From: Bacteroidota bacterium
GTDB taxonomy: Bacteria > Bacteroidota > Bacteroidia > UKL13-3
DNA: 36,752 nt
Direction: 5' to 3'
Assembly (NCBI GenBank): GCA_034439655.1
Contig: JAWXAU010000106.1
Coordinates: 1 to 36,752 of the forward strand
Shown here: piece by piece, positions 1-36,752 of the stretch
Numbering within the stretch: position 1 is the stretch's first letter
Layout of the letters: the number at the start of each line of letters is the position of its first letter
Program-made: the position numbers and the translations under genes
The notes under the pieces: model-generated
The model's database searches: none
Told to the model about the DNA's origin: nothing
Seen by the model: the letters and a program-made list of their open reading frames with translations, nothing else

Positions 1-1
1 A

Positions 2-787
2 CAAATTATTGTGCTTAACAAAGATACGCTTGTTGCTGTTTATGGAACAAGAAATTCTGCGACTTCAGGTTCAGCAGTTTATACTGCAAGTTCAGGTGTT
101 TTTTATAGTAATGATGGTGGATTAACGTGGGCGGATAATAACCCAAGTTTTATGCAAATAGAGACGGTAAATATTGAAATTGATCCAAATGATTTAGCTC
201 AAAATACTTGGCTTGCATTTGTAGGTAATAAATCAATTAAGCAAGTTCAATCTGCTCCTGGGGTTTATCGTTCAACAAATAGAGGAGTAAACTGGATTAA
301 TGTTTACAATCAATCTGCTTTATCAGGTACTTTTCATCCTACATTACCGAATGAATTATACATCTGCACAGAGGTAATGGGATTACAATATGCTACCAAC
401 ACAAACAGCGATTCCTTTTCTACAAATAATGTAGCATCATACCCTTTCAGACGGCCTCAAAAAATATTTTTTAATCCTTATAATGTAAATGAAGTATGGG
501 CATCAAGTTTTGGGAATGGCTTTAGAGTTGGAACTACAAACATAACAACAGGATTTTTTTCTTATAATTCAGCTATACAAAATACGCCAATTTTATATCC
601 AAATCCAACAGCCGGAAATCTTTCGTTTTCACAAACCCTTTATGATATTGAAGTATTTAATATTTACGGACAATCGGTTTTGGAAAAAATTAAAACAGCA
701 AAAAATATTTCAGTACAGGAACTACTAGACGGAATTTATTTTATTCGGACAGGTAATTTCGTTTTGAAATTTATTGTGAAGCATTAA
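2..787 (+). CDS. T9SS-secreted BNR/sortilin-like repeat protein, C-terminal part (5' truncated by window)
   Basis: The reading frame is open from the first bases of the window, so the gene starts upstream; the GTG at 11 is not a convincing start. The visible part carries BNR/Asp-box-like motifs (SNDGGLTW, STNRGVNW) typical of beta-propeller repeats in the sortilin/exo-alpha-sialidase-like superfamily. The last 70 or so residues form a type A T9SS sorting domain: YPNPTAGNLSF, then a strand-rich segment with VFNIYGQSV and a GIYFIRTG motif. Such proteins are exported by Sec, cross the outer membrane by the T9SS and are then attached or released. A GC-rich hairpin follows the stop. The class is clear; the substrate or biological role cannot be told from this fragment. 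Confidence 0.85.
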   Translation, partial: QIIVLNKDTLVAVYGTRNSATSGSAVYTASSGVFYSNDGGLTWADNNPSFMQIETVNIEIDPNDLAQNTWLAFVGNKSIKQVQSAPGVYRSTNRGVNWINVYNQSALSGTFHPTLPNELYICTEVMGLQYATNTNSDSFSTNNVASYPFRRPQKIFFNPYNVNEVWASSFGNGFRVGTTNITTGFFSYNSAIQNTPILYPNPTAGNLSFSQTLYDIEVFNIYGQSVLEKIKTAKNISVQELLDGIYFIRTGNFVLKFIVKH

Positions 788-821
788 ATGATGATTGAAA
801 AGAAGTACGAACGTAAAGCAG

Positions 822-851
822 CCCCTGCCCAAAAGGCGGGGTTTCGTGTTT
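822..851 (+). terminator. Possible intrinsic terminator after the first gene
   Basis: CCCC-T-GCC at 822-829 pairs with GGC-GGGG at 835-841 around a short CAAAA loop with one bulged T. It is followed by a T-rich stretch (TTTCGTGTTT). It lies 35 bases after the stop at 787. The T tract is interrupted, so it may be only a structured spacer. Confidence 0.4.
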
Positions 852-911
852 CATCCACACATTGTCATGACCAGTTTTGTGGTAAATGCCAAGCATTTCT
901 GGTGGATGAAA
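849..911. repeat. Inverted repeat in the 788-1181 intergenic gap
   Basis: TTTCATCCAC at 849-858 is an exact inverted copy of GTGGATGAAA at 902-911, with a 43-base spacer that itself contains the palindrome GTCATGAC (865-872). The 394-base gap between the two T9SS genes otherwise shows nothing gene-like. A short open frame across the repeat (795-1037) has no signal peptide or recognisable domain. Confidence 0.5.
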
Positions 912-1181
912 AACGTGAGAATCGGGGTTGGGAATAGTACAGATTCTTTAGATATTATTTTTGATCACTGTAATATATATTGTTCCCGCTTTCGGTTAAA
1001 GTATGAATTTATATATGCTAAAGTATTGATGGGGTAGATAAATCTGTTTATTTATTATTTATCGGGATTGCTTTGTCTTAAGCATACACCTAATGACTGT
1101 GAAAGTAATTATTATATAATTATAATTCTACACCCAACCTCTGCCATTTACAAACCGTATTACTATTATAAAACTACTATT

Positions 1182-4100
1182 ATGAAAAAAATATTTACAC
1201 AGGTATTGTTAGGCATGATATGCATAACAGCCAGCTTTAGCACACAAGCACAAAAGTGGACTGCACAAACCAGTAATACAACTGAACGACTTACTTCAGT
1301 AAGTTTTGCGAACACCAAAATAGGATGGGCAGTTGGCAAAAATGGAACTGTATTAAAAACCACAAACGGTGGACAAACCTGGACTTCACAAAGTATCGGC
1401 ACAACGGATAACCTGAGAGACGTTATATTTAAAAGTACTCAATCGGGTTGGGTTTGTAGCGATTCGGGGAATATATATATAACAAAAAATGGCGGAACAA
1501 ACTGGACTAAATATAATAGTGGTGTTTCTTCTTCACTATCTGCTATGTGTATGGTAGATACTTTAAAAGGCTGGGTGGCAGGACCCACAGGAGTGGTTAG
1601 AAAAACCACCAATGGTGGAAAAAATTGGTCGGCACAAACAGTACTTGCTACCAATTATACCAATATATATATGTTAGATTCTTTATCGGGATGGATTACA
1701 GGAGTTGCAACAACGGGAAAGCAAGGATTTATATTACATACCAAAGATGGAGGAAAAATCTGGAAGAATTATATAGACACCAATGTGACCACTGGAAAAA
1801 ATTTCTATGATGTAAACTTTGCAAACAGCAATACCGGATGGTATGTAGGAGCTAGTGGCCTTATAAGAAATACAAAAAATGGTGGAGCCACACGTTTCAG
1901 TTCACAAACTTCAGGCATCACTTACGATTTGGTTTCTATATGTATGCTTAATACAAATACAGGATGGACCTGTGGCAAAAATGGATCAATGTTATCAACT
2001 ACAGATGGCGGTACAAACTGGAATGCAGAAAACGCTAACACCAACGATATACTTTGGAGTGTTACCTTCTTGAACGACAGCACTGGATGGGCTGTAGGTG
2101 ATAATGGTACTATTATAAGTTATAGTAAAGCTGTGAATAGCAAACCACTTAGTTTATATAACCCCAACGGAGGAGAAGGTTGGACTGTGGGTTCCTCGCA
2201 AAGTATTATATGGAATGCGAGCAGCAGTATCAATAAAGTAGATATATATTATTCTACCAATCATGGACAAAATTGGACTATGATACAACAGAATATTACT
2301 GCATCCACAAATAGTTATACTTGGACGGTTCCAAATACACTTTCTACAAAATGTTTAGTACGAGTTGTGAATACTGCCAATACATCGGAAGGTGATACAA
2401 GTGATGCAGATTTTACTATTATTAACCAGCCCACAGGACAAGATTATACGGTGTTTGTAACCGCACAAACAACTAGCAGTTCTATTAAACTTGATTGGCT
2501 AAGTGATGCCAATGCATTATATTATAAAGTATATAGAAAAAGTAAAACAGATTCGCTGTGGACCTATATAGACAGCTTGAGCGGCAGTACAAATACTTAC
2601 TCAGATGCCAGCGTAAAAGATGGCGAAGCTTGGGAATACTGGATTAAAAAAACAACTGTGATATTGGAAGGAAATGGATACATATATGCGGGGATTAATT
2701 TAACAGTGGTAGAAAACCGAGGATGGGCTTTAATATTGGTTGACAAAGCACAAGCATCCTCACTCAGTGCAGAAATAAAAAGATATGAAGCCGATTTGAT
2801 TGGTGATGGATACAGCGTATATACACAAACATTTTCTATATCAGCTATTGATTCTAATATTAAAAAATATATCAAACAATTTAATACCAGTAAAAATGGA
2901 CAACTATCATCTGTAATTATTTTGGGGCATCTGGCAGTTCCATACTCTGGAAATTTTGCACCTGATGGCCATACAGAACGTGTGGGGGCCCAACCTGCAG
3001 ATGTATATTATGCTGACCTTGATGGAACATGGACTGACAATACAATCACATCGAACAATAAAGGCACTATACACAATCCAAATACAATTGGCGATGGTCG
3101 TTGGGATCAAAGCTTTTTACCATCTAACTCTGATATATATGTGGGAAGAATTGATATGAATAATCTTCCAGGATTTAATATTTCAGAAACACAATTGCTA
3201 AAAAGATATATGGATAAAAACCATAACTATAGAATAAAAAATACACCTATTGAATATAGAGGATTATTATATACAAAAATGGATAACGGTCGCCCTTTTA
3301 CATCGGCAGGTGGTTGGGCTGGCATGAATCCGCTGTTTGGATATAACGCTTTACATAGTACCAATTGGAATATGAATACTGAGTTTCTAGATTCTATTAA
3401 AACACAACATTATCAGTTTGCTTATATAGCGGGAGGTGGTAGTGATACCAGTATTAACAATGATGCATTTACAAGTACGGCATGTATGAACAATGATATT
3501 AATGCTACATTTTTGCAAATGATGGGAAGTTATTTTGTGGAGTGGAATAATGGCGGTTTGCATGTTCCCAATCAGTTAATGAGAAGCCCACTAGCAGCCA
3601 CGGGCCAATGCCTTGCAACTATGTGGACAGGGTATTTACCCTATTGGAATTTTCATCATATGGCAATGGGTGAGCCCTTAGGTTTTAGTGTTAAGAATAG
3701 CCAGAATAATTTGAATACCTATTTCTATAGTACTACTCCATCAGGTATTACACGTGGAGTTCACATGGCTTTAATGGGTGATCCCACACTTCGTTTGCAT
3801 ATAATAGCCCCTGTGAGTAATGTAAAACCTGTGGCAAATTCAAACACCGTTGATATTAATTGGGCAGCTTCAAATGAAGCAGGAATTAGTGGCTATTATA
3901 TATACAGAGCAAATACTTTTTATGGTGCTTTTGTTCGAATCAATACACAAATTATAACAGGTACAAGCTATACAGACAACTCACCTTTATCTGGAAATAA
4001 TATATATATGATACGTCCAATCAAATTGGAACAAACCCCTTCAGGAACTTATTATAATATGGGAACTGGCATCATGGATTCTGTTATATATAAAGGCGTA

Positions 4101-5273
4101 GTTACCAATAATTGCAATAATACCAGCACTGGATTACCACCTCTAAATGATTTGGGTGCCAACTATTATAGAGGTGTGCAAGGCGGTTTATATCCCAATG
4201 GGTATAATGTATGCCCCACCACACACCAACAAGCAGGAAGAAATATAGCATTGAACATGCAGCCTATCGATACCAATGGAAATTTAGATACTACAAAAAA
4301 TATTATTTGGTTAAGTGTAGGAATGTCGAATACCGGAATTGAAACCAAAGCATTTTTACAATCGGCTAAAACCTTTCCGGGAATAAATCCCAAATTAAAA
4401 ATGATTAATGGATCTGTGGGTGGTCACCCATCTCAACAAACACGAAATGCAAATGATATATATTGGCCCATGGTCGATTCTGCTTTGCGTGTAAATGGCA
4501 GCAGCCCTAATCAAGTGCAAGTAATATGGCTTAAAACTGCTTATGCCGGCCCAACAGATAGCATTTTTCACCACTATGCGGATACTTTTAAACAACAAAT
4601 AAAAGATATGGTTATTATACTCAAACAACGATATCCAAATTTGAAAATGTGCTATTTAAGCAGTAGAATATATGCTGGATATGCAACCAACGGATTAAAT
4701 CCCGAACCCTATGCTTGGCAAAGTGGGTTAAGTGTAAAATGGTTGATAGAAGATCAAATAAATGCTGATATCAGTTTGAATTTTCAAGGTCAAAATATAC
4801 AAGCACCTTGGTTGGCATGGGGACCTTATTTATGGGCTGATGGAACCACACCCCGCAAAGACGGACTTACTTGGATCTGTCCCAATGATTATAATAGTGA
4901 TGGCACACATCCATCGGCAACTGGTTCAGCAAAAGTATCACAATTATTACTTAATTTCTTTTCAACAGATAGTACCGCTACGCCTTGGTTCTATGGAACT
5001 ACAAAAAGTGTAAACAATACTTCACTCGGTTACTTACCGGCATCAGAAAACCTAACATTATATCCCAATCCTACTAATGGAAAGATATATATAAATAACC
5101 ACGAAATATTATCCTCGCTCATTCGGGTTTATGATATCACTGGTAAAGAAATTCTAGCACAAAAAGTAAATATAGATCAACATATAATTGAAATCGATTT
5201 ATCGCCTTTTGCTCCAGGAATATATATGATGAAAATAGATAACACAGTAGTGAAAGTGGTAAAGGAGGAATAA
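1182..5273 (+). CDS. Multidomain T9SS cargo: YCF48/BNR repeats, gingipain-like (C25) domain, SGNH-hydrolase-like domain
   Basis: The start is taken at the ATG at 1182 because it begins a clear signal peptide (MKKIFTQVLLGMICITASFS, cleavage near AQA/QK); the frame is open further upstream but without one. Product: 1363 residues. Order by position: YCF48/BNR-like repeats with GWAVG..G and TTNGGQTW motifs (about 1254-2130); a Kre9/Knh1-like Ig segment, NPNGGEGW...IIWNAS (2155-2430); a fibronectin-III-like segment (2445-2690); a gingipain-like segment with ILGHLAVPYSG, PADVYYADLDGTWTDN and ALMGDPTLRL (2720-3810); a second fibronectin-III-like segment (3815-4105); an SGNH/GDSL-like domain with WLSVGMSNT and SDGTHPSATG (4135-4980); and a type A sorting domain starting at YPNPTNGK. 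I see no convincing catalytic Cys in the gingipain-like part, so it may be a non-peptidase scaffold. Secretion is secure; activity is inferred. Confidence 0.85.
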   Translation: MKKIFTQVLLGMICITASFSTQAQKWTAQTSNTTERLTSVSFANTKIGWAVGKNGTVLKTTNGGQTWTSQSIGTTDNLRDVIFKSTQSGWVCSDSGNIYITKNGGTNWTKYNSGVSSSLSAMCMVDTLKGWVAGPTGVVRKTTNGGKNWSAQTVLATNYTNIYMLDSLSGWITGVATTGKQGFILHTKDGGKIWKNYIDTNVTTGKNFYDVNFANSNTGWYVGASGLIRNTKNGGATRFSSQTSGITYDLVSICMLNTNTGWTCGKNGSMLSTTDGGTNWNAENANTNDILWSVTFLNDSTGWAVGDNGTIISYSKAVNSKPLSLYNPNGGEGWTVGSSQSIIWNASSSINKVDIYYSTNHGQNWTMIQQNITASTNSYTWTVPNTLSTKCLVRVVNTANTSEGDTSDADFTIINQPTGQDYTVFVTAQTTSSSIKLDWLSDANALYYKVYRKSKTDSLWTYIDSLSGSTNTYSDASVKDGEAWEYWIKKTTVILEGNGYIYAGINLTVVENRGWALILVDKAQASSLSAEIKRYEADLIGDGYSVYTQTFSISAIDSNIKKYIKQFNTSKNGQLSSVIILGHLAVPYSGNFAPDGHTERVGAQPADVYYADLDGTWTDNTITSNNKGTIHNPNTIGDGRWDQSFLPSNSDIYVGRIDMNNLPGFNISETQLLKRYMDKNHNYRIKNTPIEYRGLLYTKMDNGRPFTSAGGWAGMNPLFGYNALHSTNWNMNTEFLDSIKTQHYQFAYIAGGGSDTSINNDAFTSTACMNNDINATFLQMMGSYFVEWNNGGLHVPNQLMRSPLAATGQCLATMWTGYLPYWNFHHMAMGEPLGFSVKNSQNNLNTYFYSTTPSGITRGVHMALMGDPTLRLHIIAPVSNVKPVANSNTVDINWAASNEAGISGYYIYRANTFYGAFVRINTQIITGTSYTDNSPLSGNNIYMIRPIKLEQTPSGTYYNMGTGIMDSVIYKGVVTNNCNNTSTGLPPLNDLGANYYRGVQGGLYPNGYNVCPTTHQQAGRNIALNMQPIDTNGNLDTTKNIIWLSVGMSNTGIETKAFLQSAKTFPGINPKLKMINGSVGGHPSQQTRNANDIYWPMVDSALRVNGSSPNQVQVIWLKTAYAGPTDSIFHHYADTFKQQIKDMVIILKQRYPNLKMCYLSSRIYAGYATNGLNPEPYAWQSGLSVKWLIEDQINADISLNFQGQNIQAPWLAWGPYLWADGTTPRKDGLTWICPNDYNSDGTHPSATGSAKVSQLLLNFFSTDSTATPWFYGTTKSVNNTSLGYLPASENLTLYPNPTNGKIYINNHEILSSLIRVYDITGKEILAQKVNIDQHIIEIDLSPFAPGIYMMKIDNTVVKVVKEE

Positions 5274-5296
5274 CGATTTACGATGTACAATGTACT

Positions 5297-5371
5297 TCCG
5301 CTGAGGCGGATTGCTGAAGCCTGATCATACCTCATCCGTCCTGCGGACACCTCCCCCGTATGCTGGGAGGT
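5297..5371. repeat. Short GC-rich hairpins downstream of the T9SS gene
   Basis: TCCGC/GCGGA with a 4-base loop lies at 5297-5310, and ACCTCCC/GGGAGGT with a 9-base loop at 5349-5371. They sit between the convergent stops at 5273 (+) and 5405 (-) and are GC-rich in an AT-rich region. They could terminate transcription from either side, but no long T run follows; they resemble the short palindromes at 7664, 33229, 33313 and 33400. Confidence 0.55.
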
Positions 5372-5404
5372 TACTGATGCCGAATGGCCCCCGACTACCG
5401 AATT

Positions 5405-6256
5405 CTATAACATCTTTCTTTCTATAATAAGAAACGTACTGCCCTCTGCAAGTATATGTACTTTTAAATTTTCTATAATAATGGGCGTTTTATCATCTAC
5501 TGTTTTAATATTTGTTTTGCCTATTGTATTTCCATCTATTATAATAACCATTCCTGAGCCTGTACATATTGCTTCATTTCCATTTGAAATAGTTAGGGCG
5601 GTGTCTTCTCCCAATCCTATTCCTAACAGCGTAGAATTTAATGCGACCGCATGAGCCAACCTCGCAATACGTCCTCGTTTGATGAAATGCGTATCAACTA
5701 TAATATCATCGATAAAACTAAATCCATCTCCCATTCTTATATCATCTTTCATCAGTGCTTCTCTTATAATACCGCCTGCTATAATAGTTTGCGGAATGGC
5801 CATAGCACCTGCACTGGTGCCTGCCACAATAAAATGTTCATCAGCTATATATTTTCTCTTTATGGCATTCAAAACTTTCGAATCATTCAAGGTACTTGTT
5901 AGTCGTGTTTGATCGCCGCCTGTAAAAAAAACCGCATGGCAATATTCAATTCGTTTTATATATAATATATCGTTTGCTTCTTTTTCGTTTTCTATTCTAA
6001 TAAAATCTACTTTTGTAAAGCCTACATTTTTATATGCTGCTCGGTAGGTTTCTTCCATTTCTTGCGGAATAGCAGAGGCCGTAGCAATAATTTCTATAAT
6101 ATGATGCGACCTCGGAATTTTAGAAATTAACTCTGAAAGTATTTCAAAATGTGGATGCGGAGAACTGTCTTCTCTTTTAATAACCTCTAAACTTTCGCCT
6201 GAAGTCCCTTTATCTTCATGCCCACCAATAATGATTAATTTTCCCTTTGGTATCAT
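5405..6256 (-). CDS. Cyanophycinase-family serine peptidase (S51)
   Basis: A 283-residue protein with the S51 fold signature: an N-terminal strand IIIGGHEDK, FFTGGDQTRL near 111-120, and the nucleophile elbow VAGTSAGAMA with Ser148. His190 (DTHFIKRGR) and Glu217 (GLGEDTAL) fall at the same spacings (+42, +69) as the Ser-His-Glu triad known for the Synechocystis enzyme, so the catalytic site looks intact. Cyanophycinases cleave multi-L-arginyl-poly-aspartate to beta-Asp-Arg dipeptides. No signal peptide is seen, so it acts in the cytoplasm. It starts 3 bases after the aminotransferase stop, so the two are co-transcribed. No cyanophycin synthetase is in the window; the real substrate could be another isoaspartyl peptide. 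Confidence 0.88.
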   Translation of the reverse strand: MIPKGKLIIIGGHEDKGTSGESLEVIKREDSSPHPHFEILSELISKIPRSHHIIEIIATASAIPQEMEETYRAAYKNVGFTKVDFIRIENEKEANDILYIKRIEYCHAVFFTGGDQTRLTSTLNDSKVLNAIKRKYIADEHFIVAGTSAGAMAIPQTIIAGGIIREALMKDDIRMGDGFSFIDDIIVDTHFIKRGRIARLAHAVALNSTLLGIGLGEDTALTISNGNEAICTGSGMVIIIDGNTIGKTNIKTVDDKTPIIIENLKVHILAEGSTFLIIERKML

Positions 6257-6259
6257 ATA

Positions 6260-7513
6260 TTACTTTGTTGATTGTATTAATTCTGCCAAACGTTCTACAC
6301 CCATAAGCATATTCTTTTCTTCGGGTCCAAATGAGAAACGAATATAGTTATTGAAGTTTGAAGTGCTTATATGTTTCTGCCCTGGATGTATATCGAACAA
6401 GTGCCCGGGGATTACCATTACCTTGCGTCTGAGAGCTTCAGCAAAAAAGTATTCTGAGTTATTTAAAGGTGCTGGCAGCTTACTAATATCGCCCCAAATA
6501 TAAAATGTTCCTCGAGATTTATCCGAACAAATAATTCCATTTTCACGTAAATGTTTGAGCATGATACTTCTTTTTTTGCTAAACACTTTTCTTAAAGCGT
6601 TTGTTTCCTTATCTGCATATTCTGGTTCCAATATTTTTAAAGCGGCACGTTGCATAGGTTGACTTGGGCCACCATCGATGGCACTTGCTACCCTGTTCAA
6701 ATTATCAATTAAATTCTTTGGAGCCACAGCCCATGCTATCCGCCAGCCCGGGTAACGAAACGATTTTGTGAGTCCATCTATTATAATAATATTTTCTTCA
6801 TTTACCTCTTCTATATATTCAGCAGCAGATACTGGACCATCAGCAGGTTTATCATTATCATATATATAATGCGAATACATTTCATCTATAATAAGAGCAC
6901 AATTATTTTCGCTGGCACTCGTTAAATATTTTTGCAAATCATCACCTCCTATTACACTTCCTGTTGGGTTACAGGGATTGCTAAATAGAAATGCATCTAA
7001 TTTATTTTGTATAATTATATCAGGAATTTCATCAGCAGAAATTCCAAAATTATTTTCAGCTAATGTTGGAATATGTAGAGCATCCATTTTCCCTTTATGA
7101 TTATTGAGAATATCAGCATAGGCAGGGTATTCAGGAATTTTATATCCTAGGCGGATATTGCCTAACATATTACAAACATGGGTAAGCATTAAACGGCCGC
7201 CCATTGCTATACTTACATTCTCAAATGTATATAATGATGGCTTATTTTTCCGGTATAATCTATTATAATGATTGGCAATTGCTTTTCTCAATTCTAGTGT
7301 TCCGTTCAAAGGTCCATAGGAATTGTCTGAAATTTCTATATTTATATCTTTTATTCTGGGTGGTGCTCCCTCAATTTCTCCGAACTCAGGTTGGCCCTGA
7401 CCAAGGTTTGCCCAATCGGGGTTTCCATTATAGAATCCGAGTTTAATGGCTTCGTCCATCACCCATATTACACCCATGTCGGGGATTTTTTTGAAGGTGT
7501 TTTTTAGTGTCAT
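6260..7513 (-). CDS. PLP-dependent aminotransferase, class I/II
   Basis: A 417-residue fold type I aminotransferase. Visible landmarks are NPCNPTG (179-185), LIIDEMYSHY with the pyridine-binding Asp210, DGLTKSFRYPGWR with the Schiff-base Lys250 and a phosphate-binding Arg257, and a C-terminal YIRFSFG with the substrate-carboxylate Arg. The length fits subgroup I enzymes. It transfers amino groups between an amino acid and a 2-oxoacid; the specificity cannot be read. It lies directly upstream of the cyanophycinase-like gene with a 3-base gap, which suggests it processes an amino acid released by that peptidase (inference). The start ATG at 7513 is preceded by a gap with GC-rich sequence. Confidence 0.88.
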   Translation of the reverse strand: MTLKNTFKKIPDMGVIWVMDEAIKLGFYNGNPDWANLGQGQPEFGEIEGAPPRIKDINIEISDNSYGPLNGTLELRKAIANHYNRLYRKNKPSLYTFENVSIAMGGRLMLTHVCNMLGNIRLGYKIPEYPAYADILNNHKGKMDALHIPTLAENNFGISADEIPDIIIQNKLDAFLFSNPCNPTGSVIGGDDLQKYLTSASENNCALIIDEMYSHYIYDNDKPADGPVSAAEYIEEVNEENIIIIDGLTKSFRYPGWRIAWAVAPKNLIDNLNRVASAIDGGPSQPMQRAALKILEPEYADKETNALRKVFSKKRSIMLKHLRENGIICSDKSRGTFYIWGDISKLPAPLNNSEYFFAEALRRKVMVIPGHLFDIHPGQKHISTSNFNNYIRFSFGPEEKNMLMGVERLAELIQSTK

Positions 7514-7663
7514 ATATGTTGTTTGAAGCTTAGCCCCTCTTTTCGCCGCGGCTAATTCCTGTGGGGGAGACTGACTCCTACAATATTTTAGTGATTGGTC
7601 GTTCTATTATTATTCAGGAGGTACAAAATGTTTCCGATTCATGAGATTCTTCGAATTGATACA

Positions 7664-7681
7664 TCCCGATAGCAATCGGGA
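7664..7681. repeat. TCCCGAT palindrome
   Basis: TCCCGAT (7664-7670) and ATCGGGA (7675-7681) form a perfect 7-bp stem around AGCA. It lies just downstream of the first PSD-like gene on the - strand and may act as its terminator, though the following T content is modest. The same TCCCGAT/ATCGGGA arms recur near 33244. Confidence 0.6.
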
Positions 7682-7691
7682 GTGACTGACG

Positions 7692-8900
7692 TTAAGAATA
7701 TTTTCGGGTACAGTTTGCCATCACAGTTCCATAATGTCGGTAATTATTATTGGTATCAATTTGTGGGTTGGTTCCTTCTTGAAACAATACAATAATATCA
7801 GAACCGCCGAACAAAAAATAACCAAACTCATCGCCTTTCAATAAATTACTACCTGGAATAGCTATCATATTAACAGAAGAAACCTGTGCCATACCAATTG
7901 GAATTACTGCAACAATACCCACATTTCCATAAGGCGATTGGGCAGTATCTATCGTAATAACGCCGCGTGCTTGGGCAAATTCATAACCACTTTCACTATT
8001 ATCGGGAGCATCGAATCGATTGTCTTTTATATTCACATCTAAACTTACTAAACCTTGAATAGGAAAACATTCTTTCACAATGCCAGCAACTGGTGTATGA
8101 AATCTATGATAAGAATAAGTGCCTAAAAAATAATGTACAAATGTACCATTTGCGAATGAATTTTTATATAGACTTCCTTCTAATAATTTTCCAATATTTG
8201 CAAATTTGTGTGTTAGTTTTATAGTTACTTCAGGGATACTCGAATCTGCTTCAATATGATATTGTTCTCTATAAGTACAATCGGCAGGGCAAGTAACAAA
8301 CGTATTATCCATCGGACTGGCAATGGGTCGCAGACCAGGATTGAGTTCGCGTGCAAAAAACTGATTAAAAGTAAGCCATCCACTGGGATTGTTTGATTTT
8401 CCATTAACCAAAGAATCTTCGACCCTATATTTTGGAGAATATTTAATAAATGAATCCATGATTTCCTTATTAAATGAATCGGTTGTATTTAAAAAACTAC
8501 CCCAAGATTTTGCATAGTCAACTAACCATTGATTGAACCATGGAATACGATCAACTATCATAGTATTATTAGGCCCGATTTCTTGCTGAATAAGCCAATA
8601 AAAATGATTGAGTCTGTCCATCACCTCCTGGTGTTCGTGTGTTAGCGGGCTATTCCATGCGGCATCATTGCTTTGTTGTGGAATCCATTTAGAGAACTCA
8701 ACCAAATAGCAACGATATGCTTCCATATCAGTAGGCCATGTTAAAGCCTTATATAATATTGGGTGAAGTTCCTGTTCGGCTGTCTGCTTAGCCTTGTGCA
8801 ATGAGGCAACGAATAATTCAGTAAAACCACTATCATGTATTGATCTTTCGAACAATAAATCAATTACGTATTTCGATGAGAAAATCATGCTCTTTTTCAT
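7692..8900 (-). CDS. Phosphatidylserine decarboxylase-like protein, copy A
   Basis: A 402-residue protein. The N-terminal half resembles the extra domain of long PSD-related proteins; the C-terminal half has the PSD core: FFARELNPGLRPI, PADC, GTFVHYFLGTYSYHRFHTPVAG, and KGDEFGYFLFGGSDIIVLF. In the family the Ser of the L/GGS motif (here 365-367) is where autocleavage generates the pyruvoyl cofactor, so self-processing is plausible. Canonical enzymes make phosphatidylethanolamine at the inner membrane. No transmembrane segment is obvious. A close paralog lies at 10244-11434. This copy alone is preceded by the shared promoter module at 8918-8982, so it is probably induced with the stress genes. 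Its true substrate could differ from phosphatidylserine. Confidence 0.85.
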   Translation of the reverse strand: MKKSMIFSSKYVIDLLFERSIHDSGFTELFVASLHKAKQTAEQELHPILYKALTWPTDMEAYRCYLVEFSKWIPQQSNDAAWNSPLTHEHQEVMDRLNHFYWLIQQEIGPNNTMIVDRIPWFNQWLVDYAKSWGSFLNTTDSFNKEIMDSFIKYSPKYRVEDSLVNGKSNNPSGWLTFNQFFARELNPGLRPIASPMDNTFVTCPADCTYREQYHIEADSSIPEVTIKLTHKFANIGKLLEGSLYKNSFANGTFVHYFLGTYSYHRFHTPVAGIVKECFPIQGLVSLDVNIKDNRFDAPDNSESGYEFAQARGVITIDTAQSPYGNVGIVAVIPIGMAQVSSVNMIAIPGSNLLKGDEFGYFLFGGSDIIVLFQEGTNPQIDTNNNYRHYGTVMANCTRKYS

Positions 8901-8917
8901 GGTGTGTTTTTGTACTG

Positions 8918-8982
8918 CGAAGGTGGTTTTCTTTAAAGTTAAAAGGGTTACATAACCTTAGAAATATGTTATATATATCACA
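8918..8982 (-). promoter_or_regulatory. Shared stress-promoter module, copy 1 (PSD-like gene)
   Basis: Read on the - strand: TGTGA box starting at 8982, TATAACA about ten bases on, TGTAACC exactly 21 bases after that, then a TTCG box (variant of TTTG) starting at 8921. First box to TTTG-like box is 61 bases, as in the five other copies. It ends 17 bases before the ATG at 8900. Confidence 0.7.
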
Positions 8983-9226
8983 TATTTAAAGCGGGTAAGA
9001 TTGGCAAAGTGCTCCTATTTTTTGCTCATCCACAGGAGATAAAGAATATTGAAATCAGCCTAGAAATAAAATACTAATTTGTTCTTGCCCGAAAACTCCT
9101 TTTTCTTTCATTACGCTCAAAAAAAAGGTCATTTATAATAATAAACTCTCATGTTTCTTAATTTCGCAAGCCTCGAAAGGGAAGACTATTTTAGTTGAAG
9201 AATAGGTATAATAAACTATTCTGTTG

Positions 9227-9234
9227 TATTTTTG
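9227..9234 (+). promoter_or_regulatory. Bacteroidota -7 box of the + strand lipoprotein gene
   Basis: TATTTTTG matches TAnnTTTG, the -7 consensus of the Bacteroidota primary sigma factor, 23 bases before the ATG at 9258. No clear TTG was seen at the ideal -33 spacing. The box lies inside the longer open frame that begins at 9195, which supports the later start. Confidence 0.5.
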
Positions 9235-9257
9235 TCCTAAATAAAAAATCTAAATTA

Positions 9258-9692
9258 ATGACAAATGTATTCATAATATTCAGTTTAATATTAAGTTTAT
9301 CATCATGTGTGGTGCAGGCTCCCAAGTACACCATGATAGAACAAGTATTATCCATAAAGGAGGGAATGACCAAAGAAGAAGTGACACAAATTCTCGGAAT
9401 TCCACCTTATGATCTTAAGTTATCCGACGATTCTACTTTAGTGTTGATATATAAGTATAGGGTAACCGATAGAAAGGTATTGCCATATAATACACAACCC
9501 GTAAATGGTAAAAATATCAGAGGCAAATATGTTGATTTGTTTGTAACATACTCCAAAGAAGGGAAGGTAATTTCCTTTCGTTCCTGTAGTAATTGCGAAG
9601 ATACTAAATTTACAAAAATAGATTTGGGTAAGATAGGGACTGCGATTATGACCACTGTCCCAGCTATATTGATTTATTTCGGGTTGAAATAA
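9258..9692 (+). CDS. Small lipoprotein with SmpA/OmlA (BamE)-like segment
   Basis: This is the only + strand gene after 5273. The start at 9258 gives a short lipoprotein signal peptide (MTNVFIIFSLILSLSSC); an upstream ATG at 9195 would add residues that spoil it and would lie before the -7 box. The mature 144-residue precursor contains VLSIKEGMTKEEVTQILGIPP, like the SmpA/OmlA/BamE motif (KxGMTKxEVxxLLGxP), then a beta-strand-rich part. A second hydrophobic stretch ends the protein (IMTTVPAILIYFGLK), which is unusual for BamE. It is likely in the envelope, possibly outer-membrane attached. It is isolated and convergent with the 9741 gene. Confidence 0.75.
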   Translation: MTNVFIIFSLILSLSSCVVQAPKYTMIEQVLSIKEGMTKEEVTQILGIPPYDLKLSDDSTLVLIYKYRVTDRKVLPYNTQPVNGKNIRGKYVDLFVTYSKEGKVISFRSCSNCEDTKFTKIDLGKIGTAIMTTVPAILIYFGLK

Positions 9693-9740
9693 TAGGTGAT
9701 ATGAATTGTACACACGATTAACCCACCTAGGCTGAGTGGA

Positions 9741-10193
9741 CTAGGAACCTTTCCTCCTTTTATTCAATTCATAACTTATAATAACAAAAATATAAAACGT
9801 AATATCTCCTACAATTTTTCCTACTAAAATTCCGAGCATAAAATTATCTAATAATATAGGAAAGAGATATAGGAAAAATGGACGTAATAATAATCCATCA
9901 ATTAGCCCAGCTGGGCCAAATTCTATTATAATATTTGTAATAATTTGAACAAAGTGGCGAAAAGAAAAGTTGCTGTTATCGACCTTTCTTTCTTTGTTTT
10001 TACTTAATATATTTTGGATTAAAATCGTCGCATAAAACCCTATACTTTCGCCAACTGCACCTGCATAAGCTATAATAATCAAATTCTCGGTAAATAAATG
10101 GGCGATCCCGGCAGCTATCATCACTACCACAGTACCTACAATTTCTGCGGGCAAGTATCGTTTAAGCCATTCTTTACCTTTTTGTTTGAGCAT
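9741..10193 (-). CDS. Uncharacterised integral membrane protein
   Basis: A 150-residue protein with about four hydrophobic segments: around 20-35 and 40-62, then FVQIITNIIIEFGPAGLIDGLLL and LLDNFMLGILVGKIVGDITFYIFVIISY. The charged linker SKNKERKVDN separates two pairs, and the C-terminus is basic (ELNKRRKGS). I do not recognise the family. It lies 50 bases downstream of PSD-like copy B, on the same strand, so it may be the last gene of the BrkB-MlaEFD-PSD transcript and have an envelope-lipid role (inference from context only). Confidence 0.7.
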   Translation of the reverse strand: MLKQKGKEWLKRYLPAEIVGTVVVMIAAGIAHLFTENLIIIAYAGAVGESIGFYATILIQNILSKNKERKVDNSNFSFRHFVQIITNIIIEFGPAGLIDGLLLRPFFLYLFPILLDNFMLGILVGKIVGDITFYIFVIISYELNKRRKGS

Positions 10194-10243
10194 TTATCGG
10201 ATCAATATAAAGCACTAAACTAATATAAAGAAATTTTTAGAAA

Positions 10244-11434
10244 TTATAGTTTCGTGCACTTTGCTATTTCCGAACCATACAAACGATATTTTTCATCTTT
10301 ATCAATTTGTGGATTCGTTCCTTCTTGAAATAAGACTATAATATCGGAACCACCAAATAAGAAGTAGCCAAATTCATCTCCCTTGAGCAATTCACTTCCT
10401 ACTGTGGCAATCATATTCACAGAAGAAACTTGACACATGCCAATAGGAATTATAGCTACAATACCTATATTGCCAAAAGGCGAGTGTGTGGTATCAATAG
10501 TAATTACACCGCGTGCTTGTGCAAACTCATATCCATCCTCGGCACTGTCGGGAGAGTCGAATTGATTATTTTTTATTTTCACATCTAAATACACCAATCC
10601 ATGAATGGGATAACATTCTTTAACAATACCCGCCACAGGTGTATGAAATCTATGATACGAAAATGTACTCAGATAATAGTGAACAAATGTGCCCCCAGCA
10701 AAAGCATTATTATATATACTCCCCTGAAGCAAGTGTTCGATACTCGAAAATTTATGGGTATTTTTTACAATAATTTCAGGGATTGTTGAATCAGCTCCAA
10801 TATGATATATGCCTTTGAAATTACAATCGGCAGGCGAAGTAACTATGGTATTATCAAAAGGGCATGCAATGGGCCGCATTCCAGGGTTTAACTCTCGTGC
10901 AAAAAACTGGTTAAAGGTAAGCCAACCACTTGGATTATTGGGTTTGTTACCAATCATTGAATCCTCCACTTTATATAATGGAGAATTGTTACAAAATGTA
11001 TTTAATGTTTCTTGATTAAAAGAATCTGTGGTATCTAAAAAATTACCCCAACTTTGGGCATATTCAATAAGCCATTTGCTGAACCACGCAATGTTTTCGA
11101 CTAATGTTGTATTATCCACTCCAACTTCTTGGTCGACGAGCCAGTAAAAATGATTGGTGCGGTCATCCACTTCTTGATGTCCATTTGTACCTGGAATTTT
11201 CCAGATAGCATCCTTACTTTCTCTGGGTATCCATTTTGAAAACTCGACTAAGTATATATTGTATTCTTCTAGACTTAGTGGCCAAGATAATGCTTTAAAT
11301 AAATCAGGATTTAGCTGTTCAGTTGCTATTTTCTTTGCTTTAAACAATGATGCGAGCAATAGCTTATTAAAATTTTCATCGTGTTTTGTTTTCTCGATGA
11401 ATTTATCAATTATGAATTGCGATGAAAAAAGCAT
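10244..11434 (-). CDS. Phosphatidylserine decarboxylase-like protein, copy B
   Basis: A 396-residue paralog of the 7692-8900 protein, clearly similar along the whole length: FFARELNPGMRPIA, PADC, YSYHRFHTPVAG, QARGVITIDT, and KGDEFGYFLFGGSDIIVLF, with the predicted pyruvoyl Ser at 361-363. Both copies therefore keep the processing motif. It lacks the shared promoter module; it begins 30 bases after the MlaD stop and so appears to be read with the mlaEFD genes. In the family, PSD makes phosphatidylethanolamine; genetic linkage to phospholipid transport genes supports an envelope-lipid function. The two PSD-like genes may be used under different conditions. Confidence 0.85.
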   Translation of the reverse strand: MLFSSQFIIDKFIEKTKHDENFNKLLLASLFKAKKIATEQLNPDLFKALSWPLSLEEYNIYLVEFSKWIPRESKDAIWKIPGTNGHQEVDDRTNHFYWLVDQEVGVDNTTLVENIAWFSKWLIEYAQSWGNFLDTTDSFNQETLNTFCNNSPLYKVEDSMIGNKPNNPSGWLTFNQFFARELNPGMRPIACPFDNTIVTSPADCNFKGIYHIGADSTIPEIIVKNTHKFSSIEHLLQGSIYNNAFAGGTFVHYYLSTFSYHRFHTPVAGIVKECYPIHGLVYLDVKIKNNQFDSPDSAEDGYEFAQARGVITIDTTHSPFGNIGIVAIIPIGMCQVSSVNMIATVGSELLKGDEFGYFLFGGSDIIVLFQEGTNPQIDKDEKYRLYGSEIAKCTKL

Positions 11435-11464
11435 TGTACTTTTTTGGGTGATAAATTAATATAA

Positions 11465-12211
11465 TTAATTTGTCTTCTCTTTCTCTTTCTCTTTCTCTTT
11501 TTCCTTTTCCTTTTCCTTTTCTTTTTCCTTAATATTTTCTTTATCCCTATTTTTCCTTCTTAAAAAACCACGCAACAGAAAATTGTGGCTAGCAGCATCC
11601 ATGTTTTGTTTGAAACCTCCTGCTCCTTGTTTTATATTACCAATTGTTTGGTCAATACTTTGTGCAAACGCGGTATCCATAAATAGTTTGCCGATGGTAC
11701 CTTTACCAGCACGTATATTGAACATGATGGCAGACAGGTCGTCGGTAATATCAACTGCATTGCTACTTGATAATTCTAAGTTCTGCATAATTTCATCTAT
11801 GCTTACCGGAGTAGCAGTTGCAATTATATCATCATTTTGAATTGCTTTTTGACCTGCTGAGCCTGGCATTATTACCACGATTTTGCTACCCATAAGTCCA
11901 TCGGAACCGATGATGGCTCTGCAATCCTTCTTAATAAATTTGGTAACGTCTTCTTCCAGCACAAAATCAACTTTTACGGCCGTATCGTCTATAATTTCAA
12001 TGTTCTCGACCACCCCTACATTGATGCCTGAAAACCGCACATTATTGCCCACTTGCAGCCCGTTTATATCTCTAAAAACACCACTAATCTGGATAGTATT
12101 GCTGAACATTTGTTGTTTGTTACCTATAAAATATATACAGGCTATAAATAATCCGATACCGATGGTAACAAATACGCCTAAGGTAATGGTATTGCTTTTC
12201 TTATTTTTCAT
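11465..12211 (-). CDS. mlaD: MCE-domain phospholipid transport protein, MlaD family
   Basis: A 248-residue protein with one N-terminal transmembrane anchor (TITLGVFVTIGIGLFIACIYFIG) followed by an MCE domain (about 37-117) carrying GLQVGNNVRFSGINVGVVENIEI. In the Mla system MlaD forms a periplasmic hexameric ring on the MlaEF permease and shuttles phospholipids between membranes. The C-terminus ends in a 19-residue alternating Lys-Glu tract encoded by a hexanucleotide repeat, not a usual MlaD feature. It follows the ATPase gene by 22 bases. No mlaB or mlaC homolog is seen here. Confidence 0.9.
   Translation of the reverse strand: MKNKKSNTITLGVFVTIGIGLFIACIYFIGNKQQMFSNTIQISGVFRDINGLQVGNNVRFSGINVGVVENIEIIDDTAVKVDFVLEEDVTKFIKKDCRAIIGSDGLMGSKIVVIMPGSAGQKAIQNDDIIATATPVSIDEIMQNLELSSSNAVDITDDLSAIMFNIRAGKGTIGKLFMDTAFAQSIDQTIGNIKQGAGGFKQNMDAASHNFLLRGFLRRKNRDKENIKEKEKEKEKEKEKEKEKEKTN
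11474..11530 (-). repeat. In-frame hexanucleotide microsatellite coding a Lys-Glu tail
   Basis: About nine tandem 6-bp units, GARAAR on the - strand, encode ten Lys alternating with nine Glu at the end of MlaD. The unit is a multiple of three, so slippage changes tail length by two residues without a frameshift. Confidence 0.9.
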
Positions 12212-12233
12212 GATCTTACTTATTTTGCTATTA

Positions 12234-13019
12234 TTATTTTAAAAATGATTGTATCCATGGGTCTTCCGAATTCTGAATCTCATCAAAGGTACCTTCGGCT
12301 GCACATACTCCATCGCGTAATACTATGATACGATCGGCAGTAGTTTTTGTGCAGTCGATGTCGTGGGTAATGATAATGGAAGATGTATTATACTTTTTTT
12401 GAATATCTTTAATTAGTTTGCTAATCTCTTTTGACGTGATAGGATCAAGACCGGTAGAGGGTTCATCATATAATATAATATCTGGTTTTAATATAAGTGT
12501 GCGTGCCAATCCTACTCGTTTACGCATACCACCTGATAGTTCAGAAGGCATTTTATCTATGGCTTCCGAAAGCCCTACATTTTCCAAAACTTCTTTCACC
12601 AATGTATCTAGTTCGTCTTGCGTTAATTTACTATCCCCTCTTAATGGGAACTCCAAATTCTCTCTCACTGTCATAGAGTCATATAATGCCCCGCTTTGAA
12701 AAAGAAATCCTATCTTTTTTCGTAGCTCGTTTAAGCTTTTGTTTTCTAGTTCATCAATATTATTTCCCAAAACTAATAGCGTGCCTTCATCAGGTTCGAT
12801 CAATCCGACTATACATTTTATAAGTACCGATTTACCGCTACCCGACTTACCCAGTACCACCAAGTTTTCTCCTTTTGCAAGTTTTAAACTTATATCTTTT
12901 AATACACAGTTTTTTCCAAATGATTTTTGCAGGTGCTGTATTTCGAGCACTATATTATTATCATTATCTGATGACAGTGTTGTATTTTTAGTTTGTGCTT
13001 CCATTATAGTACTATTCAT
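12234..13019 (-). CDS. mlaF: ABC transporter ATPase, MlaF family
   Basis: A 261-residue ATP-binding subunit. Walker A GKSGSGKS (57-64), Q-loop Gln108, signature LSGGMRKRVGLAR (161 on), Walker B IILYDEP with Glu186, and the switch His219 in ITHD are all intact. The N-terminal 20 residues are a polar extension; a second ATG at 13004 (MEAQTKN) would remove the overlap with the permease gene, so the start is uncertain by five codons. As annotated it overlaps the permease gene by 8 bases. It should power retrograde or anterograde phospholipid movement with the MlaE-like permease next to it. Confidence 0.92.
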   Translation of the reverse strand: MNSTIMEAQTKNTTLSSDNDNNIVLEIQHLQKSFGKNCVLKDISLKLAKGENLVVLGKSGSGKSVLIKCIVGLIEPDEGTLLVLGNNIDELENKSLNELRKKIGFLFQSGALYDSMTVRENLEFPLRGDSKLTQDELDTLVKEVLENVGLSEAIDKMPSELSGGMRKRVGLARTLILKPDIILYDEPSTGLDPITSKEISKLIKDIQKKYNTSSIIITHDIDCTKTTADRIIVLRDGVCAAEGTFDEIQNSEDPWIQSFLK

Positions 13020-13854
13020 ATAAACTTGTTAACTGCACTGCTATCATATCAATAATAAATATAAGCAATGAACCTAGCACAACTGCCGAGCTTGCTGATA
13101 AGCCAACACCTTCGGTTCCTTTGTTTGCATTATATCCTTTATAGCATCCAATAAGTCCGATAGCATATCCGAAGAAAAATGTTTTGATAAAAGCTGGAAA
13201 TACATCCTTAAAACTAATTGCCTCTATCACCATTGAAAAGAACAAATGAAAACTAACATCTGCTTTAATATTGACACCGGCATAAGAACCAAATAATGAA
13301 ATTGCTACAGAAAAAATAACTAATAAAGGAATCATTAGTGTGGTTGCTAACACCCGAGTAACTACTATATATTTAAATGGATTAATACCCGACACTTCCA
13401 TGGCGTCTATTTGTTCGGTTACTTTCATTGATGCAAGCTCAGCTCCAATTCCCGATCCTACTTTACCTGCACATATTAAGGCCGTTATTACAGGGCCAAT
13501 TTCTCTGATAATGGAAACGCCTACCATTCCTGGCAGCCACGATTCTGCTCCAAACGAGGCAAGTGTTGGCCTCGATTGAATAGTAAGAACTAGGCCCATG
13601 ATGAAACCAGTAATGCCCACCAGTGGCAATGATTTACAACCCACAATATAACTTTGCTTAACAAGTTCTTTAAACTCGTAAGGTGGGAAAAATACTTCCT
13701 TAAAAAAACGACCAGCAAATTTTGACAATAAGGACATCTCCAAAAAGAAACCTTTGATTGCTGCCTTTAAATGATTCTTTCGCTCTTCGTTTGCTGAAGG
13801 TTTATCATTTTCTTTTTTATCAGAATTTAGCGATATGTTTGTTTTAACCTCCAT
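13012..13854 (-). CDS. mlaE: ABC transporter permease, MlaE family
   Basis: A 280-residue permease with a polar N-terminal tail of about 35 residues and then the MlaE core: LVGITGFIMGLVLTIQSRPTLASFGAE, REIGPVITALICAGKVGSGIGAELASMKVTEQIDAMEVSGINP, and a C-terminal LLIFIIDMIAVQL. The EQIDAMEV coupling-helix motif is the family signature. It forms the membrane channel of the phospholipid transporter with the ATPase and MCE proteins downstream. It starts 3 bases after the BrkB-like stop, so that protein belongs to the same transcript. Confidence 0.92.
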   Translation of the reverse strand: MEVKTNISLNSDKKENDKPSANEERKNHLKAAIKGFFLEMSLLSKFAGRFFKEVFFPPYEFKELVKQSYIVGCKSLPLVGITGFIMGLVLTIQSRPTLASFGAESWLPGMVGVSIIREIGPVITALICAGKVGSGIGAELASMKVTEQIDAMEVSGINPFKYIVVTRVLATTLMIPLLVIFSVAISLFGSYAGVNIKADVSFHLFFSMVIEAISFKDVFPAFIKTFFFGYAIGLIGCYKGYNANKGTEGVGLSASSAVVLGSLLIFIIDMIAVQLTSLYE

Positions 13855-13857
13855 TGT

Positions 13858-14775
13858 TTATATATGTGTTTTTATAATTTCTCCTACCTCAGTTTTTTGC
13901 TTAACAGCATTTTCGGTAGCAGGAATGCTTCCATAATAATGATCTGAATATACTTTAGTGAATTCGGCCCCAAATAATACAATAACTGAGGAATAGGAAG
14001 TCCATAATAGTATAAGTATAATAGAACCCGCTGCACCATAACCCGAGGCTGGATCGGCTTTACCAAAGTATAATCCCAAAGCTGTTTTGCCTACAACAAA
14101 TAATAGTGCAGTAACAAATGCTCCAATCCATACCGAATGCCATTTGATTTTTGCGTCGGGCAGTATTTTAAACATCATAGAAAATAGTAACATAATAATT
14201 CCAATTGAAATAATAAAATTAAGTAGTTCGAAAAGCACCAATAAAGATTCTGACCAGTGCTTCAATACCCATGTACTTAATGCCGACAATAAAGAGGATA
14301 CCACCAAAGATATAAGTAGCAGAAATGCGATGGTAATTATTAGACCAAAGGAAAAAAGGCGGGTTTTAAGAAAAGCCAAAATGCCAGATTTCTTAGTTGT
14401 AGCTTTTACTTCCCAAATATTATTTAATACTTTTTGAAACTCAACAAATACCGCAGTAGCTCCTATTATAATAGTTAAAATAGCTAGAATAGTTGCCCAT
14501 AGAGAATCCTTTTTACGGGAAGCCATAAGTACCATTTGCTGAACCTGGTCGGCCGTATCAGTTCCCATGGCCTCGGATACTTGACTTCGCAAGCGGCCAT
14601 TTACTGCTTCCGTTCCAAAAAAATAACCAGCTAATGATATCACTAATACCAGCAACCCAGGCAAAGAAAATATAGCATTGAAGGCTATAACTGCACTCTC
14701 GCTAAAAGGATCGCGGGCATACCACTTTTTAGCCGTTTCCTTAAATAATTTACCTATAATTTTAACGTGTTTCAT
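13858..14775 (-). CDS. YihY/BrkB family inner-membrane protein
   Basis: A 305-residue protein with an N-terminal KKWYARDPFSESAVIAFNAIFSLPGLLVLVISL segment, and then about five further membrane helices, including FGLIITIAFLLLISLVVSSLL and GSIILILLWTSYSSVIVLFGAEFTKVY. The AEFTKVY ending of the last helix is characteristic of YihY/BrkB proteins, which have no settled biochemical role (once called ribonuclease BN in error). It heads a tight group with mlaE, mlaF, mlaD and the second PSD-like gene, which suggests a role in envelope maintenance. Confidence 0.88.
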   Translation of the reverse strand: MKHVKIIGKLFKETAKKWYARDPFSESAVIAFNAIFSLPGLLVLVISLAGYFFGTEAVNGRLRSQVSEAMGTDTADQVQQMVLMASRKKDSLWATILAILTIIIGATAVFVEFQKVLNNIWEVKATTKKSGILAFLKTRLFSFGLIITIAFLLLISLVVSSLLSALSTWVLKHWSESLLVLFELLNFIISIGIIMLLFSMMFKILPDAKIKWHSVWIGAFVTALLFVVGKTALGLYFGKADPASGYGAAGSIILILLWTSYSSVIVLFGAEFTKVYSDHYYGSIPATENAVKQKTEVGEIIKTHI

Positions 14776-14829
14776 GGTCCTTCCAAATGTTTTTAATTTA
14801 TAAATTAATAAATATAGAAAAAGGATTTT

Positions 14830-17166
14830 CTACTTTCTACCTTTTCTAAATTTTAAATATTTGTCTCTAGGCGATTCTGAATTTATTTCACTAAGATCTT
14901 CATTTGCTTTCTTGAGTGATTGAGGAATTTCGCCGTTATATTTTATTGTAAAAGTTGAAAATCCATTGAAGGGTATTATATCGGTATTTGAAACTATTTT
15001 TACCTGTTTCACTGTTTGGTTATCTATGAAGTATTGTATAAATAATTTTTCTCTTTCTTTGATCAATTTGTCAAATTTCCCATTTACCAATGCCTCGCCC
15101 ACTAGCTTGGTACACTTTCCCTGCATTGTATGCATCATTGGATCCTTCACAATGCTATTCACATACTTTATGAACGATGAATCTTGTAATGACATTTTCT
15201 CTATATATATTGAGTCCTTCTCGCTTATGAAACCTCCCTTTTTATTCCTACTGCTTATATAATACTTTTTCTTTGCTTCAAAAAACAATATATATTCTTT
15301 TTCCTTTTCAGTATAATTATTAGGATGAACTACAATACTCGCACTGGGGTTTTCCTTTAAAAAATTAGCAATTTTATTAATAAACTTCCTTTGCGAGCGG
15401 AGTAACTCGTTTTGCCGCATAGCCCACGTAATTGAAAGGTATTTTTGAATTTCATTTTCCGTACTTTTAACTTGGTAACGATAGGGCGTAGTGGGTGGTT
15501 TGAATAAAATATTTTTAATCAAATCAGTAATTATATCATGAAAGTTGAAATGAGGGTCTTTTAAATTACCTGTGATGGGAATTTCATAATCAATTACATT
15601 GTCACCTTCACGCACAATGGACATAATGAGTGGCATCGGAATCCAGGGTGTCTGTTTCTTTTTTATCTTAGTGGATACCCTTGGATCAATTATTAAAAAA
15701 TGATTGGTACTATTAATAACATCATCTCTCACATACCAACTCCCCGAAATTTCTAGCTGACCTCTATCTAATGGGAATCCAGTATAAGTTATGATATATG
15801 GATTAAAAGCTGCTACTGGTACTTTTTGTAATTTGTAAGTGAAGTCGAAATCTTTGTTATTTTTGGGATTCATACTAATATGTACAGCAACTGAACCATA
15901 AGGTTTAAGTCCGCTTTCTAAATACAATCTAACCCAATTTTTAGCCTTCTCTATCGAATCTGCCTTTATAGTAAAGGGATTCAGGCTTGCATAAAATTTT
16001 TCATTGATTGAATAGTCATAATACTGAAAATTTCCATTTTTTACATATAGGTTCCTAACTTTATAATCGCTTCGTATTGCATTTTGAAAAATTAATTTTA
16101 TGTAGTTTGCAATTGCTATAATAAGGTTGAATTTTTCGGGATTGGCATCTACTGTTTTCACGATAGCACCATCATGACCGAACATATGCTGTATATTGTC
16201 TAAATAATCATATAACTCATATTTAGCATAAGGAAGGTCGAGCAAGATTGAATCGAAGAAATATCTTTTATGTCCTGGGTCAAGTTCATTAATACCCAAT
16301 TTAAGTTTCTTAAAGGATGCATAATCATCTTGCCGGGTTTTTCCAAAATGAAATTCATTAATTGCGAAATCTCCGCGAACACTTATTCTATCAGAAAATT
16401 TAAAATTTCCTATTGCGTTTAGGTCAGCGTCAATATTGGCAGAAAAGCTTCCATAACTTATCAAATCCTTTAAATATTGTTCTACAATGCTTAAGTCCAA
16501 TTTATGAGCTAAGAATGCTAAACGATAATCTAGATTTGAAACATTAATCATAAAATTACTGCTAATATCTCCACCACCAACACTGGGCACAAAAGATAAT
16601 TTACCCGTAATGGAATCTGAATCCCAATATTTACCATCGCTGGTAAAATTAAAATTTTTGATACCATAATTTACTGGAATAAGTGGTTCTATATAATAGA
16701 ATGTACCATTTTTTATTTCCACATTGAGTATATTCAAATGAACAGGTGCTTTGGTAGTATCGAATATACTATCTTTGGATGCAAATCTTGCGATGAGGTC
16801 TGTAAAATTAAAACTTTTCTTTTCTTTGATAATTTTGCCTATCGGTTCGGTAAGCGTGACTGAGCTAATTTCATAGGTTTCTGAGAGCAACTTAAGCATT
16901 GATAAATTTACATCCAATCCCTTTGCCGAAAAAAACACGCTGTCACTATTCTGTTCGTATATTTTGAGATCATTAAAATAAACAGAACCCGTAAAAGGAT
17001 TTACATAAGCCCAATCCATCTTAATTTCCCGTCCAGAATACTTTACATCATATTTTTCAATTAAATATTTGGTAATAGGTGAAATAAAAAGAATCACGAT
17101 CGTAATCAATGTTACTAAAGTAAATGAAATTCGAAGCAATATTCTTTTCCACCTTTTTTTAGGCAT
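14830..17166 (-). CDS. DUF748 / AsmA-like envelope protein
   Basis: A 778-residue protein. The start at 17166 (MPKKRWKRILLRISFTLVTL) places a single transmembrane anchor at the N-terminus; an earlier ATG at 17232 would add 22 residues in front. The anchor is followed by DUF748 features: YDVKYSGREIKMDWAYVNPFTGSVYFNDLKIYE, and repeated beta-rich segments (NVEIKNGTFYYIEP, RNLYVKNGNFQYYDYS). The family is part of the AsmA-like group, long beta-strand bridges in the periplasm linked to lipid transport in Gram-negative bacteria. Its location beside mlaEFD, PSD and BrkB fits this. Function is inferred from the family. Confidence 0.85.
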   Translation of the reverse strand: MPKKRWKRILLRISFTLVTLITIVILFISPITKYLIEKYDVKYSGREIKMDWAYVNPFTGSVYFNDLKIYEQNSDSVFFSAKGLDVNLSMLKLLSETYEISSVTLTEPIGKIIKEKKSFNFTDLIARFASKDSIFDTTKAPVHLNILNVEIKNGTFYYIEPLIPVNYGIKNFNFTSDGKYWDSDSITGKLSFVPSVGGGDISSNFMINVSNLDYRLAFLAHKLDLSIVEQYLKDLISYGSFSANIDADLNAIGNFKFSDRISVRGDFAINEFHFGKTRQDDYASFKKLKLGINELDPGHKRYFFDSILLDLPYAKYELYDYLDNIQHMFGHDGAIVKTVDANPEKFNLIIAIANYIKLIFQNAIRSDYKVRNLYVKNGNFQYYDYSINEKFYASLNPFTIKADSIEKAKNWVRLYLESGLKPYGSVAVHISMNPKNNKDFDFTYKLQKVPVAAFNPYIITYTGFPLDRGQLEISGSWYVRDDVINSTNHFLIIDPRVSTKIKKKQTPWIPMPLIMSIVREGDNVIDYEIPITGNLKDPHFNFHDIITDLIKNILFKPPTTPYRYQVKSTENEIQKYLSITWAMRQNELLRSQRKFINKIANFLKENPSASIVVHPNNYTEKEKEYILFFEAKKKYYISSRNKKGGFISEKDSIYIEKMSLQDSSFIKYVNSIVKDPMMHTMQGKCTKLVGEALVNGKFDKLIKEREKLFIQYFIDNQTVKQVKIVSNTDIIPFNGFSTFTIKYNGEIPQSLKKANEDLSEINSESPRDKYLKFRKGRK

Positions 17167-17234
17167 TTTTTCTTTTAATTTCAATATGATATTTTTAGGT
17201 TCCAGAATAAATATATAATGTTTAAATACCAAAT

Positions 17235-17270
17235 GCTATACTTCTAAATATTAGTGATTAGAAGTATAGC
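17235..17270 (-). terminator. Perfect 13-bp hairpin downstream of dps
   Basis: GCTATACTTCTAA (17235-17247) pairs exactly with TTAGAAGTATAGC (17258-17270), loop 10. It begins 17 bases after the dps stop on the - strand and precedes the DUF748 gene. The following T run is weak, so termination is likely but not certain. Confidence 0.5.
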
Positions 17271-17286
17271 TATTAGCACTATTGAT

Positions 17287-17760
17287 TTATTTTAAATATC
17301 TTCTCAATGTCCATGCGATTGTTTCATGTTCTTCCAATAATCCGGTAAGGAAATCGGCACTACCAGCATCATGGTATTTTTCGCCGCAGAGATTCACCGA
17401 TTTGCGTATTTCAACTATCACCATTTCATGGTCATTCAACAATTCTTCAATCATCTCTTTTGAAGTAGGATATTTGCTTGGGTGTTCCTTAATATTGGCT
17501 AATTTTCCAAATTCTTGCATAGTTCCGATGGCTTTGCTGCCTAACTTGCTAATACGTTCAGCAACTTCATCGATAGACTCTTCCAGGCGTTTATACTGGT
17601 TCTCGAATAATTTGTGAAGTTCCATGAAGCTGTCACCAGACACGTTCCAATGAAATTTTCTTGTTTTGGTGTAAAGTGTTACCTCATCGGCAAGTACTAC
17701 AGATAATAACTTAGTTACTTCATGTAATTTTTTTTCTGAAATTCCTATTTTCGGTTTCAT
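17287..17760 (-). CDS. dps: Dps ferritin-like DNA-binding/iron-storage protein
   Basis: A 157-residue Dps protein. The intersubunit ferroxidase ligands are all in place with canonical spacing: His37 (KFHWNV), His49, Asp64 and Glu68 (ESIDEVAERI). Dps dodecamers oxidise Fe(II) with peroxide, store iron and can coat DNA in starvation or oxidative stress. The N-terminal MKPKIGISEKKL is Lys-rich, as in DNA-binding members. It is the last gene of a run with gaps of 20, 16, 3 and 11 bases (AI-2E, ICMT, PKS, cupredoxin), so it may be co-expressed with phenolic-lipid genes. Confidence 0.93.
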   Translation of the reverse strand: MKPKIGISEKKLHEVTKLLSVVLADEVTLYTKTRKFHWNVSGDSFMELHKLFENQYKRLEESIDEVAERISKLGSKAIGTMQEFGKLANIKEHPSKYPTSKEMIEELLNDHEMVIVEIRKSVNLCGEKYHDAGSADFLTGLLEEHETIAWTLRRYLK

Positions 17761-17780
17761 AATATTATATATTAAATTTT

Positions 17781-18866
17781 TTATTTTTTCAATTTTATTT
17801 TATATTTAACAATTGCTGGCATGGTATCTCCCAATAATAAACCCCAAGGCTTTAATCCCTCTATTCGGTCGAAAATAAGTTTGGCAATAGCGGTGAGTGG
17901 AAGGGAAAGAAACATACCCGGTATACCCCATATAGCCTCGCCACATATAATAACAACAATGGCTATAAAAGCATTTATTTTTATCTTTGAACCCACGACT
18001 TTTGGAACAATAAAATTATTATCTATAATTTGGATGCCAGAATAAAGCATCCAAATATAAAGTATATATATGGCGTCATCTTTGGTTACCATCGCTATAA
18101 CCATATAAATACCCATTGCTATAATTCCTCCCAGATAGGGAATGATATTGAGTATAGCACCCAATATGCCTAGCACCACCGCGTATTCGATTCCCATAAT
18201 AAGCAGCCCCACCGAGTTTAGTGTAGCTATAATAAGAGCTTCCAGTAATAGGCCGACCAAATATCTTTGAATAACGGATTTAGTAGAAGTCAGTATTTCA
18301 TTCACTTCATTCTCGTTGGTCTTACCAAAAAGTTTGCGGATAAATTCAAGCAGTAAAGGCTGGTAAAATAATATCATAAAAATATATACAGGAATCAAGA
18401 AAATAACAACCACGGCACTCCCCATTATGGAGAGCGTAGCACCAATAGATGACCTACCGCCAGCAATAATTTCTGCTTTCGTATCCACAATAAAAATGTT
18501 TATTTTATCGATACTGATATTGAAACTTTCGGAAGCCCACAACACACCTTTGTTCAAGAATTCATAAAATTTGCTTAGAAGCCTCGGAAAAGCATCAGAA
18601 AATTGAGTTAACTGCGACGATAAAAGTACTACCAATAAAATTAAGGTGAGACATACAGTGGATAATGAAACTATAATGGCTAGTATGCGGTTCATTCTTT
18701 TCTTAACTAAAAACGAAACCATCGAGCTTAGCAATATGGCAATGATGCCTGAAATTACAATAGGCACAATAATATGCTGGCCAATATATAGCACAGCTAC
18801 AAACGCAAACAGTCCTATAAAAATTAGAGCTGTTCTAGCATAAAAGGGAATTTTATAAGTATTCAT
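17781..18866 (-). CDS. AI-2E family transporter (PF01594-type)
   Basis: A 361-residue membrane protein with paired N-terminal helices (ALIFIGLFAFVAVLYIG, IIVPIVISGIIAILLSSMVSFLVKKRMNRILAIIVSL), a central soluble segment, and a conserved block of helices: YLVGLLLEALIIATLNSVGLLIMGIEYAVVLGILGAILNIIPYLGGIIAMG. The NIIPYLGG motif is typical of this superfamily, whose members include AI-2 exporters and Na+/H+ antiporters; function cannot be assigned by sequence. It stands between dps and the ICMT-like gene with small gaps. Confidence 0.9.
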   Translation of the reverse strand: MNTYKIPFYARTALIFIGLFAFVAVLYIGQHIIVPIVISGIIAILLSSMVSFLVKKRMNRILAIIVSLSTVCLTLILLVVLLSSQLTQFSDAFPRLLSKFYEFLNKGVLWASESFNISIDKINIFIVDTKAEIIAGGRSSIGATLSIMGSAVVVIFLIPVYIFMILFYQPLLLEFIRKLFGKTNENEVNEILTSTKSVIQRYLVGLLLEALIIATLNSVGLLIMGIEYAVVLGILGAILNIIPYLGGIIAMGIYMVIAMVTKDDAIYILYIWMLYSGIQIIDNNFIVPKVVGSKIKINAFIAIVVIICGEAIWGIPGMFLSLPLTAIAKLIFDRIEGLKPWGLLLGDTMPAIVKYKIKLKK

Positions 18867-18882
18867 ACTTTTTATATAACTA

Positions 18883-19377
18883 TCAAAATAAATTTATGAT
18901 TCTATTTTCTTCTTTAATACGTATACTTAACATAATAGCGTTAAGAAATGAAAAAATAATTGCTGTAGTATACAAATTAAATATGAGCGGGACGACCAAA
19001 ATTTCGCATACCACAATAAAGTAATTTGGATGTTTAAAATATTTATAGAGTCCTGCTCTCACCAGTGGGACACTGTGTATGCGAAATATCTTGGTATTCC
19101 AATATTTCCCTAAAGAATTTATTACCTGTACTTTTACTAATATCAATACCAAAAACAAAATCAACAAAGAATAATTTACTTTTTCGGTACCATTAAATCT
19201 ATATTCAATTATTAATGAAACAATAAAAAGCAGGTGGAGCAGCACCATAAACGGATAATGCTTTTGTCCATACTCTACTGCACCATTTTTGCGGAGCCAA
19301 ATTTCATTTCTTTTGGCAATAATTAATTCGCACAATCGAAGTGCAATAAAAAATGATATGAAAACAGTGAAATACAT
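18883..19377 (-). CDS. Isoprenylcysteine carboxyl methyltransferase (ICMT)-like membrane protein
   Basis: A 164-residue protein with four or five membrane segments and the ICMT-superfamily C-terminal pattern: VPLVRAGLYKYFKHPNYFIVVCEILVVPLIF, where the HPNY motif contacts S-adenosylmethionine in the family, and ending MLSIRIKEENRIINLF (E-E motif). It lies 3 bases after the type III PKS stop. In Streptomyces the phenolic-lipid cluster srsABC also pairs a type III PKS with an ICMT-like O-methyltransferase, so the likely role is methylation of the PKS product at the membrane. This is inference from motif and pairing. Confidence 0.85.
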   Translation of the reverse strand: MYFTVFISFFIALRLCELIIAKRNEIWLRKNGAVEYGQKHYPFMVLLHLLFIVSLIIEYRFNGTEKVNYSLLILFLVLILVKVQVINSLGKYWNTKIFRIHSVPLVRAGLYKYFKHPNYFIVVCEILVVPLIFNLYTTAIIFSFLNAIMLSIRIKEENRIINLF

Positions 19378-19380
19378 AGC

Positions 19381-20439
19381 CTAACTTTTATACATTTCTA
19401 ACAATACCATTTCACTTGAAAAACCTGGCCCCATTGCCACCATTAATCCATAACCATTGGTAAACCCCTCTCGTAAAAAACTTTCCAAAACATATAGCAC
19501 AGTAGCACTAGACATGTTGCCATAGTTATTCATAGTTTCACGTGTAGTTTTTAAAAAATCACCTGCTACTGGCAATGCGTTGCTATACGCTTCTAATACT
19601 TTTTTGCCACCTGGATGAAAGACAAAATTTTTAATATCTCCTAGTTCCAAATTTTGTTTTGCCAAAAAATAGATAATATCTTCTTTTATATTATTGTTGA
19701 TTATTGTAGGAATATCCTGAGAGAATAGCACTTTAAAGCCAGTGTCTAAGAACTCCCAGCCCATCACATCCAGCGAATCATTATATAATTTACTACATGA
19801 TGCTATTATTGAAATCTGGTCATTGGTTTTATAGTTATCGCCTTCTATGATGCAGGCTGCTATTCCATCGGAAAATAAACTAGAGGCAACAAAATTGCTT
19901 TTGCTATAATCATTCCTCAAAAATGTTAAGGAACATAACTCAACAGTAACCAATAAAACTATTGCGTTTGGATTTGCCTTAGCTGCTGCATTGGCCTTTG
20001 CCATGCCCGATACGCCCCCAGCACAACCCAAGCCAAATATTGCCATACGATTGATGTGCGGGTGTAATTTTAATTTGTTAATTATTAATGCGTCTAAACT
20101 TGGCGTAGCTAGACCTGTAGATGAAACAAAAATGATGTCTGTAATATCACTCTTACTAATATTAGATATCGCTAAACATTCTTCTATTGCTTGTATAGAA
20201 TACTCCAGTGAGCAGCGTATATATTCTTTGTTGTTTTCTTCAAAACTATTTTGCGTAGCATAAGTATGCAGTGGCTTACAAAAATTTCTAAATTTAATTT
20301 CTGTGTGATCGAAAACATGTATTAATCTTTCTGTTTGTGGAAAATCTTGCAAAAACAATTCTTTTGCATATTCCTTCACTTTTTGTTGTTCAACTTTATA
20401 AGGAAGATCGATTTTTGATACTGCAGCTATAGAAGGCAT
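19381..20439 (-). CDS. Type III polyketide synthase (chalcone/stilbene synthase-like)
   Basis: A 352-residue enzyme with the complete Cys-His-Asn triad: Cys139 (FGLGCAGGVSG), His275 (FVFHPGGKKVLEAY) and Asn308 (NYGNMSSATVLYVLE). The terminal GPGFSSEMVLLEM is the thiolase-fold GPG loop. Type III PKSs load a starter acyl-CoA onto Cys and extend it with malonyl-CoA, then cyclise it to resorcinols, pyrones or chalcones. With the ICMT-like methyltransferase beside it, an alkylresorcinol or alkylpyrone phenolic lipid is the favoured product. The start at 20439 is 11 bases after the cupredoxin stop. Starter length cannot be read from this sequence. Confidence 0.93.
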   Translation of the reverse strand: MPSIAAVSKIDLPYKVEQQKVKEYAKELFLQDFPQTERLIHVFDHTEIKFRNFCKPLHTYATQNSFEENNKEYIRCSLEYSIQAIEECLAISNISKSDITDIIFVSSTGLATPSLDALIINKLKLHPHINRMAIFGLGCAGGVSGMAKANAAAKANPNAIVLLVTVELCSLTFLRNDYSKSNFVASSLFSDGIAACIIEGDNYKTNDQISIIASCSKLYNDSLDVMGWEFLDTGFKVLFSQDIPTIINNNIKEDIIYFLAKQNLELGDIKNFVFHPGGKKVLEAYSNALPVAGDFLKTTRETMNNYGNMSSATVLYVLESFLREGFTNGYGLMVAMGPGFSSEMVLLEMYKS

Positions 20440-20450
20440 ATATATATATA

Positions 20451-20834
20451 TTATTCTACAACTATTTTCCCTTGCATCTTGTCATGATGCTTACAGTAAT
20501 AAGTGTAGGTTCCTGAATTGTTAAAAGTAAATAAGAAAGTATCATTCTTATGCATATTTCCGCTATCGAATAATCCCTTTGTGTTTGATGTTACTGTATG
20601 CGGCATCAAAGCCTGTTTGTCTATCCATTTCACTTTAGTGCCCTTGGCAATGGTAACAATAGCTGGCGAAAATGCCATGTCTGCTATTATAATTTCGGTG
20701 GACGGTCTGTTCTCATTTGCTAACACATCACTATTATTGGCAGTAGTAGAAGAGCATGAGCAAATTGCAAAAGAAAAAAAGAAGCCTACTATTAAAAGGC
20801 CGATATATTGTTTTGATGGTATAGTTGTTTTCAT
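20451..20834 (-). CDS. Cupredoxin (plastocyanin/azurin-like) lipoprotein
   Basis: A 127-residue precursor with an N-terminal hydrophobic segment and a lipobox around SFAICSC (Cys25 or Cys27). The rest is a blue-copper fold: EIIIADMAFSPAIVTIAKGTKVKW, then type 1 copper ligands His79 (MPHTV) and Cys114, His117 and Met120 (YYCKHHDKMQG). It should carry electrons or copper at the outer face of a membrane. It is the first gene of the PKS-ICMT-AI-2E-Dps run. A physical link to oxidation of the phenolic product is possible but speculative. Confidence 0.9.
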   Translation of the reverse strand: MKTTIPSKQYIGLLIVGFFFSFAICSCSSTTANNSDVLANENRPSTEIIIADMAFSPAIVTIAKGTKVKWIDKQALMPHTVTSNTKGLFDSGNMHKNDTFLFTFNNSGTYTYYCKHHDKMQGKIVVE

Positions 20835-20854
20835 AATTGAATTAATAAAAGATT

Positions 20855-20899
20855 AAAAAAACAGAAGAACGGTTCTGCCTAAATATAGGCAGACGTTCT
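20855..20899 (-). terminator. Intrinsic terminator after the sll1863-like gene
   Basis: AGAACG (20866-20871) plus TCTGCCTA (20874-20881) pair with TAGGCAGA (20886-20893) and CGTTCT (20894-20899). On the - strand a run of seven T (20855-20861) follows. This separates the coiled-coil stress block from the cupredoxin-PKS-Dps run. Confidence 0.75.
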
Positions 20900-20923
20900 A
20901 CTGTGATTTATCAAAATAAAAAA

Positions 20924-21409
20924 TTATTCCTTTTCCATATTCTTTTCAGCCATCCTTGAGATTGATTTACCAAGGTCGTCCATTTTTCTGTTAAAATTTT
21001 GTTTAAATTCTTTCCACTTTCCTTTTGCCCCTGTATTATATTCTTTTACTTCAGCTTTTAGTTCCGTGTTTTTTTGATCGAATTCCACTATCTGTTTTTC
21101 ATATTGTATCCGTACCTCTTCCTTTTTTGTTTTTAACTTCGCTCTAAGTACAGCAATCTGGCGGTCGTTTTCCAATAGTTGGGCTTCTGTTTCACTTTTG
21201 TAAGCTGCATACTCCTTAATCGAATCCAAACGCGATTCCTCTAATTCTTGTTCAGCTTCTACTAAATTTTCTTTTGCCTGCTCTACTTTTTCTTGCTTCT
21301 TTTCAGTAGAAGAAGTACAGCCAACAATTATAGCTGTTGTGGCAAATCCAACGAAAGCCAATTTCATCCCTATAGCCATATGGATTTTGCGTGTGTTTAC
21401 TTTTTTCAT
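20924..21409 (-). CDS. Coiled-coil lipoprotein resembling the sll1863 stress-response family
   Basis: A 161-residue protein. Its N-terminus has a hydrophobic stretch ending in a lipobox (ATTAIIVGC). A long charged coiled coil follows (KKQEKVEQAKENLVEAEQEL through KKEEVRIQYEKQIVEFD). The C-terminal GKWKEFKQNFNRKMDDLGKSI resembles the segment typical of the sll1863-like stress family, which is my basis for the call. It lies downstream of the 132-residue and holin-like genes, with 25 bases between. A hairpin terminator ends the unit. Confidence 0.65.
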   Translation of the reverse strand: MKKVNTRKIHMAIGMKLAFVGFATTAIIVGCTSSTEKKQEKVEQAKENLVEAEQELEESRLDSIKEYAAYKSETEAQLLENDRQIAVLRAKLKTKKEEVRIQYEKQIVEFDQKNTELKAEVKEYNTGAKGKWKEFKQNFNRKMDDLGKSISRMAEKNMEKE

Positions 21410-21434
21410 GTTTATTTTTTATATTATATATTTA

Positions 21435-21833
21435 TTATTCCTGATTTTCATGTTCTGGTTTCCGGTGTACCAATTTACTGATACCTGAAATTATTTTTGG
21501 CATATTGTTACTTATAAGTGAAGAGGCAATATTTCCCACCAATAGTGAACTTAGAAAACCTTTGATACTTCTATTTTTTCCCAATACTTTATCTATGATA
21601 AAATGGGTACCCATATTGATTCCCACCTTGGTCAAATCGCGTTGCACCTCTCTGTCGCTTGCCAGTTCGCGTATAGACCCTTTGAGCATATTGATAGGGC
21701 TTAGATGATATACAAATTCCTTAGCGGTATGTTTAAGCTCCGTTTCTTGATCAAATCTCTCAGACTTCAGATGCATAATACGCAATGCTAAATCCGTATG
21801 GTTGGTGATTTCTGTATTATCGATTTCTGACAT
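21435..21833 (-). CDS. Uncharacterised 132-residue protein of the holin/YtxH stress block
   Basis: The family is not recognised. The N-terminal half is charged (HLKSERFDQETELKHTAKEFVYHLSPINMLKGSIREL), the C-terminal half holds a weakly hydrophobic segment (GFLSSLLVGNIASSLISNNMPKIISGI) and a basic tail. It occupies the place after a holin-III-like protein that YqjK holds in the E. coli yqjDEK group, so it may be a functional counterpart, but no sequence similarity to YqjK is claimed. The gap to the holin-like gene is 18 bases. Confidence 0.7.
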   Translation of the reverse strand: MSEIDNTEITNHTDLALRIMHLKSERFDQETELKHTAKEFVYHLSPINMLKGSIRELASDREVQRDLTKVGINMGTHFIIDKVLGKNRSIKGFLSSLLVGNIASSLISNNMPKIISGISKLVHRKPEHENQE

Positions 21834-21851
21834 TTGATAACTGTGTGCTAA

Positions 21852-22193
21852 TTATTTAGAAAATATTTTCCTGATGATCATATTACGTATAGGATTTTCG
21901 AGCATACTCTTTTTCCCAATCATTAGTATAAGGTATAATAGAAAATAAAATCCTCCAACTATTATAAATCCAGAATAGTTATCGCCCATTCTATAGGAGA
22001 GATATAAGCCAACACCAACGCTAAGAAAAATGGTAAACAAAAGTCCTACTATAAACACAATAAGATTGCTAATTAAGCCAGAACCAATCACCGAGGATCT
22101 TTCACTTGCTTCTAGTTTAAATAATTCGTAATTTGTATTTACGTATTTTTTTAAACTATTGCTTAGCTCATCAATTTTTTCTTGGTCTATCAT
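21852..22193 (-). CDS. Phage holin-III-like / YqjE-type membrane protein
   Basis: A 113-residue protein with two adjacent transmembrane segments (SGLISNLIVFIVGLLFTIFLSVGVGLYL and YSGFIIVGGFYFLLYLILMIG). A charged N-terminal helix, KKYVNTNYELFKLEASERS, resembles the holin-X/YqjE family. These are chromosomal inner-membrane proteins usually next to YtxH/YqjD-like proteins, not lysis genes. Here it is in the same block as three YtxH genes and the sll1863-like gene. Confidence 0.8.
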   Translation of the reverse strand: MIDQEKIDELSNSLKKYVNTNYELFKLEASERSSVIGSGLISNLIVFIVGLLFTIFLSVGVGLYLSYRMGDNYSGFIIVGGFYFLLYLILMIGKKSMLENPIRNMIIRKIFSK

Positions 22194-22251
22194 TGGTGGT
22201 AGTTAGATTTTATTTATTATATTACAAGTAGAATGTATATAAATATTATAA

Positions 22252-22806
22252 TTAATGAATAGCTAGACCAACAGTAGAAGCACCTGTAGAAAGATCCAAA
22301 AACAATCCTACTCTTCTGTTTATATGATACTCTGCACCCAAGTGTAAACTAAGGAACAATGGGCTGTTAGATAAATACTTATTTCCTTCATACCCATTTT
22401 GCCAAGTAACTTTTCTGATAGCAACGCCCAGTGAACCTGCTAAATAGAAGTCCCAATCGGCACCAGCTTGCAAAAGTTGATCAAAATAGTAAGACCCTTT
22501 AATTCCAACAGGAATTACAGTTTCACGATATAGATAATACTGATGAGGTTTATTGGGATTTCCCCAATAATAATTCTGCTGATAGGTATAAAAACTAATG
22601 AACGGGGCTAAGGTAAAATTCCTAGCAACGTCAAATTCATAATTAAGATGTAGCACTGGCATTGAATGGTTGGTATATCCATAATATCCTATTCCCAAAC
22701 CAAGATTCAAGGTCTTTCCGTACTTTTCAGGAGAATATGTTTTTTGAGCGTGACTGTTAAAATTCAGAAAACATCCGAATAATAATATAATTGTTAATTT
22801 TTTCAT
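22252..22806 (-). CDS. Outer-membrane beta-barrel protein
   Basis: A 184-residue protein with a signal peptide (MKKLTIILLFGCFLNFNSHAQ) and alternating amphipathic strands with aromatic ends: LNLGLGIGYYG, FTLAPFISFYTYQ, PVGIKGSYYFD, FYLAGSLGVAIRKVTW, LFLSLHLGAEYHINRRVGLFLDLSTG. The GAEYHINRRVGLFLDL motif is typical of small Bacteroidota porin-family barrels. An eight-stranded barrel is expected. It lies 11 bases after the next upstream YtxH gene, so it is probably co-transcribed with it. No ligand can be proposed. Confidence 0.82.
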   Translation of the reverse strand: MKKLTIILLFGCFLNFNSHAQKTYSPEKYGKTLNLGLGIGYYGYTNHSMPVLHLNYEFDVARNFTLAPFISFYTYQQNYYWGNPNKPHQYYLYRETVIPVGIKGSYYFDQLLQAGADWDFYLAGSLGVAIRKVTWQNGYEGNKYLSNSPLFLSLHLGAEYHINRRVGLFLDLSTGASTVGLAIH

Positions 22807-22816
22807 TATATATTAA

Positions 22817-23101
22817 CTATGCTTTTACTGTATTATCAACTTTGGTTTTGCCATTATGATCCATACTATGCACTTTATCCTCAATTGTATCTTCCATATT
22901 TTCCGCTTTTTTGCGTAAGCTATTGGCTTCATCCTTCATTTTTTGTTTGAGGTCGTCAGCCAAATTTTTAGCTCCGCTAACAAGTTTGTTACGGGTATTG
23001 CTTCCTTTGTCAGGAGCAAATAAAACGCCGAGTGCAGCTCCTACAAGAGCCCCAGCAACTAATGCACCGATTACTTTTACTGTAGTGTTTGAATTTTCCA
23101 T
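22817..23101 (-). CDS. YtxH domain protein, copy 1
   Basis: A 94-residue protein with one N-terminal glycine-rich membrane helix ([28 protein letters not shown]), the YtxH hallmark, and a long amphipathic Lys/Asp-rich helix. In the related E. coli YqjD the membrane helix anchors a ribosome-associated stationary-phase protein; the Bacteroidota role is not known. Two paralogs follow at 23153 and 24276. The 51-base gap to the next gene upstream has no obvious own promoter. Confidence 0.88.
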
Positions 23102-23152
23102 GATGGTTATGTTTTTTTTAAAATTAAATAAAGATTATATATATTAAATTAA

Positions 23153-23437
23153 TTATGCTCTTACAGCATCTACTTTTTGTTTAACACTATGTGCTAAGTC
23201 ATGCAATTTATCTTCGGCCATACTTTCAAGATGTGCAGCTTTTTTGCGTAGAGCTTTAGCTTCATCTATCATTTTTTCTTTGAGATCTTCCGCTAAATCT
23301 TTCGCACCTGTAGCAATTTTGCCACGTGTCTTACTTCCTTTGTCAGGGGCAAATAGAACTCCGATAGCTGCTCCTACTATAGTGCCTACTACCAATGCTC
23401 CGATTACTTTTCCTGTTGTGTTGTTTGAATTTTTCAT
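23153..23437 (-). CDS. YtxH domain protein, copy 2
   Basis: A 94-residue paralog of the neighbour: [46 protein letters not shown], then KKAAHLESMAEDKLHDLAHSVKQKVD. Same length and layout as copy 1, pointing to tandem duplication. The helix after FAPDKGS is intact and strongly amphipathic. It probably sits in the inner membrane with its long helix in the cytoplasm. Confidence 0.88.
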   Translation of the reverse strand: MKNSNNTTGKVIGALVVGTIVGAAIGVLFAPDKGSKTRGKIATGAKDLAEDLKEKMIDEAKALRKKAAHLESMAEDKLHDLAHSVKQKVDAVRA

Positions 23438-23484
23438 GATTGTAATTTATTTAATTTGATTGTTTATTTGATTTAAAAATTATT

Positions 23485-24225
23485 TTAGAATAAAAAGGTG
23501 AACCCGATATATCCTGCATTGGTTTTTCTTGAAGTTTTTATCATAACATTATAGCTATCGTTTCCACTAGACGTACCTGCCATATTTACTAGACCATAAA
23601 ATCCACGATATCCTATATCGAAGCGTATTGTTTTTGCTGGATTAAGAGCGACCTCTAAGCCCGTTCCGAAGGCAAAACCAAAGTCGCCTTTTCTTACTGC
23701 AATCATTGCCTTCAAAGAATCGCTATTATCTCCACCAGTAGTTTGAATACTTGATCCTACATTGAATCCAATCTGCGGACCTGCAACTACATTTAAGTTA
23801 AACTTCATAGCTTTGCTAGTATTTAACGAGAGCATTAAAGGAAAATTTATATAACTTATATCTATTCTATGACTTGCTGTGCGGTCGCTATAAGCTTGAG
23901 AAAGTTTATAATAATCAAGCTCTCCTTGAAAGCCAACATGTCTATTAAAATCTAGTCCCATCATCAATCCAAAACCATGGCTCAATGTTGATGAACCTTG
24001 CACGATGTCACCATTATAGGTTCTAAAATCGAAGGCCGCAAATGTGGGCATATAACGAATTCCGTACTCCGATTTTCTGAATGGATTGGCATCTTTTCCA
24101 CTTTTAATGGACGTGGGGCTATATAAAGTTTGTGTATGCTTAATGGGATCATTGGCTGATGCAGCACCTACAAATACAAATGCAATTGCAATCGCCATTA
24201 CGTTTTTTAATTTAATGTGTTTCAT
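23485..24225 (-). CDS. Outer-membrane beta-barrel (porin family)
   Basis: A 246-residue protein with a signal peptide (MAIAIAFVFVGAASAND) and a barrel pattern: FGLMMGLDFNRHVGFQGELDYYKLSQAY, FPLMLSLNTSKAMKFNLNVVAGPQIGFNVG, FGFAFGTGLEVALNPAKTIRFDIGYRGFYGLVN, and a final AGYIGFTFLF ending in Phe, as expected for BAM-assembled barrels. It resembles the PF13568-type outer-membrane barrels common in Bacteroidota. Lying between YtxH genes, it is probably part of the same envelope-stress unit. Confidence 0.85.
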   Translation of the reverse strand: MKHIKLKNVMAIAIAFVFVGAASANDPIKHTQTLYSPTSIKSGKDANPFRKSEYGIRYMPTFAAFDFRTYNGDIVQGSSTLSHGFGLMMGLDFNRHVGFQGELDYYKLSQAYSDRTASHRIDISYINFPLMLSLNTSKAMKFNLNVVAGPQIGFNVGSSIQTTGGDNSDSLKAMIAVRKGDFGFAFGTGLEVALNPAKTIRFDIGYRGFYGLVNMAGTSSGNDSYNVMIKTSRKTNAGYIGFTFLF

Positions 24226-24275
24226 TTTAGTGTTTATTACTTTAAGTTTATGAATTATATACTGATATACATTTA

Positions 24276-24494
24276 CTAGTTATGCTGCTGCACAGCCTCT
24301 GCTTCTTGTTTCGCAAATTTTGCTTCATCATCCATTTTGTCATCCAGGCATGATGAATTTTTCCTGCCGCACATCAATCTACAGCGGGTGTTACTGCCCT
24401 TGTCAGGTGCGAATAAAACTCCCAATGCTGCTCCCACAAATGCTCCTACCAATAAGGTAGCAATTACTTTTCCTTTACTATTTGAACTTTCCAT
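24276..24494 (-). CDS. YtxH domain protein, copy 3 (C-terminal part eroded)
   Basis: A 72-residue protein; the start at 24494 (MESSNSKGK) matches how the other copies begin (MENSN, MKNSN), with an alternative ATG at 24506. The membrane helix [28 protein letters not shown] is intact. The amphipathic helix is then replaced by a Cys-rich, low-similarity stretch (CRLMCGRKNSSC), rejoins family-like sequence at KMDDEAKF, and stops early at QQHN. The pattern suggests compensating indels. It could still be a functional short version. Confidence 0.7.
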   Translation of the reverse strand: MESSNSKGKVIATLLVGAFVGAALGVLFAPDKGSNTRCRLMCGRKNSSCLDDKMDDEAKFAKQEAEAVQQHN

Positions 24495-24536
24495 TTTATT
24501 TCCCATTTTAGTATTGTTTGACTTATTTATTTGAAA

Positions 24537-24692
24537 TTAAGCTGCACTTCTGCCACTGATTACCCTAAGTAAAACTGCAATAATTGCAATCACTAAAAGT
24601 ATGTGAATGATTCCTGTTGCACTATATGCAAAAAAGCCTATAGCCCATGCTACGATAAGTATTACTGCGATAAAATATAGCAAGTTGCTCAT
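24537..24692 (-). CDS. 51-residue Lmo0937/DUF5670-like membrane peptide
   Basis: The product starts MSNLLYFIAVILIVAWAIG and ends in RVISGRSAA, with two hydrophobic helices split by a short FFAYSATGIIH turn. That layout is the one known for the Lmo0937-like (DUF5670) family, found near stress genes in many bacteria. The start codon is 43 bases after the TTTG box of a shared promoter module (24732-24796), a strong sign that this small frame is expressed. It may head a transcript that runs on through the YtxH and barrel genes, as gaps are all under about 60 bases. Confidence 0.85.
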   Translation of the reverse strand: MSNLLYFIAVILIVAWAIGFFAYSATGIIHILLVIAIIAVLLRVISGRSAA

Positions 24693-24731
24693 AATATTGT
24701 TTTATTAAAATATAGCTGAATTATTATACTG

Positions 24732-24796
24732 CAAATATGAATGTAGTACTCAAATCAAGTATTATATAATTCTGTAAATAAGTTACATAATTCACT
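24732..24796 (-). promoter_or_regulatory. Shared stress-promoter module, copy 2 (DUF5670-like gene)
   Basis: On the - strand: AGTGA from 24796, TGTAACT after it, TATAATA 21 bases further, then TTTG from 24735, followed by CAGTATAATAATTCAG. The 61-base spacing equals the other copies, and the start of the transcript region resembles those of CsbD and the His-rich gene. Confidence 0.75.
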
Positions 24797-25232
24797 TATT
24801 GAGATTCAGTAATCGGGGAGATGACATCTGTTCTCCTCATACTAGAAGAAAAGAATAAAATATCAGCAGCACCGAAATCAGTATCAACTTCGCAGCGGGG
24901 AGCCATGATTCTGTGCCGAAATCTTCCTAGGCTGGGTGAGACTGAATTGTAATAACCAAACCTCTTATTAAGGCTTGTAACAACTACTGGCGTTACGATA
25001 TCTATTCCCTATATAAAAATACTGCCGAAATAATTCCGCAAATTCAAATCTTGTTTTAAAGGCTTCTTTAAAAAACCTTGCCGCAAAACTTGATATAGAA
25101 CCTATTTCAACTAAAAATATTTTAAAAGGTTTTTTTTCTTTTACTTATAGATAACACTTCTGAAATTTTTAAACAAATAAATAATTCTATCAAATATATA
25201 TAGCGTTTTCTTTGCTATAACAAAATTTGTTC
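24797..25232. other. Gene-free stretch between the DUF5670 promoter and yceI
   Basis: No convincing gene was found. It contains scattered GC-rich remnants, among them CCTAGGCTGGGTG (24926-24938), which nearly equals CCTAGGCTGAGTG at 9726-9738, and then an A/T-rich part with a T run near 25130-25141. The region after the YceI stop may hold its terminator; nothing stronger can be said. Confidence 0.4.
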
Positions 25233-25793
25233 TTAGAAAGTATTTTCTTCTTTTGTTAATTCAACTTCACAATCTATTCTCACACCGTCGCTCAATAGCA
25301 AGCCGCCAGTTTCTAATATGGTATTCCAGTTCAAGCCCCAATCTTTACGGTTTATAAGTCCCGTAACCGAAAAACCTGCTTTCTCAATTCCATCAGGGTC
25401 TTTCATTAAGCCCCCATATACAATATTCAACTTTATTTGTTTGGTAATATTTTTAATGGTGAGTTCTCCATACAATTCATACCCATCGTTTGCTGCATTG
25501 GGATAACTGTTGCCGATAAAAGAAATTTGTTTATATTTTTCGACATCAAAAAATTCTGAACCTTTTAAATGTTCATCACGATTTTTATCGCCTGTATCAA
25601 TAGATGCTGGGTTTATCCAAAAATCAATTTCAGAAGTCATGAAATCTGCTTCATGTGTATATATGTTCGCTCCAAATTCCTTAAATACACCTTTTATATT
25701 GGCAATCATCAAATGTTTTACTTTGAAACCAATCTCGCTATGCGATAAATCGATTTCCCATTTTGTTTGGGTAATTATTTCTGAAGTTTCCAT
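25233..25793 (-). CDS. YceI-family lipid-binding-like protein
   Basis: A 186-residue protein that opens WEIDLSHSEIGFKVKHLMIANIKGVFKEFGA, the YceI lipocalin-like signature (strand with S.I.F.V.H). DKNRDEHLKGSEFFDVEKYKQISF and ELTIKNITKQIKLNIVYGG follow, also typical. Family members bind long-chain isoprenoids or amides; some are stress-induced. No signal peptide is visible, so unlike periplasmic E. coli YceI this one should be cytoplasmic. It lacks the shared promoter module and stands alone. Confidence 0.88.
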   Translation of the reverse strand: METSEIITQTKWEIDLSHSEIGFKVKHLMIANIKGVFKEFGANIYTHEADFMTSEIDFWINPASIDTGDKNRDEHLKGSEFFDVEKYKQISFIGNSYPNAANDGYELYGELTIKNITKQIKLNIVYGGLMKDPDGIEKAGFSVTGLINRKDWGLNWNTILETGGLLLSDGVRIDCEVELTKEENTF

Positions 25794-26062
25794 TATTTTA
25801 TGTATTTAATTATTTTGAAATTAGTTAGAAAATCAATGCCTGATCCTATGAATCTTATGCCTATACCTAAAGAAAAGAGTATCAATTGCTATTTGTATTT
25901 GAATAGTGTATTTACCACTATAGCAATCATAAATATAATATATCCTACTATCATTTTTTCAGGGTAGGTTTAAAGTGCTTGTCTGTTAATAAATACTATT
26001 CTCGCAATAAAAGCATTATTCAATTGTAAATATAATAAACAATGCTTTTATAAAACTTGATG

Positions 26063-26248
26063 CTACAAACCTTCAATAATCTTATGCAATTCTTCTTTCG
26101 TTTTGCCAAGTTTAACCTGAATTTTACCTAGCATTTCATCTTTTTTTCCTTCTGCAAATAGTAGGTCATTGTCTGTTAAGGTTGCAAATTTCTGCTTGAG
26201 TTTTCCTTTCTGCTCATTCCAGTTTCCTTTAATTTCTGTGGTATTCAT
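26063..26248 (-). CDS. CsbD-family stress protein
   Basis: A 61-residue protein with the CsbD pattern: [54 protein letters not shown]. CsbD-like proteins are small, Lys-rich and general-stress induced in Bacillus and others; their biochemical role is unknown. The ATG is 44 bases after the TTTG of the promoter module at 26289-26353. A diverged second copy is at 32245-32490. Confidence 0.9.
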
Positions 26249-26288
26249 TTTATATTAAGTTTAGATTTATAACTGAATTGTTATATTG

Positions 26289-26353
26289 CAAATTTGAGTG
26301 CATATTCAAAATAAACTGTTACACTTTGTTTATAAAATGTTATATATTTCACA
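26289..26353 (-). promoter_or_regulatory. Shared stress-promoter module, copy 3 (CsbD gene)
   Basis: On the - strand: TGTGA from 26353, TATAACA, then TGTAACA 21 bases on, then TTTG from 26292 followed by CAATATAACAATTCAG. This is the best-formed copy, with both TAACA boxes exact. Confidence 0.8.
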
Positions 26354-26364
26354 GATTTAGGAAT

Positions 26365-26397
26365 AATTTTCCAAAAGTTTAGAACTTTTGGAAAATT
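26365..26397. repeat. Perfect 15-bp hairpin upstream of the CsbD promoter
   Basis: AATTTTCCAAAAGTT (26365-26379) and its exact inverse (26383-26397) flank a 3-base loop. It sits just upstream of the TGTGA box. Possibly a bidirectional terminator that insulates the CsbD promoter; there is no T run of the usual length outside the stem. Confidence 0.7.
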
Positions 26398-26623
26398 GGT
26401 AGTCCGTGATACAGAATGCCGTCTTCGATTCCAACAGTCTCTTTATGGTCCCGACCCTTCGGGGCAGGTCATTATGTTAACAAAACAAAGGTGGTCCCGA
26501 AAGCCTGGCAAGCTTGCGGGGGGATGAGTTTGTTACAGTATTTTTGTATTACCAAAAGGCCACCCGCAGGGGTTTTAAACGCCAATATATAATATATATA
26601 GGAAGTCGTTCCTATGGTCTTGC
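26398..26623. other. Gene-free stretch with GC-rich remnants
   Basis: The stretch holds a CCCGA/TCGGG hairpin at 26450-26463, and a GCAAGCTTGC palindrome at 26508-26517 that matches the core of the perfect palindrome at 33400-33417. No gene is supported; a short open frame on the - strand shows no domain. Confidence 0.5.
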
Positions 26624-26667
26624 AAAAAAAAATCGGAGAACTATATATCATATAATCCTCCGATTTT
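26624..26667 (-). terminator. Intrinsic terminator of the 26690 lipoprotein gene
   Basis: On the - strand AAAATCGGAG pairs perfectly over 10 bp with CTCCGATTTT (genome positions 26658-26667 and 26629-26638), and the 3' arm runs on into T residues to 26624. It begins 23 bases after the stop codon. A textbook rho-independent terminator. Confidence 0.9.
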
Positions 26668-26689
26668 AGCAATCTAATCTAACTTTATC

Positions 26690-27136
26690 TTATCTTGGAA
26701 CAAAATGTAATTCTAGTTTATCACTCTCTCTTTTTAACCACATTTCATCTTCTTTTAATCTTAAAATCTCATACACTCCATCGGCATTATTATTGTCGAA
26801 GTCGAAAGATATTTTATCTTTGTTGCTCACAAATGCCCAAGTACCTTTTGTAGTATAATCGTAATCGACAGTAATAATTTTGTAATTAGCAGTAAGACTT
26901 GCACTACCAGTTTTGGTAAGGTCTAGTTCATATTTGTTGTAAGAACCAGTAACATCACTGTCGCCGTCATAAGCCTGACCTACTTTCCAGTTATTACTAA
27001 CACGTTCTGTTTTTGAACGTAAACTAAGGAGTGGACCGTCAGAATATTTTTTACAAGAGCTAACAGAGAAGAATATTATTGCTGCCAATAATATGGTAAT
27101 TTGATTTGTTTTCATTTTTTTTGTTGAGTTTTTCAT
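26690..27136 (-). CDS. Small lipocalin-like lipoprotein
   Basis: A 148-residue precursor with a lipoprotein signal (ITILLAAIIFFSVSSC); a second ATG at 27115 is as good a start. The mature part is strand-rich: NWKVGQAYDGDSDVTGSYNKYELDLTKTGSASLTAN, TKGTWAFVSNKDKISFDFDN, VYEILRLKEDEMWLKRESDKLELHFVPR. This matches the usual layout of lipocalin-like/DUF-type lipoproteins of Bacteroidota. It is preceded by the shared promoter module (27165-27229) and ends in a strong terminator, so it is a single-gene, probably stress-induced unit. Confidence 0.8.
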   Translation of the reverse strand: MKNSTKKMKTNQITILLAAIIFFSVSSCKKYSDGPLLSLRSKTERVSNNWKVGQAYDGDSDVTGSYNKYELDLTKTGSASLTANYKIITVDYDYTTKGTWAFVSNKDKISFDFDNNNADGVYEILRLKEDEMWLKRESDKLELHFVPR

Positions 27137-27164
27137 TATTGTTTTTTCTTTATATATTATACTA

Positions 27165-27229
27165 CAAAGGTGCGTATTTATATACTATAGGGTATTACAT
27201 ATATATAATAAAACTTTATATATATCACT
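27165..27229 (-). promoter_or_regulatory. Shared stress-promoter module, copy 4 (lipoprotein gene)
   Basis: On the - strand: AGTGA from 27229, TATAAAG, TGTAATA 21 bases on, and TTTG from 27168 followed by TAGTATAAT. The spacing from the first base of the first box to TTTG is again 61 bases. Confidence 0.75.
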
Positions 27230-27290
27230 TGTTCCATATTTGAAAAAGCAAGTTCTTATTCTAATAAAATTAGAAATTAATGTGTCGCTG

Positions 27291-28094
27291 TTATGCTCCA
27301 ATAGCTAGCGGAGTAAGGTTTTTTAGTTCGATTTGCAATTCTCTGTAAGCCTGTTGAAATGCATGATCAACTTTGAGGAACAAATCGGGTATAAGATGAA
27401 GATATTGTCTATTGGCCGCATACTCATCCATAAGTTTGGCAGCATGTGAAATACCGATGGGCATTCCTAAAAAATCAACCGAAGGTCTTAATTTATGTGC
27501 ATTGCTATGAAACCCATCCCAATTATATGCAGCTAAGCATTGGTTCATTTCTGATATATATTGCGGTGTTTGGGTTAAGACCAATTGAATCAACTCTCGC
27601 AGAAATTTCGGATTATTGGGCGAGAGGCTTTTCAGGTAATCTAAATTACATATTTTGACTTCTGCTGTTGTCCTCATTTTATTAACCAATAAGGAAATTT
27701 TATTCAATAATTCAGTTGGGTTAAATGGCTTGGAAATATATTTGTCAATTCCTACTTTTATACATTTGTCCATTTCTCCTACACTCAAATCAGCCGTTAA
27801 TGCTATAATAGGAGTCGTTGATTTGGGCGGTAGCATTTCGGTGCGTATAAACCTAGTGGCTTCAAAGCCGTCCATTTCGGGCATCATCAAATCCATCAAA
27901 ATGACATCATAATGATTTTGCTCTAGTAGCTCGATGGCAACTCTTCCGTTCTCTGCTATATCCGTTTCAAAACCGAAATCGTGCAAAGTAGTCTCAGTTA
28001 AAAGTTGATTGAAAGGAATATCTTCTACGATTAATATTTTTAATTTTCCCAATTTTTGGGTCTCGCTGCTGTACATAGTATAACTTCTAAACAT
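27291..28094 (-). CDS. Response regulator receiver fused to an Hpt domain
   Basis: A 267-residue protein. A receiver domain (18-140) has the acidic pair Glu24/Asp25, phospho-acceptor Asp68 (ILMDLMMPEMDG), a Thr100 switch and Lys122 (SKPF). An Hpt domain follows with His200 in AHKLRPSVDFLGM. There is no kinase and no DNA-binding output, so it is a phosphorelay shuttle. Receiver and Hpt are close to the C-terminal part of the hybrid kinase at 33959-36752, which suggests a detached copy of such a C-terminus. A second ATG at 28076 is an alternative start. Confidence 0.9.
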   Translation of the reverse strand: MFRSYTMYSSETQKLGKLKILIVEDIPFNQLLTETTLHDFGFETDIAENGRVAIELLEQNHYDVILMDLMMPEMDGFEATRFIRTEMLPPKSTTPIIALTADLSVGEMDKCIKVGIDKYISKPFNPTELLNKISLLVNKMRTTAEVKICNLDYLKSLSPNNPKFLRELIQLVLTQTPQYISEMNQCLAAYNWDGFHSNAHKLRPSVDFLGMPIGISHAAKLMDEYAANRQYLHLIPDLFLKVDHAFQQAYRELQIELKNLTPLAIGA

Positions 28095-28145
28095 TTCAAA
28101 AGTTTGAAAATTTTGGAATGCCGATTTGGAATTTTAAAAGAGTGC

Positions 28146-28367
28146 TTAAATCACATTTAATGCATGATGCCTTACGTCTTCTTTTTGGGCATCGCGAGCG
28201 AGTGTGAAATGGCCTTGAGCTTTAATGGTACTTTGAGCTGCTTTATCGTGTTCACCATCTTCATGGTGCTTAGCTGCTGCTAAGTGATGCTGTGCCGCTG
28301 CCTCTAAATGCGAAGCTATTTTTTTGTGGTTTTCAATACCCTTTTGGTTTTCGTTTGAACTAGACAT
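28146..28367 (-). CDS. 73-residue His/Ala-rich protein
   Basis: The start at 28367 (MSSSNENQKG) places the ATG 46 bases after the TTTG of the shared promoter (28410-28474); a longer frame back to 28430 would run through the promoter and is rejected. The product is one long helix rich in His and Ala (HLEAAAQHHLAAAKHHEDGEHDKAAQSTIKAQGHF). The ordered His pairs could bind metal, but no family assignment is made. The gene is a single unit. Confidence 0.85.
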   Translation of the reverse strand: MSSSNENQKGIENHKKIASHLEAAAQHHLAAAKHHEDGEHDKAAQSTIKAQGHFTLARDAQKEDVRHHALNVI

Positions 28368-28409
28368 TTGTTTAATTTTAATTAATTGTATAACTGAATT
28401 GCTATACCA

Positions 28410-28474
28410 CAAAGGTCTATACAGATACATAATAGCATCTTATATAAGTTTGAAAATATATTACATGAATCACA
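28410..28474 (-). promoter_or_regulatory. Shared stress-promoter module, copy 5 (His-rich gene)
   Basis: On the - strand: TGTGA from 28474, TGTAATA, TATAAGA 21 bases on, TTTG from 28413, then TGGTATAGCAATTCAG. Spacing identical to the other five copies. Confidence 0.72.
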
Positions 28475-28495
28475 TATTTTAAAACACGATTGGTA

Positions 28496-30892
28496 TTATA
28501 CCAATTTATATTGTGCTGCTTCGCAATCCATGATGACTGCTAATTCTTGCGATTGTATAAAATATTTATCAATGGTTAATCTGGACAAGAGGTAGCTTAA
28601 AGTTGATTCAGCTCCCTGATTCAAATTAATATGGCTTTCTTCCAATCCATCGTAACAGCCGCCCGTACTCGGATTGTACACAATCTGATGGAGATGGTTA
28701 TTACCATGAAACCAATTAAAAGCAGTTGTCATTTTATCCAAATAGGTTCTGTCGTTTAAGGTATCATAGAAGAGGCTTAGTGCTAAAATAGTATAAGCAA
28801 CATCAATAGGTTGTTCTCCAAAACTATGGGAAATTTTCCCTTTCAGGTGCCAGCCTTGGTTTGATACTACTTTAATTTTTTCGTTTTTGAAAATAATAGA
28901 TAGTAAAAAATGGAATGACTGCTTGGCAATATTCTTATATAATGGGTTACCTGTACTTTTGTAAGCATATAGCAGTGATTCTGGCAACACACTGTTGGCA
29001 TAAGTAAGATATTCTTCGAACCATTTCCAAGTGCCATCGGATACCTGCTTGTATTTTGAAACCAAATTATTGGCTAGGGTAATAATAATCTGTTTGATAT
29101 TATCATCATTCTTCACCATATTATAATGATACAATCCTTTAATAGCAAATGCAATGGCCCTGGGAGAATGCAATCCAATGATATGTTTAAGTGATTTATT
29201 CAAAGCACATTCGGCTTTGTTTATGAGGTCAATATGAAATAAATTCCTGTGCGAAATAAATTCTCCCAATGCCCATATTGTTCTTCCATTTGAATCCTCC
29301 AGATTTTCATCATGATTTTTATCATAGTATCTTCCTTCGTGATCTACATAATTCAAAAAATTCCCATCACTTTGTTGGCAGAATATGATAAAACTGAGAT
29401 AAGTATTAATAAGTTTTAAATTGGTGTGGTCGCCAGTAAGTTTATAATGTTTGGTAACAGCAATCAAGGCACGGGCATTATCGTCAATGGTATAACCTGT
29501 ATCAATATCGGGATTGGAAATGGCCGAAAATTGTATCATCCCCTCATTCGTGGTCATGCGAATGATATGTTTCAATGAAATATGCGGAATTTCATATTTC
29601 AAAGGAACTTCAACAGCTATATATTTATAAATTAATTCTACATGTGCGATGGCGGAATTTTGCCAAGCAGTCGGGTATATTTTATGCAGTCCGTTTAACC
29701 TCATTTGTTGCAATAAATCGGGATTGGAAAGTAAATGTATTGTTGCATTTGCAAGTTGTTCGGGGTTCTGAAAATCAACAATAATTCCAGCACCATTATC
29801 CAACATTTCGGAGGCATGCGGAATAGGTGTAGAAATAATGGGGCACCCGCACGACATGGCATAAGCAAATGTGCCACTAACAGCTTGGTGCGGATCTTTG
29901 GAAGTAAAAAGATATATATTGGAGCGTTGAAGGTATGCCAACAAATCGTTCAGCGGTAAATATTTATTAATAAATTCTACATGGTTCTGTAAATTGAGTT
30001 GTATCACTTTTTCTTGCAAAAATTCTCTATACTTTTCTCCATCTTGTTTTACAATTTCCGGATGTGTTTTACCTATAATAAGATATACTAAATTGGGAAA
30101 TTCTTTAACAATGGCAGGAAGTGCATCGAGAGCCGTTTCAATACTTTTGCCCGAACTGAGCAAACCAAAAGTAGAAAGCACCAACCTGTCGCCCAAATGA
30201 TTTTTAATTGTATTTTCTATATGTTCAAATGATGACAGTAAGTGTGTCCCATGGTGAATGACTTCTATCTTTTCTGCAGGAACCTCATATTCTATTTCTA
30301 AAATATTGGCTGCATTTTTTGTCATTACCACTATACTTTTTGAAAGAGCAACAATGTCTTGAATTACTCTTTTCCTATATATATTAGGGTTGGGCAACAC
30401 CGTGTGAAAAGTTGTGATGACAGGCTTATTTACCATTGCAAGAAAGCTCAGAAGATAATCCCCATATTCTCCGCCAAACAATCCAAATTCGTGTTGTACA
30501 AAAACTAATTTCAAGTTTTTGTCTATGTTTATTTTTTGAGCTAAATCAAGATATGGCTTTAATTCTGAAGTTTGCAACACATATTTCACTTCATCGGAAT
30601 ATATATAATTTTGCTCCTTTTTTTCGAGAGCACATACTTTCAACGAAAATGATTTCCCAAACTTATCCTGTATAGCATGGAGCAAATCCTGACTATAAGT
30701 CGCTATACCACATTCTCGGGGAGGAAAAGTAGTGAGGAAAAGAATTTCCGGCAAAGCTGAATCTGGCTTATTGATCGCTATTATTTTTTTATTCTTTACT
30801 ATATTACTCTTAACAACAGGGTATGCATAATTATATAACTTTTGGTAAAGAAATATTTCTTTATTGGTGTTGTATAAAATTATATTTTTCAT
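28496..30892 (-). CDS. Two-domain glycosyltransferase: GT4-type N-terminal domain with C-terminal alpha-toroid-like domain
   Basis: A 798-residue protein. Residues about 50-430 form a GT-B glycosyltransferase of the GT4 kind: FPPRECGIATYSQDLL, a middle HGTHLL segment, and the sugar-nucleotide region VSGTFAYAMSCGCPIISTPIPHASEMLDNGAGIIV. Residues 440-798 are helical with NPDIDTGYTIDDNARALIAV, NGRTIWALGEFI and DVAYTILALSLFYD, like an (alpha/alpha) barrel of glycosidase-type. It begins 1 base after the GH130 stop, so the two are translated from the same message. A joint mannose or mannan-type pathway is a reasonable guess. No signal peptide, so cytoplasmic. Confidence 0.88.
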   Translation of the reverse strand: MKNIILYNTNKEIFLYQKLYNYAYPVVKSNIVKNKKIIAINKPDSALPEILFLTTFPPRECGIATYSQDLLHAIQDKFGKSFSLKVCALEKKEQNYIYSDEVKYVLQTSELKPYLDLAQKINIDKNLKLVFVQHEFGLFGGEYGDYLLSFLAMVNKPVITTFHTVLPNPNIYRKRVIQDIVALSKSIVVMTKNAANILEIEYEVPAEKIEVIHHGTHLLSSFEHIENTIKNHLGDRLVLSTFGLLSSGKSIETALDALPAIVKEFPNLVYLIIGKTHPEIVKQDGEKYREFLQEKVIQLNLQNHVEFINKYLPLNDLLAYLQRSNIYLFTSKDPHQAVSGTFAYAMSCGCPIISTPIPHASEMLDNGAGIIVDFQNPEQLANATIHLLSNPDLLQQMRLNGLHKIYPTAWQNSAIAHVELIYKYIAVEVPLKYEIPHISLKHIIRMTTNEGMIQFSAISNPDIDTGYTIDDNARALIAVTKHYKLTGDHTNLKLINTYLSFIIFCQQSDGNFLNYVDHEGRYYDKNHDENLEDSNGRTIWALGEFISHRNLFHIDLINKAECALNKSLKHIIGLHSPRAIAFAIKGLYHYNMVKNDDNIKQIIITLANNLVSKYKQVSDGTWKWFEEYLTYANSVLPESLLYAYKSTGNPLYKNIAKQSFHFLLSIIFKNEKIKVVSNQGWHLKGKISHSFGEQPIDVAYTILALSLFYDTLNDRTYLDKMTTAFNWFHGNNHLHQIVYNPSTGGCYDGLEESHINLNQGAESTLSYLLSRLTIDKYFIQSQELAVIMDCEAAQYKLV

Positions 30893-30893
30893 T

Positions 30894-31928
30894 TCATTTG
30901 ATCTTATTACTTAGTAATTCTTTTAATAATGATTTTAAACTTAGAGATGCACAAGCAATTTGTTCGTCGGCAGCCCCATAATAAATATATAAGGTATCGC
31001 CGAAAAGGGCAGTGCCTGTAGGGAAAACTACATTATTCACTTCCCCTCGCAATTCCCATTGATACTCGGGACTAAATAATGAATAAGGCAAACGAGCAAT
31101 TTCTTTACCTGGGTTTTCTAAATCTAACAATGCGGCACAGGCCGAATACACATATCCTGAAGTAGAATCGCACACACCATGATATATTAATAACCACCCA
31201 TGTGCTGTTTCTATTGGTGGGCATCCGCCACCTACATAACTTACTTCATGTTTATACTTTGGCGAAAGCACGATATTGTCAGTCAGATGCAGAAAATATT
31301 TTTTCCAAAATTCTTTTGTGAGTTCTTGTATATTATCTACGGATACAATCTGTATATCTGGTCGGATACGGTGAAGGAAATATAACTTATTTTTTATTTT
31401 TCGGGGAAAGAAAATTACATTCTTGTCCCAAAGCAACATCTTTTTATCCGGGTTGTTTTTTATATTGTTGTGTAAATGAAAACGCTCATATTTTTGATTA
31501 AGCTCGGCATTACTTTCAGCAAAGCATTTAAATTCTTCGTAGGTAAATTGTGGCACAATCATACCCTGTTTTTCAAAGTGTTTTAAATCGGTCGAGGTGG
31601 CCAAAGCCCCCATCGCATTTACGCCATCGTAAGCGGTATAGCTGAGATAATATACATCTTCAATTTTTACAATCCGAGGATCTTCCACCCCATGCGATTC
31701 ATATTCAAATTCGGGGCTAAGTATGGGCTTTTCATGCCTTTCGACCACAGTTAATGGATCGTCCAGTCTGCAATATCCAATGGTGGAATAGTTTCCTTTG
31801 CGTACAGCCCTGTAAAACATGTGAACCACTTTACCTTCTTGCATAATTGCCGGATTCAACACGCCATCGTCTTCAAACGGTAAAATAGTTTTTAAAAGGA
31901 TGATACCTTCTTTTTTTATACTTATCAT
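30894..31928 (-). CDS. Glycoside hydrolase family 130 (mannoside phosphorylase-like)
   Basis: A 344-residue five-bladed beta-propeller protein. GH130 motifs visible: DGVLNPA near the start, MFYRAV, GVEDPRIVKI with catalytic-type Asp83, YVGGGCPPIE, WLLIYHGVCDSTSGYVYSACAALLD and NVVFPTGTALFGDTLYIYYGAAD. GH130 enzymes phosphorolyse or hydrolyse beta-mannosides. The start ATG overlaps the stop of a 49-residue upstream frame (ATGA). No signal peptide is seen, so it acts inside the cell, fitting with the GT4-type partner gene next to it. The exact linkage cannot be read. Confidence 0.9.
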   Translation of the reverse strand: MISIKKEGIILLKTILPFEDDGVLNPAIMQEGKVVHMFYRAVRKGNYSTIGYCRLDDPLTVVERHEKPILSPEFEYESHGVEDPRIVKIEDVYYLSYTAYDGVNAMGALATSTDLKHFEKQGMIVPQFTYEEFKCFAESNAELNQKYERFHLHNNIKNNPDKKMLLWDKNVIFFPRKIKNKLYFLHRIRPDIQIVSVDNIQELTKEFWKKYFLHLTDNIVLSPKYKHEVSYVGGGCPPIETAHGWLLIYHGVCDSTSGYVYSACAALLDLENPGKEIARLPYSLFSPEYQWELRGEVNNVVFPTGTALFGDTLYIYYGAADEQIACASLSLKSLLKELLSNKIK

Positions 31929-32074
31929 AACCCGATGAAGTGTTTATCAAAGTTATAAATAGCTGCTTGTTCTTTTCTGAAATTATCAAAAATGATATAT
32001 GACAATCCTACAATAAAAATTGCCAGGACGGAAATTAAAAGTATGCTAATCAGAAGGGTCATTAAAATGGTCAT
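31925..32074 (-). CDS. 49-residue single-transmembrane peptide coupled to the GH130 gene
   Basis: Translating the - strand from the ATG at 32074 gives MTILMTLLISILLISVLAIF..., one strong transmembrane helix, then a charged tail (FDNFRKEQAAIYNFDKHFIGL). Its TGA overlaps the GH130 ATG in the sequence ATGA, the usual arrangement of translational coupling. I recognise no family. The next gene, a diverged CsbD, is isolated by a terminator at 32105-32186, so this peptide probably begins the GH130-GT message. Confidence 0.65.
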   Translation of the reverse strand: MTILMTLLISILLISVLAIFIVGLSYIIFDNFRKEQAAIYNFDKHFIGL

Positions 32075-32104
32075 GGCACTAGTTGGATTTAATATATGAT
32101 AGCT

Positions 32105-32186
32105 AAAAAAATATCCAGAGTGGTTTCCTGTTCCGCTCCAGTCCAGACGAATCGGGACGGAACAGTGGAACTAGGGGACTGGATAT
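32105..32186 (-). terminator. Long stem-loop terminator after the CsbD-like gene
   Basis: On the - strand ATATCCAG and CTGGATAT (32179-32186, 32111-32118) form an outer stem, TGTTCCG and CGGAACA (32158-32164, 32129-32135) an inner one, and a run of seven T follows to 32105. It separates the 32245 gene from the 31925 peptide. It may also be a mobile palindromic element. Confidence 0.65.
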
Positions 32187-32244
32187 AACTATTTTAATAA
32201 ATAGTCAAAGACGTTTGTTTCGAAATAAAAAAGGATTGTGTAAA

Positions 32245-32490
32245 CTATAAGGTATTCGTTCTTGCCTGATTTGTATTAATGCTATAGAGATGATTGAAGA
32301 GAAGCAATAATTGTTGTAAGTCTTGACTGGTGTGGCCAACTTTTGCCTTTACATTTTTTGCTTTACCAGCTTTTTCACTTTTGTATGGCAAGTCCGTTTC
32401 AGTCGATGTGGAGAACTGAGATTTGGGATTATCTTTATGTGCGTCCCAATTTCTACTAGCAGTAATTGTTTTGGAAGGTATATGTGTCAT
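32245..32490 (-). CDS. Diverged CsbD-like protein
   Basis: An 81-residue protein; the ATG at 32490 gives MTHIPSKTITASRNWDAHKD. It lines up with the CsbD at 26063-26248 as NW...K...QF.T.TE(N)DL...K...K......K.G.T...L....L, but is much less conserved and has an unrelated tail (NHLYSINTNQARTNTL). Its upstream region is taken up by palindromic repeat copy 1 rather than the shared promoter module. It is either a decaying or a rapidly diverging second CsbD. Confidence 0.6.
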   Translation of the reverse strand: MTHIPSKTITASRNWDAHKDNPKSQFSTSTETDLPYKSEKAGKAKNVKAKVGHTSQDLQQLLLLFNHLYSINTNQARTNTL

Positions 32491-32513
32491 GTTATTATTA
32501 ATTAAATGGGTTG

Positions 32514-32633
32514 GATTTGGCAACTCTGCTTTGCTAGTTTACAGATTTGACAACGCTGCCTTGCTACTGTGTATGCAGACTGTGTAGATTTGACAACTCT
32601 GCCTTGCTACTGCGTATGCAGAGTTGCCAAATC
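32514..32633. repeat. Nested palindromic repeat element, copy 1
   Basis: GATTTGGCAACTCTGC (32514-32529) is an exact inverse of GCAGAGTTGCCAAATC (32618-32633). Inside, two more left arms occur at 32544-32560 and 32587-32603 (GATTTGACAAC..CTGCC), and the last one pairs with the right arm at 15 of 16 bases. The unit spacings are unequal. Likely REP/MITE-like. Confidence 0.85.
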
Positions 32634-32647
32634 TGCATATGTTTATA

Positions 32648-32887
32648 TTATACATATTGCGAGCAGTAATCGTGTACCATCATAAATGTAGCTGCTAATA
32701 CCACATCGGCCGGAATATTGACTTTGTGTGGATGTTCTCTGGGTATCTGCTCAGGATGCTCTTCTGTTTCACCCGGTGGATGATTAATAGGTTGTTGCTT
32801 ATCGGGTGCTGTAGGTTGTTTTTGAACTTCCTTTTCAACTTCAGGCTGTGCTGGCACGGTGGCTTTTTGGGGATCTATATTTTTCAT
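32648..32887 (-). CDS. 79-residue Pro/Glu-rich protein
   Basis: MKNIDPQKATVPAQPEVEKEVQK, then a long Pro/Glu/His-rich middle (PINHPPGETEEHPEQIPREHPHK), and a short hydrophobic C-terminus (VVLAATFMMVHDYCSQYV). I do not recognise the family. The promoter module at 32933-32997 with its TTTG 49 bases before the ATG is the strongest support. The middle is likely unstructured; it might be a soluble stress protein. It is a single gene. Confidence 0.78.
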   Translation of the reverse strand: MKNIDPQKATVPAQPEVEKEVQKQPTAPDKQQPINHPPGETEEHPEQIPREHPHKVNIPADVVLAATFMMVHDYCSQYV

Positions 32888-32932
32888 AATAGGTATGGAT
32901 TTATCTCGATTTTTATGACGGGCTTACTTCTA

Positions 32933-32997
32933 CAAAGGTGAAGGTATACCTGATGGTAATTGTTACACTTATGCACTAAAAAATTGTATATTTCACA
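32933..32997 (-). promoter_or_regulatory. Shared stress-promoter module, copy 6 (Pro-rich gene)
   Basis: On the - strand: TGTGA from 32997, a weak first box (TACAATT), TGTAACA 21 bases on, and TTTG from 32936 followed by TAGAAG. The 61-base spacing is kept though the downstream region differs from the others. Confidence 0.72.
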
Positions 32998-33026
32998 TAT
33001 TTTAACTCATACCATAAGTTTTGTTG

Positions 33027-33154
33027 GATTTGACAACGCTGCCTCGCTGGTGCATTGGCAGAATTGTCAAATCTGCGGGGCTTACCACATCAACCCCTCC
33101 CGACACGGGGGGAAGGGCGTAAACCTTGCATTGCGTATACTGCGTTGTCAAATC
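33027..33154. repeat. Nested palindromic repeat element, copy 2
   Basis: GATTTGACAACGC (33027-33039) is inverted exactly at 33142-33154 (GCGTTGTCAAATC). An inner arm GGCAGAATTGTCAAATC at 33057-33073 pairs with the left arm at 15 of 17 bases. The design repeats copy 1 in mirror order (one left arm, two right arms). Between them lie GC-rich hairpins. Confidence 0.8.
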
Positions 33155-33228
33155 AAATCATCTGCACAGGCTGATTGGGCGTTCACCGCGGCGAATGTTG
33201 GTGAAGAAAATAAAGGTCGTCCCTACAG

Positions 33229-33281
33229 TCCCGATACCCCCGCATCCCGATAATTATCGGGATTAAGCGGGGCTATCGGGA
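33229..33281. repeat. Large three-part palindrome with TCCCGAT arms
   Basis: TCCCGATA (33229-33236) pairs with TATCGGGA (33274-33281), CCCCGC (33238-33243) with GCGGGG (33267-33272), and the centre ATCCCGATAATTATCGGGAT (33244-33263) is a perfect 20-base palindrome. One 3-base bulge separates the arms. It lies in the 639-base gene-free gap between the Pro-rich gene and the response regulator; the rest of the gap has only these repeats. Confidence 0.85.
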
Positions 33282-33312
33282 TATAATTCGGCATTACCAT
33301 TCTAAAAATTAA

Positions 33313-33327
33313 TCCGCCTCAGGCGGA
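33313..33327. repeat. TCCGCCT/AGGCGGA palindrome
   Basis: A perfect 7-bp stem with a one-base loop (C). It shares the TCCGC arm with the hairpin at 5297-5310, so it belongs to the same family of short palindromes. Confidence 0.75.
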
Positions 33328-33399
33328 GAAATATTATAGTTTAAGAATTGGTATAAGAAATGGTATAAGTATGTTAACCTAAGCAGCAGTAGATGTCTC

Positions 33400-33417
33400 T
33401 CCCGCAAGCTTGCGGGA
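33400..33417. repeat. Perfect 18-base palindrome (TCCCGCAAGCTTGCGGGA)
   Basis: Fully symmetric with no loop. Its core GCAAGCTTGC also occurs at 26508-26517. A weaker related palindrome lies around 33503-33517, just downstream of the response regulator stop. Confidence 0.8.
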
Positions 33418-33527
33418 CGACATGACAAAATAATTGAAGCCTCCGCAACGAACGCCCGAATATATCATCTGAACCAAGAAAAATAAAAAATTCTAAATGT
33501 AATCCACCCGCGGCGGATAAAATAATA

Positions 33528-33962
33528 CTACATTCTATCCATATACCAATTCAATTCTTTTTCAATTTTTTTGTAGTGAAAAATATTGGTGATAATTTTT
33601 TGTAAACGCATAAATGCAGTTTCACTTTTTACAACATAGTCGTATGCCTTGTGGTGCATACAGTTGATGGCGACTTCTATTTTATCTTGCGATGAAAGCA
33701 TCACGACGGGAATATCGAGATTGTATTCTTTTATTTTATCTAATACTTCCATGCCATTCATGGCACCTTTTTCTATACCATCTAAATGATAATCTAATAT
33801 AATAACATCTGGCCCATTTGATAAATGCTCGATGCACAGTTCGCCAGTTGCATAGGTTTCAATATCGAAATCGGCATGCTGCAGAAAATCAATTTCCATG
33901 CCTTTCAAAAACACAGCATCATCATCAACCAAAAAAAGTTTTATTTTATTATCCTTGTTCAT
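33528..33962 (-). CDS. Single-domain response regulator
   Basis: A 144-residue receiver protein with Asp13-Asp15 acidic residues (LVDDDA), phospho-acceptor Asp57 (VIILDYHLDG), Ser90/91 switch (MLSSQD) and Lys112 (VVKSE). A short Lys-rich C-terminal helix follows, with no DNA-binding domain. Its start overlaps the hybrid kinase stop as ATGA, so both are translationally coupled. It likely receives phosphate from the kinase's Hpt and acts by protein contacts or as a phosphate sink. Confidence 0.92.
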   Translation of the reverse strand: MNKDNKIKLFLVDDDAVFLKGMEIDFLQHADFDIETYATGELCIEHLSNGPDVIILDYHLDGIEKGAMNGMEVLDKIKEYNLDIPVVMLSSQDKIEVAINCMHHKAYDYVVKSETAFMRLQKIITNIFHYKKIEKELNWYMDRM

Positions 33963-36752
33963 GCGTTTATATTTTTAATAGCGTCATATTCTTCCTGTAA
34001 TTCAATGCATGCTTGTGTGCATACATTTGCGAGCTGCAATACCATGTCAGGTATTCCTTCGGCTCCTATTTGTGTACTTGCATATTCTTGAATCTTTCGG
34101 GCCATGTTTTCAAAATCAATATGCATTCCCATAATTGAAAATGAGGGAATCATTTTATGCACTGCCGATTGCAATGAGGCCCAATCTTTATTTTCCAGAC
34201 CTGCCTGCATAGCTAAAATTAACGGCGGCGTTTGCTCCAAATACAATGAAATCATTTCCATCATCAATTCAGGATTCGATTTGGTTCGGTGATTCAAATA
34301 TACTAAATCAATACATCTCATTTTTTTAATTATGCCCTCTGTATCTTCAGCATATCCAAAATTGGTAAGAGGCTTTTTTACCAAGCCTACTATTTTACTA
34401 TATAACAATCTTTCATCAATAGGTTTGGCTATATAATCATTCATGCCCACTGCGGTGCATTTTGCCAAATCTACCGTGGTTACATCGGCTGTAAGTGCTA
34501 TTATAGGTATACTGGATTTCATTACATTGCGTATATAATCTGTAGCTTCAAACCCATTCATTTCGGGCATTTGCAAATCCATTAATATAATATCGTATTT
34601 ATTGTTTTCAAGTTTCTCGATAGCAATTCGTCCGTTCGCTGCAATATCGCGTTCAAATCCAAAATCGTCTAATAATGTTTTCATCAATAATTGATTGAGT
34701 GCTATATCTTCGACCACCAATATTTTTATGTTTTTTATTTCGCTATCTAATTCTACTAATTCCATATCATTTACTGCTTCATCCTTTGTTTTTTGAAAAT
34801 TTAATATGAAACTAAAAGTAGAACCTTCATCCACTTTACTTTTTACTGTAATACTTCCCGCTTGCGATTCAACTAATTGTTTCACGATGGCGAGTCCTAA
34901 TCCTGTACCTCCAAATAAGCGTGAAGTGCCGCTGCTTGCTTGCTGGAAATTTTCAAATATTTTTTCTATTTTAGTTTCGTTTATACCTATTCCTGTATCG
35001 GAAACTGCAAATTCTATACTTGCACATTCATCATCCTCACTATGTAGTTTCACACCAACAGTAATTTTTCCTACGTTGGTAAATTTCACCGCATTGCTTA
35101 CCAGGTTTAATATAATTTGGTGTAAACGAACTGGGTCGCCCACCAATACTTGTGGGATATTATTATCATACTCGGTAACCAATTCTAGATTTTTTTCTTG
35201 TATTTTAGTTTCAAACAAATGCAGCATGGCCGATATAGAAGATGACATTTTGAAAGGTGTTTTTTCAAAGGTCATTTTGCCCGCATCTACTTTTGCTAAA
35301 TCTAAAATATCATTGATGAGTACAATTAGTGCATCACCACTCATTTTGATAGCAGATAAATATTCTTTTTGCTTTGCAGTTAATTCTGTTTTTAATACTA
35401 CCTTGGTAAAACCTATAATAGCATTCATAGGCGTACGAATTTCGTGACTCATATTTGAGAGAAACTGTTGTTTCGCTTTCACCGCGTCTACCGCCATTCT
35501 TGTGGCATTCTCTGCTTTTTCTTTTGCTTCTTCGGCTAACATAGTTGCCATCTCCGCAAATACTTTTGCTTCTATTAATTCAGTTGCAATTCTTTTTTGT
35601 TCTGTTACATCTCTTGCTACAATTACTACACCCAATACATTTCCGCGGTCATCTTTATATACCGAACCATTAAATAATACATCGGTGAGTTTGCCACTTT
35701 TATGACGGAGTGTGAGCGGAGAATCGGCCACAGAACCTTTTGCAAAAACTACCTGATATACTTCGCGTGCCTTTTGTGGTTCGGTAAAATAATCGAAAAA
35801 ATCGGTGCCTGTTAATTCTTCTCTACTCAAACCTGTGATGTTTGTAGTAGCCTCATTCATATCGGTAATTTTACCTTCGATACTTATAGTTACTAAAGGA
35901 TCGCGACTGGCTTCAATTAAACTTAAAGAATATTTCGATAATAATTTTTGTGCGGTTATATCTCTAGCAACCATCACTGCACCCAATACATTCCCTTTTT
36001 CATCTTTATATACTGAACCGTTAAATAATACATCGGTAAGTTTATGGTCTATTATAGTTAGCGGATAATCTACTACAAAACCTTTTGAAAAAACTTCTTG
36101 ATATCCTTCACGGGCTTTTTCTGGTTCGGTAAAATAATTGGAAAAGTCTGTTCCGATTATTTTTTCTCTCGAGATTCCAGTTACTTTTACCGATGCTTCA
36201 TTTACATCAGTTATTTTACCAAGAGGGGAAATAGTTATTAACGGGTCAGCAATTGCCTCAATTAAACTTCTTGCATATTGCGAAGCTTGCTTTGCTGAAT
36301 TACTTAATGCCTCAAGTTCTTTATTGGCAATTTCTTTTCTTTTTTTCTCTTGATTTTGAAAATTAAGTTCTATATCAGCAATCACTAATTCTGCTGCTCG
36401 TTTTCCCTTTTCTTCATTTTGAAAGTCAAGCTCTAAATCAGCAATCACTAATTCTGCTGCTCGTTTTTCTTTCTCTTCGTTTTGAAACACCAGTTCTTTG
36501 TTAGCTATAATTAATTCATTTGCCCGTTTTTCTTTCTCTTCGTTTTGATATACAAGTTCTTCATTTGCTATAATTAATTCGGCTGCTCGCTTTTCTTTCT
36601 CTTCGTTTTGATATACAAGTTCTTCATTCGCAATAATTAATTCGGCTGCTCGCTTTTCTTTCTCTTCGTTTTGAAATACTAATTCTTCATTCGCAATAAT
36701 TAATTCTGCAGCTCGTTTTTCTTTCTCCTCATTTTGAAATATAAGTTCTTGA
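33959..36752 (-). CDS. Hybrid sensor histidine kinase: 21-residue repeats, PAS-PAS-HisKA-HATPase-REC-Hpt (5' end outside window)
   Basis: The frame stays open to the window end; no true start is seen. At least six 21-residue repeats (QNEEKEKRAAELIIANEEL-like, 36362-36739) form a long coiled coil. Two near-identical PAS domains follow (each ...LTDVLFNGSVYKD..GNVLG....ARD.T.QK). Then come HisKA with SHEIRTPMNAI (His codon at about 35444-35446), HATPase with VSNAVKFT, DTGIGI and GGTGLGLAI, a receiver with ILMDLQMPEMNG, and a C-terminal Hpt (AVHKMIPSFSIMGM). No transmembrane segment is seen in the visible part. It is coupled to the response regulator and resembles a multistep phosphorelay sensor. 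The signal is not known. Confidence 0.92.
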   Translation of the reverse strand, partial: QELIFQNEEKEKRAAELIIANEELVFQNEEKEKRAAELIIANEELVYQNEEKEKRAAELIIANEELVYQNEEKEKRANELIIANKELVFQNEEKEKRAAELVIADLELDFQNEEKGKRAAELVIADIELNFQNQEKKRKEIANKELEALSNSAKQASQYARSLIEAIADPLITISPLGKITDVNEASVKVTGISREKIIGTDFSNYFTEPEKAREGYQEVFSKGFVVDYPLTIIDHKLTDVLFNGSVYKDEKGNVLGAVMVARDITAQKLLSKYSLSLIEASRDPLVTISIEGKITDMNEATTNITGLSREELTGTDFFDYFTEPQKAREVYQVVFAKGSVADSPLTLRHKSGKLTDVLFNGSVYKDDRGNVLGVVIVARDVTEQKRIATELIEAKVFAEMATMLAEEAKEKAENATRMAVDAVKAKQQFLSNMSHEIRTPMNAIIGFTKVVLKTELTAKQKEYLSAIKMSGDALIVLINDILDLAKVDAGKMTFEKTPFKMSSSISAMLHLFETKIQEKNLELVTEYDNNIPQVLVGDPVRLHQIILNLVSNAVKFTNVGKITVGVKLHSEDDECASIEFAVSDTGIGINETKIEKIFENFQQASSGTSRLFGGTGLGLAIVKQLVESQAGSITVKSKVDEGSTFSFILNFQKTKDEAVNDMELVELDSEIKNIKILVVEDIALNQLLMKTLLDDFGFERDIAANGRIAIEKLENNKYDIILMDLQMPEMNGFEATDYIRNVMKSSIPIIALTADVTTVDLAKCTAVGMNDYIAKPIDERLLYSKIVGLVKKPLTNFGYAEDTEGIIKKMRCIDLVYLNHRTKSNPELMMEMISLYLEQTPPLILAMQAGLENKDWASLQSAVHKMIPSFSIMGMHIDFENMARKIQEYASTQIGAEGIPDMVLQLANVCTQACIELQEEYDAIKNINA
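36362..36739 (-). repeat. 63-bp tandem repeats coding a 21-residue coiled coil
   Basis: Six full units, with a partial one on each side, each starting FQNEEKEK or YQNEEKEK. The first three units differ only in the first residue, the later ones drift (AELVIADLELD, then GKRAAELVIADIELN), so copies near the window end look youngest. The unit is three heptads, so copy number changes keep the coiled coil in register. Confidence 0.9.

Follow-up and report, generated by a model that had tools for sequence, protein, structure and literature searches.

The palindromic repeats lying between positions 32514 and 33154 of the window, by which we mean the whole stretch of 36,752 nucleotides analysed here, are probably best explained as members of a family of non-coding, REP-like hairpin DNA elements confined to one genus. 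The copies are dispersed, are constrained to form a hairpin, fall into subfamilies with matched arms, differ in presence and absence between species and occur in places as clusters of truncated units. Set against published families through the descriptions of these, the family is new and apparently an orphan.

The sequence-only reading had described two nested palindromic copies on either side of a Pro-rich gene, each with outer arms, an inner hairpin and an extra arm. The palindromes are real: inverted repeats are recovered where they had been placed, far above chance. In copy 1 the outer repeat is at 32514-32529/32618-32633 (16 nt, 100%) and the inner hairpin at 32583-32602/32618-32637 (20 nt, 90%). 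In copy 2 the inner repeat is at 33027-33043/33057-33073 (17 nt, 88%) and the outer at 33024-33039/33142-33157 (16 nt, 94%), which pairs perfectly over its inner 13 nt (33027-33039 with 33142-33154). As described, mirror order is seen in the extra arms, at 32544 in copy 1 and 33139-33154 in copy 2. Allowing up to three mismatches, the arm pattern matches nine times in the window, compared with 0.90 expected and a maximum of three in 100 shuffles. What did not survive is the copy of about 120 bp as the repeating unit. When many copies are read side by side, the unit proves to be the inner hairpin of 46-48 bp, GATTTGACAACTCTGC-N14/16-GCAGAGTTGTCAAATC, with 16-bp arms and an inner part of 14-16 nt that often contains a small second stem. 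Folded as single-stranded DNA, the full units give z-scores of -7.2 (32587-32633) and -5.4 (33027-33073), and the whole copies 1 and 2 give -4.3 and -3.8.

The outer arms of the nested copies are parts of neighbouring half-units. Copy 1 comprises, all on the plus strand, a truncated unit (32514-32543) with the 5' arm GATTTGGCAACTCTGC and part of the loop but no 3' arm, a degenerate unit (32544-32586) whose 5' arm is intact and whose 3' arm has decayed (seven mismatches in the partner arm), and a full 47-bp hairpin unit (32587-32633), which at 69.5 bits is the top-scoring copy of the genome. Copy 2 consists of a full 47-bp unit on the plus strand (33027-33073, 58.0 bits) and a remote minus-strand half-unit (about 33119-33154) in which the arm GATTTGACAACGCAGT and part of the loop are present and the other arm is missing. 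The Pro-rich ORF (32648-32887, minus strand, 79 aa, no Pfam match) lies between the two hairpin sites. At another locus, L047 (183-340, on G000:C175), three hairpin units stand in tandem at a spacing of 54-56 bp, and in the first two the 3' arm has decayed, as in copy 1 of the window.

Other repeated sequences are found in the vicinity. Short GC-rich palindromes occupy the same intergenic stretch at 33310-33328 (TCCGCCTCAGGCGGA), 33400-33425 (CTCCCGCAAGCTTGCGGGA) and 33500-33520 (CCACCCGCGGCGG). The first belongs to a species-specific two-hairpin repeat of about 125 bp, a copy of which covers 33228-33360, 73 bp from the hairpin site. At least 40 near-full-length copies of this repeat, 89-94% identical, are present in the source genome, where 40 of 332 first-look candidates were scored, and none was found in two congeners; some copies look as if they belong to a longer element bounded by ATACC...GGTAT. 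A separate motif, reading on the minus strand AAATATGTGAtatATaTAACATATTT ... TGTAA and then, after about 35 nt, CACCTTTGnAGTATAAnAAT, occurs in six copies in the window (8942-8988, 24756-24802, 26313-26359, 27189-27235, 28434-28480 and 32957-33003). Its core gives six matches, at five of the six places and on both strands at one of them, compared with 0.55 expected. Several copies are just upstream of minus-strand ORFs, one of them the Pro-rich ORF, and the motif looks like a shared promoter or operator, that is, the mark of a local regulon.

The proposal of a genome-wide palindrome family of REP/BIME type is borne out by counts in the source assembly. With up to three mismatches the arm is found 125 times in its 3.5 Mb, compared with seven for the reversed pattern, so that the arms are no peculiarity of this locus. 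A covariance model of the hairpin, built from 32 of the genome's own copies, gives at least 61 matches representing at least 36 distinct places on 29 contigs, a lower bound since 150 of 1046 candidates were scored. The same model finds 17 places in the congener G001 and seven in the congener G002. These three genomes, all of one genus, are the only ones with the hairpin among the 58 of the relatives search and likewise among 64 genomes of the family. It was not found in 84 other genomes, 61 of the same family and 23 of other families of the class, although in the searches over 40 genomes the filters were stricter and weak copies can be missed. With no copy found outside the genus, conservation at this locus in distant relatives, as might be seen for a local regulatory site, does not apply. 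A strict hairpin pattern run earlier over the 58 genomes matched the source genome only; it was too strict and was replaced by the covariance model. Among named genomes that pattern had one exact match, in a Myxococcales MAG, which we take as chance. The hairpin had no match among viral contigs, plasmids or phages, and the open-licence literature yielded no description of the family, the arm-sequence matches there being unrelated by title.

Pairing of the arms was assessed in 58 copies from the three species (33, 7 and 18), more degraded copies being left out. Watson-Crick pairs fill 799 of 928 arm cells (shuffle mean 714, maximum 738 in 1000 shuffles), and in 64 cells both bases have changed (shuffle mean 21.8, maximum 32). 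At several stem positions one base pair replaces another, and mismatched intermediates are few or absent. Position 5 has T-A in 45 copies and C-G in 13, with no intermediates at all; at position 9, 41 copies have A-T and 12 have G-C, and at position 13, 32 have C-G and 21 have T-A. In a control confined to 32 copies of the source genome, the covariation score was reached by none of 500 shuffles and the number of doubly changed cells by one, while two of the five measures, pairs changed on both sides (reached by 238 of 500) and pair types (277 of 500), did not rise above the shuffles. Related copies inflate the pairing counts, which are thus to be read as discrete compensated subfamilies and not as many independent events. 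One such subfamily, with a TTCG arm (GATTCGWCGACTC), has 30 matches in G001 against three for the control and nine against five in G002, clustered on one contig; in the source genome it is not above the control (four against three). The inverted repeat with its conserved TTTGACAA core might also suggest paired binding sites of a dimeric DNA-binding protein. This is scarcely credible, since the arms change together so as to stay complementary to each other and not so as to hold a consensus, and since copies lie alike between divergent, convergent and co-directional genes.

The ends of the hairpin carry no fixed signature. The foot is A at 54 of 74 ends; GTAG is found at 10 and GCAG at 12, giving GYAG at 22 of 74, a weak preference and not a fixed guide, and only one of 37 copies has GYAG at both ends. 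The tag CGTC is present in none of 33 copies. Integron attC sites have RYYYAAC and GTTRRRY core sites at their outer ends; by inspection the outer ends of the hairpin are GATTTGAC/GTCAAATC, which do not fit these cores, and attC sites were rejected as candidates. The alternative of a MITE, here what is left of a DDE transposon whose termini were 16-bp inverted repeats, had also been raised from the sequence and would account for hairpin ends inverted over 16 bp in a dispersed, non-coding repeat. Target duplications of at least 4 bp were sought in 33 copies and seen in two, compared with 1.46 expected from re-paired flanks, which leaves the MITE reading unsupported. The arms vary in step, and the unit of 46-48 bp with its 16-bp arms falls below the 70-300 bp, with terminal inverted repeats of 15-30 bp, of MITEs (size range from the part of PMC3733652 used here). 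Of the 112 Pfam families in 65 flanking ORFs, none of the 25 commonest is a transposase. A MITE origin is very improbable.

The genomic context of the copies appears as that of elements without a preferred neighbourhood. With a crude ORF caller, which also keeps spurious ORFs, 26 of 43 scored sites are wholly intergenic, and of the 23 intergenic copies for which a gene was called on each side, six lie between divergent, seven between convergent and 10 between co-directional genes. The copies are thus intergenic without bias towards convergent genes, and their context is random. Pfam assignments for 65 of the 69 ORFs near copies in the source genome are to housekeeping genes; 10 of the 65 carry the T9SS sorting domain Por_Secre_tail, which suggests type 9 secretion in the host. 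At L061 the TGA stop codon of a MazG ORF sits within a hairpin arm. The predicted RNA hairpins are strong, about -25 kcal/mol, and several copies lie 7-20 nt past stop codons, as would suit transcription terminators or other local regulatory RNA hairpins. Against this, TTTT occurs within 12 nt at only 5 of 66 ends, the units were not picked by a terminator scan, copies are as frequent between divergent as between convergent genes, and no Rfam match exceeded the gathering score, two chance miRNA scores being far below it. The units do not fit intrinsic terminators, in which a GC-rich stem is followed by a T-run downstream of genes, and we judge a terminator or regulatory RNA role improbable.

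Sites in the source genome were compared with stretches of G001 and G002, the latter represented by about a quarter of its genome plus the hairpin loci. At four sites both flanks align to G002. At three of them, L053 (two units), L055 (two units) and L054:3002, the orthologous G002 site has no hairpin, which also counts against a terminator. At the fourth, L057:2019, G002 does have a hairpin, which stands at the same spot, 9-11 nt past the stop codon, yet belongs to the TTCG subfamily. One-sided comparisons add that at L054:1987 G001 has a hairpin of another type and none is seen in G002 (left flank only), that at L061, outside the count of four, none is seen in G002 (only the left flank aligned), and that the G002 hairpin L106 is without a counterpart in the source genome (L070; one flank only). 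Intergenic divergence is too high for empty sites to be read at base level, which leaves gain and loss indistinguishable. L037, L042 and L059 gave short matches of low identity to G002 that were not counted, L058 was dropped because synteny ends ahead of its hairpin, and the site in the window is not comparable, since the glycosyltransferase gene is all that aligns there to G001.

Two sites are common to species, L057/L105 and L054/L110, and they could be old retained sites, which would speak against hopping. At these orthologous sites the hairpins belong to different subfamilies and both arms have changed, so orphan hairpins might instead be rewritten in place, through Y1-independent, hairpin-directed conversion or replacement between copies, instead of or besides hopping. 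We consider this quite unlikely.

A REP-associated Y1 transposase, the partner anticipated in the sequence-only reading, did not come to light: no PF01797 gene was found in the source genome, while 49 of the 58 genomes of the relatives search have one and the two congeners have four each. Seven of these eight congener genes were read, the one left out being in G001. None has the hairpin within 2 kb; in six cases the stretch inspected extended about 2 kb on each side, and for the gene on G002:C5 the nearest hairpin is 8.8 kb off. Y---Q--HH, the signature of subclass 1.2, which is generally without terminal hairpins according to the part of PMC6006769 used here, is seen in five of the seven proteins, and two look TnpA_REP-like (YIHYNP and YVHLNP). 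On G001:C244 a lone TTCG-type arm close to the Y1 gene was rejected, there being no second arm within the 180 bp inspected. Two congener Y1 loci carry other strong palindromes (L101 2473-2518 and L104 2454-2506), which are unlike the hairpin studied here and are possible REPs of those Y1 genes.

Some of these observations would fit REPs of the classical kind, mobilised by a resident TnpA_REP that was lost from the assembly. The assembly, 96.8% complete, is split into 205 contigs, and seven of 35 copies lie within 400 bp of contig ends, compared with 1.85 expected, although this enrichment may stem from the abundant 125-bp repeat: many of its copies are within 150 bp of contig ends, so that it probably breaks the assembly. 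The Y1 genes of the congeners, the weak excess of GYAG, and a hairpin size and dispersal that fit published REPs also favour an active system. Taken with the lack of PF01797 in the source genome and of adjacent hairpins at the seven congener genes, and with the subclass 1.2 signature in five of these and the other palindromes at two, such a system is unlikely.

Under the preferred reading of a REP-like orphan family, the copies would have spread as single-stranded hairpins, cut and joined in trans by a structure-recognising nuclease. This would most likely be a Y1/HUH (TnpA_REP-like) enzyme, which may since have been lost by the lineage, be missing from the assembly or be too diverged for PF01797. 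Effects on neighbouring mRNAs, such as 3'-end stability or supplied stop codons, would then be a side effect of the landing place. The family adds an example of hairpin repeats persisting without a detectable partner transposase, in one T9SS-bearing genus, probably of the Bacteroidota. If the absence of the transposase is real, the genus would offer a natural test of a REP-like population and its arm pairing after enzyme loss, and also of another enzyme serving the hairpins.

Among known systems, the closest comparison is with REPs, described in the parts of PMC2817692, PMC6006769 and PMC3733652 used here as short palindromes of intergenic DNA, marked by a GT[AG]G guide and accompanied by a cognate Y1 gene. 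Like REP/BIME/REPIN sequences served by RAYTs, the hairpin is an imperfect, mostly intergenic palindrome in many copies, within the range of about 20-65 nt (21-65 nt in the part of PMC6006769 used here), occurs as singlets and clusters, and has subfamilies with compensated stem changes. Unlike them, it has no consistent GT[AG]G guide at the 5' foot and no cognate tnpA_REP flanked by repeats in the source genome, and for this it is filed as an apparently orphan REP-like family; it is also genus-restricted and of low to moderate copy number. Its long, near-symmetric form with complementary ends recalls the 'double foot' long REPs of TnpA_Y1 subclass 2.4 in Cyanobacteria and Bacteroidetes, as outlined in PMC6006769, but GYAG is rarely at both ends and no subclass 2.4 gene was recognised among the seven congener Y1 genes. 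CGTC-tagged REPs, said in the part of PMC3733652 used here to lack a dedicated transposase, resemble it in that respect and differ in their tag. The absence of a conserved terminal tetranucleotide is shared with the atypical hairpins of subclass 2.6 in Bacteroidetes and with untagged families (PMC3733652 and PMC6006769, in part), from which, compared by description only, it differs in not being linked to any Y1 gene. Untagged REP-like families are already known from these two sources, and the portion of PMC3733652 used here both expects more of them and notes that REPtrons can disappear by deletion.
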